NCBI GenBank assembly: GCA_030608565.1
Contig: JAUWDY010000006.1
Coordinates: 1 to 58,691, forward strand
Reading direction: 5' to 3'
Origin: Candidatus Bathyarchaeota archaeon
GTDB taxonomy: Archaea > Thermoproteota > Bathyarchaeia > Bathyarchaeales > Bathyarchaeaceae
Length of the DNA stretch: 58,691 nt
The notes beneath the pieces are model-generated. The model was not told where the DNA came from and ran no database searches. It saw only the letters and a list, made by a program, of their open reading frames with translations. The position numbers and the translations under genes are program-made. This document shows, piece by piece, positions 1 to 58,691 of this stretch (its first letter is position 1; each line of letters starts with the position of its first letter).

Positions 1-119
1 CCATGTTGAGCGGAACCGAGAACAGCCGTCGGTGTTTTAGCTGTCAAATAGGCTAACTCTTCAATGCTGATTTTCGCATGTTGACACACTGTCTCTATGT
101 TCTGAGTTGTCGTTGTCAT
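1..119 (-). CDS. Hypothetical protein, N-terminal fragment cut by window edge
   Basis: The minus-strand frame opens with ATG at 119 and stays open through the left edge, giving 39 residues beginning MTTTTQNIETVCQHAKISIEEL. A GAGGAAA-like ribosome binding site lies a few bases upstream, which supports the start. The visible part is too short to identify; the phrase ISIEELAYLTAKTPTAVLG could be a helix-turn-helix start, but that is a guess. It is the outermost visible gene of the leftward block of the integrated element. The 204 bases between it and the next gene contain no convincing gene. Confidence 0.5.
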   Translation of the reverse strand, partial: MTTTTQNIETVCQHAKISIEELAYLTAKTPTAVLGSAQH

Positions 120-323
120 TTTCTTTTTTTCCTCGTTTTGAGTTTTGCTATGTAATATTACCCAAGGGCTGAATAAAAAGCTCGTTTTCGGGCTCGTTCG
201 AGTTTTTAGGCTGATAAACAGGCAGAAAACACGTAGAAAGCCCGTTTTTGCGAGAAAAAGCTACATATGTCGATTATCGATTTGAAGCCCACTTAACTTT
301 GAGATGCTTCTTTTGTATGCAGG

Positions 324-491
324 CTAAGAATCAGGTTTCTCTACTTTTGTTCCATAAGATTCTTCGTGATGGCATTCTGGGCATCTTTGACAAAGAATAT
401 CTCCGCACATAACCAAATGCAATTTCTTTTCTGTGTCAAAATCTACGTAATACCTTTCACCGCATTTACTACACTTCACAAGCTCTTTCAT
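324..491 (-). CDS. Small zinc-ribbon protein (55 aa)
   Basis: A 55-residue frame starts MKELVKCSKCGERYY and carries two CxxC knuckles, CSKC (residues 7-10) and CPEC (37-40), about 27 residues apart. This is the spacing of a treble-clef or zinc-ribbon fold that binds one zinc ion. The cysteine pattern, compact length and collinear position behind a second zinc-ribbon gene support it as real. Such mini-ribbons in archaeal plasmids and viruses usually bind DNA or act as transcription factors, but no specific role can be assigned. It lies 47 bp downstream of the 72-residue zinc-ribbon gene and is probably co-transcribed with it. Confidence 0.65.
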   Translation of the reverse strand: MKELVKCSKCGERYYVDFDTEKKLHLVMCGDILCQRCPECHHEESYGTKVEKPDS

Positions 492-505
492 TTTGGGTCA
501 TCTCT

Positions 506-558
506 GATTAGGTAGGGGGGTATTAATCCTTCTTTATGCTATGAGGTTTTCAGAGGCT
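506..558. repeat. Imperfect direct repeat, copy A
   Basis: This segment and 773-823 share, in the same order, GATTAGG, then TTAATCCTTCTT, then TGAGGTTTTCAGAGGCT. Copy A has six extra bases (ATGCTA) in the middle. On the minus strand it spans the last codons of the 72-aa zinc-ribbon gene and the leader of the 55-aa one. It probably records a local gene duplication. Confidence 0.75.
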
Positions 559-757
559 CTTCACAATGATAACATATCACATTTTTTATATAGTTCGGTC
601 TTTTACACTTTGGACAGGGTATATAACCACCCCTCTCTCTTAATTTGCGGTCTAACTCTGAAATGACAACTTGAATTTGGGTTAGGGTCAATTTGTGTTT
701 GTCATACAAAAAATCGAAGATTTCATTTCCAATTTCTACGTTCTTGTCTTTTGTCAT
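539..757 (-). CDS. Small zinc-ribbon protein (72 aa)
   Basis: The 72-residue product has a helical N-terminal half (residues 1-42, with heptad-like LTQIQVVISELDRKL) and a C-terminal zinc ribbon made of CPKC (48-51) and CYHC (62-65). The helical half could be a dimerisation segment and the ribbon a nucleic-acid binder; that is inference. It belongs to the leftward gene block of the element, between the HEPN-like gene and the 55-residue ribbon. Its final codons are duplicated upstream at 773-823. No named family is recognised. Confidence 0.7.
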   Translation of the reverse strand: MTKDKNVEIGNEIFDFLYDKHKLTLTQIQVVISELDRKLRERGGYIPCPKCKRPNYIKNVICYHCEEPLKTS

Positions 758-772
758 TTTTGGTTCGTCATT

Positions 773-823
773 GATTAGGGCGGGAGAGTTATTTAATCCT
801 TCTTTCTGAGGTTTTCAGAGGCT
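773..823. repeat. Imperfect direct repeat, copy B
   Basis: Second copy of the 506-558 segment, lying upstream of the 72-aa zinc-ribbon gene on the minus strand. In the same frame as copy A its minus strand reads PLKTSERRIK then stop, so the bases that encode the tail PLKTS in copy A are preserved here without the rest of the gene. This fits a decayed duplicate of the ribbon gene's 3' end. Confidence 0.7.
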
Positions 824-861
824 TATCTCAGAAAAATTGTCATGAATGAACGGGAAAAAAG

Positions 862-1725
862 TTACCATTTTTTAATTGCTTCTAAGAGTATTCGATTTAA
901 CTCTACCCTTTTTTCTTTGTCATATATGGATTCGTCTATTAATTCTAAGAATTCATTCTTTTGCATTTCAATGTGAATAAAACGCTTTATAGCCTCTCTA
1001 ACATACTCTTGAAAAGTCGAAATTTCATATATACTCAAGTCTACAACTTGAGTTCCATGAACAACTTTGCTTCGTTTAAGATAAAGGTCGTATACATCAT
1101 GGTAAATTTTTGGTCGTTCACTTTCTTGTCCTACACTTAAAAGAGAGGATGCTCTAAGTGAGTATCTTAACCGTAATTCTTGTTTTTCTATAGCTTTAGA
1201 GAATAACGACTCAAAAGCAATCATAGCGTCTATTAACTTTTCTTCTAAACGAACACTTCCCAATGAGCGGGAATAATAATCAATAGCATTTTTCAAGAAT
1301 AGTTTCTTCTTGTTTTGAAAGATTGTCTTAAAAGATTCATATTTTGATATAGCTTTCTTAATAAGAGGAATACGCTTTCTTCTCTGCTCTTCTTCGATTA
1401 CTGCATAGAATCCAAGGTTTGGAGAGAGTTTTTCATTACCAAATGGGTATTCAGACGAAATTTTTGCCATAATTGAGCTTGGTCGAGCTTCGACATGGAG
1501 TTTTGCAACTAAACCATACATTTGAGCGATGTTTCTCAAGACATTTATGAAATCTTCTCTAATTTCATCTTTTTCTTCCTCGTCTTGAAGTTCAAATTTA
1601 AAGAATACATATGATAAATCACTATGAGGAACTCCTCTGATTAGTATATAATCATTAAACACCATCTCTTTTTCTGGTGCTCCCAAACCTTTTACCGTAA
1701 AACCAATTTGCCAATCGTCTGGCAA
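862..1725 (-). CDS. HEPN/Apea-like domain protein (287 aa)
   Basis: The C-terminal half matches the layout of Apea-like HEPN domains: a helix ending in YYSRSLGS (150-157), RLEEKLIDAMIAFESLF (159-175), an RLRYSLRASSLL helix, then YLKRSKVVHG with the Rx4H motif R218-H223. In HEPN ribonucleases the R and H of this motif are catalytic. The N-terminal 110 residues are unassigned. HEPN proteins are common in toxin-antitoxin, abortive-infection and other defence modules, so RNA cleavage is a reasonable inference. It sits in the integrated element next to a PD-(D/E)XK nuclease gene transcribed the same way, 103 bp upstream. No dedicated antitoxin is recognisable beside it. Confidence 0.7.
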   Translation of the reverse strand: MPDDWQIGFTVKGLGAPEKEMVFNDYILIRGVPHSDLSYVFFKFELQDEEEKDEIREDFINVLRNIAQMYGLVAKLHVEARPSSIMAKISSEYPFGNEKLSPNLGFYAVIEEEQRRKRIPLIKKAISKYESFKTIFQNKKKLFLKNAIDYYSRSLGSVRLEEKLIDAMIAFESLFSKAIEKQELRLRYSLRASSLLSVGQESERPKIYHDVYDLYLKRSKVVHGTQVVDLSIYEISTFQEYVREAIKRFIHIEMQKNEFLELIDESIYDKEKRVELNRILLEAIKKW

Positions 1726-1828
1726 CTTATTCCCCCTTTTGATTGAATTCTAACCAGTTCTTTTGGTTCGACTTTAAGTTTTCCACATTTCATTTCTTCC
1801 TTTCTATTTCCCTATGCTATAGAATTTT

Positions 1829-2332
1829 TCAGAAAATCTTTTTGACTGTTTCTTTTGCTATCAAGTTCCATTTTTTTTCATACTCCCAATATTTAGAACC
1901 TTTTTTTATTTTTGGGTTCATCTTGATACTAAATACTTGAAGTGGCTTGCGTTTTGGGTTTACCAATTTGTCTGACGGAATTATGAAACATCTTGGTGTC
2001 TCAGAGAGTTCTTGAGATTCGAAAGTAACGCATACTACAAAATCACTTAAATCTTCACGAAGTATTTGCCTTGGCTGTCTCGTAAACTGCCAAACAGACC
2101 ATTTGTAAGTCTTCTTCTTATGTCGTCTCCCTTTTTCTGTAGGTCTTGCTGTTTTCACTTCAAGTCTTTTATGATTGCTGGTTATCAAATCATAAGGAAA
2201 GAATTGTTGTGGAACCTTTACACTTGCAATGTTGTAATCACGAATCAATTTCGCTATGACATAAGTTTCACCAATATAGCCAAGGTTTGCTTTACTTTTT
2301 TCGCTAACCAAAAATTTCACCCTCTTTAGCAT
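1829..2332 (-). CDS. PD-(D/E)XK-fold nuclease-like protein
   Basis: A 167-residue protein with the core signature of the restriction-endonuclease-like fold: an N-terminal helix GYIGETYVIAKLI containing E22, then YDLI with D48, then RLEVKTAR with E58 and K60. The D-x9-E-x-K arrangement is the usual metal-binding and catalytic set, so DNA cleavage is likely. The length fits small phage- or plasmid-encoded endonucleases or Holliday-junction-resolvase-like proteins. It could cut foreign DNA, resolve recombination intermediates of the element, or serve the neighbouring HEPN gene. The substrate cannot be read from sequence. Confidence 0.7.
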   Translation of the reverse strand: MLKRVKFLVSEKSKANLGYIGETYVIAKLIRDYNIASVKVPQQFFPYDLITSNHKRLEVKTARPTEKGRRHKKKTYKWSVWQFTRQPRQILREDLSDFVVCVTFESQELSETPRCFIIPSDKLVNPKRKPLQVFSIKMNPKIKKGSKYWEYEKKWNLIAKETVKKIF

Positions 2333-2592
2333 TATATGGCATTAGATACCATAAAAGCGTCAACTAAGCTAAAACGTGAATATGAGAAAAAAGAGAAGCT
2401 AAGGCATAGAGTTCTCTTTAGCCTTATACACACGCATTGACACACACGACACGTTTAGGTCTCTATGTTATCGCATACAATTATTGATGGTCTCTCTCTG
2501 TGTGTATATATAGATAGATATTGATAGACATATTGATAGAGATAAATAGACAAAGAAACAGATAAAAAAAGAGAGATTGATAGAACGCTTAA

Positions 2593-2940
2593 TTAGTTTT
2601 TCTTTTCTGATTTTTCTTGTTTTAAGAGTTCTTGCATGCGTTTGTCGGCTTCGTCGGTTTTCTTGATTTCTTTTTCTAATTCGTCTAATAGTGTGGTTGT
2701 CGGTTTAATTGTGTCGTCGTCTGCCCTCAGTGTGTATGTGTCAATGTATAACCTCAGATACTTTTTTGCTACTGTTGGTCTTACCCCCGAATCTATACAA
2801 TATTGTGCAATGTATTGGTCTTTTAGCTTCCATGGTTTTTCTCCGTTTCGTATCTGTTGTTTGAACGTTGCTCTTAGTGGTAATAAGAATTTTCTTATCC
2901 GTTTTTTTCGTTGTTCGACAAGATGTTGACTCATATTCAT
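2593..2940 (-). CDS. Hypothetical helical protein, possibly HTH DNA-binding
   Basis: A 115-residue, lysine- and arginine-rich protein. Residues around 42-70 (IAQYCIDSGVRPTVAKKYL) look like a helix-turn-helix, and the tail from about 82 (LLDELEKEIKKTDEADK) looks like a coiled coil. A good ribosome site (TAGGAGCG) precedes the ATG. It follows the 91-residue gene by 21 bp on the same strand, so the two are probably one operon. It may be a DNA-binding regulator or replication accessory of the element; no family is recognised. The 252-bp downstream gap holds only low-complexity GATA/GATAGA-type DNA. Confidence 0.55.
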   Translation of the reverse strand: MNMSQHLVEQRKKRIRKFLLPLRATFKQQIRNGEKPWKLKDQYIAQYCIDSGVRPTVAKKYLRLYIDTYTLRADDDTIKPTTTLLDELEKEIKKTDEADKRMQELLKQEKSEKKN

Positions 2941-2961
2941 AACGCTCCTATATTCAAGATT

Positions 2962-3237
2962 TTAGGTTTTTAGTTGATATACTGTGTCGTTGGTCGGGGT
3001 TTTGCCTTCAGTGACTTGTTCTATCAGGTCAAACGCTTCGAGTGTGTCAATCCATGAGTTTACCGCGTGTGTATCCTTAACAGTCAATGTTTTTATTACG
3101 AGGTATCTTAACTGTTCACGGGTAACGTATTTATGTTCAAAATCTGGGTCGTCTCCGTATTCAACATAATCTTTAAATTCGGTTAGTGTGTTCGACAGGC
3201 GTTCTAACTTTTGTTTGAAAATTTTTGCTTTTTTCAT
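2962..3237 (-). CDS. Small winged-helix-like protein
   Basis: A 91-residue protein whose C-terminal two thirds (VTREQLRYLVIKTLTVKD, then VNSWIDTLEAFDLIEQV, then NDTVYQLKT) follow the helix-helix-wing order of small archaeal plasmid and viral winged-helix regulators. The ATG is preceded by AAGGAGCG, and a TATA-like CGTATATAAG lies about 40 bp upstream, so this is the first gene of a leftward transcript. It may autoregulate the divergent promoter region that it shares with the rightward operon. The assignment rests on pattern, not on a named family. Confidence 0.5.
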   Translation of the reverse strand: MKKAKIFKQKLERLSNTLTEFKDYVEYGDDPDFEHKYVTREQLRYLVIKTLTVKDTHAVNSWIDTLEAFDLIEQVTEGKTPTNDTVYQLKT

Positions 3238-3273
3238 ATCAATTCGCTCCTTGCATAAAGTAACACACCCACA

Positions 3274-3283
3274 CTTATATACG
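3274..3283 (-). promoter_or_regulatory. TATA-like box for the leftward operon
   Basis: The minus strand reads CGTATATAAG. Its centre is about 41 bp before the ATG at 3237, which would put the transcript start just ahead of the AAGGAGCG ribosome site, the classic archaeal arrangement. Confidence 0.5.
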
Positions 3284-3348
3284 TTTTGGTGTCAATATTT
3301 GTTACTGTTCGTTGGTTCGAAGCCTGTTTAACATCGTTTTGCCGTGAT

Positions 3349-3366
3349 GGTTCGAATAACCGAACC
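3349..3366. promoter_or_regulatory. Inverted repeat, possible operator between divergent operons
   Basis: GGTTCG, a six-base spacer and CGAACC form a perfect dyad. It lies inside the 331-bp gene-free region between the leftward and rightward operons of the element. Related TTCGAA-containing words recur nearby (3315-3322, around 3449). A dimeric repressor site is the simplest reading, perhaps for one of the small HTH-like proteins encoded on either side. The rest of this gap shows only the two TATA-like boxes. Confidence 0.4.
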
Positions 3367-3550
3367 CTTATATATGGCAACTCACATAGGTTAACTCGCT
3401 CCTATATTGGGTCGTGGACGGTAAAGCTCACATATGTGCTTTATTCGTTCGAAAGCTAACATCACGGTTCACCGTTCACGACTTCAAGCTCATATTAATT
3501 TTACTTTTCAGCATACAAAATAACGACCACAACCTAAATAAGTATCAAAC

Positions 3551-3565
3551 TATATATTTTATATA
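3551..3565 (+). promoter_or_regulatory. TATA box of the nine-gene rightward operon
   Basis: The run TATATATTTTATATA just ahead of the first small gene is a strong archaeal TATA element. A start about 26 bp downstream of its left part falls at the TTG codon at 3581, suggesting a leaderless first gene. Confidence 0.5.
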
Positions 3566-3580
3566 TACGTGGTGTTGCAC

Positions 3581-3745
3581 TTGAAACAAAATGAAAAGGA
3601 TAATTGGACGACGGTGGCAATCAGTAAAGAGGATTTACGAGCCGTTCATTTTTTGCAGAATCACTTACAATGTGACACGGTTGAACAAACTGTTCATAAG
3701 CTGATTCGTAGAGCCTTAGAACTTTTCGGTTGTGCGTTACCATGA
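3581..3745 (+). CDS. Small ribbon-helix-helix-like protein (54 aa)
   Basis: The frame reads KQNEKDNWTTVAISKEDLRA and continues with HFLQNHLQCDTVEQTVHKLI before RRALELF. A short beta strand (TTVAISKEDL) followed by two helices, the second with TVEQTVHKLIRRALE, is the typical pattern of RHH/CopG-like repressors. The TTG at 3581 fits the TATA box spacing; GTG codons at 3569 and 3572 are in frame and could add four residues. Its TGA overlaps the ATG of the next gene (ATGA), so the two are translationally coupled. It is the first gene of the operon and may regulate it. Confidence 0.55.
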   Translation: MKQNEKDNWTTVAISKEDLRAVHFLQNHLQCDTVEQTVHKLIRRALELFGCALP

Positions 3746-4368
3746 CAGAGACCGACGAACAAATCGACGCACGAAATCGTCAAGAGTATCTGAATACTCG
3801 TAAGGTGATTCATGTGATAAAAAAAGAGGACGACGACGACATCAAAAAAATGCGTGATATAGCGGTTACGGAAAATTTTCAGCTTAAAGTTGAGATGTTA
3901 AAATCGGAGTATCCCGATTTTGCGGATAAGTTGGACGAGGAAATCAATGACCCAGCCGATTATGAAATTTGGAAAGAAAAGTTGAGAGAACTGCATCAAA
4001 AACGTAAGCCCAAGGGTCAAGCAAGGTTAGAAACTAAAAGGGGAAAAGGGTCTTCAATTTACGAGGCTGAAACACACGAGCAATTAATTTCGACGATTTA
4101 CGACCAACTTGAAGAGCAGAAATATTTCAGAGATGTTGGTTCTAAGAAATTCGATGAACGGAAGCATGCAGAGCTTCAAGGTATGAGTGATAGGTTACTT
4201 GAATCATGCATATCTGGGGAAAAATTGAGGGGTCAAACACGGGGAATTTACGCATGGCAATGTTTCAAGTGTAAAAAAACCGTGGTAAACACCATGACAT
4301 GCCCTCATTGTGGCTATGTTAACAGAAGCCCTTCGAGTGTAAGAGGACGTGTTGATTATGTCGGATAA
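3742..4368 (+). CDS. Element protein with C-terminal zinc ribbon (208 aa)
   Basis: ATG at 3742 overlaps the stop of the preceding gene. The protein is highly charged and helical over about residues 1-160, then ends in a zinc ribbon: WQCFKCKK with CxxC, ten residues, then CPHCGYVN. This is the archetypal archaeal ribbon found in DNA- or RNA-binding proteins. An in-frame TTG at 3730 would add four residues, but ATGA coupling makes 3742 likelier. The main domain is unrecognised. A nucleic-acid or protein-interaction role within the element is inferred from the ribbon and charge only. Confidence 0.65.
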   Translation: MTETDEQIDARNRQEYLNTRKVIHVIKKEDDDDIKKMRDIAVTENFQLKVEMLKSEYPDFADKLDEEINDPADYEIWKEKLRELHQKRKPKGQARLETKRGKGSSIYEAETHEQLISTIYDQLEEQKYFRDVGSKKFDERKHAELQGMSDRLLESCISGEKLRGQTRGIYAWQCFKCKKTVVNTMTCPHCGYVNRSPSSVRGRVDYVG

Positions 4369-4984
4369 CGAGGTTAAAGTCGGTAAAAATTTACTGATTC
4401 AAATGTTGATATACGCTCCTTGTGGACGCACGGTTATAGACGTTCGGAACCGTCAATTATCAGCCAAAACTAAAATCGGAGACATAGAGTTTTTCCATAT
4501 AGTTGGGGGTAGGGATTTAAGCCGTGATTTTTGGCGTGAGGTTACGCTGTATAAGACTGTTAGAAGAGGACGAAAATCAGAGCATGTAGAAATCGGAAAA
4601 GTTTCGGGGTTCGCTCTCATTGCTAAACACATGAGCATAACGTTACCGATTTCAACTGAACAATGTAAAGCCCTTTTAATTCCTTTTTTGGAGAAAGGGG
4701 TTGAGAGAATCTACCTTTACACAAAAGCAGGGAGTTTAGGGCTTCCGAGCATGATAGAGCCCGAATGGTGCAAGGATAGATACGGGTTTAAAAACAAGTG
4801 GCTTGCAAGTGGCACGAGACCCGTTAACGATTGGTCTTATGTTAATCAGCTACTTAGAGAGAGGGGTTCGCCTTATCGTGTGCTTGTTCCAAGTTTAGAC
4901 CTTGGAGCCGAAAAGGAGCTTGAATTAAGCGTGGAATTGAAAAAAGCCTTGAAAAGAATCGATTTGCTTGAAAAAGAGCGTTAA
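4358..4984 (+). CDS. Hypothetical element protein (208 aa)
   Basis: This frame overlaps the end of the previous gene by 11 bp; ATG 4358 is preferred, though GTG 4349 and TTG 4352 are in frame. The sequence is a mixed alpha/beta protein (GKNLLIQMLIYAPCGRTVID, then a FHIVGGRDLSRDFWREVTLY region) with a helical charged tail (SVELKKALKRIDLLEKER). It has no clear catalytic motif and no zinc ribbon. It is the largest globular member of the operon and so a reasonable candidate for the functional core that the small ribbon proteins serve, but no function can be read from it. Confidence 0.6.
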   Translation: MSDNEVKVGKNLLIQMLIYAPCGRTVIDVRNRQLSAKTKIGDIEFFHIVGGRDLSRDFWREVTLYKTVRRGRKSEHVEIGKVSGFALIAKHMSITLPISTEQCKALLIPFLEKGVERIYLYTKAGSLGLPSMIEPEWCKDRYGFKNKWLASGTRPVNDWSYVNQLLRERGSPYRVLVPSLDLGAEKELELSVELKKALKRIDLLEKER

Positions 4985-4997
4985 ATGAGGGGTTTGA

Positions 4998-5165
4998 ATG
5001 AAATTGGTTACTGGGGTTTGTAAGGGTTGTGGAGAAAAGAAACTCGTATCACATACTTCAAGATTGTGTAAAAGTTGTAGTTGGAATTTTGGCGAAATTT
5101 GGGTTTTGCATATGACCGAAAACATTAATGATGAATGGGAGTGGAAGCTAATTGACTCTAAATGA
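4998..5165 (+). CDS. Small zinc-ribbon protein (55 aa)
   Basis: A short frame starting MKLVTGVCKGCGEKKL contains CKGC (residues 8-11) and CKSC (24-27), a compact ribbon of 12-residue spacing, followed by a Trp-rich segment. The run GAGGGGT ends a few bases before the ATG and is a strong ribosome site. The gene overlaps the next one by 14 bp. It belongs to the tightly packed operon and is one of its five zinc-ribbon products. Its role is unknown; DNA or RNA contact is the family-level expectation. Confidence 0.7.
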   Translation: MKLVTGVCKGCGEKKLVSHTSRLCKSCSWNFGEIWVLHMTENINDEWEWKLIDSK

Positions 5166-5463
5166 AACTGATAAAGAACTCCAAGAGACCATAAATTTGG
5201 AGAACATTGCGAGGTCTCGTTGTTACCGTCGTTGGTCTCGCATAAAATACGTCGAATTAAGTGAAAGTCAGAGAAAATCGTTTATGGAAAATTGTATGAG
5301 GGTTGAGGTTCAAAAGCTTCGAGATAAGCAAAAAAATGACTTAGCTATCGAAGGGAGAAGGTCATTTGAGGAAATGCAAAAGGAACGTAATAGAGAGCGA
5401 TTAAAAGAAATTAGGGAATTTAGAGAGATGGATGAAAGTTTGTCGGGGATGTGGAACAAATGA
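5152..5463 (+). CDS. Hypothetical charged helical protein (103 aa)
   Basis: TTG at 5152 starts inside the preceding gene, with GGAGTGG about seven bases upstream. The product is almost entirely charged helix (KSFMENCMRVEVQKLRDKQK, then FEEMQKERNRERLKEIREF), consistent with a coiled coil. Cysteines are not arranged in CxxC pairs. Its stop overlaps the next ATG (ATGA). It could be a structural or scaffolding partner of the ribbon proteins; nothing more can be said. Confidence 0.5.
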   Translation: MTLNETDKELQETINLENIARSRCYRRWSRIKYVELSESQRKSFMENCMRVEVQKLRDKQKNDLAIEGRRSFEEMQKERNRERLKEIREFREMDESLSGMWNK

Positions 5464-5681
5464 CTGAGAAAAAAGGCTTTACGACGGGGATAAGAACGGT
5501 CAAAATGGAACCTGAAACGGCGAAAATCATATGGGTAAGGGTTTGTCGAGCGTGTAAAGCCGAATTTAGGACGGACGACCCCAAAAAATGGGTTTGTGAC
5601 GGCTGTTTGAAAACTTACGAGTTTGAGCTTGGTGGTTTACGGCTTGTGAAACGAGTAGAGGACGGTGTGAAAAGTGACTGA
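5460..5681 (+). CDS. Small zinc-ribbon protein (73 aa)
   Basis: ATG at 5460 forms an ATGA overlap with the previous stop; an in-frame ATG three codons earlier (5451) is the alternative. The protein carries CRAC and CDGC separated by about 14 residues (VCRACKAEFRTDDPKKWVCDGC), a classic ribbon. The flanking strands (KIIWVRV and FELGGLRLVKRV) fit the three-stranded sheet of such folds. It overlaps the next gene by 8 bp, reinforcing translational coupling. Function unknown. Confidence 0.65.
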   Translation: MTEKKGFTTGIRTVKMEPETAKIIWVRVCRACKAEFRTDDPKKWVCDGCLKTYEFELGGLRLVKRVEDGVKSD

Positions 5682-6126
5682 GGACGTTAAAGAGTTAGCT
5701 CGTGAGGTTGCTTTAATGACTTCACGACGGAATTTTTCAAGGGCTTTAAGTCGAATCGAGGGGAATCAGAAAATCATTTATGAACGGCTTGACGGGTCAG
5801 TTGAGGGAATTCAAAAAGAGCATGCACAACTCGTTAAAGGGTTGTTAGCCGATTATCGAGAGTTGTTTCAGTCAAAAATACGGCTTGTAGACTTACATCA
5901 CGAACAACAAAAACAATTAACCCGTGAACTCAAAACCAAACTCAAATCTTACAACACGCACATACGACAACTTAAAAAAACAATTCGAGAAGCTGATATT
6001 GCAAGGAAATTTTTCGATTTTGAAGCCAAACGACTAAACAAAACAATACTTGAATACAATGAAAAAGTGACCGAGTTGAACGAGTTATTATTAAAGGTGC
6101 GTGAAGGTGGTGAAAAGAATGGTTAG
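5674..6126 (+). CDS. Coiled-coil protein (150 aa)
   Basis: GTG at 5674 overlaps the previous stop by 8 bp. From about residue 20 to 145 the sequence is one long amphipathic helix with heptads of Leu/Ile and many Lys/Glu/Gln (QQKQLTRELKTKLKSYNTHI, then IRQLKKTIREADIARKF). There is no membrane segment or cysteine pair. Such proteins act as scaffolds, tail or fibre components, or accessory factors. In this operon it stands between two zinc-ribbon genes. No named family is recognised. Confidence 0.6.
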   Translation: MTEDVKELAREVALMTSRRNFSRALSRIEGNQKIIYERLDGSVEGIQKEHAQLVKGLLADYRELFQSKIRLVDLHHEQQKQLTRELKTKLKSYNTHIRQLKKTIREADIARKFFDFEAKRLNKTILEYNEKVTELNELLLKVREGGEKNG

Positions 6127-6400
6127 TAAGGAAAAAGTTAGCCGTAGAGAAAATCCGTTCACTAACGAGAATGTGACGGATAGACGCACGGGAAGAGAGC
6201 CGAATGTTGACCCAAACATACGGGATATCGATAAGATAGGTGTAGAAACCCCGACTCGAAAAGAACAAGATATGGAATACTGTTTAGTGTGTCAAGAGCT
6301 TTATAGCGGTCAAAAATGTCCTCGTTGTGGATACAGCAGAGAGGACATTAAGAAAAGGGCGTTCTCGGCTCATCACAGCACGGGAGACAGTGGATTTTAA
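6119..6400 (+). CDS. Zinc-ribbon protein (93 aa)
   Basis: ATG at 6119 lies within the end of the preceding gene; GTG at 6101 is an in-frame alternative that adds six residues. The N-terminal 50 residues are polar and probably disordered. The second half has CLVC and CPRCGY (MEYCLVCQELYSGQKCPRCG), a ribbon resembling rubredoxin-type knuckles in archaeal transcription proteins. Its TAA overlaps the ATG of the following gene as TAATG. Probably co-translated with its neighbours; function unknown. Confidence 0.65.
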   Translation: MVSKEKVSRRENPFTNENVTDRRTGREPNVDPNIRDIDKIGVETPTRKEQDMEYCLVCQELYSGQKCPRCGYSREDIKKRAFSAHHSTGDSGF

Positions 6401-6555
6401 TGAACTGTCAATATTGTGGTGAACCCTCAGAGTTGCCTATTTGTGAGGATTGCCTAACTAAAATATCCGTAAAAGCATTGAAAGCATTAAGGTTAGAACA
6501 CAGTATCGACGGTCAAGTCGTAGCCGTAACAAAATTTAGACTAACTGAATCATAG
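6400..6555 (+). CDS. Small zinc-finger protein (51 aa)
   Basis: A 51-residue frame that starts MNCQYCGEPSELPICEDCL at the TAATG overlap. CQYC and CEDC nine residues apart form a minimal zinc finger; the remaining 30 residues are a basic helix and a strand (VKALKALRLEHSIDGQVVAV). It is the last gene of the nine-gene run; the next 672 bases hold no gene. It is the fifth zinc-binding product of this operon. Its function is unknown. Confidence 0.65.
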   Translation: MNCQYCGEPSELPICEDCLTKISVKALKALRLEHSIDGQVVAVTKFRLTES

Positions 6556-7227
6556 TCAAAGATGGGTTTGGTTCGTTCTTCAAACCGTCCAAACCACAAA
6601 GCTGTCTACTGGGAGTCAAGCACGGATTTCCACGACTTGACTCCACATATTCATTTTTACATTTTTAAACCAAGTCAACGAGTCAACCAAGCAACTAACT
6701 AACAACCCAAATAATAACAACTTATAAAAAAACTGAATAGGATACTCAAAACACAACCCCGTTCTTAAAGCCGTTTTTAAGGTTTCTTTTTTGATTCCCC
6801 GTTCATAACGGTTAGATTACCCGAACCCGTTCGAAATAGCCGTTTTGGAGAGGGTGGATAGGTTTTTGAGGGGGGTTTGACATTTAATGACAATATTATC
6901 GTCGTTTATTATCGAACAACGAGCAACCCCCTTTAATGTTACTGATTCAACTCGTAGCCCTGTATATGGAGCGACGATAAATCAACATTAAAATAACATT
7001 TTAGGACATACGTAATAATTAATAACACAGAGGGTCTCTATACAGCCCTTTCATGTCTACTGGTCTATATTCAAATTATTTTTGTGTTGTTGTTTAAGTT
7101 GTTGTTTATGGGTTTGTTTGTTAGTTGATAATAGTTGTTTGTTGGTTGTTGGGTTATGGTGTGTCCTATAGGGTCACGTTTGACATGTTGAAAAGTGAGA
7201 GATAGAGACGGCGGAAAAAAAGCCGTC
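6556..7227. other. 672-bp non-coding region between convergent genes; candidate origin or att region
   Basis: No credible gene is seen here, although convergent genes need only a short gap. It contains hairpins (GGTTTGG 6565-6571 with CCAAACC 6589-6595; the 9-bp stem at 6612-6644), a CAAC-rich tract (about 6678-6722) mirrored by a GTTG-rich tract (about 7079-7155), and an inverted pair TTATCGTCG (6896-6904) and CGACGATAA (6972-6980). The word CTGATTC-A-ACT-C-GTAGC at 6942-6957 resembles 8477-8493 on the other side of the integrase. This looks like a replication or recombination region. Confidence 0.45.
6612..6644 (+). terminator. Hairpin followed by T-rich DNA, probable operon terminator
   Basis: GGAGTCAAG at 6612-6620 pairs perfectly with CTTGACTCC at 6636-6644 around a 15-base loop. 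It is followed by ATTTTTACATTTTT. Placed 57 bp after the last operon stop, it is well positioned to end the transcript; archaeal termination needs only the T-run, so the hairpin could have another role. Confidence 0.45.
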
Positions 7228-8391
7228 TTAAGTTTGGTTTTTGGTTAACTCTTTTACTCGTTGCTCGATAAAGTCAAGTAGCTTTTTTTGTTTGTCTTGT
7301 TCTTGGAGTCGGTCTTCAAGGAATTGTTTCTGGTCTTCAAGGGCTTTTAACACTTCACCGAATTTTCCTTGTAGTTCGGTTAACAGTTTTGCTTGTCCGA
7401 GAACCGTTTGTTTCAAGTCTTGAACGTCGGTTTTGAACATTAAGCCATGATTGATTGACAAGTATGAAAAAGCTTTTTCGTAGCTCTCTTCTATTAGCAA
7501 TTGTGACAGTTGATAGGCTTGTTTGGCTCCTTGTCTTTTATGACCGAACATACAATCTTTTATTTCAGCGTCAAGTTTTGCTCTGAGTAGACCGTTTTTG
7601 TAACTGTCTCGTAAGTTTTTGGTTTGAAACTTTTTAGCTTTTTCTTTTCCGAACGTCGTTAAAGCCAGATTTTTCATTGATTCATTGAGGAATTTAGGGT
7701 TGATTTGGGTCTTATTCCTTGTCACCAATAAGAAGCCTTGTTTCGGATTGTTGCGTCTCTCCAAGCTCAGTCTAATATCGTGAATGGCTTCGACGGATAA
7801 GCATGTTTGTTGTATGATATTGGTTTTTTCTCTCATTTTTGCTATGTAGTGGTGACTTTCGCACGTATAGATTTCTGGGAAATCCTGAATTTTCAATTCG
7901 CACAAGTCGATAGGGCTGAATCCCGACTGGTAAAGCACTAATAATCGACATTTTTCATCAAGTGTGGCTCTTTTATAGAGCATTCGAACCTCAGTGTTCA
8001 TTAAGACCCATTTCAACGAAACCTTTTCTCGTTTTGACGGCTCTACTTTTAATTGCCCTTTTCCGAACCGTAAGCCGAGGTTGTTATGTGCGAAAAAGGA
8101 TTGTGTTCGTTGTAGCATGCTTCTTACGGTTGTGCTTGCGTAACGTCTTTTATCGTCCTTGTTAGTCTCTGATTCAAGGCTGTTTTTCCAAGCTATCAAC
8201 TTATCCTCGAAGTAACGTCTAACTTGAGGGTTTGTGCTCTGAAAGTCTTTAACCCGTTTCTGTATCTGAGCGTCGGGGGTCATATTGATAAATCCGAGCC
8301 ACAATTCAAACGGCTTTATACAGTTCTCTCGTGTCCTCTCTGAGATTTCAGAAAACCACTTTTTAACCGATTCGTCATTTCTCCAAGTCAA
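7228..8391 (-). CDS. Tyrosine recombinase / integrase with C-terminal coiled coil
   Basis: A 387-residue integrase. The N-terminal SAM-like core-binding part covers about 1-115 and the catalytic part about 125-310. Box II reads TKNLRDSYKNGLL with R261, followed by GHKRQGAKQAY with H284 and the probable nucleophile Y293; the K-x-x-R form replaces the usual H-x-x-R. The first catalytic arginine position (usually GLR) reads GFS (157-159), so R-I appears missing. Residues 320-387 form a long coiled coil not typical of XerC/D. TTG 8391 is chosen because AGGAGTG lies eight bases upstream. It should integrate and excise the element. It is the last element gene before chromosomal DNA. Confidence 0.8.
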   Translation of the reverse strand: MTWRNDESVKKWFSEISERTRENCIKPFELWLGFINMTPDAQIQKRVKDFQSTNPQVRRYFEDKLIAWKNSLESETNKDDKRRYASTTVRSMLQRTQSFFAHNNLGLRFGKGQLKVEPSKREKVSLKWVLMNTEVRMLYKRATLDEKCRLLVLYQSGFSPIDLCELKIQDFPEIYTCESHHYIAKMREKTNIIQQTCLSVEAIHDIRLSLERRNNPKQGFLLVTRNKTQINPKFLNESMKNLALTTFGKEKAKKFQTKNLRDSYKNGLLRAKLDAEIKDCMFGHKRQGAKQAYQLSQLLIEESYEKAFSYLSINHGLMFKTDVQDLKQTVLGQAKLLTELQGKFGEVLKALEDQKQFLEDRLQEQDKQKKLLDFIEQRVKELTKNQT

Positions 8392-8449
8392 TTTTTCTCA
8401 CTCCTAACTGTATATTTTCCCCCTCTAAACTGTTTTGGGAATATGGTTT

Positions 8450-8482
8450 AATCAGCCCTCTCTGTTTTGAGAGTGGCTGATT
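8450..8482. repeat. Strong hairpin near the element/chromosome boundary
   Basis: AATCAGCC then CTCTC pairs with GAGAG then GGCTGATT, a 13-bp stem with a single bulged T and a TGTTTT loop. It lies 59 bp upstream of the integrase start and partly overlaps the word CTGATTC-G-ACT-G-GTAGC (8477-8493), which has a near copy at 6942. It could be an integrase arm site, an att core or a regulatory hairpin; neither strand continues with a T-run. Confidence 0.5.
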
Positions 8483-8501
8483 CGACTGGTAGCTCCCTAG
8501 G

Positions 8502-8530
8502 TAGGGGGTCTATAAGAGAGAGAAACACGC
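8502..8530 (+). promoter_or_regulatory. G-run/GAGA-run motif ahead of fumarase alpha
   Basis: TAGGGGGTCTATA followed by AGAGAGAGAAACACGC. Near-identical motifs occur at 11101-11125, 27701-27725, 53008-53036 and 53064-53090, each pointing toward the start of a housekeeping gene. Here the gene start is about 150 bp downstream. The whole 290-bp gap (8392-8681) also holds the integrase promoter and the hairpin at 8450. Confidence 0.5.
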
Positions 8531-8681
8531 AAACACTATAACAAACACGCATACACTGAAATCCAAACCAGACAAAAATTCTGCAAGAACACAGGCTGAA
8601 ACCATACTCACACACTTAGAACGCCACAAAAAGTATTAAACCGAATAGTCTAACTTCTACCCTCTTCACGGAGGAAAAAAC

Positions 8682-9566
8682 ATGACAAACCAAAACATCG
8701 TCGAAAACGTTGCAGTTAAACTTTTACAACTAGCAGTAACAGAACTGCCACAAGACGTAAAAGAAGCCCTTCAAAACGCGTATCGCCAAGAAGAAAGTAA
8801 AGCAGGTAAAACCCAGCTGAAAGCCATATTAAACAACATCGAATTGGCTGAAAAAACGCGCACACCCATGTGCCAAGACACTGGAGTAATCATTTTCTAC
8901 CTAAAAGCCGGTGCTCAAGTGAAAGGCTTAAACAAAATCGAAGAAGCCCTCCGCAACGCCACGAAAAGAGCCACAAAAGAAGTGCCTCTACGCCCAAACG
9001 CCGTTAACCCATTCACTCAAAAGAATACAGGAGACAACACAGGAAGATTCATCCCATTCATCCATTGGGAAATAGTGCCTGGAAACGACATTGAAATCAC
9101 AGTTTTTCCAAAGGGAGGAGGATGCGAAAATGTCTGCGCATTAGGCATGCTGAGACCCGGCGAAGGCGTAAAAGGTTTAAAAAAGTTTGTTGTAGACACG
9201 ATAATAAAGGCCGGCGCAAAGCCATGCCCCCCAAACATTATAGGCGTTGCAGTAGGAGGCGGCGCAGACATCGCAATGAAATTGGCAAAAGAGACTTTGT
9301 TAAGACCACTGAATCAGTCGAACCCCGACCCTAAACTCGCAAAGCTTGAAAAAGAACTGCACGAAGCAGCAAACTCCACAGGGATTGGACCAATGGGACT
9401 TGGCGGCAAGTTCACGGTGCTGGGTGTTCACGTTGAATATGCTGAGAGGCATCCCGCGTCTTATCCTGCAGCGGTCGCGGTTCAATGCTGGGCTGCAAGG
9501 AGAGCTTCAGCACGTATTCATCCGGATGGGACAGTTGAATACTTAACTCATAAGCGGCCTAAATGA
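8682..9566 (+). CDS. fumA: Fumarate hydratase class I, alpha subunit
   Basis: Fumarase converts fumarate to malate in the TCA cycle, using a [4Fe-4S] cluster. The 294-residue protein is a full-length alpha (TTD-alpha/FumA N-terminal) subunit. TPMCQDTG with C64, PCPP with C182 and VQCWAARR with C269 have the spacing of the three cluster ligands in class I fumarases. KGGGCEN (144-150) is the conserved glycine-rich substrate loop. GGAGG lies eight bases before the ATG. The beta subunit is encoded 2 kb downstream at 11590 on the same strand, separated by an opposed radical-SAM gene. The related L-tartrate dehydratase alpha cannot be excluded by sequence alone, but fumarase is the usual archaeal function. 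Confidence 0.9.
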   Translation: MTNQNIVENVAVKLLQLAVTELPQDVKEALQNAYRQEESKAGKTQLKAILNNIELAEKTRTPMCQDTGVIIFYLKAGAQVKGLNKIEEALRNATKRATKEVPLRPNAVNPFTQKNTGDNTGRFIPFIHWEIVPGNDIEITVFPKGGGCENVCALGMLRPGEGVKGLKKFVVDTIIKAGAKPCPPNIIGVAVGGGADIAMKLAKETLLRPLNQSNPDPKLAKLEKELHEAANSTGIGPMGLGGKFTVLGVHVEYAERHPASYPAAVAVQCWAARRASARIHPDGTVEYLTHKRPK

Positions 9567-10989
9567 GATCGCGCGCGCTTTCGACAATGGTGTCAATTCG
9601 GTTAAGATTGTTAATTGCGAGGCTGAGTCGATAAGGGCTTTTTAAGGTCTGCATTATTTCTGCCAACCAGAAACGAGGTCGAAGGAAGAAACGTTTGATG
9701 TATTCGTGGATCATACGTTTGATTTCTTCAGGTGGCACTGCGTCAGGAGATATTTCACACACCGAAACTCCGATCTCCCAAAATTGATCTTCATCTAAGA
9801 CGCCCTTCATTTTGAGCTCATCCCAAATATCTGTTCCAGGAAAAGCTGAGAGAAGGTTTATTTCTGGAATGTCGAGATCTAATTGATGGGTAAACTTTAG
9901 GGTGTTCTGTATTTCTTGCCGAGTTTCATCTGGGGCGCCGACTATAAGTGAGCCAATTACGACGTCTACTCCCGCTTTTTTTGCGGTTTTGACGGCATCT
10001 TTGGATTGTTTTGGAGTTATCTGTTTGTTGTAATAGTTCAGAATTCTTTGATTTGCGCTCTCTATTCCGAAATGGATTATTCTGCAACCTGCTTTTACGA
10101 GTTCGCGCAACATTTCGTAGGAACAGTTGTCGACTCGGCCTAAGCAGATGAAATCTATGTCCATTTTCTCTTTTCTGATTCTTTGACAAATTTCTATGAC
10201 TCTTTTCTTGTTAATCATGAAATTGTCGTCTACAAAGTAGATTTGTTCGTAGCCTTTGCTTACCAAAAACTGTAGCTCTTCTAATGTGTTTTCAACGGAT
10301 CTGGGTCTCCAAATGTTGTTGGCGAATCTTCGAACTCCGCAGAAACGGCATCTGTATACGCATCCTCGAGATGAAACGAAGCTTGTGTATTTTTTGGGTG
10401 CGGCGTTTATTCCAGCAGCCATTGCGTGATATTCTACGTCTGATAATTCGCGGTCTGGGAAGGGTATTGAATCTACGTCCTTGATTGGTGGTCTTGTTGG
10501 AGTTGTGATTATTTGTTTGTCCTTTCTGAAGTTGATGCCTTGAATGTCTTTCAGGTTTTTCCCTTTTTCCAAGCATTCTACGAGTTCAAGGGTCGTGTAT
10601 TCGCCTTCACCGCGTACGATTATGTCTACTTGGGGGTATCTTCTGAGTATTCTTTCTGCGTTGAAGGTTGCGTGCATGTTGCCAAAGACTGTGATTAGGT
10701 CTGGGTTTTCTTTTTTTGCCTTCTCCGCGATTTTTGGTGCTGTTTGGCTTGAGCAGCTTAAAACTGAGAATCCGAGTATGTCTGGGTTTTCTTTTTTTAT
10801 CCATTTGACTGTGTTTTCTGTTGTTAGTCCTTTTGCTGCTTGGTCTAGTATGGAGACTTCTATTCCTTCGTTTTTCAGGATCGTAGCTACGTAGAATATG
10901 CCTAGTGGTGGGCTTGCTCCGAACATTTTTTTTCTTTCTCTTACTGAGAGTTGTGTGTTTGGGCCGGGGTTTATGAATGAGAACTTCAT
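9559..10989 (-). CDS. B12-binding-domain radical SAM protein
   Basis: ATG 10989 (MKFSFINPGP) is preferred over the ATG at 11013 because AGAGGC lies just upstream and domain homology begins here. Residues about 1-150 form a cobalamin-binding-like Rossmann domain (SPPLGIFYVATILKNEGIEV and GFSVLSCSSQTAP). The radical SAM TIM barrel follows, with SSRGCVYRCRFCGV giving the CX3CX2C cluster motif and FVDDNF and FGIESAN downstream. The C-terminal 80 residues are helical, with MIHEYIKRFFLRP. Members methylate or rearrange lipids, cofactors and RNA; the substrate is not predictable here. The stop overlaps the fumarase alpha end convergently by 8 bp. Confidence 0.85.
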   Translation of the reverse strand: MKFSFINPGPNTQLSVRERKKMFGASPPLGIFYVATILKNEGIEVSILDQAAKGLTTENTVKWIKKENPDILGFSVLSCSSQTAPKIAEKAKKENPDLITVFGNMHATFNAERILRRYPQVDIIVRGEGEYTTLELVECLEKGKNLKDIQGINFRKDKQIITTPTRPPIKDVDSIPFPDRELSDVEYHAMAAGINAAPKKYTSFVSSRGCVYRCRFCGVRRFANNIWRPRSVENTLEELQFLVSKGYEQIYFVDDNFMINKKRVIEICQRIRKEKMDIDFICLGRVDNCSYEMLRELVKAGCRIIHFGIESANQRILNYYNKQITPKQSKDAVKTAKKAGVDVVIGSLIVGAPDETRQEIQNTLKFTHQLDLDIPEINLLSAFPGTDIWDELKMKGVLDEDQFWEIGVSVCEISPDAVPPEEIKRMIHEYIKRFFLRPRFWLAEIMQTLKSPYRLSLAINNLNRIDTIVESARDLI

Positions 10990-11100
10990 TAGTTTGCCTC
11001 TTTTACGTCTCATACTTTTTGTTAGTTGATTATTAAGCGTTCTCTATGTCTGTGGCTTGCGTATTTTGGTGTATGCCGGGTTTGTTACGTAATTTGTGTG

Positions 11101-11125
11101 CATCTCTCTCTTTCTAGACCCCCTA
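11101..11125 (-). promoter_or_regulatory. G-run/GAGA-run motif ahead of the radical SAM gene
   Basis: The minus strand reads TAGGGGGTCTAGA then AAGAGAGAGATG, almost the same as at 53008. It lies about 112 bp upstream of the radical-SAM start and points toward it. It is one of five copies in the window. Confidence 0.5.
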
Positions 11126-11235
11126 TATTTTTTATGAGTCTGTAGAGGGAAATCTGGTTGGTGTTCTGCTCTAGTGAGGAGGAATATTTTTTTGTTCGGC
11201 TTTGCTTATCTATTGTTAGGTAGAAGAGGGAGTGT

Positions 11236-11397
11236 ATGTCTCGCAGAAAGTCGAGGAAGAAGAGGAAACAAAAAGCTACTGGCATAGGGGCAATCGTGGA
11301 ACCAGGGGTTGGGGCGATTTACGTTAGAGGAGCATGGATGAAAAAGCTTGATGATTTGGGTAAACGGAAAAAGAAAAGTAAAATGAAACAGAAATAA
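11236..11397 (+). CDS. Small very basic protein (53 aa)
   Basis: A 53-residue frame (MSRRKSRKKRKQKATGIGAI, then VEPGVGAIYVRGAWMKKLDD) has a Lys/Arg-rich head and tail around a short hydrophobic glycine-containing core. GAGGGAG precedes the ATG by four bases. Its charge suggests nucleic-acid binding, or a small membrane-peripheral or ribosomal-accessory role; it is not a ribosomal protein I can name. It lies alone in the 600-bp space between the radical SAM gene and fumarase beta, facing the latter. Codon content and ribosome site support a real gene. Confidence 0.5.
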   Translation: MSRRKSRKKRKQKATGIGAIVEPGVGAIYVRGAWMKKLDDLGKRKKKSKMKQK

Positions 11398-11589
11398 CAA
11401 AAGACGTCTGAATCTTTAGTATACGAATTTTTACAGTTTTTGAATGTGGATAATTGGAAAAGATGGTAGAACAAAAGAACTGATCAGAATTGTGAAATGT
11501 GCGTTGCTGAATAGTTGAGAAACCAAAAAGCTAATTTGCTTCTTTCTAGGCATCACATACTCTACTAGCTAATAATATGGTGTATTAGA

Positions 11590-12189
11590 ATGGCGACTTA
11601 CAAACTGAAAACTCCAATCTCAGAAGAAGACGTAAGAAAACTGAAAGTAAACGACGTCATCTACATCACAGGAACCATGTTCACAGCCCGAGACAGCGCC
11701 CACAAAAGAGCACTAGACTACTACAAACAAGACAAAAAAATGCCCATCAACCCACAAGGACTAGCAGTCTTCCACTGCGGACCCATCGTAAAAAAAGAAA
11801 ACACCAAGTGGACAATAGTCGCAGCAGGCCCAACAACAAGCACGCGCATGGACCTATTCGAAGACGAATTCATCAAAAACTACAAAGTCCGAGTGGTAAT
11901 AGGAAAAGGAGGAATGGGCAAAAAAACAACAGACGCCATGAAAAAGTATGGAGCAGTCTACGGAGCATTCACCGGCGGAGCAGCCATCCTTGCAGCAAGG
12001 GCGGTAAAGAACGTGAAAAGCGTAGAATGGTTTGACCTAGGAATGCCAGAGGCGCTATGGATTCTAGAAGTTGAAGACTTCGGTCCTTTAGCCGTTGCCA
12101 TCGACTCGCATGGAAACAACCTGTTCGAAGACATTCGGAAGAAAGTGGAAGAAAACAGACCGAAGATTTATGAAAAACTCGGCATATAA
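11590..12189 (+). CDS. fumB: Fumarate hydratase class I, beta subunit
   Basis: The 199-residue protein is the C-terminal (beta) half of class I fumarase, which joins the alpha subunit to form the active site. The conserved MFTARDSAHKRA (50-61), VFHCGPIV (80-87), AAGPTTSTRMD and VIGKGGMG motifs are present, and the length fits split archaeal fumarases. No clear ribosome site precedes the ATG, so leaderless translation or an upstream promoter is likely. Its alpha partner is at 8682-9566. The two must be expressed separately because the intervening gene is on the other strand. Confidence 0.9.
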   Translation: MATYKLKTPISEEDVRKLKVNDVIYITGTMFTARDSAHKRALDYYKQDKKMPINPQGLAVFHCGPIVKKENTKWTIVAAGPTTSTRMDLFEDEFIKNYKVRVVIGKGGMGKKTTDAMKKYGAVYGAFTGGAAILAARAVKNVKSVEWFDLGMPEALWILEVEDFGPLAVAIDSHGNNLFEDIRKKVEENRPKIYEKLGI

Positions 12190-12248
12190 GCCCCAATAAA
12201 CTCGAATCTCCGCATATCACTCATTAGGTAGGCTAAACAGACGTCGAT

Positions 12249-13154
12249 TTATACAACGAATAATACAGATGTCCCCAAGACTATGAAAACTGATCCAACA
12301 AAAATTCTTGTGGTAACTCTTTCTTTCAACAAAAAAGCTCCAAACAGGGTTGCAAAAAGCGGAGATACGGAAGAAATCGGAACCGCATAAGAAGCTGGAA
12401 TATCTAAAAGACTTACAGCCAATAAAACCCAGCCTAAGCCCAACGCTACAATCCCACCTAAGGCGAGAATAACCCATGTTCTCCTCTTCAACTTCAAGAA
12501 ACCGAATTGTCGGTCAAAAAAGGGAGAAATAGCCAGCAAAGAAAAAGTAGTCGCCAACAGCCTAACCGTGTTCACAATAAACGCAGCATCCAAAACAGCC
12601 AACTCAGAAAGTGCTAGAGCCTCATCCATAAAGACTATACTCACAGCCCACACCACTGCCGTAACGAATGCAACAAAAACACCCTTGAACAACATATTCC
12701 TCGCCAATCCACTCGACTTACCCCTCTCTTGACTGATCAACCATATACCCGCAATTATGAGGACGGCACCCAACAACACAAACAGTGTGATCTGCTCGCT
12801 GAAGAACAAAGCCGCAAACAACATCGTAAACAACGGGTACGTGCAGGTAACAGGAACCGCCCTAGAAACCCCGACCAACTTCAAACTCAACATATACAAA
12901 GTATCACCGACGCACAAACCAACAACCCCGCTGAGACCAGCCAAAAGCAACGAATCCACTCGCAAAGCCACTAAATACTGCAACCTCCCCGTCACTCCTA
13001 AGCATGCAATGAAGAACATAGTTGTGGATATGCACCGTGAAATGTTAGCTGAAACCGGCTTCGCATCAGACAATGCCACCTTGTATAAGGTTGCGGATAC
13101 GGTCCAGCAAAGTGCGGCGCCTAAGGCTGCAAGTTCACCGAACATACTTATCAC
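12249..13154 (-). CDS. EamA/DMT-family membrane transporter
   Basis: A 301-residue integral membrane protein with about ten hydrophobic helices in two repeated halves (roughly 4-140 and 153-300). Each half ends with the EamA signature (VPVTCTYPLFTMLFAALFF and VPISSVSPLFATLFGAFLL, both followed by a charged E-x-hydrophobic helix). DMT transporters export amino acids, nucleosides or other metabolites; the substrate is unknown. It is a single gene facing fumarase beta convergently. The ATG has in-frame neighbours, and the chosen start keeps the first transmembrane helix intact. Confidence 0.85.
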   Translation of the reverse strand: MISMFGELAALGAALCWTVSATLYKVALSDAKPVSANISRCISTTMFFIACLGVTGRLQYLVALRVDSLLLAGLSGVVGLCVGDTLYMLSLKLVGVSRAVPVTCTYPLFTMLFAALFFSEQITLFVLLGAVLIIAGIWLISQERGKSSGLARNMLFKGVFVAFVTAVVWAVSIVFMDEALALSELAVLDAAFIVNTVRLLATTFSLLAISPFFDRQFGFLKLKRRTWVILALGGIVALGLGWVLLAVSLLDIPASYAVPISSVSPLFATLFGAFLLKERVTTRIFVGSVFIVLGTSVLFVV

Positions 13155-13290
13155 ACGTGCGTTTGCGTCTAATTGTGTAAACAGTAAAAGACCCTTCTAG
13201 AATATTTTAGCTCTCTTACTATCAGTTCTGCTACATTCCCAAAATTGAAATAACGATTATAGCCTTTGCAGCGAATGTGCAATATGTGGT

Positions 13291-13659
13291 TTGACGCAGG
13301 GGTGCAACAGAACGGGAGAAAGCAACGAACTCGATGTAGCTGTCAATATACTCCGTGTGGCAGCTGAAGGAATCAAGAAAACGGAAATCATGTACAGGTG
13401 TAACTTAGACCACATGATCTTGAACAACTACCTGTGTGCCCTGATGGAATTGAAGCTGCTAAAAGTGGAAAAGGCAAGCGAAACATTCTATCAAACTACA
13501 GAAAAAGGATTGCAATTACTGCACATTTACTATAAGCTAAAATGGCTTCTGTGGGGCAAAACCTTCGACTTTTTACTAGTCCGTCTTCTAAATCGGCTAT
13601 TACTGAACAAGCACCTGCCACGTGAGCGTCTTATGCCAGTTGAGGATACTCACGAGTAA
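13291..13659 (+). CDS. Archaeal winged-helix protein
   Basis: A 122-residue protein with LDVAVNILRVAAEGIKKTEI, then MYRCNLDHMILNNYLCALME, matching the helix-turn-helix of archaeal winged-helix (HTH_45-like) proteins. A wing (LKVEKASETFYQTTEKGLQLL) and a hydrophobic basic tail follow. TTG 13291 is the first in-frame start after a stop and is used for lack of a better one. It probably regulates transcription; the C-terminal 30 residues may touch the membrane. Its end overlaps the AlaX gene convergently by 29 bp. Confidence 0.65.
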   Translation: MTQGCNRTGESNELDVAVNILRVAAEGIKKTEIMYRCNLDHMILNNYLCALMELKLLKVEKASETFYQTTEKGLQLLHIYYKLKWLLWGKTFDFLLVRLLNRLLLNKHLPRERLMPVEDTHE

Positions 13660-14359
13660 GTGTGAAGTAGACTCGCCGGTTATGTTTGCCTTTGTTTTCA
13701 GTTTTAAGTAATTTTATCTGCCCAACCTCTTTCAGATTTTTTACGTGGGTTCCTCCGTCTGCTTGTTTATCCACACCGACTATTTCGACAATGCGGAGAT
13801 AGGGAATATCTGGCGGGAGGGCCTTAGCCATTTTTATTACGCCCGGAATTTTTAGGGCTTCTTCTCTGGGAAGCTCATACCACTTTACAGGGATGTCTTT
13901 TCTGAATAATTCGTTCGCCTCATCTATGTACTCATTAAGGATTTCTCGATCATATTTTTCCAAGCTAAAATCAAAACGAATCTTGTCCTCCTCAAGCTGG
14001 TTGCCAGTGACAAGGGCGCCAGTACCCGTGCACAGAAGCGAAGCGAATACATGAGCTGCAGTGTGGCTTCGCATAAGCTTGTATCTTCGTTCCCAATTTA
14101 GGACGCAATGCACATTGTCTTCTTCTTTTAAGCCAGCTTGATCAAGCTCATGAGATATCTCTCCAGAAAACTTGCCCACGTAGACAACATTGTATATTTC
14201 GTTTCCCTTCATGATTTTCCCAGTGTCCCACGGTTGACCCCCACCCTTAGGATAGAAGACTGTTTGGTCCAAAATTACATATTTTCCATCTTTGACCGAG
14301 ACTACAGCGGCACCACATTCTCTGCGGTAACTATCCTCTAAATATAACACTTTAGTCAC
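13631..14359 (-). CDS. alaX: Alanyl-tRNA editing protein AlaX-M
   Basis: AlaX hydrolyses mischarged Ser- or Gly-tRNAAla in trans. The 242-residue length and domain order (an N-terminal AlaRS C-terminal-like barrel with GGGQPWDTG at 39-47, then the SAD editing domain) fit AlaX-M. The zinc site includes H99 and H103 in RSHTAAH, and H205. The third position reads QADGGTH with D201 where AlaRS has cysteine (QACGGTH). The gene is leftward and convergent with the winged-helix gene. Identity is secure; whether D201 can serve as ligand is open. Confidence 0.88.
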   Translation of the reverse strand: MTKVLYLEDSYRRECGAAVVSVKDGKYVILDQTVFYPKGGGQPWDTGKIMKGNEIYNVVYVGKFSGEISHELDQAGLKEEDNVHCVLNWERRYKLMRSHTAAHVFASLLCTGTGALVTGNQLEEDKIRFDFSLEKYDREILNEYIDEANELFRKDIPVKWYELPREEALKIPGVIKMAKALPPDIPYLRIVEIVGVDKQADGGTHVKNLKEVGQIKLLKTENKGKHNRRVYFTLTREYPQLA

Positions 14360-14517
14360 AGGGATAACCCCTTAACAATGTAACCCCAGATTCCATGTTA
14401 TAAGTTTGATGCATAAACTCACACAATGACAGACACCAATAGTAATAGAAAATTGTCTTTAGGCTTACATATCAAGGTTTATAGAATACAAGGAAGAGTG
14501 TATGTCGTGACGCGGAA

Positions 14518-15450
14518 TTGAAACAAAAAATCATCGTTAGAAAAGCTCGAAGTTCAGACAACGACGCTGTTTTCAAGTTTTGTGAGAAAACATGGGATTG
14601 GGGAGACTACGTTCCCCGTGTTTGGAACCGCTGGCTTGAAGAAAAAGACGGAAGAATATTTGTTGCAACCATAAACAACGTTCCTGTGGGAATTAGCCAC
14701 GTGAAAGTTTTGAAGCCAGGAGAAGCTTGGCTGGAAGCCGCTAGAACAGACCCAAATTATAGGCGAAAAGGCGTCGCCACCGCAATCACAAAGGAATGCT
14801 TCAAGTTCGCTCTTCAGAAAGATGTGAAACTAGTTAGGCTGGCCACAAACTCCGATAACACAGCAGCCCTACGTGCTCTAAGAAAACTTGGCTTCAAGCT
14901 TGTTTCAGAATTCGTGAAAATGACATGCAAAAAGATGGAAGCGGATAAAAGCGAGAAAACAAAATGGGCAAAAGTAAGAGATGAAAAGGAGATATGGGAG
15001 TTTCTGAGAAAGTCTAAGTGCTACGCAAAGACTGCGGGGTCGTTCACCATTTTATACGTGTGGGCCTCCCTTCAAAAAGAAGATCTCAAAAAGTTTCTAG
15101 CTGAAAGGAAAGCAATAATTTGTAAGGATCAGAATGCTGTTTCAGGTTTGATGCTAATCGACGATGGAGTAAGTCGCGAATGGAGCGAGAATTCTGTTCA
15201 GACATGCTACGTGGATGGAACCCAAGAAGCAGTGTTAGATATGATAAGATTTCTTAAGGAGCGCTGCCGCGAATCAGGAATCAAAAGGATATATGGCTTC
15301 ACATGTGATCATAAGCCGATAACTTCTGCCTTTGACATAATGGGATTTGAACGTGACACGCTTACATGCATCCATCTTTTGGAAAAAAGGTTATCAGCTG
15401 ATGAGATTAAATGTTCTTGGGTAATCTCTTCTGAGAAGCAGTTATCTTGA
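14518..15450 (+). CDS. GNAT-family N-acetyltransferase, two-lobed
   Basis: The N-terminal half (about 1-140) is a complete GNAT fold: VRKARSSDNDAVFKFCE, then LEAARTDPNYRRKGVATAI, which supplies the acetyl-CoA pyrophosphate loop (Q/RxxGxA form), and NTAALRALRKLGF as the final helix. The second half (about 150-300) is a degenerate GNAT-like lobe ending ITSAFDIMGFERDTLTCIHL, as in tandem GNAT enzymes. Small amines or protein N-termini are typical substrates; none is indicated here. TTG 14518 is preceded by GCGGA. The 3' end overlaps the rhomboid remnant. Confidence 0.8.
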   Translation: MKQKIIVRKARSSDNDAVFKFCEKTWDWGDYVPRVWNRWLEEKDGRIFVATINNVPVGISHVKVLKPGEAWLEAARTDPNYRRKGVATAITKECFKFALQKDVKLVRLATNSDNTAALRALRKLGFKLVSEFVKMTCKKMEADKSEKTKWAKVRDEKEIWEFLRKSKCYAKTAGSFTILYVWASLQKEDLKKFLAERKAIICKDQNAVSGLMLIDDGVSREWSENSVQTCYVDGTQEAVLDMIRFLKERCRESGIKRIYGFTCDHKPITSAFDIMGFERDTLTCIHLLEKRLSADEIKCSWVISSEKQLS

Positions 15451-15677
15451 ACAAGAAGGCAGCGAGTAGCCCAGCTATAAAGCCGCCGATATGCGCCCAG
15501 TACACTACGCCACCATACGGATCAAAGACGCCTGAAAAAAATTGAAGAAGGAACCAAAATCCCAGATGGAAGACCGATTTAATCTTCGCTGTAGTGGCAA
15601 AATATCCTAAGAATAGCAGCGTGACGACGTTGGCTTTTGGGAAGAACAGTATATAGGCGCCTAATACGCCGGACATG
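15407..15677 (-). pseudogene. Rhomboid protease remnant, 5' half missing
   Basis: The minus strand encodes SGVLGAYILFFPKANVVTLL and later VVYWAHIGGFIAGLLAAFL, which are the last transmembrane helices of a rhomboid intramembrane serine protease, including the catalytic-helix histidine in AHIGG. Homology begins immediately after the position of the catalytic GxSG motif. The N-terminal helices and the catalytic serine are absent, and upstream DNA encodes an unrelated transporter on the other strand. An ATG at 15685 keeps the frame open for 92 residues, but the product cannot be an active protease. The cut coincides with GCATGCATGC at 15678-15687. Confidence 0.7.
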
Positions 15678-15687
15678 GCATGCATGC
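15678..15687. repeat. GCATGCATGC palindrome at a gene-truncation junction
   Basis: A perfect 10-base palindrome that sits exactly where the rhomboid remnant ends and the MFS remnant begins. ATGCATGC/TGCATGCA-type palindromes recur at 31533, 32201, 32447, 32864, 34069, 44803, 50143, 50397, 52703 and 52849, mostly between genes. Confidence 0.7.
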
Positions 15688-15879
15688 AACCGAGGGAAAG
15701 TGATGGGGTCGATGAACTTTTTTAGTTACATATTCATGGCTATTGGTGCGATCACCGGCGGCGTTCTCTATGATTTTGTCTCGCCTCAGCTTCCATTTCT
15801 ACTAATGATCGCCTTTGTAGTTCCAGAGTTCCTTATCATTCTACGGTTTGTCCATGAACCGAAGAAAAGAGAACAATGA
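15688..15879 (+). pseudogene. MFS transporter remnant, 5' part missing
   Basis: From 15688 the plus strand encodes NRGKVMGSMNFFSYIFMAIG, then AITGGVLYDFVSPQLPFLLM, followed by a final helix and a basic tail (FVHEPKKREQ). This is the last two transmembrane helices of a major facilitator superfamily exporter; the RGKVMG-N-F loop is typical before helix 11. About 300 preceding residues are missing, replaced by the antisense of the rhomboid remnant. The frame stays open upstream to 15637 only by chance. A deletion joining two once-divergent genes, or an assembly chimera, explains the pair. Confidence 0.65.
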
Positions 15880-15890
15880 AAAATTGAAGA

Positions 15891-17141
15891 CTATTGATCA
15901 AAAACATCTTTGTGTATCTGTGCGCATTTGATCACAGATTCTTTCATAACCTTTGCAGAAGCACCTGTCCTAACGCCTCTGCTATTGAAATGTGTCGGCA
16001 CAGCTTGAAAACCTGCGCTTTTAAGCTCATTAACCACGTCAATTAAAGGCGGAATTGGCAAATTGAATTTATCACAGATTTTGTCAACCGCATAATAAGT
16101 CATTGGTGCTTCAATCTCATTTCGGGCCAAAGACAACAGCTTAAGAACCCTCTTCTCTTTCAGTCTCCTCCCGTAAGCCGCCTTCCCCATCAACGAACAA
16201 AAATCTTCATCAAATAACTTGCCTAGCCACAATGGGCCTGCAACATTCAGCTTAGACCCACATTCAGGACACTTTCGTTTTAAGGGAGAAGACATTCCTT
16301 CGATTGCTTCCCTATGAAAACATGTAAAACAATGGAGAATGTATCCCATCGTTTGGACACTCTTGTCGGCTTGTCTTGCGCCGTAACGAGTGAGAGCATA
16401 CGCCCTAATGTAGTGATCTGCGCTGTGGCTGAATAGAACCTTGATTGCTACGTCATGCTTTGCCGCCATCATCGTTAAGCATCCGACTAAAAGACGGACG
16501 GCCAGCTCGTGACAGTACTCAGTTCGCAGAGGCTTTCCGCCATATTTTCGGACACAAGCCCTAGGATGAACACCACATAAGGGAGCCATATCAGTGGCGG
16601 TTAAAGCCAGCAGACCGCCGTTACGAAGAGAGCGGATTGTAGCATCTAAATACGGCACTGGAGACCCAAAAGGATCAATATCAATGAAATCGAACCTCTT
16701 GCGAGGCGCTGCATACCGGCTTAAAAGAAGATTTGCATCCTCATTCATGACAGAGACGCGCTCAACCAGTTTATTGCGTTCAACATTGAATTGAGCAAGT
16801 TGGACGGCTTTCGGGTTAATATCATTCATAACGATTTTCAGAACACCTTCAACCTCCATTGCAAACCTGACGCTTCGAATACCGCATCCGGCTAAGGGCT
16901 CGCAAACAGAAATCTCTCTTCCCGACGTTGACTGATGCGCTTGCAACGCCAAAACCGCTACGTCTCTGTTCAACTTCATAACCGGGTTGTAGAACACTGG
17001 CGCCTTAGACGGAGCGTATTCCCAAGGCTCTTTCACATACGCCTCAAGCTTAGGCACCACAACACTGGTCTTCCCCTCCGTCACAACTTCCGTGGGAAAA
17101 CTGAAACTCAACTCTACAACCCCAAAATTTTTGTCAACCAC
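15891..17141 (-). CDS. trm1: tRNA (guanine26-N2)-dimethyltransferase Trm1
   Basis: Trm1 methylates G26 of tRNA using SAM. The 416-residue protein has the expected Rossmann methyltransferase domain: VCEPLAGCGIRSVRFA (79-94) as motif I, NDINPKAVQLAQFNV, and the Trm1-specific DIDPFGSP (154-161). A C-terminal zinc-containing domain follows (CFTCF and CPECGS). The length is typical of archaeal Trm1. GTG 17141 is the start; no ribosome site is visible, which suggests a leaderless message diverging from the THEP1 gene 26 bp away. Confidence 0.93.
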   Translation of the reverse strand: MVDKNFGVVELSFSFPTEVVTEGKTSVVVPKLEAYVKEPWEYAPSKAPVFYNPVMKLNRDVAVLALQAHQSTSGREISVCEPLAGCGIRSVRFAMEVEGVLKIVMNDINPKAVQLAQFNVERNKLVERVSVMNEDANLLLSRYAAPRKRFDFIDIDPFGSPVPYLDATIRSLRNGGLLALTATDMAPLCGVHPRACVRKYGGKPLRTEYCHELAVRLLVGCLTMMAAKHDVAIKVLFSHSADHYIRAYALTRYGARQADKSVQTMGYILHCFTCFHREAIEGMSSPLKRKCPECGSKLNVAGPLWLGKLFDEDFCSLMGKAAYGRRLKEKRVLKLLSLARNEIEAPMTYYAVDKICDKFNLPIPPLIDVVNELKSAGFQAVPTHFNSRGVRTGASAKVMKESVIKCAQIHKDVFDQ

Positions 17142-17167
17142 AAAATTCGTTAATATCCTTCTTTATA

Positions 17168-17755
17168 ATGGTTTATGAACAAAAAGAAAATTTCAGGTGC
17201 GCATGTTTGAAGCGACTCATATTCATAACCGGACGCTCCGGCGTCGGTAAAACAAGCGTTCTACTTCGAGCCGTCGACGCTTTAAAGGCTAAAGGGTACA
17301 AGGTTGGCGGTATGATCAGCCGTGAGGTTCGTGACCGAGGAGTCCGTGTGGGCTTTGAGATAGTTGATTTTCACACTGGACGAAGAGGCTGGTTGGCTCA
17401 CGTAACTCAGCCTAGTGGTCCTCAAATCAGCAAGTACCGAGTCAATTTAAGTGATCTAAACGTTATAGGCGCAAGTTCCATTCTCAACGCTGCAACAGAC
17501 GCGGATATAATCGTCGTGGATGAGATAGGACCTATGGAGCTCTTTTCACCCGAGTTCAAGAAAGCAGTTGATCAAGCGATAAGGAGCAGCAAACCAGTTG
17601 TGGGAACCATCCATTTTAGAGCACGGGACCCACTGATCAACACCATCAAGGCGAGAGAGGACGCAGAGATTCTGGAGGTAACATATGAAAACCGAGAAGA
17701 CCTCCATAATATTATTATTCTCAAAGTCGTTCAGTCCTTAGAGAAGCCATCTTAA
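17168..17755 (+). CDS. THEP1-type nucleoside-triphosphatase
   Basis: P-loop NTPase of the THEP1 family, which hydrolyses ATP, GTP and other NTPs in vitro; its cell role is unknown. LIFITGRSGVGKTSVLL is the Walker A region, IIVVDEIGPMEL the Walker B region, and VGGMISREVRDRGVRVGFEI and VVGTIHFRARDPL are family motifs. Homology starts at KRLIFITG, so TTG 17207, with AGGTG seven bases upstream, is a strong alternative to ATG 17168. It probably shares a transcript with RNase HII, 35 bp downstream. Confidence 0.88.
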   Translation: MVYEQKENFRCACLKRLIFITGRSGVGKTSVLLRAVDALKAKGYKVGGMISREVRDRGVRVGFEIVDFHTGRRGWLAHVTQPSGPQISKYRVNLSDLNVIGASSILNAATDADIIVVDEIGPMELFSPEFKKAVDQAIRSSKPVVGTIHFRARDPLINTIKAREDAEILEVTYENREDLHNIIILKVVQSLEKPS

Positions 17756-17790
17756 GCACTTATGCCAATTGCCGATGAAGGTTGTTAAAT

Positions 17791-18453
17791 GTGAAAATAG
17801 CTGGAGTTGACGATGCCGGTCGCGGGGCAGCAATTGGACCTCTCGCCATCGCAGGTGTTTTGCTCGACGAAAAAGACTTGCCTAAGCTCATAGGCTTAGG
17901 CGTGAAGGACTCCAAACTCCTTTCACCTCGCAGGCGAGAACAACTTGCTGAAAAAATCAAAAAGTTGGCTCTCAAATTTCATGTTATAAAGTTGTCTCCA
18001 ACGGACATCGACAGGGTGGTTGAAACTGGCAAAAAGCTTCATAGACTGAATCGGCTTGAAGCTCAGACCATGGCTAAAGTGGTAGAAGCCCTCAAGCCAG
18101 ACGTGGCGTACGTAGATGCTTCAGATGTGTTGGCCGATCGATTTGGAAATCACATTATCGAAGGCGTTCCGTTCAAGGTTAGAATAATATCAGAACATAA
18201 AGCAGACGCAAAGTACCCCATAGTTTCAGCAGCCTCAATCATCGCAAAAGTGGAGCGTGACAGCGCGGTTTCTGAGTTAAGAAAGAAACATGGGGACTTC
18301 GGCTGTGGTTACCCAACCGATCCTAAAACCATCAAATTTCTAGAAAATTGGGTGAAAAAGTTTGAGTTCTATCCAGACTTTGTGCGTAAATCGTGGAAGC
18401 CAGCTAAAAGGATTAAAACAGAAGCTAAGGCTAAACAGACAAAGCTAGTCTAA
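17791..18453 (+). CDS. rnhB: Ribonuclease HII
   Basis: RNase HII removes ribonucleotides from DNA and RNA primers. GTG 17791 is chosen over TTG 17782 because GAAGG then has normal spacing and the protein begins KIAGVDDAGRG like other archaeal enzymes. The active site normally reads DEAGRG; here it is D7-D8-A-G-R-G, with Asp in place of the second catalytic Glu. The other acidic residues (in AYVDASD and HKADAKYP) and the RGA-IGPLAIAGV region are present. A Lys-rich tail (about 205-220) follows. The stop overlaps the convergent HTH gene. Confidence 0.92.
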   Translation: MKIAGVDDAGRGAAIGPLAIAGVLLDEKDLPKLIGLGVKDSKLLSPRRREQLAEKIKKLALKFHVIKLSPTDIDRVVETGKKLHRLNRLEAQTMAKVVEALKPDVAYVDASDVLADRFGNHIIEGVPFKVRIISEHKADAKYPIVSAASIIAKVERDSAVSELRKKHGDFGCGYPTDPKTIKFLENWVKKFEFYPDFVRKSWKPAKRIKTEAKAKQTKLV

Positions 18454-19391
18454 AATTGTGCAAAGAATTCTTCTGGGTGTTCTATCTCTTCCAAATCTTT
18501 GTGATGAATCGTCGAGATGCCGTTGTTTGGAACCTGTTTACCATCCGTTATAAATACCGGTTGAGCGTTGACGATTTTGCTGAAGCTTACGATTTCCTCT
18601 GTTCTCTGATCAACGTTTCGTTCCCCTTTGTGGGGGACCGCACCCACTATGCTTAACGAGTTCCCTGGAGACCGTGCTATGAAGTCGAAGGGAGCTCTTT
18701 TGGTGGGAGCTACATCAAAATCGAACTGAGCAAGTTTCTTTAAGACCGCTTGTAGAAAGTGGTGTTTGATGATTATGCGCTTAGCGGTAGCGAAAAATCC
18801 TGTATCCCGAGGAGCTGATTCAAACACATCGATAGACTGCGCCATGGGAATGCCTAAAATCCACTCAAGGCCGTAGGCGGCGGACACGGAGGCCTTAGCC
18901 ATGCCTTTTTCGTAGCCGTACAGAGTTCTTCTGGAAACACCCATCATCTCTGCTAACTTGCCAACAGACAAACCCAATTCTAATCTCTTCTTTCTAATGG
19001 CGTTTCCATTGAGCCTAACGTAGCAGCCTCCTGGACCAGCCTCTACAAGCGGCTGCATTTTGCGAGAGACTATGTCTTCAAGCGTTTTGAGGGTAATTGT
19101 ATAGATGCTACATCTTGAGTAGACGGTGTCATCTTCTAAGGGCTTTTCGTGTGTTTTGTCGCAGATAAAGAGAGGCGTAGCGGAAAAACATCCGGAGATT
19201 GCCTGAACTTCACAAGCGTCCCTTGCTGAAACGTTTCCAACGTCGGAGTGTACCTTTACGAAAACAAGTTTTTTCCCTTTTCTTGTTACAAAATCAAAAC
19301 AACTTGGCCGCGAGGTGCATCTTTCAGAAACTTGGAAGCCAGCTTTCTTTAAAATCAATTCGGTGGCGTTCAGAATCTGCGCCAGCTTCAT
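18450..19391 (-). CDS. Archaeal HTH-type transcriptional regulator with flanking nuclease-like domains
   Basis: A 313-residue member of the archaeal COG1395-type regulator family. The middle carries a Cro/C1-type HTH (IRKKRLELGLSVGKLAEMMG, then VSRRTLYGYEKGMA). It is flanked by two related domains (about 1-110 and 215-313) whose CFDFVTRKGKKLVFVKVHSD and PFDFIARSPGNSLSIVG stretches resemble the degenerate restriction-endonuclease-like fold reported for this family. Its targets are unknown. It is convergent with RNase HII and is a monocistronic gene. Confidence 0.85.
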   Translation of the reverse strand: MKLAQILNATELILKKAGFQVSERCTSRPSCFDFVTRKGKKLVFVKVHSDVGNVSARDACEVQAISGCFSATPLFICDKTHEKPLEDDTVYSRCSIYTITLKTLEDIVSRKMQPLVEAGPGGCYVRLNGNAIRKKRLELGLSVGKLAEMMGVSRRTLYGYEKGMAKASVSAAYGLEWILGIPMAQSIDVFESAPRDTGFFATAKRIIIKHHFLQAVLKKLAQFDFDVAPTKRAPFDFIARSPGNSLSIVGAVPHKGERNVDQRTEEIVSFSKIVNAQPVFITDGKQVPNNGISTIHHKDLEEIEHPEEFFAQF

Positions 19392-19491
19392 CTCCCCCTC
19401 AGAAGTAAAAACATGGGAAGAGTCTCATATAAACTTACAGTTCATGAATTCTGAACATATCTTACAGCTATATCTCTTCTTATTACCCAGC

Positions 19492-20184
19492 TTAACGCTC
19501 AGCTACAATCATGACATGTGCCTTGTCGTAGGGTTCTAAGTGTATGACCTCTCTGACCTGAAAACCGCGAGCCTTCAGGATACCTATTTCCTGTTGATAA
19601 ACCTCGGAAGGCTCTTTTGTAACGTCGATGCTTCGAGCCTTGACCGCTAGCATGATCCATCCGTCGGTTTTAAGGAATAGATCAGCGTTGTCCGCCAACA
19701 CCTTAGCCTGCTCGGGTTGAGCTATGTCGCAGTAGATGTCATCCACCTCCTCCACAAGCATTGAATACCGTTCGGGGAACCGCGCGTCCATCAGTAAAGG
19801 CGACATGTTGAAACGAAACTCGCATACATTGTTAACCAACTCTCGAATAGTCCGAGCAGCGAACTCTATGCAATATACGTAACCGCGTTCTCCAATGATG
19901 TCGGAGATATGACTCGCTGTTGTGCCAGAAGCAGCCCCCAAATACAAAACCTTGTGATCTGGTTGAATGGGTATCGTTTCTAAGCCCTTCAGAACGGCGG
20001 CGGCAAGCTTGCTTCGAAAAGGGTCCCAAATCCTGTATTCTGCCTGTCTATATCGGATTAGTCGTTCACCGTAGACAGTTTTTTCGGGGGCAAGGTTTTT
20101 TGTCGCTAGTTTTCGGGAACCGCCTTCAAGAGTAGCCCAGTAGATTGCGGGAAAATGTGGATGTGGCTTAACGTTTACGGCCAC
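19492..20184 (-). CDS. flpA: Fibrillarin-like rRNA/tRNA 2'-O-methyltransferase
   Basis: Fibrillarin is the SAM-dependent catalytic subunit of C/D-box sRNPs, which 2'-O-methylate rRNA and tRNA. The 230-residue protein has the archaeal arrangement: an N-terminal small domain with YRIWDPFRSKLAAAVLKG, motif I VLYLGAASGTTASHISDI, then YCIEFAARTIREL, DDIYCDIAQPEQA (catalytic Asp) and a terminal VIHLEPYDKAHVMIV. Its start overlaps the end of the Nop5 gene by 17 bp on the same strand, so the two partners of the complex are translationally coupled. Confidence 0.95.
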   Translation of the reverse strand: MAVNVKPHPHFPAIYWATLEGGSRKLATKNLAPEKTVYGERLIRYRQAEYRIWDPFRSKLAAAVLKGLETIPIQPDHKVLYLGAASGTTASHISDIIGERGYVYCIEFAARTIRELVNNVCEFRFNMSPLLMDARFPERYSMLVEEVDDIYCDIAQPEQAKVLADNADLFLKTDGWIMLAVKARSIDVTKEPSEVYQQEIGILKARGFQVREVIHLEPYDKAHVMIVAER

Positions 20185-21382
20185 GTTTCGTTCTCCTAAA
20201 CGGTTTTCTCATGGAAGGCTTCTTGAGCGAGGGTTGCTTGTATTTTTCCTGAATCTCCTTGACCCTTCTCTCAAGCCCAGCTTTCAACCTGTCGCCAATG
20301 TACCTGCTGCTGAAGGCATCGGCTCGTGCGGCTATGGCTAGATTTCCAGCTAGTGCTCGTGCTACTTTTCCTCTCTGCCAATGCTTTGCCCCCTGGATGA
20401 AGTTGTGTTGGAAGATTACTCCGTGTTTTGGGGGGCGGGTTCCGGTTCTAAGTGATCTAAAAAGGGCTTTTTCGGCTCCTAGAACCTGAATTGTGCTTGC
20501 TGGCATTTTAGCCATGTTGGTTAATCCACTGGCAAGCGCTATGAGTCGTGCCCCTATTAGCGGACCAGCTATTGCGCGGATGTTGGGCGCAACCTCTTCC
20601 ATAATCGAATCTACGTAGCTCTCCAGCGACTGTCTTAGGTTATAGAGCGCTAGCACGGTTTTGCACATGGCCTGTATCTGATCTGCGTCTTCATTGCTAA
20701 GCGAGGCGCCCATTGACGCTTGAGCCGCCTTAGCTATCCATTCAGCTCTAGCTCTCGGCAACCCCGCTTTTTCTAGATTTTCTGCGGTAAAGTTTTCTCT
20801 TCCGCCCAAGTTAGTGACAAGGCGTGCATACGTTTCATGCTTCTCCACCAGCCGATCTAACTCTGGAAAGTGAAGGCCATACCACTCGCGTATTCTGCCC
20901 ATAAAGAGATTGAGTGTTGTGTCCAAGTCGCCGATGGTTTGGATGGCTTGCACCACTACCAGGTCTCGCTTTTCGATTGCGCGCTTCACTCGCATTTTGG
21001 TCAGCTCCATAGAGACCTTGTGAGTCCAGTTGCGGAGCTCCGAGGTATGTTTCACAAAACCTATTTTGACCGCGAATTTGTCAAGGTTCCTACGGAGCAG
21101 TTCTCCTGCCTCTGAGGGTTTTGCCACATCTACCTCTATGTTTAATCTTTCGCAAGCGTTTCGAGCGACCTCTGAACTCTCAAACACAAAAATTGTATAG
21201 TCCTTTCCTTGCAGTTTTTCAATCAACGTGGCTATTTCATCAACTACCTTTCCGGCTTCGATTTCTGCAAGCTTTTTCGCTGTTTCCTTCGGATCTTTCG
21301 GGAATAAGACCTTATCAACGAGTTTGTTGGCTTCTCCGAATCCGAAAACGCCCATCACACACGCTATGACCGCTGCCTTCAT
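20168..21382 (-). CDS. nop5: C/D-box sRNP protein Nop5
   Basis: aNop5 (Nop56/58 homologue) bridges the L7Ae-bound C/D RNA and fibrillarin. ATG 21382 (MKAAVIACVMG) is preferred to ATG 21406 because GGAGAG lies eight bases before it. The N-terminal domain binds fibrillarin, a coiled coil covers about 130-240, and the Nop domain has the conserved IAGPLIGARLIALASGLTNM, then KMPASTIQVLGAEKALFRSL, and TGTRPPKHGVIFQH. A Lys/Arg-rich tail (SLKKPSMRKPFRRTKRGRKR) ends the protein. It is the first gene of a two-gene operon with fibrillarin. Confidence 0.95.
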   Translation of the reverse strand: MKAAVIACVMGVFGFGEANKLVDKVLFPKDPKETAKKLAEIEAGKVVDEIATLIEKLQGKDYTIFVFESSEVARNACERLNIEVDVAKPSEAGELLRRNLDKFAVKIGFVKHTSELRNWTHKVSMELTKMRVKRAIEKRDLVVVQAIQTIGDLDTTLNLFMGRIREWYGLHFPELDRLVEKHETYARLVTNLGGRENFTAENLEKAGLPRARAEWIAKAAQASMGASLSNEDADQIQAMCKTVLALYNLRQSLESYVDSIMEEVAPNIRAIAGPLIGARLIALASGLTNMAKMPASTIQVLGAEKALFRSLRTGTRPPKHGVIFQHNFIQGAKHWQRGKVARALAGNLAIAARADAFSSRYIGDRLKAGLERRVKEIQEKYKQPSLKKPSMRKPFRRTKRGRKR

Positions 21383-21477
21383 GCTTTTCTCTCCATTATT
21401 ATACAATCGTTTCAGCCCGTTCTTCCTAACCTTTATCTTGCCTATTGAATAACCTTACTGCAACTGGAGAGTGCTCT

Positions 21478-22392
21478 ATGTCGAGTCGACTTGCCATAGA
21501 AATCGCAGGGTTGAAGCTTGCTAATCCTACGATGTTGGCCTCGGGGATTCTCGGGATGTCTGGATTGACGTTAAAAAGGGCTGCTGATGCGGGTGCTGGC
21601 GCGGTGGTTACGAAATCTGTGGGATTAGAACCGCGAGAAGGCTACTCCAACCCAACCGTGGTTCAAGCTGAATGTGGATTGCTCAATGCTGTGGGGCTTC
21701 CTAACCCGGGAATTCACTATTTCAGTGAGGAGATACGTGAAGCGAAAGAGTTAGGTGTTCCAATAATCGTAAGTGTCTACGGATTTTCATCTGAGGAGTT
21801 TACTAAGGCGGCGAGGGTTGCTGTTGAAGCGGGAGCAGATGCGATAGAATTGAACGTCTCGTGCCCACACGTTGAAAAAACAGGGGCCGAAATTGGACAA
21901 TCTTCACTGTTGGTGGCAGAAATTGTGAAAAAAGTGAAAGGCAGGGTGGATAAGCCTGTTTTTGTCAAGTTAACTCCTAACGTTGCTGACATAGCTAAGG
22001 TGGCTAAAGCAGCGGCTGAATCGGGAGCAGATGCGATAACAGCTATCAACACTGTTAGGGCTATGACTATTGATGTTGAAACGACTCGGCCGATATTGGC
22101 TAACAAGATCGGTGGACTGTCTGGAGCCGCGATAAAGCCTATTGCGGTTAGATGCGTGTATGAGGTTTATCGTGAGGTTGATGTTCCGGTTATCGGTTGC
22201 GGTGGAATAAGTACATGGCGAGACGCTGTGGAGTTCATGTTAGCTGGGGCTTCGGCGGTTCAGATAGGGACAGCTATCGCATTCAATGGACTGGATGTGT
22301 TCAAGTCTGTTACGAAGGGAGTTGACGCATACCTTAAAAAGAGAGGGTTCAGGAGTGTGGAAGAGATTGTCGGGCTATCTCACCGCTATTAA
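21478..22392 (+). CDS. pyrD: Dihydroorotate dehydrogenase, class 1B catalytic subunit
   Basis: Oxidises dihydroorotate to orotate in pyrimidine synthesis, passing electrons through FMN to the PyrK subunit and NAD. ATG 21478 (MSSRLAIEIAG) follows GGAGAG; the in-frame upstream start at 21445 adds 11 residues without homology. The TIM barrel shows PTMLASGILGMSG, KSVGLEPREGYSNPT, ELNVSCPHV (with the class 1 catalytic Cys), VFVKLTPNV, and IGCGGISTWRDAVEFMLAGA for phosphate binding. The length (304) fits PyrD-B. PyrK follows four bases later. Confidence 0.93.
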   Translation: MSSRLAIEIAGLKLANPTMLASGILGMSGLTLKRAADAGAGAVVTKSVGLEPREGYSNPTVVQAECGLLNAVGLPNPGIHYFSEEIREAKELGVPIIVSVYGFSSEEFTKAARVAVEAGADAIELNVSCPHVEKTGAEIGQSSLLVAEIVKKVKGRVDKPVFVKLTPNVADIAKVAKAAAESGADAITAINTVRAMTIDVETTRPILANKIGGLSGAAIKPIAVRCVYEVYREVDVPVIGCGGISTWRDAVEFMLAGASAVQIGTAIAFNGLDVFKSVTKGVDAYLKKRGFRSVEEIVGLSHRY

Positions 22393-22396
22393 CCGC

Positions 22397-23194
22397 TTGA
22401 GAATCGTGAAAGTTCGGGAGGTCAAGAGGGAGAGCCCTACTGTTAAGACGTTCACTTTTCACGACAAGTTTTGCGCAAAGGCTGAGCCTGGACAGTTTGT
22501 TATGGTTTGGATTCCGGGCGTCGACGAGGTTCCCATGAGCTTGTCTACTATGCGTTCAGATGGGCGTTGTTCAATAATTGTAGGTGAGGTGGGTGAAGCT
22601 ACCAAGGCTCTTCATCAAAGAAAACTAGGTGAAACCCTTGGAATTCGTGGACCGTACGGTAATAGTTTCACGCTGGAAAACGGCAATGTGATGATAGTTG
22701 GTGGAGGAACCGGATTGGCGCCGCTTATACCTTTAGCAGAAAAGCTAGCGGGACTTTCTAAAGGAATTTCTTTTGTGCTCGGAGCCAAAACACAGGATGA
22801 GCTTCTGTTTCTACGGAGAATTAAGACCGTTCTCTCAAAAGTCGATGGGAGGGTTATTGCTACAACCGAGGATGGAAGCTATGGATTAAAGGGAGTTGCC
22901 ACAGATCCAGCGAGGGAAATCTTGGAGAAAGGGACGTTTGACATGATCTATACGTGTGGTCCAGAGCAGATGATGTATAAAATGTTGGTTCTGGCAGAAC
23001 GCTACCGTACGCCTCTTCAAGCGAGCCTAGAGCGATTGATGAGATGCGCCATCGGACTGTGCGGAAGCTGTGTGATAGGCAAATTCATGGTATGCAAGGA
23101 TGGACCTGTCTTCTCCGATGAACAGTTAAGAGAAGTCAAAGACGAGTTTGGACGCTTCAAGATGGGACGTACGGGGAAAAAAGTCAGTGTGTAA
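22397..23194 (+). CDS. pyrK: Dihydroorotate dehydrogenase electron-transfer subunit PyrK
   Basis: PyrK carries FAD and a [2Fe-2S] cluster and links PyrD to NAD. Homology begins at RIVKVREVKRE, so TTG 22397 or GTG 22406 is the start, immediately behind pyrD. FAD-binding residues lie in VPMSLSTM, the NAD-binding fold in VMIVGGGTGLAPLIPLAEKL, and TCGPEQMMYKML precedes the cysteine motif RCAIGLCGSCVIGKFMVCKDG, which gives the CX4CX2C...C cluster ligands. The short gap to pyrD indicates one transcription unit. Confidence 0.9.
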   Translation: MRIVKVREVKRESPTVKTFTFHDKFCAKAEPGQFVMVWIPGVDEVPMSLSTMRSDGRCSIIVGEVGEATKALHQRKLGETLGIRGPYGNSFTLENGNVMIVGGGTGLAPLIPLAEKLAGLSKGISFVLGAKTQDELLFLRRIKTVLSKVDGRVIATTEDGSYGLKGVATDPAREILEKGTFDMIYTCGPEQMMYKMLVLAERYRTPLQASLERLMRCAIGLCGSCVIGKFMVCKDGPVFSDEQLREVKDEFGRFKMGRTGKKVSV

Positions 23195-23254
23195 TCATCA
23201 TATCTTCATGTACAAATTATACATCAGGATTTTTGTCACAACTGACTGGAGCCG

Positions 23255-23740
23255 CTAGAATTTTTCGTAATGAACTATTTCTGAAAGGGATTTTCTCGTC
23301 TTCGGTTCAGGGATTTGAGCGGGATAGCCCAGCGGAGTCACAGCTAAGACCTTCATTCGGACAGGAATGCCCAGAACTTTCTTTGTAGTTTCGTCAGAGT
23401 ACAGTCGGCCAATCCAGCATGTCCCTAGCCCAAAGTTGGCGGCTGCTAACACTAGGTGTTCGAAAGCAATAGTCAAATCTACAACGTGCCATCTAGGCGA
23501 CGCTTCAGGGTCCGTGCATCCAACTATAACGATTGGAGCTTCTGCAGCCCACGGATAAATCCCTAACTTGTTCTTCGTTTCTGGGTCCTTGACGACGATG
23601 AAGTGCCAAGGTTGAAGATGACTGCCGGAAGGCGCTAACCTGGCAGCCTCTAGAATCTGATGAACCACTTTTTCTGGTATAGGATCAGGTTTATACTTTC
23701 GTATACTCCTCCTCTTCTTAACGACATCCATAAACTCCAC
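23255..23740 (-). CDS. Nitroreductase-family FMN protein
   Basis: A 161-residue flavoprotein of the nitroreductase superfamily. KKRRSIRKYKPDPIP (8-22) and LAPSGSHLQPWHFIVVKD (34-51) form the FMN-phosphate site, and AAANFGLGTCWIGRL with the LGYPAQ end are family motifs. Such enzymes reduce nitro-, quinone or flavin-like substrates with NAD(P)H; the substrate here is unknown. It is convergent with pyrK. The ATG has in-frame MEFMDV; the first Met is used. The 283 bases upstream, ahead of ileS, contain TATA-like TTATATTT and no gene. Confidence 0.85.
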   Translation of the reverse strand: MEFMDVVKKRRSIRKYKPDPIPEKVVHQILEAARLAPSGSHLQPWHFIVVKDPETKNKLGIYPWAAEAPIVIVGCTDPEASPRWHVVDLTIAFEHLVLAAANFGLGTCWIGRLYSDETTKKVLGIPVRMKVLAVTPLGYPAQIPEPKTRKSLSEIVHYEKF

Positions 23741-24023
23741 AGACCTTCACCTCTGCAGGAACTTATCAGAAGGAAGGATATATGCATATTTTTTTGAAGG
23801 GCGAAGATATTAAAGATGCAAGGCGTAAAATTAACCATAGAGTGCCTATGATGCCCGGCATATTTCTGAAACTTGATGAACATGCGCCTCACTGAGGCAC
23901 TCTGCATTGTTCTTTTCTTAACCTCTCGCAACATATCCTAACAAGTTAATGGTAAACTCTACCAGCAACTCTTATATTTGTCTAGTAACATTCCACTGCT
24001 AAGCGGGGCTATCAAGATGAGAG

Positions 24024-27000
24024 GTGGCCGTCAAATTCAAAGCTGATTCTAGACGCTGGCTTACGTTAAATTATCGCCCACTCGAACTTGAACAAAAACT
24101 CCGTGAATTTTGGAAAGAGAATAAAGTTTCTCAAAGGCTCATGCAGTCTAGAGAAAAGGATAACAAAGGTGTTTTAGGCTTCGTCGAAGGACCCCCAACT
24201 CTTAACGGCTTTCCACATATTGGGCATGCTCGCGGACGGGTGATGAAGGACCTTCGATATCGTTTTAAAACCATGCAGGGATTTTATGTTCCTTTCTGGG
24301 GGGGCTGGGACTGTCAGGGCTTGCCAGTTGAGTTAGAAGTTGAAAGAGCACTTGGTGTTAGAAACAAAAAAGAATTGTTGGAAAAGGTTGGTGAAGAACG
24401 CTTCATCGAAGAGTGTAAGAAAACTGTGAAAAAATACCATCGAGAATGGGTTGCTGCTGATCAGAAACTCGGCGTTTTTATGAGCAACGAAAAAGCATAC
24501 TGGACCTATCTTGATGAATATATCGAAAGAGAATGGGCGTATCTTAAGCGGGCTTGGGATCAAGACTTACTTGGCGAGGGCCATTACGTAGTTGCCTATT
24601 GCCCTCACTGTCAAACATCCCTGAGCAACGCCGAAGTTGGTTACGAAGGAGCCTACAGAGAGGTCGAAGATCCGTCTCTCCACTTCAAGATGAAAGTAAG
24701 CAAGGCTGAAAACGAGTTTTTCCTTGTCTGGACCACAATGCCATTCACAATAATCACAGATATGATGCTGGCAGTTCATCCAGAAGCTGAATATGCCAAG
24801 GTGAAAGTCGGTGAAGAAACGTGGATTCTCGCTAAAGACAGAGTTGAATCTGTCATGCAAGAACTTGACATAAGCGACTACCGAATTGTCAACGTTGTGC
24901 CAGCGAAGGAGCTCGAAGGCACAAAGTACGAGTATCCATTTGAGGATGTGGTTCCTCGTCAACGTGAACTAGATCAACAACCCTTAGTTCACACTGTTGT
25001 GTGCGAAGAGTTTGTAGACATAAGTACGGCTACTGGTGTGGTGCATCTGTCGCCGGGAAACGGTGAAGAAGACTTTCATGCTGCTCAGAAGCGTCACTTA
25101 TCGGTGTACGTTCCTTTTGATGATGAATGTAGATTTACTGAGGAAGCTGGTGAATTCGCTGGAATATTCGCTCGAGACGCAGACTCCAAAGTAGTTGACA
25201 TACTCCGGCAGAAAGGACTATTGGTGTTCACAAAGACTGTTCGACATGAATATCCAACATGCTGGCGTTCCCACCACAAGCTCATATGGCTCGCCCGCAG
25301 AGAATATTTTCTTTGGACGAATAAGGTGAACGACAAAGTTGTTGAAGCCGCTGAAAAAGTCAATTATTTCTATGAAAGCCCAAAAAACCGGTTTCTCTCT
25401 TTCTTAAGAGAAGGAAAGCCATGGTGTGTTTCTCGAGAAAGAGTCTGGGGTGCACCTCTGCCCGTTTGGGTTTGCAAAAAATGTGGGCACAAAGTGTGTG
25501 TAGGCAGTAAGAAGGAGTTGCTTGAGAAGAACACGGAACCTGTAGCTGATGATTTTGAATTGCACAAACCGTGGGTAGATCGGGTCGTCTTGAAATGTGA
25601 CAATTGTGGCGCTGCTATGAGACGGGAGCCTTTTGTTCTAGATGCTTGGCACAATAGTGGTGCATCTCCTTATGCACGCTTCACAGATGAGGAGTTCAAG
25701 AAGTTTGTTCCAGTCGATTTTCTAACCGAAGGGATAGACCAAACCAGAGGATGGGCAAATACGCTGCTACTCGAACACGTCATATTAACAGGTAAAGCAG
25801 AGGCTCCGTACAAGGCCTTTCTTTTCCAAGGGTTAGCCCAGGATGCAAAAGGCAGAAAAATGAGCAAAAGCCTTGGCAACGTATTGGACGCCAACTCAGT
25901 TCTGGAGAAATACTCTGCCGACGTTTGTAGATTCTACATGCTCTGGAAATGCTCTCCAATAGATCCCATAGACTTCGACACCAGAGACTTGAACAGACGC
26001 GCCTACCAAATCCTCGGCACACTCTACCATCTGCACAAGTTCTTTATGCAAAACGCTGAATATGACCACTTCAACCCGCGAAAGCACACTCTCCAATGGG
26101 CCAGAAAAAACAACGCTCTGAAAAATCCTGACCGCTGGTTGTTATCAAAATTACAGCGTACAGTCAACGAAGTTACCGAGAAACTTGAAAAATGTGAGTT
26201 CCATTTCGCCCTCTCAGAACTGGAAGAATTTGTTGTTAATGTTATCAGCCGACAGTATGTTCCCATGGTTCGCAGAGAACTGTGGAGTGACGATCCTGAA
26301 ACTCTTAACCGTCGATTGGCTGTGTATGCGACCTTGTGGAACACGTTAAAAATGTTGGTTCTTCTCTTTAACCCTGCAACCCCGTTCTTAAGCGAGTTCA
26401 TGTACCAAAACGTCTACAAAGAACTAGACGACACTCTTCTCGAATCCGTAAACCTTGAAGCATGGCCCAAGCCAGATAAGACTCTTCAAGACACCTCTTT
26501 GGAACAGGAATTTGAAACCCTATTACAGTACGTTCCGCTAGCGTATTCTGCTAGACAATCTGCAAGGTTGAAACGTCGGTGGCCCCTGAAAAAAGTCGTG
26601 GTGGTGGCCTCGAAACAGGTGCAAAAAGCGTTAAAGAACTTGGAAGAAGTGTTTCTCGAACTCGTCAACATAAAGGAAGTCGAATATCTTGAAAAGCTTC
26701 CGCAGGTTGACTTGAAAAGATGGGTGTCAGCGTCTGAAAATGATCAGCACGTTCTGCTTGACTCACATCGAGACGAGGCTTTGCTGGGCGAGGGGGTTAT
26801 GCGTGACTTGGCACGTCGTGTTCAGGCTCTTCGAAAGGAGTTGGGCTTCAAACCCACCGACATGCTGAACGCTGTTCACATGGCAGAACTAGACATGAAA
26901 AGTATGAAATTGCTAGCACCCTACTTAACTGAGATGGCGGAGCTTGTTCGAGCTAAGAAAGTTCATGCTCACAAGAAGCGATCCGAAGTCGAAGTGAAGT

Positions 27001-27050
27001 GGCACAAGCGTGCGTTAGATGACAAGACTGTGTACATTGCCATTGAGTAA
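24024..27050 (+). CDS. ileS: Isoleucyl-tRNA synthetase
   Basis: Charges tRNAIle. The 1008-residue protein is a complete class Ia synthetase: PHIGH (64-68) and KMSKS (612-616) are the ATP-binding signatures, and GWDCQGLPVE is characteristic of IleRS. The CP1 editing domain carries WTTMPFTI and NGEEDFHA. Zinc-knuckle cysteines are seen in AYCPHC, CKKCGHKVC and CDNC, and DAWHNSGASPYARF precedes the KMSKS loop. The anticodon-binding and C-terminal domains complete it. GTG 24024 is the start. It is monocistronic. Confidence 0.95.
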   Translation: MAVKFKADSRRWLTLNYRPLELEQKLREFWKENKVSQRLMQSREKDNKGVLGFVEGPPTLNGFPHIGHARGRVMKDLRYRFKTMQGFYVPFWGGWDCQGLPVELEVERALGVRNKKELLEKVGEERFIEECKKTVKKYHREWVAADQKLGVFMSNEKAYWTYLDEYIEREWAYLKRAWDQDLLGEGHYVVAYCPHCQTSLSNAEVGYEGAYREVEDPSLHFKMKVSKAENEFFLVWTTMPFTIITDMMLAVHPEAEYAKVKVGEETWILAKDRVESVMQELDISDYRIVNVVPAKELEGTKYEYPFEDVVPRQRELDQQPLVHTVVCEEFVDISTATGVVHLSPGNGEEDFHAAQKRHLSVYVPFDDECRFTEEAGEFAGIFARDADSKVVDILRQKGLLVFTKTVRHEYPTCWRSHHKLIWLARREYFLWTNKVNDKVVEAAEKVNYFYESPKNRFLSFLREGKPWCVSRERVWGAPLPVWVCKKCGHKVCVGSKKELLEKNTEPVADDFELHKPWVDRVVLKCDNCGAAMRREPFVLDAWHNSGASPYARFTDEEFKKFVPVDFLTEGIDQTRGWANTLLLEHVILTGKAEAPYKAFLFQGLAQDAKGRKMSKSLGNVLDANSVLEKYSADVCRFYMLWKCSPIDPIDFDTRDLNRRAYQILGTLYHLHKFFMQNAEYDHFNPRKHTLQWARKNNALKNPDRWLLSKLQRTVNEVTEKLEKCEFHFALSELEEFVVNVISRQYVPMVRRELWSDDPETLNRRLAVYATLWNTLKMLVLLFNPATPFLSEFMYQNVYKELDDTLLESVNLEAWPKPDKTLQDTSLEQEFETLLQYVPLAYSARQSARLKRRWPLKKVVVVASKQVQKALKNLEEVFLELVNIKEVEYLEKLPQVDLKRWVSASENDQHVLLDSHRDEALLGEGVMRDLARRVQALRKELGFKPTDMLNAVHMAELDMKSMKLLAPYLTEMAELVRAKKVHAHKKRSEVEVKWHKRALDDKTVYIAIE

Positions 27051-27069
27051 TGACAGATCGACAGTTAAT

Positions 27070-27618
27070 TTACTTTATGTAATCTGGAGTCTTCAAATCT
27101 ATTAGCTCCATTTCAGATAATCCTCTTTTCATTCTGTTTGAATGATCATCAAGGGGCAGATACGCGACTTCTGGGAAGTATGTGGTTATGCCTTTTTCTG
27201 CCATTATGGTGGCTGGATGATCGTTTCCCAAGGCTAATCTGCAGACTTCGCAGGTTAGTTCTCGCACCTCATCTTCATCGATGTATCCAAGAGAGTGTAG
27301 ATACTCGTGGAGAAACAAGTGGAAGCAGTAAGCGTTGAAAATTCGCCTTTCCTTGGTTTGGAGAGCGGTCTCAAGGGGAGTTCGGTTCACAACTATGATG
27401 TTTGAGCCTACAGGGTGAAATGCGCCTATGAAATATCCTCTCTTCATTCCCAAGTCAGCTAGGCCGAGCATGAGACCGGCTCTGTGCATGTTCAGGAACC
27501 TCTTTACGGCCTCCTTCACTAACTCGAAAACTTTGGCTAACGTGGTGCAGTTGTCAAGTTTTTTGTCGAGTCTTTCTTTGGTTTCGTAACTCACAGTTCT
27601 AACGCTCCTAGGAATCAC
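27070..27618 (-). CDS. Putative HExxH zinc metallopeptidase-like protein
   Basis: A 182-residue protein with HLFLHEYLHSLGYIDE, in which H104-E105-Y-L-H108 is the zincin signature HExxH. A further acidic residue (E115 or E119) and the CEVC pair at 124-127 could complete metal binding. No signal peptide or membrane segment is seen, so it is probably cytoplasmic. It resembles small archaeal proteins of unknown function rather than a named peptidase family. The G-run/GAGA motif lies 83-107 bp upstream. Convergent with ileS. Confidence 0.6.
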   Translation of the reverse strand: MIPRSVRTVSYETKERLDKKLDNCTTLAKVFELVKEAVKRFLNMHRAGLMLGLADLGMKRGYFIGAFHPVGSNIIVVNRTPLETALQTKERRIFNAYCFHLFLHEYLHSLGYIDEDEVRELTCEVCRLALGNDHPATIMAEKGITTYFPEVAYLPLDDHSNRMKRGLSEMELIDLKTPDYIK

Positions 27619-27700
27619 TACGTTGATTCGAAAACCGTTTCTTAAAGTTTGTGAATGAAAATTTAATTCATTTGCTAGGTGACTGTTACGTTATTTACGT

Positions 27701-27725
27701 TATTCTCTCTCTTATTAGCCCCCTA
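27701..27725 (-). promoter_or_regulatory. G-run/GAGA-run motif ahead of the HExxH gene
   Basis: The minus strand reads TAGGGGGCTAATA then AGAGAGAGAATA. It has the same orientation relative to the gene as the copies at 8502, 11101 and 53008. The surrounding 218-bp gap also holds ACTTTTGAAGTGTCATCT (27799-27816), an 18-bp near-copy of DNA inside the neighbouring protease gene (27910-27927). Confidence 0.5.
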
Positions 27726-27836
27726 TACCCGGGGGGGTAGTTGGTTTCTCACTGAGCCGCCGCGCGCACCGTGGAGAGAGAGGTTTTTGATAGACACGAC
27801 TTTTGAAGTGTCATCTGAAGTGTCTATAGCTTAGAA

Positions 27837-28925
27837 TTAAATTAAGAAAGGAAATGAGAGGAAAAATATTATAGCTATCCCGAGAGCAACGAGTTTTCTC
27901 CAAGTTGTTACTTTTGAAGTGTCGTCTAACGGGCCGGGGTGTCGCATAGATGAAAAGAAAATCGCAATTATTGCCCATATGAGGAACGCTTCCCAGATTA
28001 AAAGGCCTAAAATCAGAAAGGTTATGATTGCAAGATACGATATGATGCTACGTGTCCGTTTCCCAAAGAAAGTTCGTGCGATGTGGCCGCCATCGAACAT
28101 TCCTACCGGTATGAGGTTGAGCACTGTAATAATCATTCCAACCCAACCCGCGAAGGCAATCGGATGTAATAGTATCGCAAGTACGGGTTCTGTTGTTTGG
28201 GGTGGAATCGCTTCTAATGGGGGGAACGCAAGCCCGATTAACGAAAATAATAGTGGCGCTGGTAGTGTGAGGCTGCCTTCAGGAATCCAAGCGTATCTTG
28301 AAAGGGGGAGGCCTATAATGGTAACAGCGATTGCTACAAGAAAACCTACGATCGGTCCAGCGGACCCTATGTCAAATAAGGCGTCTTTGTTTGGTGGGAG
28401 AGATTTTTGTTGGATGACAGCTCCAAAGGTGCCGATGGGTGGGGGGCCTGGTATAAAATATGGATAAGTGGCTTCGACATGGTGTTTGTCAGCTGCTATC
28501 TTGTGTCCCATCTCATGTGAGCCTAAGATTGCTATGATGGCAGCCGCAAAAGTCACCATCCCTACGACATCCTGCGATTGGAAATATCCAGCAATCAGCA
28601 TGGTTCCAAGTGTTGCAAAAAATAACACTATATTTATGATGGGTCGGCTGGGTTTCATGGGAGGTTTCTGTGTGACTTGAAGCACGGTTTTGCCGTTTCT
28701 TTTTCTCAGAACGGGAACGAAACCTTGGGGGTCCAAACGTTTGATGAGCCTCAAGAAAGCTGTCTTTGAGTCTTGTCGCAGCTTCACATAGAAAGTTGGT
28801 ATGTTGTATTTTACGAAGCTGTCTTCTACTTCGAATTCTTGCTCAACTGTGGTGCGGAGTTGTTCAAATTGGGTAACCTCGTCTAAGGGTTGCGTGGAGG
28901 AATCGTTGGAGGATACGGCGCTCAT
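27837..28925 (-). CDS. Site-2 protease family (M50) membrane metalloprotease
   Basis: Intramembrane zinc protease. The 362-residue protein has a cytoplasmic N-terminal domain (about 1-90) followed by six to seven transmembrane helices. SHEMGHKIAADK places HExxH at 137-141, and LNLIPVGMFDGGHIARTFFG carries the conserved NxxPxxxxDGGH that completes the zinc site. The PYFIPGPPPIGTFGAVI loop is typical of archaeal and plant EGY-like S2P proteins. It may cleave membrane-bound regulators; no partner is obvious nearby. Confidence 0.9.
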   Translation of the reverse strand: MSAVSSNDSSTQPLDEVTQFEQLRTTVEQEFEVEDSFVKYNIPTFYVKLRQDSKTAFLRLIKRLDPQGFVPVLRKRNGKTVLQVTQKPPMKPSRPIINIVLFFATLGTMLIAGYFQSQDVVGMVTFAAAIIAILGSHEMGHKIAADKHHVEATYPYFIPGPPPIGTFGAVIQQKSLPPNKDALFDIGSAGPIVGFLVAIAVTIIGLPLSRYAWIPEGSLTLPAPLLFSLIGLAFPPLEAIPPQTTEPVLAILLHPIAFAGWVGMIITVLNLIPVGMFDGGHIARTFFGKRTRSIISYLAIITFLILGLLIWEAFLIWAIIAIFFSSMRHPGPLDDTSKVTTWRKLVALGIAIIFFLSFPFLI

Positions 28926-29284
28926 GTTTGTTCATTAGTGAACTATAGCTGGAGATATTAGAACCTTGTGTAAGATAAAGAACACTTGTCCTGTGCATAT
29001 GGATATGGTCCTGTTTCTGGAACTCTCTAAATTGAGAAGAGTAGATAGCATGAACCAATGGAAACTCAACTTATAATCTTCATCTACTCGTTAAGATTTT
29101 TATCGGCTTGTCTATACATCACATTTATGTACAAGACTATTTGTGTTATCTTCAAAAATATGGAAAGTTTAAAAAATGGAGATGGGGTGGATGACGATGT
29201 GTCTTGCAGGGTCTTTGTGGCATATTACGTAAGCATTTCAGCTGATTCTTCAGTCGTGCGTGTCTGAAGATTCACTGATGTCGG
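28926..29284. other. 359-bp gap without a convincing gene
   Basis: This gap holds the promoter side of the site-2 protease gene and the downstream side of the secreted-protein gene. A 69-residue plus-strand frame with a hydrophobic start (29058-29267) exists, but it has no ribosome site or recognisable pattern. AT-rich DNA around 29080-29170 includes TATA-like words. Nothing else is evident. Confidence 0.4.
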
Positions 29285-30781
29285 TTACATGTTGTTTATT
29301 GAATCACATATGTTCTTCGCGTGTTCTAACTCTTCCCGGCTGCTGTCTGGATTTCTCAGTATGTTTTCCACTATGGTCATGGCGTCGCCGAAAGTCATGT
29401 CTGGGTGTCCATCGTAGTCTATGTCAACCATTTGAGACGGTGTAACAGCGTTGTCAGCCCAGTTCAACCAGCTAGCTAAGCATTGTTTGAGGGCTCTTGT
29501 TCTCATGTCGTTATCACGAGTCCATAGGAGATCGTGTGCACTTTCCATAGTGAGAGTGAAGTTCTCGCTGAATACCGTTGATTCCGCATTTATTCTTGCT
29601 ATATAGCCTTCTAGGATTGATTCCACGTAGTCTTTGAATGTTCCTTTGCCCACCTTCCAAACGTAGAACACGTGTTTCCAGTAGCCAATGGTTCCGAAGT
29701 CGCCAGTGCCTTCTTCTCTGAAGACTGCTTTGAGGTCGCCACCACACGTTATGGTGAAGGTTACAGGATTAGCGTACTCGTCAGGATCAAGCGCAACGTT
29801 ACCAACGATTTCCCAATGATCAAACACCCAGCCTAGAGGACAGTCAGCATAAGCTGAACCTGAAGTACCATAGGGGAAGGTGTCACTATCGCCGTTAACG
29901 TAGGTGCTGCCTTCAAAGGTGATGTTAAAGCTAGAGCCAACAGGATCAGTGTAGAAATTCACCGTACACTCAACAGTTCTTGTGGCTATGGCGTCTATTT
30001 CTAGGGTTGTGTCGCCTGTGTCTGTACGCGATTGAGTTATGCCGTCGTCTTGTATTCGGATTTTGTCGATGTATGTGCCGTCGAAGCCTGTCATGCTGTC
30101 TAGATCAATTGCTATCATGGTATCATCAGCAGCATTCGGTGTTGGCGGGTCGACTTGGAGGTCATCGAGTGTGATACTTATGCTTAGGCCTAACTTGTTG
30201 CTTAAAGTTATGATCATGCCGCTGAGCTCTGCGTCTTCAAAGATGAAGATCTCATATCCTTCGATAGCTTCTTCTGCTTCTTGTGCGTTGACAGCTCCGT
30301 CAGGGCCTACAACTCCATCTGCTTTTATGCCATCTGGATAAATCACGTATGCTAGAGCGAGGTCGAAGCCTCCTTCGAAGTATCCTCCGCTTCCTGTGTC
30401 GAAGTTTGCTGCGTCGTCGCCTGAGTTTGCAATCATGCCGAAGTCGTCGATGGCTGAAAGCCCTTCAAGGACCTCAGGTAATGTTGTATCTTCTTGTCCA
30501 GCGGTTGGTTCGCTTAGTCCGTAGTCCCAGTCGTAGACCTCTCCTGATGAGTCACCTATGTAATCAAGTAGGTCATAGAAAATTGCTCTTTCTATTATGT
30601 CGTCGGTGGGTGCTCCAGCTGGAACGGTGGTTCCTGCATTGAATAGCCAAACTCCAAACGTGTCGTCTTGTGTGCCCGTGATGCTTTGTTGAGCTGTTAC
30701 GATATTTAGATGCAAGGGTTCGATTAGTAGTACCGCTAAGAGTAGTAGAATCGCGATTAATGATTTTGCTTTACTTTTCAT
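29285..30781 (-). CDS. Secreted surface protein with dockerin-like C-terminus
   Basis: ATG 30781 (MKSKAKSLIAILLLLAVLLI) gives a clean Sec signal peptide ending near VTAQQ and is preceded by GGGAG; an upstream frame to 30847 adds no signal. The mature 470 residues are acidic. A middle part (about 165-270) contains beta-rich DDDG-type segments. A beta-repeat resembling bacterial InlB B-repeats follows (VNFYTDPVGSSFNITFEG to GWVFDHWEIVGNV, about 270-360). The end has VDIDYDGHPDMTFGDAM, an EF-hand-like DxDxDG loop as in dockerins. No C-terminal membrane anchor is present. Probably a secreted or wall-associated protein; function unknown. Confidence 0.7.
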   Translation of the reverse strand: MKSKAKSLIAILLLLAVLLIEPLHLNIVTAQQSITGTQDDTFGVWLFNAGTTVPAGAPTDDIIERAIFYDLLDYIGDSSGEVYDWDYGLSEPTAGQEDTTLPEVLEGLSAIDDFGMIANSGDDAANFDTGSGGYFEGGFDLALAYVIYPDGIKADGVVGPDGAVNAQEAEEAIEGYEIFIFEDAELSGMIITLSNKLGLSISITLDDLQVDPPTPNAADDTMIAIDLDSMTGFDGTYIDKIRIQDDGITQSRTDTGDTTLEIDAIATRTVECTVNFYTDPVGSSFNITFEGSTYVNGDSDTFPYGTSGSAYADCPLGWVFDHWEIVGNVALDPDEYANPVTFTITCGGDLKAVFREEGTGDFGTIGYWKHVFYVWKVGKGTFKDYVESILEGYIARINAESTVFSENFTLTMESAHDLLWTRDNDMRTRALKQCLASWLNWADNAVTPSQMVDIDYDGHPDMTFGDAMTIVENILRNPDSSREELEHAKNICDSINNM

Positions 30782-31048
30782 GTTTCTTTCTCCCTTTCTC
30801 TTCTGATAGAACCCGAGGAGCGGAGTTCTATTTAAACGATATTGCAAATGCGGATACGTCTACAACGCTCTATGCGTATGCCCAAGTCTTCAATGCGCGT
30901 GCAACATACATGCAAAAGCAACGAACAAACTTGACTGGGAAATAGCTGTTGACTCCAAGAAATTCTAAACGATCTATAGCACTCTCCTGCATGTACAAAA
31001 CGCATTTAATACCCCCTTCATATCCACTATTTTTAGGAAGGTTAGATT

Positions 31049-31528
31049 ATGCGTAAATTGCTATTCTCAATTCTAGTTTCTGCCTTAATCTTATCTTTCT
31101 GTATCAATGTTTGGCAAGCCTATAATATCCAAAAATTAAACTCTGAAAATCAAGTTCTAAATTCGCAGCTTAGTGATTTTGATCATATAAGAGAACCGAC
31201 GGTGCATTTGATTGATTATGAATGGGCGGTTACCATTTTGGATTGGGAACATCAGCGTGTTGATGTGAACTTTACGCTTTTCAACTCTGGGCTTTCTTCA
31301 GCAGAATTTACTTTGTCTATAGATCTTTTTGATTGTAGCAAAGAGGATTACCATAAACATGTTGATTCAAACGAATGGGAATTAACAATCAATGGGACAA
31401 CCGTTGAAACCTTCAATCGAAGATTTTATCTTACTAAACCAGCAGAGTCATGGCATATTGACTGCATCGAATTTTACTCCCCCTATTTCTTTGAAAATTC
31501 CAAGGGATACGAATCACCTATTAGTTAA
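31049..31528 (+). CDS. Membrane-anchored or secreted small protein
   Basis: A 159-residue protein with an N-terminal hydrophobic helix (LLFSILVSALILSFCINVWQ, residues 4-23) that is either an uncleaved anchor or a signal peptide. A short coiled coil follows (IQKLNSENQVLNSQL), then a beta-rich extracellular domain (VDVNFTLFNSGLSSAEFTLS) with two NxT/S-type glycosylation sequons. AGGAAGG precedes the ATG. The domain looks like the immunoglobulin-like folds of archaeal envelope proteins; no family is named. The 267 bases upstream hold the promoter region it shares divergently with the secreted protein. Confidence 0.6.
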   Translation: MRKLLFSILVSALILSFCINVWQAYNIQKLNSENQVLNSQLSDFDHIREPTVHLIDYEWAVTILDWEHQRVDVNFTLFNSGLSSAEFTLSIDLFDCSKEDYHKHVDSNEWELTINGTTVETFNRRFYLTKPAESWHIDCIEFYSPYFFENSKGYESPIS

Positions 31529-31571
31529 CTCTCATGCATGCTAGATAGAAAAAAAGAAGGGAAGATTACGC

Positions 31572-32072
31572 TCAATCCCATGTTATTTCGTAGCTGAAAG
31601 TTCCTTGTCCCTCAAAATAATAGGTTGCGCCAATGTTTCCAACGTAGTGGCTCCATACGTTCCCAGCCTCTATGGTTTTGAAGACATACATTCCGCCACC
31701 CAAATCCCATGTCATTTCTATTTTCACGTTGTAAGCGGTTTCCGTGCCAAAGTTTATCATGAAGCCTTCTATATCGTGCCTATCGTCTCCAGGCCAAACA
31801 GGCACGAAGGTTTCAGTAATCAAGACTTTCAGATCTGCTGGTAATGTTCCTGGAGGCCCTTCTGATCCTTGTGGTCCGGTTTCTCCTTGTGGTCCTTGAG
31901 GTCCAGTATCTCCTTGTGGTCCGGTTTCTCCTTGTGGTCCAATATCCCCTTGTGGTCCTTTGGCCAAGTCCGTTTGGTCAATAATCACGGTTGAGAGGAG
32001 AGTGGAAATTATGATTGCACCAACAAGCCCTGCCACGAGTATTGCTCCTGATATTCCTTTACTATCTGACAT
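31572..32072 (-). CDS. Collagen-like, pilin-like membrane protein
   Basis: A 166-residue protein in three parts. The head MSDSKGISGAILVAGLVGAI (then a further hydrophobic run to about 31) resembles archaeal class III (type IV pilin) signal segments, in which cleavage follows the K-G before the hydrophobic helix. Residues 39-74 are twelve uninterrupted Gly-X-Y triplets (GPQ, GDI, GET, GSE, GPP), a collagen-like stalk. Residues 78-166 are a beta-rich C-terminal domain. It should form a trimeric surface stalk. Collagen-like proteins are uncommon in archaea. The coding DNA of the stalk is a tandem repeat (about 31845-31960). Confidence 0.75.
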   Translation of the reverse strand: MSDSKGISGAILVAGLVGAIIISTLLSTVIIDQTDLAKGPQGDIGPQGETGPQGDTGPQGPQGETGPQGSEGPPGTLPADLKVLITETFVPVWPGDDRHDIEGFMINFGTETAYNVKIEMTWDLGGGMYVFKTIEAGNVWSHYVGNIGATYYFEGQGTFSYEITWD

Positions 32073-32930
32073 TTCCTTTTTGCCCCTTTTTCCCTATGTG
32101 GTTGTTTCATATCCTGATAACAAATATTTAATATTATCCTAATAATGCATAATGGTCGTTCTCAATATACAAAATGAACAAGGTTTAAGGAAATTTGACC
32201 CATGCATGCCATGGTTGATTTTGGCTCCAAAACCCTCCAAAAAAAACACACAAATAGATAAATAAATTTGTTTTTTATGTATGCATGAACAAAACGTCTT
32301 ACCGTAAAAATACGGTTTAACAAAATACACCATTTTGTTAATTTACCTATGAATATACGTCATTCCCTTCTTCTAAACTATAAAAAAACGGGGGCTTTAT
32401 TATTATATAATATAACAATAGGGGTGTAAAAAAAATCCAGATCTGGATGCATGCAGAAAAGTTTATGATTGAGAGAGCTTCATGCTTTTTTCCGTGTTCA
32501 CGTTTGATCCAGACGAACCCTCCACCCAGTTACAGAAAGTTACGGCATCGTAATCAAAAGTTACGGCAAAGTTACAGGAAAGCTGTTACGTGTTACTACG
32601 GACCAGTTACAGGTGGTTGCTACAACACCATGGTTTTTTGGCTTCGACGACTTCGAACATTACAGCAGTTACAACAGTTACGAGGGCCTGTAACCTTCGT
32701 TACCGTTCACGTGCGGGGAGAATAGAAAACAACATTAGAAACAAGGTGCAGCCCCTCTAGTTTCTCAAGGGACTTAACCGAGGTTACAGGGGCAGTAAAC
32801 GTTAGTAACAGGATCCTCCAAGACCACTGCATTCGTTTCAGCCTCTATCCAGTCTCTTCATAAATGCATGCATGTGGTTAAGTGACTGAAGCTGTGTATG
32901 CGGTTAAGCCGTTAAGGATTAAACATTATA
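32073..32930. other. 858-bp gene-poor region rich in GTTAC words and palindromes
   Basis: There is no convincing gene. The 92-residue frame at 32447-32725 is built from the repeats themselves. From about 32530 to 32820, GTTAC (often GTTACAG or GTTACGG) or its complement recurs more than a dozen times with irregular spacing. TCCAGATCTGGA (about 32436-32447) is a 12-base palindrome. ATGCATGC-type palindromes lie at 32201-32209, 32447-32454 and 32864-32874. It may hold regulator-binding arrays, a non-coding RNA or decayed genes. Confidence 0.45.
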
Positions 32931-33248
32931 ATGGTATGCTACTATGTAGATTTCCCGGAGGTAACGCAGGAGTTTGCCATTTCTCAGCAAGAGAAGCTAG
33001 TTATGAAGTGGCCCTTAACCTTGCAGATTCACGAAGAATCTTACAAGTATGATCCTGAGCTTCTTTTGAGTAGTTGGAGTTTCAGTTATCCGTTGCCTCA
33101 GTTGCGTGGTGTTACGAAGAGTCTATATTGCAGAAATGAACAGATACTCTGTAAGCTACGTGACTATGAGACTCTTCGTAAGTGGAAGGAAGCGTTTGAT
33201 GAAGCCTCATTTCATATTGACTTGATTCTGAAAGGTGTTATACCCTAA
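32931..33248 (+). CDS. Hypothetical protein (105 aa)
   Basis: A soluble, well-mixed 105-residue protein (YYVDFPEVTQEFAISQQEKL, then the MKWPLTLQIHEESYKYDPEL stretch, helical end WKEAFDEASFHIDLILKG). There is no signal peptide and no cysteine motif. The start is ATG 32931 next to TATAATGG, so it may be leaderless. Codon choice looks like coding DNA. No family is recognised. It stands alone between surface-protein genes. Confidence 0.45.
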   Translation: MVCYYVDFPEVTQEFAISQQEKLVMKWPLTLQIHEESYKYDPELLLSSWSFSYPLPQLRGVTKSLYCRNEQILCKLRDYETLRKWKEAFDEASFHIDLILKGVIP

Positions 33249-33425
33249 GTAATTTTCTACGAAGAGCCTCTTCGTAAAACCGTCAATATTAGTTTTTCAT
33301 CAAGTTAACTCTCATTATTCTTCCGTTGGGTGTGGGATCGCCATCTTATTTCCTCTTGATAGGCATATGTCCCCACTCACCAGATCAATTTTCTTATAAG
33401 GATCGATCCCCCTCCAATGTAGAAT

Positions 33426-34013
33426 GTGATTGGAATGACTATTGGGAAAAGGTTGTTCGTTATTATCATCATCGCTTCGATAATAATTGGTGGAACACTT
33501 GCATTTTATCTTTTTTACAAGGAGTTAACTAGCTCATCAGAAGGAAGAATGTTTGCATACAAGAATGATAATGCAGACAACAAAACTAATGCTCTAACCA
33601 AGAGATTTGAAGAGTTTTCATCAGTAGACTACGAAAGTGTGCTGGAAGATGATGACAAATTTATGTTTATGGGTGTTGATAAAGACGAATGGGATGGAAT
33701 GCACTTCATATTTGATTTAAGCGAATATGCCATAGATAACTTAGTGAGGATCAACTTTACTTGGATAGGTGGAGTTACCGAATCAGATAACATTGATGTG
33801 ATGGAAATTTGGTGTTACAGGGAAACGGGTTGGGTTAAACTTGAAGAAATTAACGAGGGAGATTGGGTGTATAACATTCAATCTTATGAATGGACGAGTG
33901 ATCTAGATGATTATGTTGACGCCGATGGTAAAGTACACATATCTGTGGTCGTGCATTGCAAAAACGAAATTGCTGCTCTTGTAACACAATTTATCAAACT
34001 TGAGGTAGGATGA
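33426..34013 (+). CDS. Membrane-anchored extracellular protein
   Basis: A 195-residue protein with an N-terminal transmembrane helix (KRLFVIIIIASIIIGGTLAF, about 8-27) and an acidic extracellular domain rich in Asp, Trp and beta strands (FIFDLSEYAIDNLVRINFTW, then DVMEIWCYRETGWVKLEEIN). No catalytic motif is seen. A lectin- or sugar-binding-like beta-sandwich is possible, but only by impression. It belongs to the surface-protein province. The upstream 177 bp contains no gene. Confidence 0.6.
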   Translation: MIGMTIGKRLFVIIIIASIIIGGTLAFYLFYKELTSSSEGRMFAYKNDNADNKTNALTKRFEEFSSVDYESVLEDDDKFMFMGVDKDEWDGMHFIFDLSEYAIDNLVRINFTWIGGVTESDNIDVMEIWCYRETGWVKLEEINEGDWVYNIQSYEWTSDLDDYVDADGKVHISVVVHCKNEIAALVTQFIKLEVG

Positions 34014-34053
34014 AGAAAATTTACGGTCACCTAGATTTCTCATTCGAGAAACT

Positions 34054-34221
34054 ATGAATAAGCGGTTACATGCATGCGAACTTGTGTTCAAAGAGAAACT
34101 TATGACGAAAGGCTTAGTTTTAGTAGGGTTCACATCAACATCGCCCCAACATATGGCTAGAAGAATTGAATATCTTTTTTCTAAAGATAAACCACTTCGC
34201 AAGTGTAGTATAGGTAGGTGA
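34054..34221 (+). CDS. Possible small protein (55 aa), low confidence
   Basis: An ATG-initiated frame encodes MNKRLHACELVFKEKLMTKG, then LVLVGFTSTSPQHMARRIEY, ending in a basic tail. The sequence is not obviously low complexity, and it spans the ATGCATGC palindrome at 34069. Only GAGA four to five bases upstream could serve as ribosome site. It may be a remnant of a larger gene. The remaining 333-bp gap (34014-34346) shows nothing else. Confidence 0.25.
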   Translation: MNKRLHACELVFKEKLMTKGLVLVGFTSTSPQHMARRIEYLFSKDKPLRKCSIGR

Positions 34222-34346
34222 GTTAAGTGACGATTACCTTAACTGTTGATGGTTGAAGAGGGCTCTCATAATTCATAGTCAAGTACCATACAGTACAATG
34301 GCTCAATAAATGGAAAAAAATAAAAAAAAGATGGGTTGTGGCGATT

Positions 34347-37300
34347 TTAAGGATCGTGTTGTGGTTTTTCGCTGATTGTGCCTAGCTTTTCGACTATGTC
34401 CACAATTGGTGGACACCTTAGGTCCCCGTCGCTGTATTCGTACTCGATTTCTAATATTAGATCTGTTACGTGTGTGTTGATGTGTTGTAGTTCGAATTTG
34501 TGCTCGTCGAACCATTTCGCTGCGTAGTAGGTGTCTTGTCCATTCCAACCATAGACCATGAAGCCTACGGTTCCGTTTTTGTCCTTGTATGTGGAGATCA
34601 CTGCATAGCCATAGCGATCTGTGACTTCGGTTCCTTCATAGAATTTCCAGTCAGTTATGTCGTTGTCCCAACAGGTTACAGCGTAGAAGCCGTTTCCTAA
34701 TGTGGTGTATACCATGGCTTGTGCAAATTCGTTGAAGTATGTAGATACCTTGTTGGGGTATGGCCCGCCTACAGTGATGATGTTGGAGCTTGCAATTGGC
34801 CATGAATTATCCATGCCAGCTGAATCTCCAGTGCGTGAATAGCACCAATCGTCGTGTAGGTGATATCTTCCGATACTGTCTGGGCTAATGGATTCCCGTA
34901 TCACCGATGGGACTGTAGGTCCAAAGGTAGCGTCTTGCCTGTCTAGGCCGCCGAGTCCGAATTCGATTAGTTTGTTCTTGAAGGCTGCAACAACCATAGT
35001 ATTGCCCAGTGTGTCTACAGCTACTCCTGGTTCTCCGACTATGCCCCATTCCCAGCGTCCGCTTGGAACTTCGAAGACGATTTTGATTTCTGTGTCTGGG
35101 AACGTCACGTAGACGTCATCATCAAGAACTAATTCATCACATGTGGAGAATTCGTTCCCTACTGGTGATTCGTGGATTATATAGTCGTTTCTAACCATTG
35201 CTGATTCTCGGCATAACCATTCCCATTCTTCCTTGCCACTGAATACTACGTGAGTTGCTGCCTCATACGTGTCGCTGCCCCCGCTTTTATCGTAGTAGGA
35301 GTCTACCTTTGGAACTTGTACGCAGTCAGTGAAATTGACGTAGTTACCAGGTTCGCCATCAGATACGCCTTCGTCGGCTATGTGTTCTATGATTTTAGTG
35401 TAGTAAACTTCTAAGAGAGTGGCGTTAGGTATGAATGCTAAGGTGAACACTGTATTCTTTCCGTCACCTTGGAAGAACTCTATGTAGCTGCCTGTGCCGT
35501 TGAAGTATTCGACCCAGATCCATTCTCCGGCATCCGGTGGATACTGCAAGTATAGGGTTTGAACTGCATTGTTAAAGACATAATCTCCGTCAAGGAGCTC
35601 GTTGACCGATTCTACCTCTACTATGAATACTTCTGTGAGGTACTTGTACCAGTCTACATCGTGGTGTAATGGGAATATGTGAGTCACGTTATATGGAGCC
35701 ATGTTCTTGTCCCACACTTCAGCGGTTGTTGCCATATGTTCACTTGACCAGAGAACTTTGACAAGAGAGTCCTCAGGTAAGTACCATTCTTTGTAGGCAT
35801 CATCGTAATGGTAGAAGCTTATTATTCCGGTTTCGCGATCGATTGTATAGTAGGGAAGATCATCCTCTGGAATTGGATCTATATCATGGTATCCATAGGG
35901 ATAGATCAAGTCGTATCCTGTTCCTGTGTCTACGAGAACTCTCTCGCTGAAAGTGCAGTACGCATCCCAAGGTCCCCAACTGACTACCGGTAGGGTAGGA
36001 ATCAGCAAACCTGATTCTACCTCTCTTTCTATGTCAAGTTGGATTTGATACGTAGTTGTGCCATCCCAAGCATCCTCCAAGATATCTGCATCAAAGAATT
36101 GTACCCATCTCTTTGTGTCCTTATGCATTGCATCGTAGATGTCCCACGGGTCGAAGATTTCGTCAAGTTGATATTGGATCTCTCTATCAATTATGTTTTC
36201 GCCTGCAGACCAAGTTGCCTCGTTTCCTGGATCATCTGCATCTGCGTCGTCTGCATCATGATAGTCTGTCACCGTGTAAACTGACACTATCCTATATGCA
36301 GGCTGGGTCGAGGATAACTTGAAGTCGTGTTCATAGATTACGAATGGGATGACAGGCTCCAATGTGCTGCCATCTGGGTTTCTTATGTCGTCTGCCGTAA
36401 TCCATATGTCATCTCTATCAGGAATATCCCCTACTTCACCTTGATTAGGATCTTCATCAACAGTCCACCTGTGCCACTCGGTCATTCTTGATATCGGCGC
36501 AAGCATGAGCGGTATACTATTTGGGTTGTTGCCATCCGGTGCTTTGGTATGCGCTGGTGGGAAGTAAGTGTTTGCTGCACTCCAGAACTCTGGGTGAGGC
36601 CAAACACCTAAAGCACCAACGTAGTCGCCTGCTCCGGATACTACTTGAGCCACAGCGTACGAATGATCTTTTATGCTTTTGTCCCAATGCCAATCGCGGC
36701 CGTAGCAAGTGTATTGTGTCTCTAACCAAGTCGGTGGGAATCCCTCTTCTAAAGCTTGAGTGAATTCATTGTATACGTAATCTGGTCTATCATCAGGTGG
36801 TACATCGTCCCACCACTTCTTCGGGTTCTTATAGCTTGCCAAGTACTCTTTGAAGAAGTCGAAAGACTCTTTCACTTCAGTTGAGTTGAGGATTGTGTTT
36901 TGGTCCATGTCCCAATATTTGACGGGTTCATCAGTGTACCAGTGTGTATATGAATCTGTATCGCCTGCAAGGCCAAGGTCCCATTCGCCACGATTGCCAA
37001 ATTGGATATTCATAGGTTGCTTGGTGTACAGCCTTTTGACGTCCTTAAGTATAATGACGTTCTTCTCTGCTTTGTTAAAGATGAATGTGAAAGTCAGAGA
37101 AACAAGGTCTGTGCCGGCACCTACATCACTGACCGTTGTCTTGGTAATGCCAATGAATTTTCTGGGTCCATTGTATATAATTTCTATGTCTTCTGTCAAG
37201 CAGTGTCCATTGGTTTTTCTTCCACCCCATGCAGGTATAGGATCTAGGACTCCCGTGTAAGCGTCAGAATCTGGATGGGCATAAGGCGGATCTTCTTGCC

Positions 37301-37805
37301 ACAAGGGCCTAGCTGCAGAGTCTGCTGGAACAGAGGGCATAACAATCCAATCTCCTCCGTAGTGCACACCGTCACTGAATATAGCCATTGCCCAGATCTC
37401 CCTATCGCTTCCGGCTGGTGTTCTATACTTGATATCTATGAACCATCCGTTCATCCACCATTCGGGGGCTATGTATTCGTTAGCGAAGGGATCAACAGAA
37501 GTATCTTCAGTCTGGTCGTAAGTGTTTCCTGCACCTGCATATCCAGGATATTGCAGTCCAACTCCTATCCCCGTGTCATCGTTGTAGCCAATCATCTCAC
37601 CGTACTTTGAGAAACCTATGTCTAGGCTCTCTTGAGCATACGGATACAAAGCATAAGTGTCGCTGTCAAGCACTCCTTCAACCCAACAGTAAGCGTCTAA
37701 GTCCAAGACCTCAGTAGAAACAGCTGGTCTCAAAATCGCAAACATAGCTAAGAATGTTGTTAGTGTTAGTGTTATCGCCAACAGTTTTCTTTTTGACATT
37801 TTCAT
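34347..37805 (-). CDS. Very large secreted surface protein (1152 aa), candidate S-layer component
   Basis: The largest protein of the window. MKMSKRKLLAITLTLTTFLA begins a Sec signal peptide that ends near residue 30 (PAVST). The mature chain is acidic and very rich in Asp, Tyr, Trp and Pro and poor in Cys, with many beta-prone stretches and about a dozen NxT/S sequons. No membrane anchor is seen at the C-terminus, so attachment may be by assembly or by a partner. Size, composition and the neighbouring glycosylation cluster fit an S-layer or other major surface protein. No enzymatic motif is visible. GAGGAA lies six bases before the ATG. TTTAAAAG-like DNA about 65 bp upstream may be its TATA box. 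Confidence 0.65.
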   Translation of the reverse strand: MKMSKRKLLAITLTLTTFLAMFAILRPAVSTEVLDLDAYCWVEGVLDSDTYALYPYAQESLDIGFSKYGEMIGYNDDTGIGVGLQYPGYAGAGNTYDQTEDTSVDPFANEYIAPEWWMNGWFIDIKYRTPAGSDREIWAMAIFSDGVHYGGDWIVMPSVPADSAARPLWQEDPPYAHPDSDAYTGVLDPIPAWGGRKTNGHCLTEDIEIIYNGPRKFIGITKTTVSDVGAGTDLVSLTFTFIFNKAEKNVIILKDVKRLYTKQPMNIQFGNRGEWDLGLAGDTDSYTHWYTDEPVKYWDMDQNTILNSTEVKESFDFFKEYLASYKNPKKWWDDVPPDDRPDYVYNEFTQALEEGFPPTWLETQYTCYGRDWHWDKSIKDHSYAVAQVVSGAGDYVGALGVWPHPEFWSAANTYFPPAHTKAPDGNNPNSIPLMLAPISRMTEWHRWTVDEDPNQGEVGDIPDRDDIWITADDIRNPDGSTLEPVIPFVIYEHDFKLSSTQPAYRIVSVYTVTDYHDADDADADDPGNEATWSAGENIIDREIQYQLDEIFDPWDIYDAMHKDTKRWVQFFDADILEDAWDGTTTYQIQLDIEREVESGLLIPTLPVVSWGPWDAYCTFSERVLVDTGTGYDLIYPYGYHDIDPIPEDDLPYYTIDRETGIISFYHYDDAYKEWYLPEDSLVKVLWSSEHMATTAEVWDKNMAPYNVTHIFPLHHDVDWYKYLTEVFIVEVESVNELLDGDYVFNNAVQTLYLQYPPDAGEWIWVEYFNGTGSYIEFFQGDGKNTVFTLAFIPNATLLEVYYTKIIEHIADEGVSDGEPGNYVNFTDCVQVPKVDSYYDKSGGSDTYEAATHVVFSGKEEWEWLCRESAMVRNDYIIHESPVGNEFSTCDELVLDDDVYVTFPDTEIKIVFEVPSGRWEWGIVGEPGVAVDTLGNTMVVAAFKNKLIEFGLGGLDRQDATFGPTVPSVIRESISPDSIGRYHLHDDWCYSRTGDSAGMDNSWPIASSNIITVGGPYPNKVSTYFNEFAQAMVYTTLGNGFYAVTCWDNDITDWKFYEGTEVTDRYGYAVISTYKDKNGTVGFMVYGWNGQDTYYAAKWFDEHKFELQHINTHVTDLILEIEYEYSDGDLRCPPIVDIVEKLGTISEKPQHDP

Positions 37806-38285
37806 TTCTATTTTCCTCTTTTTTTACGAATTATATTCGTAGCGACTATAGCTTACAAAATTTCCATTTAAAAGTTTTTCCATATACAAATTCATATCAA
37901 AAGTTAAGTTATAGAAATAAACTCCATACAAAAAACTCCATTCACACCATTCTCCACCCACAAGTAAAAGGCAGGGAAAAACCAGCCTTCTTTCAAAAGA
38001 AGACAGATAGGCTCCTGAAGCCACATCTTATAGGTCATTCAAAACATCTAGAAGCTCATTCAAGTGTCCCGTAGCCTTCCAGTCGAGGAACAACAATCCT
38101 CACCAGCCTTTCATCCATCCCTGCATGAAGTCTGAATCAAAAAAGCACTCAAATGATAGAAACTTGTTTTTCCAATTCATATGTGCGCATAACAATCCAT
38201 AAATACGCTTATATATCAAACCTAAAGAAATACGTAAAGTCCATATTGTAAGTGGGTAGGTGGAACCTTAATCTAGGTGAGGTGA
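37806..38285. other. 480-bp divergent promoter region without a gene
   Basis: It lies between the leftward giant surface protein and the rightward glycosyltransferase cluster. CTTATATAT at 38208-38216 is a good TATA box for the GT2 gene. ACTTTTAAATGG on the minus strand (about 37867-37878) could serve the surface protein. A plus-strand frame at 37754-38074 overlaps the surface gene's signal peptide in antisense and is not credible. No repeats of note. Confidence 0.4.
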
Positions 38286-39083
38286 ATGAGGGAAATCTCA
38301 GATGTTTCTCAAGGGGGGCAAACCCAGTTCTCAAATCTATTTTCCGAGGGTTACTCGGCTGCGCAGAATCAGAATAGACCTCAAGTTGCCATTTTGCTTC
38401 CAACCTACTGCGAAGCAGGAAATATCGAAAATTTAATTCGAGAGATCGGAAGTTTAGACGCCAATCCATTAATTGTTGTCATTGACGACTCTAGCCCAGA
38501 CGGAACGGCAGCAATTGCTGAAAAACTCAGGGAAGAATATAACATTGAATTGTTTGTTCGCCCCAACAAACTTGGGTTAGGCACCGCTATTACTGATGGC
38601 TTTCGATTTGTTCTATCGATGAAAAATCCTCCAGACTATATAGTTACTATGGATGCAGATTACTCACATGATCCTAAGGACATTCCGCGTCTGATGCAGT
38701 ATGCAAAAGATGGTTACGACCTTGTTATCGGCAGCAGATATTGTTCTGGTGGAAGAATAGTTGGATGGAATTCTCTGCGGTACTTAATCAGCAGAGTTGC
38801 TAATTTTGTTGCAGTTACGATGTTTAAAATGCGGGTAAATGACTGTACGAGTGGTTTAAGATGCTATTCTCTGCGGTACGTTAAAAACGTAATAGGCGAC
38901 CTCCACAGCCAAACATATGACATTCAAATTGAAACTGTAAAACAAGCTCAAGGTCAAGGATTCGCTGTTAAAGAAATTCCGATAACCTTTACGAATAGAA
39001 AAGTGGGCAAGTCAAAGCTTACCCTTGCTGAGATACGAGGATTCCTCTCTTACATCTTTAAGGCCAAGCTTGGAAAATGGTAA
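38286..39083 (+). CDS. GT2 glycosyltransferase, dolichyl-phosphate mannose synthase-like
   Basis: A 265-residue family 2 transferase that makes a polyprenyl-phosphate-linked sugar from a nucleotide sugar. After a non-conserved 35-residue head, VAILLPTYCEAGNIENLIRE, VVIDDSSPDGTAAIAEKL, NKLGLGTAITDGFRF, TMDADYSHDPKDIP (DxD metal site) and VIGSRYCSGGRIVGWN give the full DPM1 pattern. There is no C-terminal membrane domain, as in the short DPM1 class. GGTGAGGTGA precedes the ATG. It opens the glycosylation cluster and probably feeds a lipid-linked sugar to the GT-C enzyme downstream. Confidence 0.9.
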   Translation: MREISDVSQGGQTQFSNLFSEGYSAAQNQNRPQVAILLPTYCEAGNIENLIREIGSLDANPLIVVIDDSSPDGTAAIAEKLREEYNIELFVRPNKLGLGTAITDGFRFVLSMKNPPDYIVTMDADYSHDPKDIPRLMQYAKDGYDLVIGSRYCSGGRIVGWNSLRYLISRVANFVAVTMFKMRVNDCTSGLRCYSLRYVKNVIGDLHSQTYDIQIETVKQAQGQGFAVKEIPITFTNRKVGKSKLTLAEIRGFLSYIFKAKLGKW

Positions 39084-39272
39084 AAGCGCACCTATAGGTC
39101 TGAAGACACTCCAGTCAAGAATGTTTTCGCGGAACATTTGTATGCTCTGTTACGAGGTTACTTTTTAGTATCTAATCGCATTTATATTCAAAGAAGTTAT
39201 TGAAAAAAGGGGCAGTCCATTGGGGAATTGGACCTTTGGGATTTGTGCTGCGTGTATGAGAGGAAAAATCCT

Positions 39273-40493
39273 ATGAAATTAGTTGTGTTTGTCGAATATT
39301 TCCCGCCGAAATTAGGCAGTGATCGCAGAATTTATGAAATAATGAAAAGGATTTCAAAAACAAACGAAATTCATTTTATTGTTATGCCTCCATTTCGATT
39401 GCTTTCAGGAAAGTTTTTGCCGGAGGAAGGAACATTCAAGTTTCATTTACAAAAGAATGGCGTAGTAGAGAGGATCGACGGAATTACTGTACATTTCAGC
39501 AGGATACCACGTTTGATCCTAAAATTGTGGAAGATATCCCACAGATTGGCTTTTTTTCCAACTTTGATTCTGCTTTTTCCTAGAATCTTAGTTGCTGTAA
39601 GGAAAATCGATCCAGAGGTAGTTGTTCTCAACTATCCCAGCATATACACTGGATTTCTGGGTCTGATCACAGGAAAGATGTTAGGCAAGAAAATATTGTT
39701 AGATTTCAATGACTTAATTGCACAGTACACTGCAGATTTCCTAGATTTGAAAAGAAATGGTCTAATGGCAACTTTCATGATTTACATGCAAAAATTTATA
39801 GCGAGAAGTTCAGACAAAATCGTGGCACCTACAAACTTCATTAAAGAATATACTCGGTCTTTGGGGGTAAATGCTAAACGGATTTTTGTTGTCCCAAATG
39901 GAGTAGATACTAAAGTCTTCGATTCAGAAAACTATGCTCCACATAGCAAGTCTAAGGCCGATAAAGAAGGAAAGAAGCTATGTGTTTACTGTGGACGCAT
40001 AGAATCGTGGGCTGGGATTAACATCATTACTAGGTTATGCGATATTTTCCAGCGAAAGCACCCAGAAGTTGAATTCTTAATAGTCGGCCATGGAAACGAA
40101 AATGTTACGGATCTGCAGAACACTACAATAATGAAGGAAGTGCCATATGAAGATGTACCTGAGATTTTGTCTGCAGCAGATGTAATTCTGGTTCCATTCC
40201 CCAGAAACGTAGTTTCTCACGCCGCAAGCCCACTGAAGCTTTTTGAAGGCATGTCCATGCAAAAGCCAGTTGTTGCCAGTGATCTTGATGGAATAGGTGA
40301 AGTCGTCGTTGACTCCGAAAATGGAATGCTAGCTGATCCTGACAATGTTGATGAATGGGTTGAAGATATTATATATCTTTTGAACAACGAGTCGGTTGCA
40401 GCTGAAATGGGGAAAAACGCGAGACAAACTGTAGAAGAAAACTACGATTGGAATTATATAGCTAATCTGTTCATGAAAACACTAAACAGCTAA
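39273..40493 (+). CDS. GT4 glycosyltransferase
   Basis: ATG 39273 (MKLVVFVEYFPPKLGSDRRI) follows GAGAGG and is preferred to the frame start at 39228. The N-terminal Rossmann half has the EYFPPKLGSD loop. The C-terminal half has LCVYCGRIESWAGINIITRL, VGHGNENV, VPYEDVPEILSAADVILVPF and SPLKLFEGMSMQKPVVASDL; EGMSMQKPVVAS is the donor-binding E-x7-E equivalent. It adds one sugar from a nucleotide donor to a lipid-linked glycan. The 189-bp upstream gap has no gene. Confidence 0.88.
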   Translation: MKLVVFVEYFPPKLGSDRRIYEIMKRISKTNEIHFIVMPPFRLLSGKFLPEEGTFKFHLQKNGVVERIDGITVHFSRIPRLILKLWKISHRLAFFPTLILLFPRILVAVRKIDPEVVVLNYPSIYTGFLGLITGKMLGKKILLDFNDLIAQYTADFLDLKRNGLMATFMIYMQKFIARSSDKIVAPTNFIKEYTRSLGVNAKRIFVVPNGVDTKVFDSENYAPHSKSKADKEGKKLCVYCGRIESWAGINIITRLCDIFQRKHPEVEFLIVGHGNENVTDLQNTTIMKEVPYEDVPEILSAADVILVPFPRNVVSHAASPLKLFEGMSMQKPVVASDLDGIGEVVVDSENGMLADPDNVDEWVEDIIYLLNNESVAAEMGKNARQTVEENYDWNYIANLFMKTLNS

Positions 40494-40575
40494 GGCGTGC
40501 GTGCATTAGCGATTAAACTTAAAGATTCATAGTTACACCATATGGTTAAGAACACGAAAACTGGAAGAACAAGCG

Positions 40576-43095
40576 ATGATTGAGTCGACTTTAGATATTT
40601 TTCTCAGCCTCGTATTCTTCATGTTCTCTTTAGCGGTAATTGGGGAGCCTCTAAGAGTTCTATTTTGTCGCTTTTCGAAGCTCTTCAAGAATCTAGACAT
40701 TATTCAGATTCTGGTGCTTAATGTCTGTTTGGGCGGGCTAGTTCTATACATAATTGCAATCATGCCGTTTGGTCTATTCAGTTCTGCTACAGTATGGGTT
40801 GCTTTGTTCTTCTCCGTCTCTTTTATAGTTGCAGAGTTGCTGCTCAAACGACCTAGGTTTCCTGAAAAATGGGACGCTTTAAGATGCGCGGCTGTGTTGA
40901 CCATTTTTCTGGTTACACTTTGCATACGGGTGATTCCTATTTCTGATCTGATATTTGGAAGCATTCATGACACATCTCTTCATTCACTATTTGTTCAACT
41001 CATCCTAGAAAATAGGCAAGTGCCTGTGACGCTTCAACCTTACGCAACTGAAGGAATAATCTATCCTCAGGGATTTCACCCGATAGTAGCTTACTTTGTA
41101 TGCATCTCAGATTGTTTGGTGCCGAGTGCAGTTCTGTACATTACCATCCTTTTTGGCGCGTTGTCCGTACTAGGTGCATACTATTTGGGAAGGGCGTTGT
41201 CGCCTAAGTGGTATTTTGGTGTCAGTCTGGCACTTGTATCAGCCTTCGTGGCCTCATATCCAAAGTATATTACTTGGGGGAGCAATGCCTTCATAGCGAG
41301 TATTCCCCTCTATTTCGTTTGCCTTAGCTTTGTGCCGTCACTTCTGAAGGAAAAACGAGAATTTGGTGTATCAGAAATGGTTGTCATTGGAACCCTATTT
41401 GGATACTTGGGGGCAGTACATCTCCAACCATTCGAAACGCTAATTGCTTCTATTGGATTGTTGTGGGTTTTTAACATCGCAAGAAGAAAACAAAGAGCTT
41501 TCTCACGGATATGGATTATCCTTGCTGTTTTTCTTATAAGTTTGATCACCGTGAGTCCATTTCTGTATAGATGGTTAATCTGGTATCCGTATCCTTACCA
41601 TAACATTGGGCTCGCTGAAGATGTAGAAATACCGATGAACGTCTGGGCGTCCTATGCACTCTCAAATTATCAAGATACCCTACGAGCTCTTCTCAACGGT
41701 ATTCACTACTTCTGGAATATGCTAGGTCCATACATCATGTTGAAAGTGATATATCTCATAATTGCTTCTCTTGGTATCATAATCACCATCGTCAAAAGGA
41801 AAAATGACGCATTCAACAATAAAATTGTTCAATTATCTATAGTTACTATTGCGGGACAGATGCTGATTCTATTGCTAGCTGAAAGCTTTCTATTTTCTGT
41901 ATTCAGTCCTCAGCCAATAATGCTCTACCTGTCTTTGGATATGCTCATCGCAGTGCTTGCCGTATGGCTTTGCCGCAGTGTTTTCCTGAGGTTGTCGAAA
42001 ACAGCTATTATGAAAACCAATCTTGTCCAACTTAGATCTAGTATCACTAAGAACTCAAGAGTTTTGGTGGCAGTGCTTTTAGCAGGTATGCTGGTATATT
42101 CCCCGTTTGCTTACGGCACCATCTTTTGTGATCCTCAAGAGATTAGGGGCGCCTATGGAGTGTGGGCTATCACGACTACAGATGACCTAGAACTTATGTT
42201 GTGGATGAGAGATAACTTGCCACAAGACAGTGTCATACTAGTGAATCAATTTGAGAGTGGGCTATTCATACCCAGCGTCTCTCACCGCAAAATAATCTTC
42301 CCTCGCACGGCGAGCTTCTATTCGCGTTCATATCAAACACTCAGCACTTTGCTAGAGAACGGGAACCTCAATGCAACAGCATGTAGCCTCATGAAGTATC
42401 TCAATATAACTCATATCTTCATAGGATGTTATACAAGTATTTTTGAGATGTCCAAACATAAGTGGAATTCTCAACCATTTCTTCAAAATCCAAACTTCGA
42501 CCTAGTGAAGAAAGTGGGTAATGCCTCCCTCTTTGGTTTCTCATGTAAATATCCAGAAGTAGCTTTCCAAGACGACTTCGAATACGACAGTCCGACTGAA
42601 ACTGGATGGGAGTTCTATATATACCCAGAGTGTGAGGAAACAGGCTTCGGTGAGGCGACAATAAGCCCAAATCATGCTTATCATGGAAACAAAAGCCTTA
42701 TGATAACTGCAAAAAGAGACGAAGAGGGGTATTATGCCTGTTGGACTCACAAAAAAATATATGTTTGGGATGCCAGCAACATGACTTTATCATTCTACGT
42801 AAATGCGACGAGTGGTTTCAACAGCGATCTTGACCATTCGGCAGTGATAGTCACAGATACTTCATGGCAACGTGAAATAACAATATCAACTTCATACGCC
42901 AATATTAGTTCAGAGTACATCGAGTTGCCTGACTTCCAAGGCTTCTTCGAATTTAACCTAAGCGAGATATGGCACCAAAAATATAACTCCGAATTGCCAA
43001 CCGAATTTTATATATGCTTACAAAACTTTGATGCCGACGGAATTAAAAATATAGCTTTCTTCGATTACATCACGCTGGTGTGCAAAGATACGTAA
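40576..43095 (+). CDS. GT-C-type membrane glycosyltransferase with added C-terminal domain
   Basis: An 839-residue protein with about 12 transmembrane helices in residues 5-515. The first large loop has GSIHDTSLHSLFVQLILENR, placing acidic and histidine residues where GT-C enzymes have their catalytic motif; later loops contain YPQGFHPIVAYF and YPYPYHNIGL. Residues 516-660 resemble the usual soluble GT-C tail (LMLWMRDNLPQDSVILVNQF). Residues about 665-839 (DDFEYDSPTETGWEFYIYPE onward) look like a separate beta-sandwich, carbohydrate-binding-like module. It is probably a lipid-sugar-dependent mannosyl- or hexosyltransferase acting outside the membrane. Not AglB: no WWDYG motif is seen. Confidence 0.75.
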   Translation: MIESTLDIFLSLVFFMFSLAVIGEPLRVLFCRFSKLFKNLDIIQILVLNVCLGGLVLYIIAIMPFGLFSSATVWVALFFSVSFIVAELLLKRPRFPEKWDALRCAAVLTIFLVTLCIRVIPISDLIFGSIHDTSLHSLFVQLILENRQVPVTLQPYATEGIIYPQGFHPIVAYFVCISDCLVPSAVLYITILFGALSVLGAYYLGRALSPKWYFGVSLALVSAFVASYPKYITWGSNAFIASIPLYFVCLSFVPSLLKEKREFGVSEMVVIGTLFGYLGAVHLQPFETLIASIGLLWVFNIARRKQRAFSRIWIILAVFLISLITVSPFLYRWLIWYPYPYHNIGLAEDVEIPMNVWASYALSNYQDTLRALLNGIHYFWNMLGPYIMLKVIYLIIASLGIIITIVKRKNDAFNNKIVQLSIVTIAGQMLILLLAESFLFSVFSPQPIMLYLSLDMLIAVLAVWLCRSVFLRLSKTAIMKTNLVQLRSSITKNSRVLVAVLLAGMLVYSPFAYGTIFCDPQEIRGAYGVWAITTTDDLELMLWMRDNLPQDSVILVNQFESGLFIPSVSHRKIIFPRTASFYSRSYQTLSTLLENGNLNATACSLMKYLNITHIFIGCYTSIFEMSKHKWNSQPFLQNPNFDLVKKVGNASLFGFSCKYPEVAFQDDFEYDSPTETGWEFYIYPECEETGFGEATISPNHAYHGNKSLMITAKRDEEGYYACWTHKKIYVWDASNMTLSFYVNATSGFNSDLDHSAVIVTDTSWQREITISTSYANISSEYIELPDFQGFFEFNLSEIWHQKYNSELPTEFYICLQNFDADGIKNIAFFDYITLVCKDT

Positions 43096-43123
43096 CAAAT
43101 GGACATGTGTTTTATAAGTTTTC

Positions 43124-43828
43124 ATGACTACAACTAAGTCATGTGGACTGTTGTACATGTACAGCCTCTATGATAATGTTAGACGATATTTGGCAAACCT
43201 CTTAGATCGGAAATACAATGTATGGCTGGAGAGAATTAGATATTTTCGGTCTTTTTTCTCTCATTATCACTTCGACTCAATTCTCGACTTGGGTTGCGGC
43301 AGTGGCTTGCTTTTTCTCTGCTTATCTAACGACGGAACGCCGAAACTCCGTGTCGGTGTCGACTTAATCAAAGGAATAGGAAAGCACTATCAACACATCG
43401 TTTCTGACGCAACTCAGCTGCCATTCAAAGATGAAACTTTCTCGGCAGTGACCGCTCTCAGTATCCTTGAGCATATTCCAATCGATCGAAGGGAAGACTT
43501 TTGGAATGAGGTAAAGAGAGTAACGCAAAAGGATGGAATGGTAATCGTCCAACTACCAAACAGGTACTTCCCTATCGAAAGTCATTCGTATTTACCCTTT
43601 TTCGGTTTCCTACCTTCCTGTGTGCACTCATTTGCATACGGCGCACACGGAGGCTACACCGCTGTACCTTCCCTTAGGAACGTGATCGACGCCTTACAGA
43701 GGCATGGATTTAGATTACATAGTATCAGTCGTTACAAAGCACCGTTCCTGCCCTTCCCGAAGCTACTTGACAAAATAGGGTTTTTCCGTGTATTCCCTTT
43801 GGGGTACATGATATTCGGGTGCAAATAG
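43124..43828 (+). CDS. Class I SAM-dependent methyltransferase
   Basis: A 234-residue Methyltransf_11/25-type enzyme. SILDLGCGSGLLFLCL is motif I, VGVDLIKG the acidic loop, DATQLPFKDETFSAVTALSI the motif II-III region and LEHIPIDRREDFWNEVKRV the following helix. The tail contains hydrophobic and aromatic stretches that may bind a lipid or sugar acceptor. It sits 28 bp behind the GT-C gene. Methylation of the surface glycan is a plausible role but cannot be shown. Confidence 0.8.
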   Translation: MTTTKSCGLLYMYSLYDNVRRYLANLLDRKYNVWLERIRYFRSFFSHYHFDSILDLGCGSGLLFLCLSNDGTPKLRVGVDLIKGIGKHYQHIVSDATQLPFKDETFSAVTALSILEHIPIDRREDFWNEVKRVTQKDGMVIVQLPNRYFPIESHSYLPFFGFLPSCVHSFAYGAHGGYTAVPSLRNVIDALQRHGFRLHSISRYKAPFLPFPKLLDKIGFFRVFPLGYMIFGCK

Positions 43829-44027
43829 CAAGATATGCCTATGAACACGCGCACGAAAAACACACATCATAAAAATGTGCCCAGCATACATACGTTTGAA
43901 CAATAAGCTCAAGCTTGAGTAGAGGGCTTCCCCTCGATCGCATTCACGCTTCTTGCGAAAAATCTTTTATAAGGTCACAATTAAGAACAAGTTATGCTTG
44001 GTGAAATCTTCATAAGAAAACCTTTAG

Positions 44028-44666
44028 ATGATCAGCGTGCGAACAGACAAAGAAATGTTCAAGGACTGCTTCGTTGAAAAAACTTTAGGTATCATCAGAA
44101 GTAATCTGCAAAGAAAAACTCTTGATGTCGGAAGTTTTGATGGTTTAGTCGTTGCTCCCCATAAAAATGCGATTGGATTAGACATTAAACCGACAGAATC
44201 ATATGTTCCACTTGTTGTAGGAGATATGCAAAACTTACCTTTCAGGAATGATGTCTTCGACACCGTAAATATTTGCCATGTACTTGAGCATTCGGAAAAA
44301 CCAAAGGCTGTATTAGAAGAGGCAAAGAGGGTGTTAAAGAGTTATGGAAAATGTATCATAGTAGTACCCAATGCCAAGGCGCCCCTTGCAAGACTCGCCA
44401 AACTGATCATTGGATATGATGGATATGCATATCCGTGTCCAAAGACTGAGAAACATTGGAGACACAAGTCGTTTTTTGGATATAGAGATGTGGAGATGTT
44501 GGTGAAGAAAAGCGGGTTCAAGATCTCAAGAACTTATGGTAGTACCCCCCACTTTCCTATAATCGAGAAAATATTCAACTATGGCTTTCTAAGAAAAGTC
44601 TATTGTGTGCTGGGAGATATCGACAAAAGAAGATCTAAAGACCTAATTTTTATTTGCAGAACCTAA
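44028..44666 (+). CDS. Class I SAM-dependent methyltransferase
   Basis: A 212-residue enzyme with TLDVGSFDGLVVAPHKNA as motif I (GSFDG in place of GxGxG), GLDIKP, VVGDMQNLPFRNDVFDTVNI and CHVLEHSEKPKAVLEEAKRV. The rest is a Methyltransf_11-like C-terminus. A TATA-like CTTTTATAAGG about 60 bp upstream suggests its own promoter within the cluster. A role in modifying sugars of the surface glycan is inferred from its neighbours only. The 199-bp upstream gap also contains the palindrome CTCAAGCTTGAG (43909-43920). Confidence 0.8.
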   Translation: MISVRTDKEMFKDCFVEKTLGIIRSNLQRKTLDVGSFDGLVVAPHKNAIGLDIKPTESYVPLVVGDMQNLPFRNDVFDTVNICHVLEHSEKPKAVLEEAKRVLKSYGKCIIVVPNAKAPLARLAKLIIGYDGYAYPCPKTEKHWRHKSFFGYRDVEMLVKKSGFKISRTYGSTPHFPIIEKIFNYGFLRKVYCVLGDIDKRRSKDLIFICRT

Positions 44667-44839
44667 TATGAACATGTTACACGTAGGTTGGCGATGATTT
44701 GAAGAACACAGTGTACGCATTGAAAATCAAAAACAATAGACTGCGTGAGAGCATGGAGCAAATGCTTCAGTGTACAATGTTGCCAACAAAAGTCGAAAGC
44801 ATTGCATGCATATATATTAAAGCTAGGTGAGGTGGCTTC

Positions 44840-45955
44840 ATGAAAGTCCTCCATTTAATCGACGCTTTTGACGCCAGATTTGAGAGAGATCAAATAAAAT
44901 TAGTAGAGTTGCTAGAAAAAAGAGGATACGACAACACGGTAATTACATCAAGATATTCTTCAGATTGGAGATTCATAAAAACAGCCGAATTTGAGAATTG
45001 GGAGAAAAGATTTTCACAAACAAAAATAATACACGCGCCAAGTTTCAAAACTCCCACTCCATTTTCAAACATGCTCTCACCCATCTATTTGCCTTCTAGA
45101 CAAATCTTAAGTAGCTTCGATATAATCCACGCATACACTTTCAACACATATTCATCCTTCTTAGGCGCCGCCTTAAAAATAGTAAAAAAATCCAAAGTTG
45201 TCATGAGATCAGACCTATCATCAGCTACATACCACAAAGCCAAGAACGCCCCATTCCAAAGAACGCTGGCGACATATCCCTTCAAAATTGCAGACGCAGT
45301 TTACGCCTTCACATTCTTAGAAAAGCAGTATCTTACCAATTTGGGTGTAAATGAAAACAAAATTCGAGTAATACCCGTTGGAATAGATTACAAAAAGTTT
45401 TCAAAAGTCACAATAACAGATGAAGACAAACACGTCTCAATCGGGTACGTGGGCAGACTCTGTTCACAAAAAGGAGTACATAGAATAATCGCACCTCTAC
45501 AGAGAATATTACGTGAAGAGAAAAACGCTTCGGTGACCTTTGCAGGCGGAATAGAAGATGCCAACTATGCTGACGCGGCATTGGCTTCGCTGAAAACGTA
45601 CAAAAGCTTTGAGTATCTTGGTTATCAGAGCGACGTTCTACCATTTTACAAAATGTGTAACATAATACTTGCACCCTCGATATTCGAAACTGGCGCTATA
45701 ACCGTCCTAGAAGCGATGGCTTCCGGGAAAGTTGTAATTGCTTCCAACATTAACCCGATCAACGAGTATATAGAACACGAACGCACTGGCTTTCTTTTCG
45801 CCGAAGAAAAAGAAGTGTACCTGTACCTAAAGAAACTAATAGAAAACCCCAAACTAATCAAGGAAATCGGAAGAAGAGCACGAAAAGAAGCAGCAAAATA
45901 CGACTGGAACCTCATAATACGCAGATACGAGGAGATGTACAGAAGTGTTATGTAA
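44840..45955 (+). CDS. GT4 glycosyltransferase
   Basis: A 371-residue GT4 enzyme. The C-terminal half has SIGYVGRLCSQKGVHRIIAP, VTFAGGIEDANY, YLGYQSDVLPFYKMCNIILA and PSIFETGAITVLEAMASGKV with the E-x7-E pair (ETGAITVLE). AGGTGAGGTGG lies upstream of the ATG, the strong ribosome site also used by the GT2 gene. It abuts the next GT4 gene exactly. Together they probably add successive sugars to a dolichol-linked glycan. Confidence 0.88.
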   Translation: MKVLHLIDAFDARFERDQIKLVELLEKRGYDNTVITSRYSSDWRFIKTAEFENWEKRFSQTKIIHAPSFKTPTPFSNMLSPIYLPSRQILSSFDIIHAYTFNTYSSFLGAALKIVKKSKVVMRSDLSSATYHKAKNAPFQRTLATYPFKIADAVYAFTFLEKQYLTNLGVNENKIRVIPVGIDYKKFSKVTITDEDKHVSIGYVGRLCSQKGVHRIIAPLQRILREEKNASVTFAGGIEDANYADAALASLKTYKSFEYLGYQSDVLPFYKMCNIILAPSIFETGAITVLEAMASGKVVIASNINPINEYIEHERTGFLFAEEKEVYLYLKKLIENPKLIKEIGRRARKEAAKYDWNLIIRRYEEMYRSVM

Positions 45956-47095
45956 ATGAAAATAGCCGAAGTCGTCTCGTCTTTTTATCCAAATATCGGC
46001 GGAATAGAGAACGCAGTACATTTTCTTTCTGAAGAATTAGTTAAACTCGGCCACGAGGTACATGTAATCACCCTCAATGGAAAAACCACCCACGAGACCA
46101 TCAACAGAATCCATGTGCACAGACTAAAACGCCTAATTCACCTACCGCTGCTGCCTCAAAAAGAATTCGACATCGCACACACATGCAGGTGCAAAGAATT
46201 TGACATCGTTCATATTCACAGCATAGAACCAATATGTCTTCAAGAGATGTTAGTTTCAAAGTATTTGGACGGTAAGCCCACAGTTGCCACCTTGTTTTCA
46301 ATTGGGGGCTGGATGCGCCATCCACGTTTGCCTATACGTATAATGGCTGGCCCTTACGAAAGGATTGCTTTGAGGCTCATAAGAAGAGCTGACATTTTTC
46401 ACGTAAAAAATGAAGGAGACAAAGCAACGCTGATTGAACTTGGTTTCAATGCCGATCGAATACTTTTAATTCCTGACGGAGTCCCAAAACATGCCTTTGA
46501 TGATTTTGATGGAAACGCATTCCGAAGCAGATACGGGTTGATGAACAAAAAAATCGTGCTGTACGTGGGTAGGCTACATCATGCCAAGGGCACAAACATA
46601 CTCGTTGAAGCCATGGCAGAGATCATCAAGCATAGGCCAGATGTCACAGCGGTTCTAGTGGGGCAAGATGTAGATATGAAATCAAATCTGATTTCCGCAA
46701 CCAAATCATTGGGAATTCAAGATCATGTAATAATTACAGGGTACATTTCAGAGAAAGAGAAGTTCCAAGCATACTCAGCTTGCGACGCTCTCGTTTTGCC
46801 AAGCCTGTACGATCTAGTTGAAGCCTACTCCATAGTCATATCTGAAGCATGGGCCCAAAAGAAGCCAGTGATCGCGAGCGCCATCGGCGCGATCCCTCAC
46901 AGAATCAAGCATGGAGTAAACGGCGTATTAATCCCACCTTCGAGTCCGAAAATACTTGCTAAAGCCATAATTGAGGTTTTAGGAAATCCGAGAAAGGCGA
47001 AAACCCTGGGGACCAATGGCCACAAAAACGTGGCTACGTGGCCTGATGTAGCAAAAATGCTGGAAAAAGCTTACTTCGTAGCAAGCAAGTACTAA
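45956..47095 (+). CDS. GT4 glycosyltransferase
   Basis: A 379-residue GT4 enzyme whose ATG is the very next base after the previous stop (TAAATG), so the pair is translationally coupled. MKIAEVVSSFYPNIGGIENA is the N-terminal loop. LYVGRLHHAKGTNILVEAMA, VGQDVDM, ITGYISEKEKFQAYSACDAL and PSLYDLVEAYSIVISEAWAQ carry the donor-site residues. It adds a hexose-type sugar; donor and acceptor are unknown. It closes the rightward glycosylation cluster. Confidence 0.88.
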   Translation: MKIAEVVSSFYPNIGGIENAVHFLSEELVKLGHEVHVITLNGKTTHETINRIHVHRLKRLIHLPLLPQKEFDIAHTCRCKEFDIVHIHSIEPICLQEMLVSKYLDGKPTVATLFSIGGWMRHPRLPIRIMAGPYERIALRLIRRADIFHVKNEGDKATLIELGFNADRILLIPDGVPKHAFDDFDGNAFRSRYGLMNKKIVLYVGRLHHAKGTNILVEAMAEIIKHRPDVTAVLVGQDVDMKSNLISATKSLGIQDHVIITGYISEKEKFQAYSACDALVLPSLYDLVEAYSIVISEAWAQKKPVIASAIGAIPHRIKHGVNGVLIPPSSPKILAKAIIEVLGNPRKAKTLGTNGHKNVATWPDVAKMLEKAYFVASKY

Positions 47096-47129
47096 CACCG
47101 CTAATGGTCTTACACATTTAGATGGATGC

Positions 47130-47633
47130 CTAGGTTTTATTCAAATCTTCCGATTCACGCGGATTCTTGTCTGAAGTGTTCTTGTATAGCCAAGAGGCTA
47201 ATGATAGCGTGTTTCTATTGCCCTCCTTTCTTACGGTGATAACTCCTCGACTTGCCAACCTTGTTACTACTCTATGAGTTTTCACTTTTGAGAGTCCCGT
47301 TGCCCACCTTACATCCTTCTGCAGCACGGTTCCACCTTCTTTCCAAATTGCCATGCAAACCTCCTTCTCATCTTCACGTAAGACTTTCATAGCGCCCTCA
47401 AAAGAAGCTGGAAATCCTTCTTCGACATTGAATTTCTGGTCTTCTTCAATCACAATTTCAGGGAACATTATCGAGTATGTTACTACTCCAATAGTAAGAA
47501 ACATGAATGCAGCGCCAATTATCACCAATGTGGAGGCTCTTAACAATGAACTTCCTTGAAGAAAGGGGATAGAGGCTACCATCACAAACGTTAAGACAAC
47601 GTAAAGAACCGCAATAACCTTCCTTCGCCGCAA
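47130..47633 (-). CDS. Membrane-bound winged-helix regulator
   Basis: A 167-residue protein with two N-terminal transmembrane helices (KVIAVLYVVLTFVMVASIPF and LVIIGAAFMFLTIGVVTYSI) and a cytosolic winged helix (VCMAIWKEGGTVLQKDVRWA, then TGLSKVKTHRVVTRLASRGV and a wing ITVRKEGNRNTLSL). This layout is common in archaeal one-component envelope regulators. It faces away from two 25-bp repeats at 47706-47786 that could be its operators. It may control the neighbouring surface or glycosylation genes. Confidence 0.8.
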   Translation of the reverse strand: MRRRKVIAVLYVVLTFVMVASIPFLQGSSLLRASTLVIIGAAFMFLTIGVVTYSIMFPEIVIEEDQKFNVEEGFPASFEGAMKVLREDEKEVCMAIWKEGGTVLQKDVRWATGLSKVKTHRVVTRLASRGVITVRKEGNRNTLSLASWLYKNTSDKNPRESEDLNKT

Positions 47634-47705
47634 TCCTAGAACCCCAATCTTAGTTAGAACTCCAAGAATAAAAGATTTTTCAACCTAAAAAACTGAGGTT
47701 TCAAA

Positions 47706-47730
47706 TTTTGCTACCAACCAGTTACACCCA
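47706..47730. repeat. Paired repeat, copy 1, upstream of the regulator
   Basis: TTTTGCTACCA, four bases, then GTTACACCCA. The second copy (47762-47786) has the same two words in the same spacing, starting 56 bp later. Both lie in the 275-bp space between the divergent membrane regulator and a zinc-finger gene. Confidence 0.6.
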
Positions 47731-47761
47731 GAGTATTTAACCTTAACAAAGAAGTTCCACC

Positions 47762-47786
47762 TTTTGCTACCATTTCGTTACACTCA
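47762..47786. repeat. Paired repeat, copy 2, upstream of the regulator
   Basis: TTTTGCTACCA, four bases, then GTTACACTCA. A further word TTTTGCTACAAGA occurs at 50209-50221 and 52985-52997, so the TTTTGCTAC core is seen four times between 47.7 and 53.0 kb. Confidence 0.6.
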
Positions 47787-47908
47787 ACATATTATTCCAT
47801 CCAAGCCCATTCTTTTTTCATCATGACAACGAGAAAACTAGACGATCTGCACAAACAATTTCCAAACCGACCAACAAGGAAGAGGAAAAAACCCTGCGAG
47901 GTGAGTAT

Positions 47909-48124
47909 ATGCTAAAAGTTTATAAAATAACACAACGCATATTCACCAAAATCGCAAACAACCCAAGGCTCTTACAGTGCTATGATTGCGACAAAGAGTT
48001 CGATGTAGGCAGTTTAGTAGTTTCTGTCACTTATAGTAATCGATGCAAACTAAGATGTTCAGATTGTGCGGTAAGATATGGTATAGTCACGAAAAAAGAG
48101 ATAAAGTCTCAAAGAACAAATTAG
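47909..48124 (+). CDS. Small zinc-finger protein (71 aa)
   Basis: A 71-residue protein with LQCYDCDKEF and LRCSDCAVRYG, two CxxC knuckles 25 residues apart, a probable zinc site. The basic head (KITQRIFTKIANN) and tail (KKEIKSQRTN) suit nucleic-acid binding. GAGGTGA lies four bases before the ATG. An upstream ATG at 47823 opens a 30-codon frame that ends by overlapping this start; it may be a leader peptide or chance. The function is unknown. The 280-bp gap that follows has no convincing gene, although a 36-codon minus-strand frame (MKRRRDVWDFLWQLRERTYF onward) is visible. Confidence 0.6.
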   Translation: MLKVYKITQRIFTKIANNPRLLQCYDCDKEFDVGSLVVSVTYSNRCKLRCSDCAVRYGIVTKKEIKSQRTN

Positions 48125-48404
48125 ATAACTGAGATAGACCTGATAGTTTTTTCTACTCAAAATGAGTAACTGCAATCTCCGCTGATTGCTTCTTCAATTT
48201 CTATCAAAAAATACGTTCTTTCCCTCAGTTGCCAAAGGAAATCCCATACGTCTCGTCTCCTTTTCATTTCACTTTTGGATGTCGCTCACAGAAATGCGCG
48301 ACGTTCACCCATGTCGATGTTAGCTGAGAAAACACGTGCATTCCACAAATCTTAATTCTGTTGAGCCGAATACCGTATTCCAATAATGAAACGGGGATGA
48401 CCTC

Positions 48405-49211
48405 TTGAAAAAAATAGTTACAGTCATGGCGTTGATGTTTGTTTTGTCCTTTATTGTGTCCTCTACTAGCGCGACTGAATCCAGACTTATTTGGACATTC
48501 TATTGGGAAGGCATGGACATCCAAATTTATGCTCCTTATCAGGCTTATCCAAACGACACAATGACTATAAGAATAAGAGTTGAAGCAAGAGAAGAACTTC
48601 AAGACGTTACTGTACGCTTGAGGATGTATGGCTCCAAGTCTCAAGGCTATCTTGGATGGTTCTATTCTTTCTATGCTCTCCAAAATGTAGACCTGTCTCA
48701 TGGCGTAGTTGAAGACCAATACTTCGAGGTGGACATCCCAGATGATGTAGATCCAGGTTTGGTTTACAGTCAGACATCTTGCTCCTGGAAAGTTCAGCGT
48801 GGATCATCGTGGCAGGACCAGTCTAACGATGGCGTATTTAGAGTCACTTACCTAAGAAACAAACCCTACGAAGACCTTCAGGTAACATACAATCAATTAC
48901 TTGCAGATTATGATTCATTAGTAAGTAGTTACAACACTCTTCATACAGACTACGATTCTCTTCAAACCAGTTACAATAACTTACAAACAAATTACGACTC
49001 TCTAAACTCTACTTACCACACCCTTCTCTCTGACCATTCATCCCTACAAGCCAGTTTCAATGAGTTGAAGTCAAAGTATGAATTCGGAGGCGAAATGGCT
49101 AACGCCCTTAACTTGATGTACGTCTTTATTGAAACAACAGTAATCTTTGTCGCAACAACAATTTACTTTGTACTAAGAAAACGAAAACCCAAACCCAAAA
49201 AACAAACCTAA
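48405..49211 (+). CDS. Surface protein with coiled-coil YDSL repeats and C-terminal anchor
   Basis: TTG 48405 starts a Sec signal peptide (KKIVTVMALMFVLSFIVSST) cut near SSTSA. A beta-rich domain (about 25-155) follows, with IRIRVEAREELQDVTVRLRM typical of archaeal Ig-like envelope domains. Residues 160-215 are tandem heptads YDSLVSSYNTLHTDYDSLQT and onward, a parallel coiled-coil stalk. A transmembrane helix (about 235-257) and a basic KRKPKPKKQ tail anchor it. It should stand off the membrane like a spike. Its function is unknown. Confidence 0.75.
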   Translation: MKKIVTVMALMFVLSFIVSSTSATESRLIWTFYWEGMDIQIYAPYQAYPNDTMTIRIRVEAREELQDVTVRLRMYGSKSQGYLGWFYSFYALQNVDLSHGVVEDQYFEVDIPDDVDPGLVYSQTSCSWKVQRGSSWQDQSNDGVFRVTYLRNKPYEDLQVTYNQLLADYDSLVSSYNTLHTDYDSLQTSYNNLQTNYDSLNSTYHTLLSDHSSLQASFNELKSKYEFGGEMANALNLMYVFIETTVIFVATTIYFVLRKRKPKPKKQT

Positions 49212-49347
49212 CCTTCCCTATTTTTCTAGCCTTGCGTCACCTAACACGATTTTTGCCCAAAGCATTCTAGGTTTCTCAAGTTGTCATCGTCGTTTATTTA
49301 GAAAAACTCTTATTGAAAAGGCAATACAAGTTTGAAGACGATGTAAC

Positions 49348-50109
49348 GTGAAACACAAAATTCTGACATCCACAATTCTTCTAATACTCTTCGTTTCCTC
49401 ATCTCGCACTGCAAACGCTTCAGAACCAGAAACGATTATACCCCTAGCAGACACATACGTCGACGCTTTTTCAGTTGACTCCACCTATGGCGACAGAGAT
49501 CATTTAGAAGTTTCAGATTATGCAAGCGGACTTTCTATCATCGCATTAATGTTTGACATTTCAAAAGCTTCACATGTTCTTAACGCTTCGTCCAAAATAA
49601 AGCTGCGGCTATACTGCTTCTATGTAGCTTCTCCACACATCGTTGGTGTCCACTGGTGCGTAAACAACACTTGGAACGAAGAAAACCTAACTTTTGTTTC
49701 ATTCAGCGGATTCTTCAGAACCAACCCAGAAGATGTTGTCAGAGTGGACTCCAAAGACGTTTGGTACGAATGGAACGTGACCAATTTCGTTAGGAAAGCC
49801 GACGAAGAAAACTACGAAAAAATAACGTTAACTCTAGAGGTTAAAGACACACTCGAAGGAACAGCACGCTCGCTTTTCGCCTCAAAAGACCAAACACCCC
49901 AGGACCTGGAGTACAGTCCACAACTAGCCTTCACATATACTGAAACTGAGACAAACTCTCCGGACATAATCATCATAGTCGCATTAGGGTTAACCGTCAC
50001 TGTAGCAATCGTTTTTCTAGCTTACGTGTTCATAAAAAGACACAAAACAAAAACTCGACACCGCAAAATACGGTCTAAATCACATCTTAGACAGGGACCA
50101 AAAAAATAG
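49348..50109 (+). CDS. DNRLRE-type surface protein with C-terminal anchor
   Basis: GTG 49348 opens a signal peptide (KHKILTSTILLILFVSSSRT). IIPLADTYVDAFSVDSTYGD and LEVSDYASGLSIIALMFDIS match the start of DNRLRE beta-sandwich domains; VWYEWNVTNFVRKADEENYE is their V-T-xxV strand. A transmembrane helix (IIIIVALGLTVTVAIVFLAY, about 208-228) and a basic tail follow. It is a single-pass, outside-facing protein of unknown binding partner. Its orientation and spacing suggest it follows the YDSL-repeat gene but has its own start. Confidence 0.75.
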   Translation: MKHKILTSTILLILFVSSSRTANASEPETIIPLADTYVDAFSVDSTYGDRDHLEVSDYASGLSIIALMFDISKASHVLNASSKIKLRLYCFYVASPHIVGVHWCVNNTWNEENLTFVSFSGFFRTNPEDVVRVDSKDVWYEWNVTNFVRKADEENYEKITLTLEVKDTLEGTARSLFASKDQTPQDLEYSPQLAFTYTETETNSPDIIIIVALGLTVTVAIVFLAYVFIKRHKTKTRHRKIRSKSHLRQGPKK

Positions 50110-50631
50110 ATGCACACGCAGCTGAACACTAAAGCCCTCAGCGCATGCATGCCTATTCAAAATGGACTACCCCCCTAGGTGAGGGTAGGATGGGTGAAAA
50201 CAACATTGTTTTGCTACAAGAATGTGGTGCAGAATAGGTGCAAAACTATTCTGTCACAAAAGGTATACGAAAAGTATACGAATTCCTTTTAGACTAACGG
50301 TTCTTTTCCGAAAAGAAGGTAGTATTAGGCTTCTCTCAAAAAGGTATACGAAGTCCAAAGTTGGCACATTTTTAATGTTGATTTCGTATACCTCGGACAT
50401 GCATGTATCGCCATAGTGTGGTTGATGGAGTTTGAAGCCGTGGCCCAAATCTTCATGAAGTGTTTCAGAATGAAGTAGGGACAGGCGCGCGAGCACGACT
50501 TTTATCTTCTCTGAGCGTTCTGTCAGGGTCTTCCGATTCTCTGGTCAAACCATCATTACACCTCTCCCAACGTTGTAACCGCTCAGCTTCCGAATAATTC
50601 TGCTATTTCTGTATTTGCCCTTGCCTTCTCT
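50110..50631. other. 522-bp region between convergent genes with repeat cluster
   Basis: No credible gene. GTATACGAA words occur as GGTATACGAA at 50262-50271, AGTATACGAA at 50273-50282, GGTATACGAA at 50343-50352 and, inverted, TTCGTATACC at 50383-50392. The palindromes GCATGCATGC (50143-50152) and ACATGCATGT (50397-50406) flank them. TTTTGCTACAAGA lies at 50209-50221. Both neighbouring genes end here, so the repeats do not lie in their promoters. Confidence 0.5.
50262..50392. repeat. Four GTATACGAA iteron-like repeats
   Basis: Three direct copies and one inverted copy of the ten-base word (A/G)GTATACGAA lie within 131 bp; the first two are 11 bp apart, about one helical turn. The GTATAC core is itself palindromic. 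Such clusters are typical of replication origins, partition sites or multi-site operators. Confidence 0.65.
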
Positions 50632-51459
50632 TTATGCGGGAACATAGTATTCCATGGTGCTTGCGTAAAAGGGATCTGGGCCGATGTCTTTCAAGACTTT
50701 CTCCACTGCTTCCTCCAAGTTCAATCCATCTAAGTACAGAAATCTTACAAGCATTAGTATTGCTGAATCCGAGTGGGATAGGTCAACGTAGCCGTTCCAC
50801 GACACATACGCTTTGGCTCCTCTTTCAAAAAATCTCTGTATTGCATAAGAGTCGTTTGTCCCGTTGCAGCCAGTCAATATGATTGTTGACCCAGTTAGTC
50901 CCTCTGGGTTGTTAATTCCTAGGAAGACTGAGTTCAAGGCGAAGACTGGGGCTTCTTCTTCATCGAAGGGATATGCCTCCCTAACTGCCCGAGAGAGCTG
51001 TTCTGCTACATATTTGGATTCTGTATAAGGCTCCCCGCTGAACAGGTAGAGAAACTTATCGGTGTGTATGCCACTGTGGAGTCTGAGGATCACAAGCTCA
51101 TATCCACTGATGTTTCTCAGTAGATCGATGGTTACGCTTTCGCCTTGGAAGAGGTCAACGTGGAAGCCTGCCGCCTTAAGAATACTCGTCAGGTTTCGGG
51201 TGAAGACTGAATTGGGCCTGGTGTTGTATAGTCCATCCAATATTGCAGCTCTTGACCCAGTAGTATTTGGCTGATCAGAAAGACTATTTAGGTAGAGCAA
51301 ACTCGCAAAGAACAGAAATAAAATGGCAACAAAGACCACAAATGTTGCTTTTAGCCATTTATGATTCGACTTGAGCTTTGTGTTTTTCTTTCTCTTGGAA
51401 AGTGCACTTCGTTTCCTCCCATCCATGACTGGCCCCAAAGAAAGATGTGTCTTTTTCAA
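50632..51459 (-). CDS. Membrane-anchored, possibly caspase-like (clan CD) protein
   Basis: A 275-residue protein with a basic cytosolic head, one transmembrane helix (about 38-58) and an extracellular domain. The domain shows the outline of clan CD peptidases: SRAAILDGLYNTRPNSVF, a helix LTSILKAAGFHVDLFQG, a strand ELVILRLHSG with H128-S-G, and a second strand STIILTGCNG with C198. The family's catalytic pair is a His after one strand and a Cys after the next. The proposal is structural pattern only. An internal ATG at 51426 is an alternative start. It is divergent from the DUF11 protein gene. Confidence 0.55.
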   Translation of the reverse strand: MKKTHLSLGPVMDGRKRSALSKRKKNTKLKSNHKWLKATFVVFVAILFLFFASLLYLNSLSDQPNTTGSRAAILDGLYNTRPNSVFTRNLTSILKAAGFHVDLFQGESVTIDLLRNISGYELVILRLHSGIHTDKFLYLFSGEPYTESKYVAEQLSRAVREAYPFDEEEAPVFALNSVFLGINNPEGLTGSTIILTGCNGTNDSYAIQRFFERGAKAYVSWNGYVDLSHSDSAILMLVRFLYLDGLNLEEAVEKVLKDIGPDPFYASTMEYYVPA

Positions 51460-51606
51460 TCGATTGGAATTCGTCTGCAGTACAATTTAAAACTTTTGAA
51501 TAACGGGGAGTTCTACCATGATGACTGTATGTTGGAGGACGTGACAAATGTTAAATATCTACAATTATGTAGAGATATTTTATCTAATTGTATTCTAGGG
51601 ATTGAA

Positions 51607-52656
51607 ATGAGAATGATTCTTAATAGGAGAAGAGTTCTGAGTTTGGTGACCTTGGTGATTCTTGGAGTGGGATTCTCAGCCTTGCTCACCTTGCCAGCTA
51701 ATGCACAAGCACCGGTTCTAGGAATTGAAAAGTCTTCTGTTCCGGCTGGTGGGGGCACTGTGGAGCCGGGAGACACGATTACTTATACAATCACTTACAA
51801 CAATACCGGCACTGATAATACAACCAACGTAGTTATCATCGACGCAGTGCCTACTGGCACGACATATATAACTGGCACTGCCTCTGGAACTGGCACTACG
51901 ATTACATATAGCCACGACGGCGGCTCAACCTACAACTCATCGGAGACGCCACCCGTTACGCACATAAATTGGACTAGAGGCATATTGACTAATGGTACGA
52001 CTGGGCAGACGGTTTCATTCCAAGTTACAGTGAACACCCCTCTCGATAACGGAACGACTATTAACAACCAAGCAAGCATCGAAAGCGACGAGCTAGCTCC
52101 TACAGACAGCAACACTGTGACCCACTATGTCTCCTCAGCACCCATTCTAAGTATAGCCAAGACAGATGCCCCAGATCCTGTTGTGGCTGGTCAAAAGTTG
52201 ACTTACACGATCACCTACGAGAACACCGGCACCATGATAGCCAACAATGTCGTCATCACAGAAACATACGACAGCAACGTGGCTTTCGTGTCTGCCACAC
52301 CAGCTCCAGACGGCGGAACCGACAACGTATGGACCATAACAACTCTGCCCATAGACGGCCCACACACGATCACCGTCACCGTTAAGGTGGCCCCAGATCT
52401 ATCAGACAGCACAATAATGCTTAACGTCGTACAAATCGCCAGCGATGAGATAACGACGCCTGTACAAGCCACCGAAGAAACAACAGCAAACCCTCGCGAG
52501 GCCCCAGTCGGCGGACGCTTCGCCCCAGCCAATTACCTCAGAATATTAGGTGTGCTACTATGGGTGAACGCGCCTCTCATAGTGATAGCGGTTGCCGCCA
52601 CGATATCAGCCGCCATCATCGCAAGGAGGCTTAGGCACAAGAGAAAAAACGATTAA
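51607..52656 (+). CDS. DUF11-repeat surface protein with C-terminal anchor
   Basis: ATG 51607 begins MRMILNRRRVLSLVTLVILG, a signal peptide cut near PANAQA; upstream in-frame codons are antisense of the neighbouring gene. Two DUF11 beta-sandwich repeats follow: LGIEKSSVPAGGGTVEPGDT to about 180, and LSIAKTDAPDPVVAGQKLTY to about 295, each with the TITYxNTG strand. The chain is Thr-rich and probably glycosylated. A transmembrane helix (NAPLIVIAVAATISAAIIAR) and a basic tail anchor it. It is likely a surface adhesin or layer component. Confidence 0.85.
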   Translation: MRMILNRRRVLSLVTLVILGVGFSALLTLPANAQAPVLGIEKSSVPAGGGTVEPGDTITYTITYNNTGTDNTTNVVIIDAVPTGTTYITGTASGTGTTITYSHDGGSTYNSSETPPVTHINWTRGILTNGTTGQTVSFQVTVNTPLDNGTTINNQASIESDELAPTDSNTVTHYVSSAPILSIAKTDAPDPVVAGQKLTYTITYENTGTMIANNVVITETYDSNVAFVSATPAPDGGTDNVWTITTLPIDGPHTITVTVKVAPDLSDSTIMLNVVQIASDEITTPVQATEETTANPREAPVGGRFAPANYLRILGVLLWVNAPLIVIAVAATISAAIIARRLRHKRKND

Positions 52657-52702
52657 GACACTCTACTATTTTTCTGTTAGAAAAGTCTAATCGGCGATGG
52701 CT

Positions 52703-52716
52703 ACATGCATGCATGT
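52703..52716. repeat. 14-base ATGCATGC-family palindrome
   Basis: ACATGCATGCATGT reads the same on both strands. It is the longest member of the ATGCATGC palindrome family in the window. Confidence 0.7.
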
Positions 52717-53007
52717 TCTGTTAACTCTTCGGGACTTTTAGAGCGCGTGGTAACTAATTGAACTCATCTAACACGTATGACACATTCGTAAGATATTAAA
52801 GGAAATATTGTCAATTTCTCAAAAGGTGAACTGAAATGGGAAAAATCGATGCATGCATGCCAAAAACTTCATGTGACACACACTTGCTTGCTACTCACGT
52901 CCATTTTCGGTCACACCTAATTGTAGAATTGGTGTAGCAACATAAATGAACTTTGTCATCATTTTATGGTGGCTTTATGATGACTTTTGCTACAAGACCC
53001 TTATAGG

Positions 53008-53036
53008 TAGGGGGTCTAGAAAGAGAGAGATATAAG
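53008..53036 (+). promoter_or_regulatory. G-run/GAGA-run motif ahead of the MBL gene, distal copy
   Basis: TAGGGGGTCTAGA followed by AAGAGAGAGATATAAG. It is almost identical to the minus-strand copy at 11101-11125 and lies about 130 bp before the MBL hydrolase start. Confidence 0.5.
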
Positions 53037-53063
53037 AAACTATAAAAAAATTAGGGGGGGCTA

Positions 53064-53090
53064 TAGGGGGGTCTAAAGAGAGACACACGC
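53064..53090 (+). promoter_or_regulatory. G-run/GAGA-run motif ahead of the MBL gene, proximal copy
   Basis: TAGGGGGGTCTA followed by AAGAGAGACACACGC, a second copy 56 bp after the first and about 75 bp before the gene. It is preceded by TTAGGGGGGGCTA, a third partial copy. Confidence 0.5.
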
Positions 53091-53164
53091 ACACCCCACC
53101 ACAGACACAAACACCCATAAAAGAAACACATTTTAACACCAAACGTCTCTACGAGGAGATACCA

Positions 53165-53803
53165 ATGATAGTAAAGATGCTCACCCTCGGAACATTATAC
53201 ACGAACTGTTATATCGTAAGCTGCATTGAAACCAAAGAAGCACTAATCATAGACCCCGGATTCGAAGAAAAAAAAGACGCCGAAAAAGTTCTAAAAGAGG
53301 TAAAACAACAAGAGTTACACATCAAGTATGTTGTGAACACACACGGTCACCCAGACCACATAGGAGGCAACAGGATTATTAAAGAAGCAACCAACGCACT
53401 CCTCTTAATTCACGAATACGATGCACCAATGCTAACTGACACTACCGGAGGCTTGCCGAAACTGTTTGGGCTCCGCATGACGTCTCCACCAGCTGATAAA
53501 ACGCTTCATGAAGGAGACCTTATCCGATTCGGAAAAACTACGCTCAAGGTTCTTCACACACCAGGACACAGCAAAGGCAGCATATCCCTCCTAGGCGACG
53601 ATGTCATTTTCACCGGAGATACACTGTTTGCAGGGTCTATAGGCAGATACGATCTTCCAAGCGCATCCTACAAAGAAATCATACACTCCATCAAAAGACT
53701 AGCAACACTACCAGAACACGTGAAAGTGTATCCAGGACACGGCCCAACATCTACGATAGGCAAGGAGAAAAACAGTAATCCATTCCTACAAATGAGCGCA
53801 TGA
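53165..53803 (+). CDS. MBL-fold metallo-hydrolase, glyoxalase II-like
   Basis: A 212-residue metallo-beta-lactamase fold enzyme. VVNTHGHPDHIGGNRIIKEA carries the HxHxDH metal motif. TLKVLHTPGHSKGSISLL gives the next histidine, VIFTGDTLFAGSIGR the bridging Asp and VKVYPGHGPTSTIGKEK the final His. It resembles archaeal glyoxalase II-type thioester hydrolases. GAGGAG sits nine bases before the ATG. It is convergent with cofE (5-bp gap). Confidence 0.9.
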   Translation: MIVKMLTLGTLYTNCYIVSCIETKEALIIDPGFEEKKDAEKVLKEVKQQELHIKYVVNTHGHPDHIGGNRIIKEATNALLLIHEYDAPMLTDTTGGLPKLFGLRMTSPPADKTLHEGDLIRFGKTTLKVLHTPGHSKGSISLLGDDVIFTGDTLFAGSIGRYDLPSASYKEIIHSIKRLATLPEHVKVYPGHGPTSTIGKEKNSNPFLQMSA

Positions 53804-53807
53804 TCGC

Positions 53808-54584
53808 TTACAAGGTTTCCTTGAACAAATCTTCTTCCCTTGAAATACTTAGATTCTCTATCGAAAAATCCTCGCTCAGTTCAGTTCGAGTCAAGTTTTT
53901 AATAATAACTACAGGCATAGCTTCTTTCCCTTGCCCCATAACCAGCTCCGCAGCGGAAGCAATCTCATCTACTATGGCAACGTTCTTCACTTTCAATACA
54001 TAATCAAACAGATCTTTTTGACCCCGATAATCCTTGAACGGATTGATACCAGCTATCCCTATGGCGAACTCAACTTGCCCTCTTCTGAACGGACGACTGT
54101 ATGTGTCGCATATAACGACCGTTACTCTACTGCCAGTTAATTTCATGATTTCAGATCGTATTCTCTTCGCGGATTCATCAGAGTTCTTGGGCAAGAGCGC
54201 ATAAGAGTCTTCACCAGATACGTTAGATTTGTCTATTCCCGCATTTATACATATCAAGCCGCTTTCATTTTCCACAATGAGTATCTCTGGAGAAATTTTC
54301 ACAATTCTTTTTGCCTCCCGCAGCACCAACTCAACGAGCCTGGGGTCCTTTGACGTAATTTTCGCTATTTCTTTCGCTCTTTCAGACGGTTTTACGTCTT
54401 TCAACTGGAATATTCTTCCCTCTGCCTTTGACACCACTTTTTGAGCAACAGTCACAATGTCCCCATTGTCTATGGATACGCTGTTCTTTTTTGCAGTTTC
54501 AACAATTATTCTCGCTAGATTGTCTCCGGCTCTCACTAAGGGAAAACCCACAAGACCTACGATGCTGACAATTTTCGCCTGCAT
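53808..54584 (-). CDS. cofE: Coenzyme F420-0:L-glutamate ligase
   Basis: CofE adds gamma-linked glutamates to F420-0 to make coenzyme F420, using GTP. ATG 54584 (MQAKIVSIVGLVGFPLVRAG) follows GAAGGG and is preferred to the frame start at 54611. Family motifs are VRAGDNLARIIVETAK, DIVTVAQKVVSKAEGRI, VVICDTYSRPFRRGQVEFAI and GIAGINPFKDYRGQKDLFDY. The length (258) is that of the archaeal single-domain enzyme. Its presence implies F420-dependent metabolism. Confidence 0.93.
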   Translation of the reverse strand: MQAKIVSIVGLVGFPLVRAGDNLARIIVETAKKNSVSIDNGDIVTVAQKVVSKAEGRIFQLKDVKPSERAKEIAKITSKDPRLVELVLREAKRIVKISPEILIVENESGLICINAGIDKSNVSGEDSYALLPKNSDESAKRIRSEIMKLTGSRVTVVICDTYSRPFRRGQVEFAIGIAGINPFKDYRGQKDLFDYVLKVKNVAIVDEIASAAELVMGQGKEAMPVVIIKNLTRTELSEDFSIENLSISREEDLFKETL

Positions 54585-54778
54585 ATTATACCCTTCAAAC
54601 CGAGTTCGCATAATTGCCTTTTCTTATACAAGAAACTCAGTGATATATTTTCAATAATAGACTTGTAAAGGCTTGCATCAAAAAAAGAAACTGACAAAGT
54701 TGAAACTCGATTTTGTCGTGGTAAAGACGGGAAGAAAGCTTCTTAGGGCGGAACTGTGAACAAAGAAATGCTTATTTG

Positions 54779-55699
54779 ATGTGCTTCGTCAAAAACCTTG
54801 ATGCTAGCTTGAAGATTCCACTAAATCAGTTGGTTACACCCTTCAGTTTAGAGCATACTTTAAGATGTGGTCAGTCGTTTCGATGGAGAAAACTGGGCGA
54901 CTGGTGGTGTGGTGTTGTCGATGAAAAAATCGTTAAGATTAGACAGATTGCCGATAAGCTGTGGTTTCAAACTTTTCCAGAAGAAATGGATGCCGACTTT
55001 GTGAAGAATTACTTCAGGCTGGATGACAACTTACCGCACATACTGTCCCAAATCAGCAGAGATGAGCACATAAGAAGAGCTATCCAACGCTTCTCTGGGC
55101 TAAGAATCATCCGACAACAACCATGGGAATGCCTAATCTCTTATATCTGCGCAACATACAAGAACATTCCAGCAATTAAAGAAATGATTCTCAACCTATC
55201 CAAACAGTTTGGAACAAAAATAACATTTGACGACTATGATTTCTACACATTTCCCAAACCCACCGACTTGGCTAACTCAGATATCGAAGACTTGAGAAAG
55301 TGTAAGCTAGGGTTTAGGGCAAAGCGAGTTTTGAAAACCTCTAGAATTATGCACAAGGAAGAACTTGATTTGGAAGCTTTCAGAAAAACAGATTATGAAC
55401 ACGCTAGAAACGAACTCTTGTCACTGCCCGGCGTTGGACCGAAAGTTGCAGACTGCATCCTCCTCTTCTCCTTAGACAAACTCAAGGCGTTTCCCGTGGA
55501 CGTTTGGATGAAACGCATAATCCTAAAATATTATTCCCGCCATTTTGAACCTTTGTTCATCGAAAAAATCCGGAACAAAAGATCGCTTACACCTCGCGAA
55601 TATAGAGAGATTAGCTTGTTTGGACAAAGATATTTTGGGCCATACGCGGGGTATGCACAGGAGTATCTGTTCCACTACGAAAGGCACCAACCAAAATAG
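54779..55699 (+). CDS. ogg: 8-oxoguanine DNA glycosylase, OGG1 type
   Basis: Removes 8-oxoguanine from DNA and nicks the strand. The N-terminal OGG_N domain shows FSLEHTLRCGQSFRW. The HhH-GPD domain has LLSLPGVGPKVADCILLFSL, in which the lysine of GPKVADC is the catalytic nucleophile, and AFPVDVWMKRI, in which the PVDV aspartate is the general acid/base. The length (306) fits the OGG1 family rather than AGOG. ATG 54779 is chosen over TTG 54776. It is convergent with rtcB. Confidence 0.92.
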   Translation: MCFVKNLDASLKIPLNQLVTPFSLEHTLRCGQSFRWRKLGDWWCGVVDEKIVKIRQIADKLWFQTFPEEMDADFVKNYFRLDDNLPHILSQISRDEHIRRAIQRFSGLRIIRQQPWECLISYICATYKNIPAIKEMILNLSKQFGTKITFDDYDFYTFPKPTDLANSDIEDLRKCKLGFRAKRVLKTSRIMHKEELDLEAFRKTDYEHARNELLSLPGVGPKVADCILLFSLDKLKAFPVDVWMKRIILKYYSRHFEPLFIEKIRNKRSLTPREYREISLFGQRYFGPYAGYAQEYLFHYERHQPK

Positions 55700-55818
55700 A
55701 TTTTCAGGTCTTCGGCTTTTAGTGCACCGATTTTCTTCACCCTTCCATCACTCAGGTTGCCTAACAGTTGAAGTAGAAAAAAGAGGGTGGTAGGGTTCGA
55801 TGAAGAACTAAGGATGGT

Positions 55819-57303
55819 TTATCCCTTAACAACCCCTAGTGGAACCAAGCGGGCCACACGTGTTGCAATTCCAACCTTGTCACTCACTTTCGCCACTCTG
55901 TCCACATCTTTATATGCTGGGTCAGCTTCCTCGGCTAAAACAACAGAACTGGCAGCTCTAACCACGATTCCACGTTGTCCCAAAGCCTTTTTCACGTCTC
56001 CACCCCAGAACCTTCTTTTCGCAGCGGTTCGACTCATCATACGACCGGCTCCATGAGCTGTGGATCCAAATGAAACATCCATAGCTTTGGCCGTGCCAAC
56101 CATCAGCCATGAGCTGGTTCCCATGCTTCCAGGGATGAGTACAGGTTGTCCAACGTCTCGATAGTCTGCGGGAACTTCTACACGTCCGGGTCCAAACGAC
56201 CTTGTTGCTCCTTTCCTGTGAATCCAAACCTTTCTCCGTTGTCCATCTACCTTGTGCTCCTCCACTTTTGCGATGTTGTGAGCTACGTCATAGAGTAAGT
56301 GTAAGCCAAATTCGTCTGCTGGTCTTTTGAACACCTGCTCGAAGCTCTGGCGCACCCAGTGCGTAATCGCCTGTCGATTGCTGAATGCGTAGTTGACGGC
56401 ACAAGCCATGGCTTGATGGTAGTCTTCAGCCTCATTACTGGTGCCAGGTGCACAGGCGAGTTCGCGATCTGGCAAAACGATGTTATATTTATGAACTGCA
56501 CGTTCCATGACACGCAGATAGTCCGAGCATACTTGATGTCCGAATCCTCGTGAACCACAGTGAATCATAGCGGTCACCTGTCCCACATGAGTGACACCAA
56601 AAGTTTTGGCAACACGAGCATCGTAGATCTTGTCGACTTTTTGAACTTCAAGGAAGTGGTTTCCTGATCCTAGAGTGCCAACTTGAGTCAGTCCTCTTCT
56701 TTTAGCGGTGGTTGAAACCTTGTCGGGGTTTGCGATTTCCATGCACCCGTTTTCCTCACAATGTTTAACATCTTCAGGCCAGCCTAGCCCTTGATCCACA
56801 ACCCACGACACACCCTCAGCCATCAGCCGATCAAGCTCATGCGGGGTCAAGCGAAAGTCTTTTCGGCGACTGCCAAGTCCACATGGAACATTAGTGAACA
56901 TAGCATCCGTAATTTCAGCAAGTTTGGGGCGGATATCTTCTTCAGAGAGGTTTGAGATTAGCATACGAACTCCGCAGTTGATGTCGTATCCAACACCGCC
57001 GGGACTAATCACACCTTCTTTGTAGTCGGTGGCTGCAACGCCGCCGATGGGAAAGCCATATCCCTCATGGCCGTCCGGTAAAGTGATGGCGTGTTTGTAG
57101 ATGCCAGGCAGGTGGGCGACATTGGAGCACTGCTCAAGGGTTCGATCCGTTTTTATCTTTTGAAGTAGGTCTTCGTCGGCGAAGACTATGCCGGGAACTC
57201 GCATGCCGGGTTTGTATTTTTGAGGTATCCGCCAGCTGTATTCGTCGATTCTTTCAAGCGGGACTTTTGAAGGAGGTCTACGGAATCTTTTTCCCCTACT
57301 CAT
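55819..57303 (-). CDS. rtcB: RNA-splicing ligase RtcB
   Basis: RtcB joins 2',3'-cyclic phosphate and 5'-OH RNA ends in tRNA splicing. ATG 57303 (MSRGKRFRRPPSKVPLERID) is used; the frame stays open upstream to 57546 without homology. At 494 residues it is full length and has no intein. Metal-binding and guanylylation motifs are present: LPDGHEGYGFPIGGVAATDY, GYDINCGVRML, TLGSGNHFLEV, MIHCGSRGFGHQV and the final SFGSTAHGAGRMMSR with the histidine used for GMP. No archease gene is visible beside it. Confidence 0.95.
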   Translation of the reverse strand: MSRGKRFRRPPSKVPLERIDEYSWRIPQKYKPGMRVPGIVFADEDLLQKIKTDRTLEQCSNVAHLPGIYKHAITLPDGHEGYGFPIGGVAATDYKEGVISPGGVGYDINCGVRMLISNLSEEDIRPKLAEITDAMFTNVPCGLGSRRKDFRLTPHELDRLMAEGVSWVVDQGLGWPEDVKHCEENGCMEIANPDKVSTTAKRRGLTQVGTLGSGNHFLEVQKVDKIYDARVAKTFGVTHVGQVTAMIHCGSRGFGHQVCSDYLRVMERAVHKYNIVLPDRELACAPGTSNEAEDYHQAMACAVNYAFSNRQAITHWVRQSFEQVFKRPADEFGLHLLYDVAHNIAKVEEHKVDGQRRKVWIHRKGATRSFGPGRVEVPADYRDVGQPVLIPGSMGTSSWLMVGTAKAMDVSFGSTAHGAGRMMSRTAAKRRFWGGDVKKALGQRGIVVRAASSVVLAEEADPAYKDVDRVAKVSDKVGIATRVARLVPLGVVKG

Positions 57304-57484
57304 TAAATCACCTTTAATGAAGGAAGATTCTTGGTGGATATATAAACAATTTTGGTGTTTACACCAAAGGTTTGAATCTGCATGACCGCTTGAGGATGCG
57401 ACAGAAATAAACGCTTTGGAGGGTGAATACTCCTGAGTAAAGACCCGTGAAGCCTGAAGAAGAAAAATAGGGAAAGTAGAGTTC

Positions 57485-58300
57485 ATGGTAGTAGTCAAAG
57501 AAATCCTGTGTAAATCGATGCTCAGCCGATCACGTATTCCTGCCATGGACTATGCGGTCAACCCGTACAGAGGATGCGAGCACAAGTGCGTCTACTGCTA
57601 CGCACGGTTCATGAAGCGGTTTACAGGTCACCAAGAGGAGTGGGGTGAATTTGTCGACGTGAAGATCAATGCGCCTCAAGTTTTAGCTCGAGAGCTTTCC
57701 AAGAAGGCTAAGGGACTTGTATATTTGAGCTCGGTCACCGATCCATATCAGCCTCTGGAGAAAAAGTACGAATTGACTAGGAAATGTCTGCAAAAACTGT
57801 TGGCACACAGTTTTCCCATAACCATTCAAACCAAGTCGTCGCTTGTTTTGAGAGATATCGACATGCTTGCCAAGTTCCCAGAGTGCGACGTAGGCTTCAC
57901 CATCACCTCAGTTAACGACGAAGTAAGAAAGAAGTATGAACAGCGTTCATCTCCAGTAGAGGAGCGACTGACCGCCCTAGAAGAGCTTCACGACCGAAAA
58001 ATAATGACATACGCTTTTCTAGGACCTATGTTGCCACATATCACAGACAACGACGAAAGCCTCCGCACCATGATTCAAAACCTCGCTCGAGTGAAAGTGG
58101 ACTATGTCATGGTAGATCGCCTCAACATGCGCTGGGGCGTGTGGCCTTCTGTCATCAGCTTTCTGAAGCAGCACTATCCGGAGTTGATACCGGAGTACAA
58201 GAACGTATTCTGGTCTAGAAACGATTACTTTAAAAAAGTGAAATTGAAAATCTTGAAGTTATGCGATGAATACGGCGTTAGATGCGAATTTTGCTTTTAG
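57485..58300 (+). CDS. Radical SAM protein, SPL-like (COG1533 type)
   Basis: A 271-residue radical SAM protein. VNPYRGCEHKCVYCYARFMK carries the CX3CX2C cluster motif in the NPYxGC form typical of spore-photoproduct-lyase-related COG1533 proteins. LVYLSSVTDPYQPLEKKYEL and ITIQTKSSLVLRDIDML are family motifs. A C-terminal FSRND-like WSRNDYFKKV and CEYG-type cysteine pair (CDEYGVRCEFC) follow. The reaction is unknown. It is divergent from rtcB. Confidence 0.85.
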   Translation: MVVVKEILCKSMLSRSRIPAMDYAVNPYRGCEHKCVYCYARFMKRFTGHQEEWGEFVDVKINAPQVLARELSKKAKGLVYLSSVTDPYQPLEKKYELTRKCLQKLLAHSFPITIQTKSSLVLRDIDMLAKFPECDVGFTITSVNDEVRKKYEQRSSPVEERLTALEELHDRKIMTYAFLGPMLPHITDNDESLRTMIQNLARVKVDYVMVDRLNMRWGVWPSVISFLKQHYPELIPEYKNVFWSRNDYFKKVKLKILKLCDEYGVRCEFCF

Positions 58301-58691
58301 AATGGGTTTCAGAAAATCTCTTGAAGTATCCAATGAAGCCTTGAACGTCCCGTGCTCTGAACTCCCTGAATACTACATGATTATCAACAAAATCATCCAC
58401 TTGCCTCATCGAAGCATCATTTTCCAAAACTCTTTCATAAATAGTCGCAAACTTTTCCCCACATTTCACTCCATCAGAGATAATTTCTCCCCACAGTTTC
58501 AGTTGAGCTGTGTAAGCTTTCAGTTTCCTAACCGCGTCATCTGCTGGACCAAAATGCGAATAATACAGTTTTTCGGGTGCCATTTCGACCAGTCGACTGA
58601 TTGAAGTCAGGGTCTTTTCGAGATGGAAGGGTGGAGGAGTAGTAGGTATCACTACGCCAACTTTGCTTAGATATATTCCAGCTGTGTCGCC
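58278..58691 (-). CDS. MBL-fold metallo-hydrolase, C-terminal part, cut by window edge
   Basis: The minus-strand frame is open to the right edge, beginning GDTAGIYLSKVGVVIPTTPP, which holds the GDTAG motif of MBL-fold enzymes, and LYYSHFGPADDAVRKLKAYT with the final metal-binding histidine. The C-terminal 90 residues are helical (LWGEIISDGVKCGEKFATIY). Only the last 137 residues are in the window. It overlaps the radical SAM gene end by 23 bp. The substrate is unknown. Confidence 0.75.
   Translation of the reverse strand, partial: GDTAGIYLSKVGVVIPTTPPPFHLEKTLTSISRLVEMAPEKLYYSHFGPADDAVRKLKAYTAQLKLWGEIISDGVKCGEKFATIYERVLENDASMRQVDDFVDNHVVFREFRARDVQGFIGYFKRFSETHSKSKIRI

Follow-up and report, generated by a model that had tools for sequence, protein, structure and literature searches.

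A dense operon of small zinc-knuckle genes, probably controlled by a ribbon-helix-helix-like protein, in an integrated, probably cryptic element of Bathyarchaeia

Nine genes, g1 to g9, that follow one another on the forward strand at positions 3581-6555 of contig JAUWDY010000006.1 (GCA_030608565.1, Candidatus Bathyarchaeota archaeon; the whole 58,691-nt stretch analysed is referred to here as the window) are, on balance, probably a regulatory operon controlled by a ribbon-helix-helix (RHH) protein and belonging to a cryptic element integrated in a Bathyarchaeia chromosome. The best reading of the element itself is a plasmid-like or provirus-like one of the kind described as 'cryptic integrated elements', with g1-g9 as its main rightward operon.

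All nine open reading frames (ORFs) of the original prediction are present, and most are indeed joined by stop/start overlaps, seven in number and 1-14 nt long, the one departure from the claimed absence of gaps being 13 nt between g3 and g4. The first gene, g1 (3581-3745), encodes a 54-aa protein, RHH-like by its AlphaFold2 model and Foldseek, and is overlapped by 4 nt by g2 (3742-4368), whose charged 208-aa product ends in a CFKC...CPHC knuckle pair. An 11-nt overlap leads into g3 (4358-4984), also 208 aa and without a homologue in sequence searches. After the gap come g4 (4998-5165), a 55-aa zinc ribbon (CKGC...CKSC) with a below-cut-off resemblance to PF14319 (E=0.004), and g5 (5152-5463), a charged, probably helical protein of 103 aa with a TTG start 14 nt inside g4. 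The remainder comprises g6 (5460-5681; 4-nt overlap), a 73-aa zinc ribbon (CRAC...CDGC); g7 (5674-6126; 8-nt overlap), a probable coiled coil of 150 aa judging from weak matches that are mostly to coiled-coil proteins; g8 (6119-6400; 8-nt overlap), 93 aa with a zinc ribbon (CLVC...CPRC) at its C-terminus; and g9 (6400-6555; 1-nt overlap), a 51-aa zinc ribbon (CQYC...CEDC). 'Tiny' thus suits six of the nine, but not g2, g3 and g7. In a codon-usage test the claimed frame was favoured for six genes, g1, g4 and g5 gaining no support from a test that has low power for short ORFs.

Two paired C..C knuckles occur in each of g2, g4, g6, g8 and g9, as the original prediction had it, and these pairs go beyond chance: shuffling within each protein recreated one in 0.1-0.9% of cases, and such a pair was found in one of 269 non-chosen window ORFs and in three of 61 host ORFs. 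Two further zinc genes lie to the left of the operon on the reverse strand, the 55-aa m1 (324-491), zinc-binding-like by its three CxxC motifs, and m2 (539-757), a 72-aa zinc ribbon by motif. The count of seven announced for about 6.5 kb is therefore reached, in 6.2 kb, but it includes m1, for which shuffling of a protein with six Cys gave a weak result (p=0.074). The resulting density is 8.2 zinc genes per 10 kb, compared with 0-4.3 in other Bathyarchaeia elements.

For g1, the TTG start lies just downstream of a TATA-like box (about 3550-3566) within a longest frame that begins at GTG 3569. Its AlphaFold2 model (pLDDT 84) has a helix-helix topology, with helices at residues 16-28 and 34-48, and the weak Foldseek matches (best in the PDB, E=0.41), which include TCP domains, Arc, NikR, MazE, ParD and TacA, are mostly to RHH or RHH-like proteins; g1 is accordingly modelled as an RHH-like protein. 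Between it and the divergent m6 (2962-3237, reverse strand; 91 aa, winged-helix-like by sequence pattern alone) lies a control region (3238-3580) that has two copies of TGGTTCGAA together with TCGTTCGAA (3313-3453) and carries TATATACGT boxes at either side, a possible RHH operator with promoters. A scan for bacterial promoters and terminators, the wrong promoter type for an archaeon, gave scores not above those of shuffled sequence.

That the operon sits on an integrase-bearing archaeal element, another part of the original prediction, is supported. Beyond g9, a 670-bp non-coding stretch with long imperfect inverted repeats (6556-7227) leads to a tyrosine integrase (7228-8391, reverse strand; 387 aa; PF00589, E=3.6e-7, above the cut-off) with a coiled-coil-like C-terminal tail; nine further genomes of the order encode close relatives (36-42% identical). 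Comparison with a sister genome, G028, which is without the element at that site, placed the right junction at 8488-8512: the match to G028 begins exactly at 8495, about 100 bp past the integrase start and inside a dispersed host palindrome, CTCCCTAGGTAGGGGG. The integrase therefore occupies the element/host border, as expected of a cryptic integrated element. The flanking gene of G028 has no match in the window's own genome (G000), no tRNA or Rfam RNA was found at the right junction, and the ends of the related elements G012, G093, L163 and G049 showed no direct repeats of at least 14 nt. The left end of the element is missing, beyond contig base 1, leaving 8.5 kb visible, in which no virus, casposon or conjugation hallmark gene was found; because of this truncation at the contig edge no replication or capsid gene can be assigned. 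When the missing left half was sought in the window's own genome, using ATPases of related elements as queries, a single weak match resulted (E=1.6e-4), inside a 625-aa frame on another contig.

The rest of the leftward block, all on the reverse strand, comprises m3 (862-1725), whose 287-aa product carries RSKVVH (RxxxxH, HEPN-like by pattern), has no Pfam match and is 54% identical to a protein in another genome of the class; m4 (1829-2332), 167 aa with a PD-(D/E)XK-type nuclease motif (D48...E58-V-K60) and 51-53% identity to two Bathyarchaeia proteins; and m5 (2593-2940), 115 aa without an assigned family. Since the loci of the m3 and m4 relatives lack an operon like g1-g9, we regard these two genes as cargo. 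Iteron-like direct repeats (GATATTGATAGA) at 2504-2584 may mark an origin.

Seven other Bathyarchaeia loci, reached via integrase relatives (L060, L162, L163, L044, L053, L194 and L195), share an order in which an RHH gene is followed by those for a charged 177-304-aa protein and a 158-178-aa protein, and often then by zinc-knuckle genes, with an integrase adjoining at least four of them. The window has this gene order in common with them and, in combining downstream zinc-knuckle genes with a nearby integrase, matches L163, L060 and L044; its zinc genes are more numerous, and the visible part of the element contains no ATPase. Against the RHH family of these loci g1 was the best of 78 window proteins (E=0.007), a score equalled by one of 500 shuffles, but it ranked 52 of 64 by hhalign and is without the C-terminal extension. 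The second gene ranked third of 64 by hhalign and fourth of 76 by phmmer against its positional counterparts, neither significant, and g3, third of 64 by hhalign against the 158-178-aa family, ranked 55 of 78 by phmmer and was missed at E<=1 when the profile of that family was run on the own genome; it is not a recognisable homologue. These comparisons thus weakly suggest that g1, and it alone of the three, belongs to the RHH-led module. The expectation of a similar order beside other integrases accordingly holds for the architecture; sequence homology is no more than suggestive for g1, not significant for g2 and absent for g3.

Searches for relatives elsewhere were largely negative. Nothing convincing was found for g1-g9 in 257 genomes of the class (chimeric query), same-genus genomes included, and g2-g9 had no detectable homologue there or in phage records; g3 has none within the order. 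The operon is without a homologue among 50,697 phage records, IMG/VR gave no confirmed match for g3, m5, the integrase or the ATPase of related elements, and no operon gene convincingly matched a capsid, portal, terminase or tail protein.

We propose that g1 would be made from a TATA-driven, possibly leaderless start and most likely represses the divergent promoter region at 3238-3580. Were repression lifted, on excision or induction, the coupled genes would be translated together, and the five zinc-knuckle proteins, most likely small adaptors binding nucleic acid or protein, may then modulate transcription, replication or defence of element and host. The paired CxxC motifs could instead mediate protein-protein contacts or form virion structure.

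One rival reading is that g1-g9 are provirus genes for particle structure or assembly: g2 and g7 would be scaffold-like coiled coils, g3 a minor structural component, and the zinc ribbons small cement or assembly factors. At L195 the same order of three genes is followed by one for an HK97-gp10-like neck protein (phrog_5, E=3.3e-8), and in L166 a gene with a weak match to the L053 counterpart of g2 adjoins a candidate prohead-protease-like gene. Nevertheless, the missing virion matches, the absence of the operon from the phage records and of g3 from IMG/VR, and the halovirus precedent, where CxxC genes mostly stand outside the assembly module, make a structural role quite unlikely. Only a little less doubtful is a counter-defence or host-takeover cassette, in which each zinc protein would block its own target in the host, such as RNA polymerase, CRISPR or restriction, and the proteins would have little function in common. 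Counter-defence cassettes are typically operons on mobile elements whose genes are small, evolve fast and are confined to one lineage, a profile that g1-g9, small and without convincing homologues even in the same genus, share; yet no known anti-defence family was matched in profile searches that included PHROG, the match of g7 to phrog_4452 ('anti-restriction nuclease', E=0.008) being probably a coiled-coil artefact.

The original prediction had instead placed a multi-subunit nucleoprotein or transcription complex around g3, described as globular. The tight coupling of translation would be in keeping with a complex, but g3 has no homologue and no profile relation to its positional counterparts, and its AlphaFold2 model, made without an alignment, was discarded at pLDDT 34. 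With no usable model, a g3-centred complex is unsupported, like the label 'globular', and is in our estimate highly improbable. Returning to the RHH-controlled regulatory operon, a broader and more tentative possibility, which we would entertain without expecting it to hold, is that the window samples an unnamed, widespread family of small Bathyarchaeia integrative elements, in which a conserved RHH-led operon evolves too fast for sequence search and zinc-ribbon genes serve as expandable host-takeover adaptors, this element being the most zinc-rich.

Although Bathyarchaeia abound in sediments, most of them are uncultured, and descriptions of their mobile elements are poor. Missing sequence matches for fast-evolving genes of archaeal elements can mask a conserved gene order, and if g1-g9 are a takeover or regulation kit, they would offer a compact toolkit of small zinc proteins for probing archaeal transcription and defence.

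Among known systems, the Bathyarchaeia viruses (Huangdivirus and others, PMC10848311) have the same host group and some carry integrases, but none of their structural proteins was recognised in the window. The cryptic integrated elements of Thaumarchaeota (PMC6563490) likewise have an integrase; they lack virus and conjugation hallmarks, as do the 8.5 kb visible here, and some carry RHH and wHTH genes; their hosts are Thaumarchaeota rather than Bathyarchaeia, and no zinc-ribbon operon is described there, as the word 'zinc' occurs once, as an abbreviation in a figure legend. In layout the operon resembles gene clusters of the tailed haloviruses HF2, Serpecor1 and Hardycor1/2, which also have many tiny overlapping genes with a large share of CxxC proteins, and in which most such micro-protein genes are sited outside the assembly module (PMC7911831, PMC7230728). 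They differ in host class, share no sequence similarity with the window and have virion genes, none of which is seen in the visible 8.5 kb here. Set against HF2 and Hardycor1, the window fits a halovirus-type run of small, overlapping, CxxC-rich genes, so the earlier statement that no module of this density had been described is not supported. Dense operons of tiny CxxC genes are already described in haloviruses; the operon reported here, almost without recognisable relatives, is nonetheless unusually dense. Of the seven genes annotated as CxxC within 4 kb of HF2 (3758-7781), only two pass the strict paired-knuckle test, against five in 3 kb here.

The window is bases 1–58691 of contig C33 in an archaeal source genome of 1.76 Mb and begins at contig base 1, so that any part of the element to the left of this base is missing. 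Host genes run rightward from a fumarase-like gene at 8682. In G028, a genome of the same genus whose fumarase protein is 96% identical to that of the window, homology starts at 8495 and extends to the right at 95%, with nothing in common to the left, and the right junction of the element is therefore at about 8495. The stretch ending there is a mobile element and bears a 387-aa tyrosine integrase (7228–8391; PF00589 above cut-off), whose PDB relatives are XerC-like proteins and XerA; every integrase relative found in a named record belongs to a ‘Candidatus Bathyarchaeota’ MAG. The junction lies inside the motif TAGGTAGGGGG(N0-4)CTA(N0-2)AAGAGAGAGA, palindromic on its left side, of which 12 copies are dispersed in the host genome and none occurs in a reversed control; the window has copies at 8498–8523 and 53004–53030, one of them marking the junction. 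Palindromes that look similar by eye are present upstream of related integrases in two other Bathyarchaeia genomes (G093 and G058). The 670-bp non-coding stretch at 6556–7227 contains a 42-nt imperfect inverted repeat pair (6692–6733/7086–7127).

The rightward operon at 3581–6555 consists, as originally predicted, of nine ORFs (g1–g9) with overlaps and five paired CxxC knuckles (in g2, g4, g6, g8 and g9), and its description as tiny genes holds for six of the nine, g2 and g3 (208 aa each) and g7 (150 aa) not being tiny. The five knuckles are beyond chance, since residue shuffling within each protein recreated the pair in 0.1–0.9% of cases and it appears in just 1 of 269 non-chosen window ORFs and 3 of 61 host ORFs. 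Counting also the leftward genes at 324–491 (the weakest knuckle case, shuffle p = 0.074) and 539–757, the element has 8.2 paired-knuckle genes per 10 kb, compared to 0–4.3 in twelve other Bathyarchaeia loci measured likewise. Codon usage favours the claimed frame in six of the nine operon ORFs, with g1, g4 and g5 lacking such support.

When all element proteins were searched as a chimeric query against 257 genomes of the class, convincing matches were obtained only for two leftward genes, m3 (862–1725), with an RxxxxH pattern suggesting a HEPN-like protein, and m4 (1829–2332), with a PD-(D/E)XK motif, and none for g1–g9, m5 (2593–2940) or m6 (2962–3237). These neighbours, which adjoin here (862–2332) and are unpaired in the relatives found, may be defence-type cargo; the loci of their relatives have no comparable operon. 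Phage records yielded nothing for the element proteins searched, and IMG/VR nothing for g3, m5 or the integrase, the IMG/VR method detecting close relatives of single proteins only.

Relatives of the integrase (36–42% identity), and searches from the neighbours of those integrases, led to seven loci with a common opening order, namely a ribbon-helix-helix (RHH) protein, a charged 177–304-aa protein (the g2 counterpart) and a 158–178-aa protein (the g3 counterpart), often followed by zinc-knuckle genes; as the loci were gathered by looking for this order, their number is no independent test of it. They are L060 and L194 (G047), L162 (G068), L163 (G075), L044/L045 (G093), and L053 and L195 (G049), with an extra small gene between the RHH and charged proteins in L060, L162 and L194. 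An integrase is near the trio in L060, L163, L044/L045 and L053 and was not seen in the examined parts of L162, L194 and L195. The layout closest to the window is that of L163, with RHH, g2 and g3 counterparts, a 246-aa gene, several small zinc-knuckle genes and an integrase on the opposite strand. With E-values computed for a database of eight sequences, the loci are linked through their RHH (L044–L163, 1e-12; L060–L162, 8e-5), g2 (L060–L162, 4e-17; L053–L060, 6e-6) and g3 (L060–L163, 3.5e-13) families, some other links, such as those of g3 in L044 and L162, being weak. That the first genes encode RHH proteins is our reading of their sequence pattern; Pfam and PDB profile searches gave no RHH match for them.

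The part of the element present in the window shows no capsid or replication genes, and the element may be either a plasmid or a provirus. Downstream of the trio in L195 is a neck (HK97 gp10-like) protein (2858–3328; phrog_5, E = 3.3e-8), hinting that some of these elements might be proviruses. Divergent from the trio in L194 is a primase-helicase-type protein (10920–12515; phrog_864, E = 5.1e-63), with an ATPase nearby. A second Bathyarchaeia element type, near-identical in two genomes (L114 and L117), has an overlapping tiny-gene operon that includes zinc-knuckle genes and opens with an AbrB-like gene, as judged by pattern.

Among the RHH first genes, structure modelling covered g1 of the window, whose AlphaFold2 model (pLDDT 84) shows an extended segment then two helices; Foldseek gave weak hits for it (best E = 0.41), the majority being DNA-binding proteins of RHH or RHH-like type (TCP domains, Arc, NikR, MazE, ParD, TacA). 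Similarity of g1–g3 to the families of the seven loci was assessed in several ways, by pairwise and ranked hhalign comparison, a profile search, phmmer and shuffles. Against the RHH family, g1 ranked best of 78 window proteins in phmmer and was equalled by 1 of 500 shuffles, the sole positives and therefore to be weighed against the number of attempts; in hhalign it ranked only 52 of 64. Against its own family g2 ranked 3–4, not significantly, and g3 was not found by profile search and ranked 55 of 78 in phmmer. Thus, the architecture of the window operon agrees with the RHH-led set, but its sequences do not demonstrate membership, and we do not file it as a demonstrated member.

Within the divergent region at 3238–3580, TATA-like boxes face m6 on one side and g1 on the other, TGGTTCGAA-type boxes occur three times, and an RHH first gene beside such repeated boxes suggests autoregulation. 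The stretch at 2504–2584, which separates m4 from m5, contains iteron-like direct repeats (GATATTGATAGA) that suggest a possible replication origin.

Tiny CxxC proteins of haloviruses are regarded as interaction modules, mostly outside assembly genes (PMC7911831, PMC7230728), and the role of the zinc-knuckle operon is most likely regulatory or host-interacting. The original prediction that no described module has such a density fails, since there are runs of seven annotated CxxC genes in halovirus HF2 (within 3758–7781) and six in halovirus Hardycor1 (between 27104 and 33327). When strict pairs alone are counted, the window has the higher density, with five in 3 kb versus two in 4 kb in HF2. 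The nearest element class is that of the thaumarchaeal cryptic integrated elements (PMC6563490).
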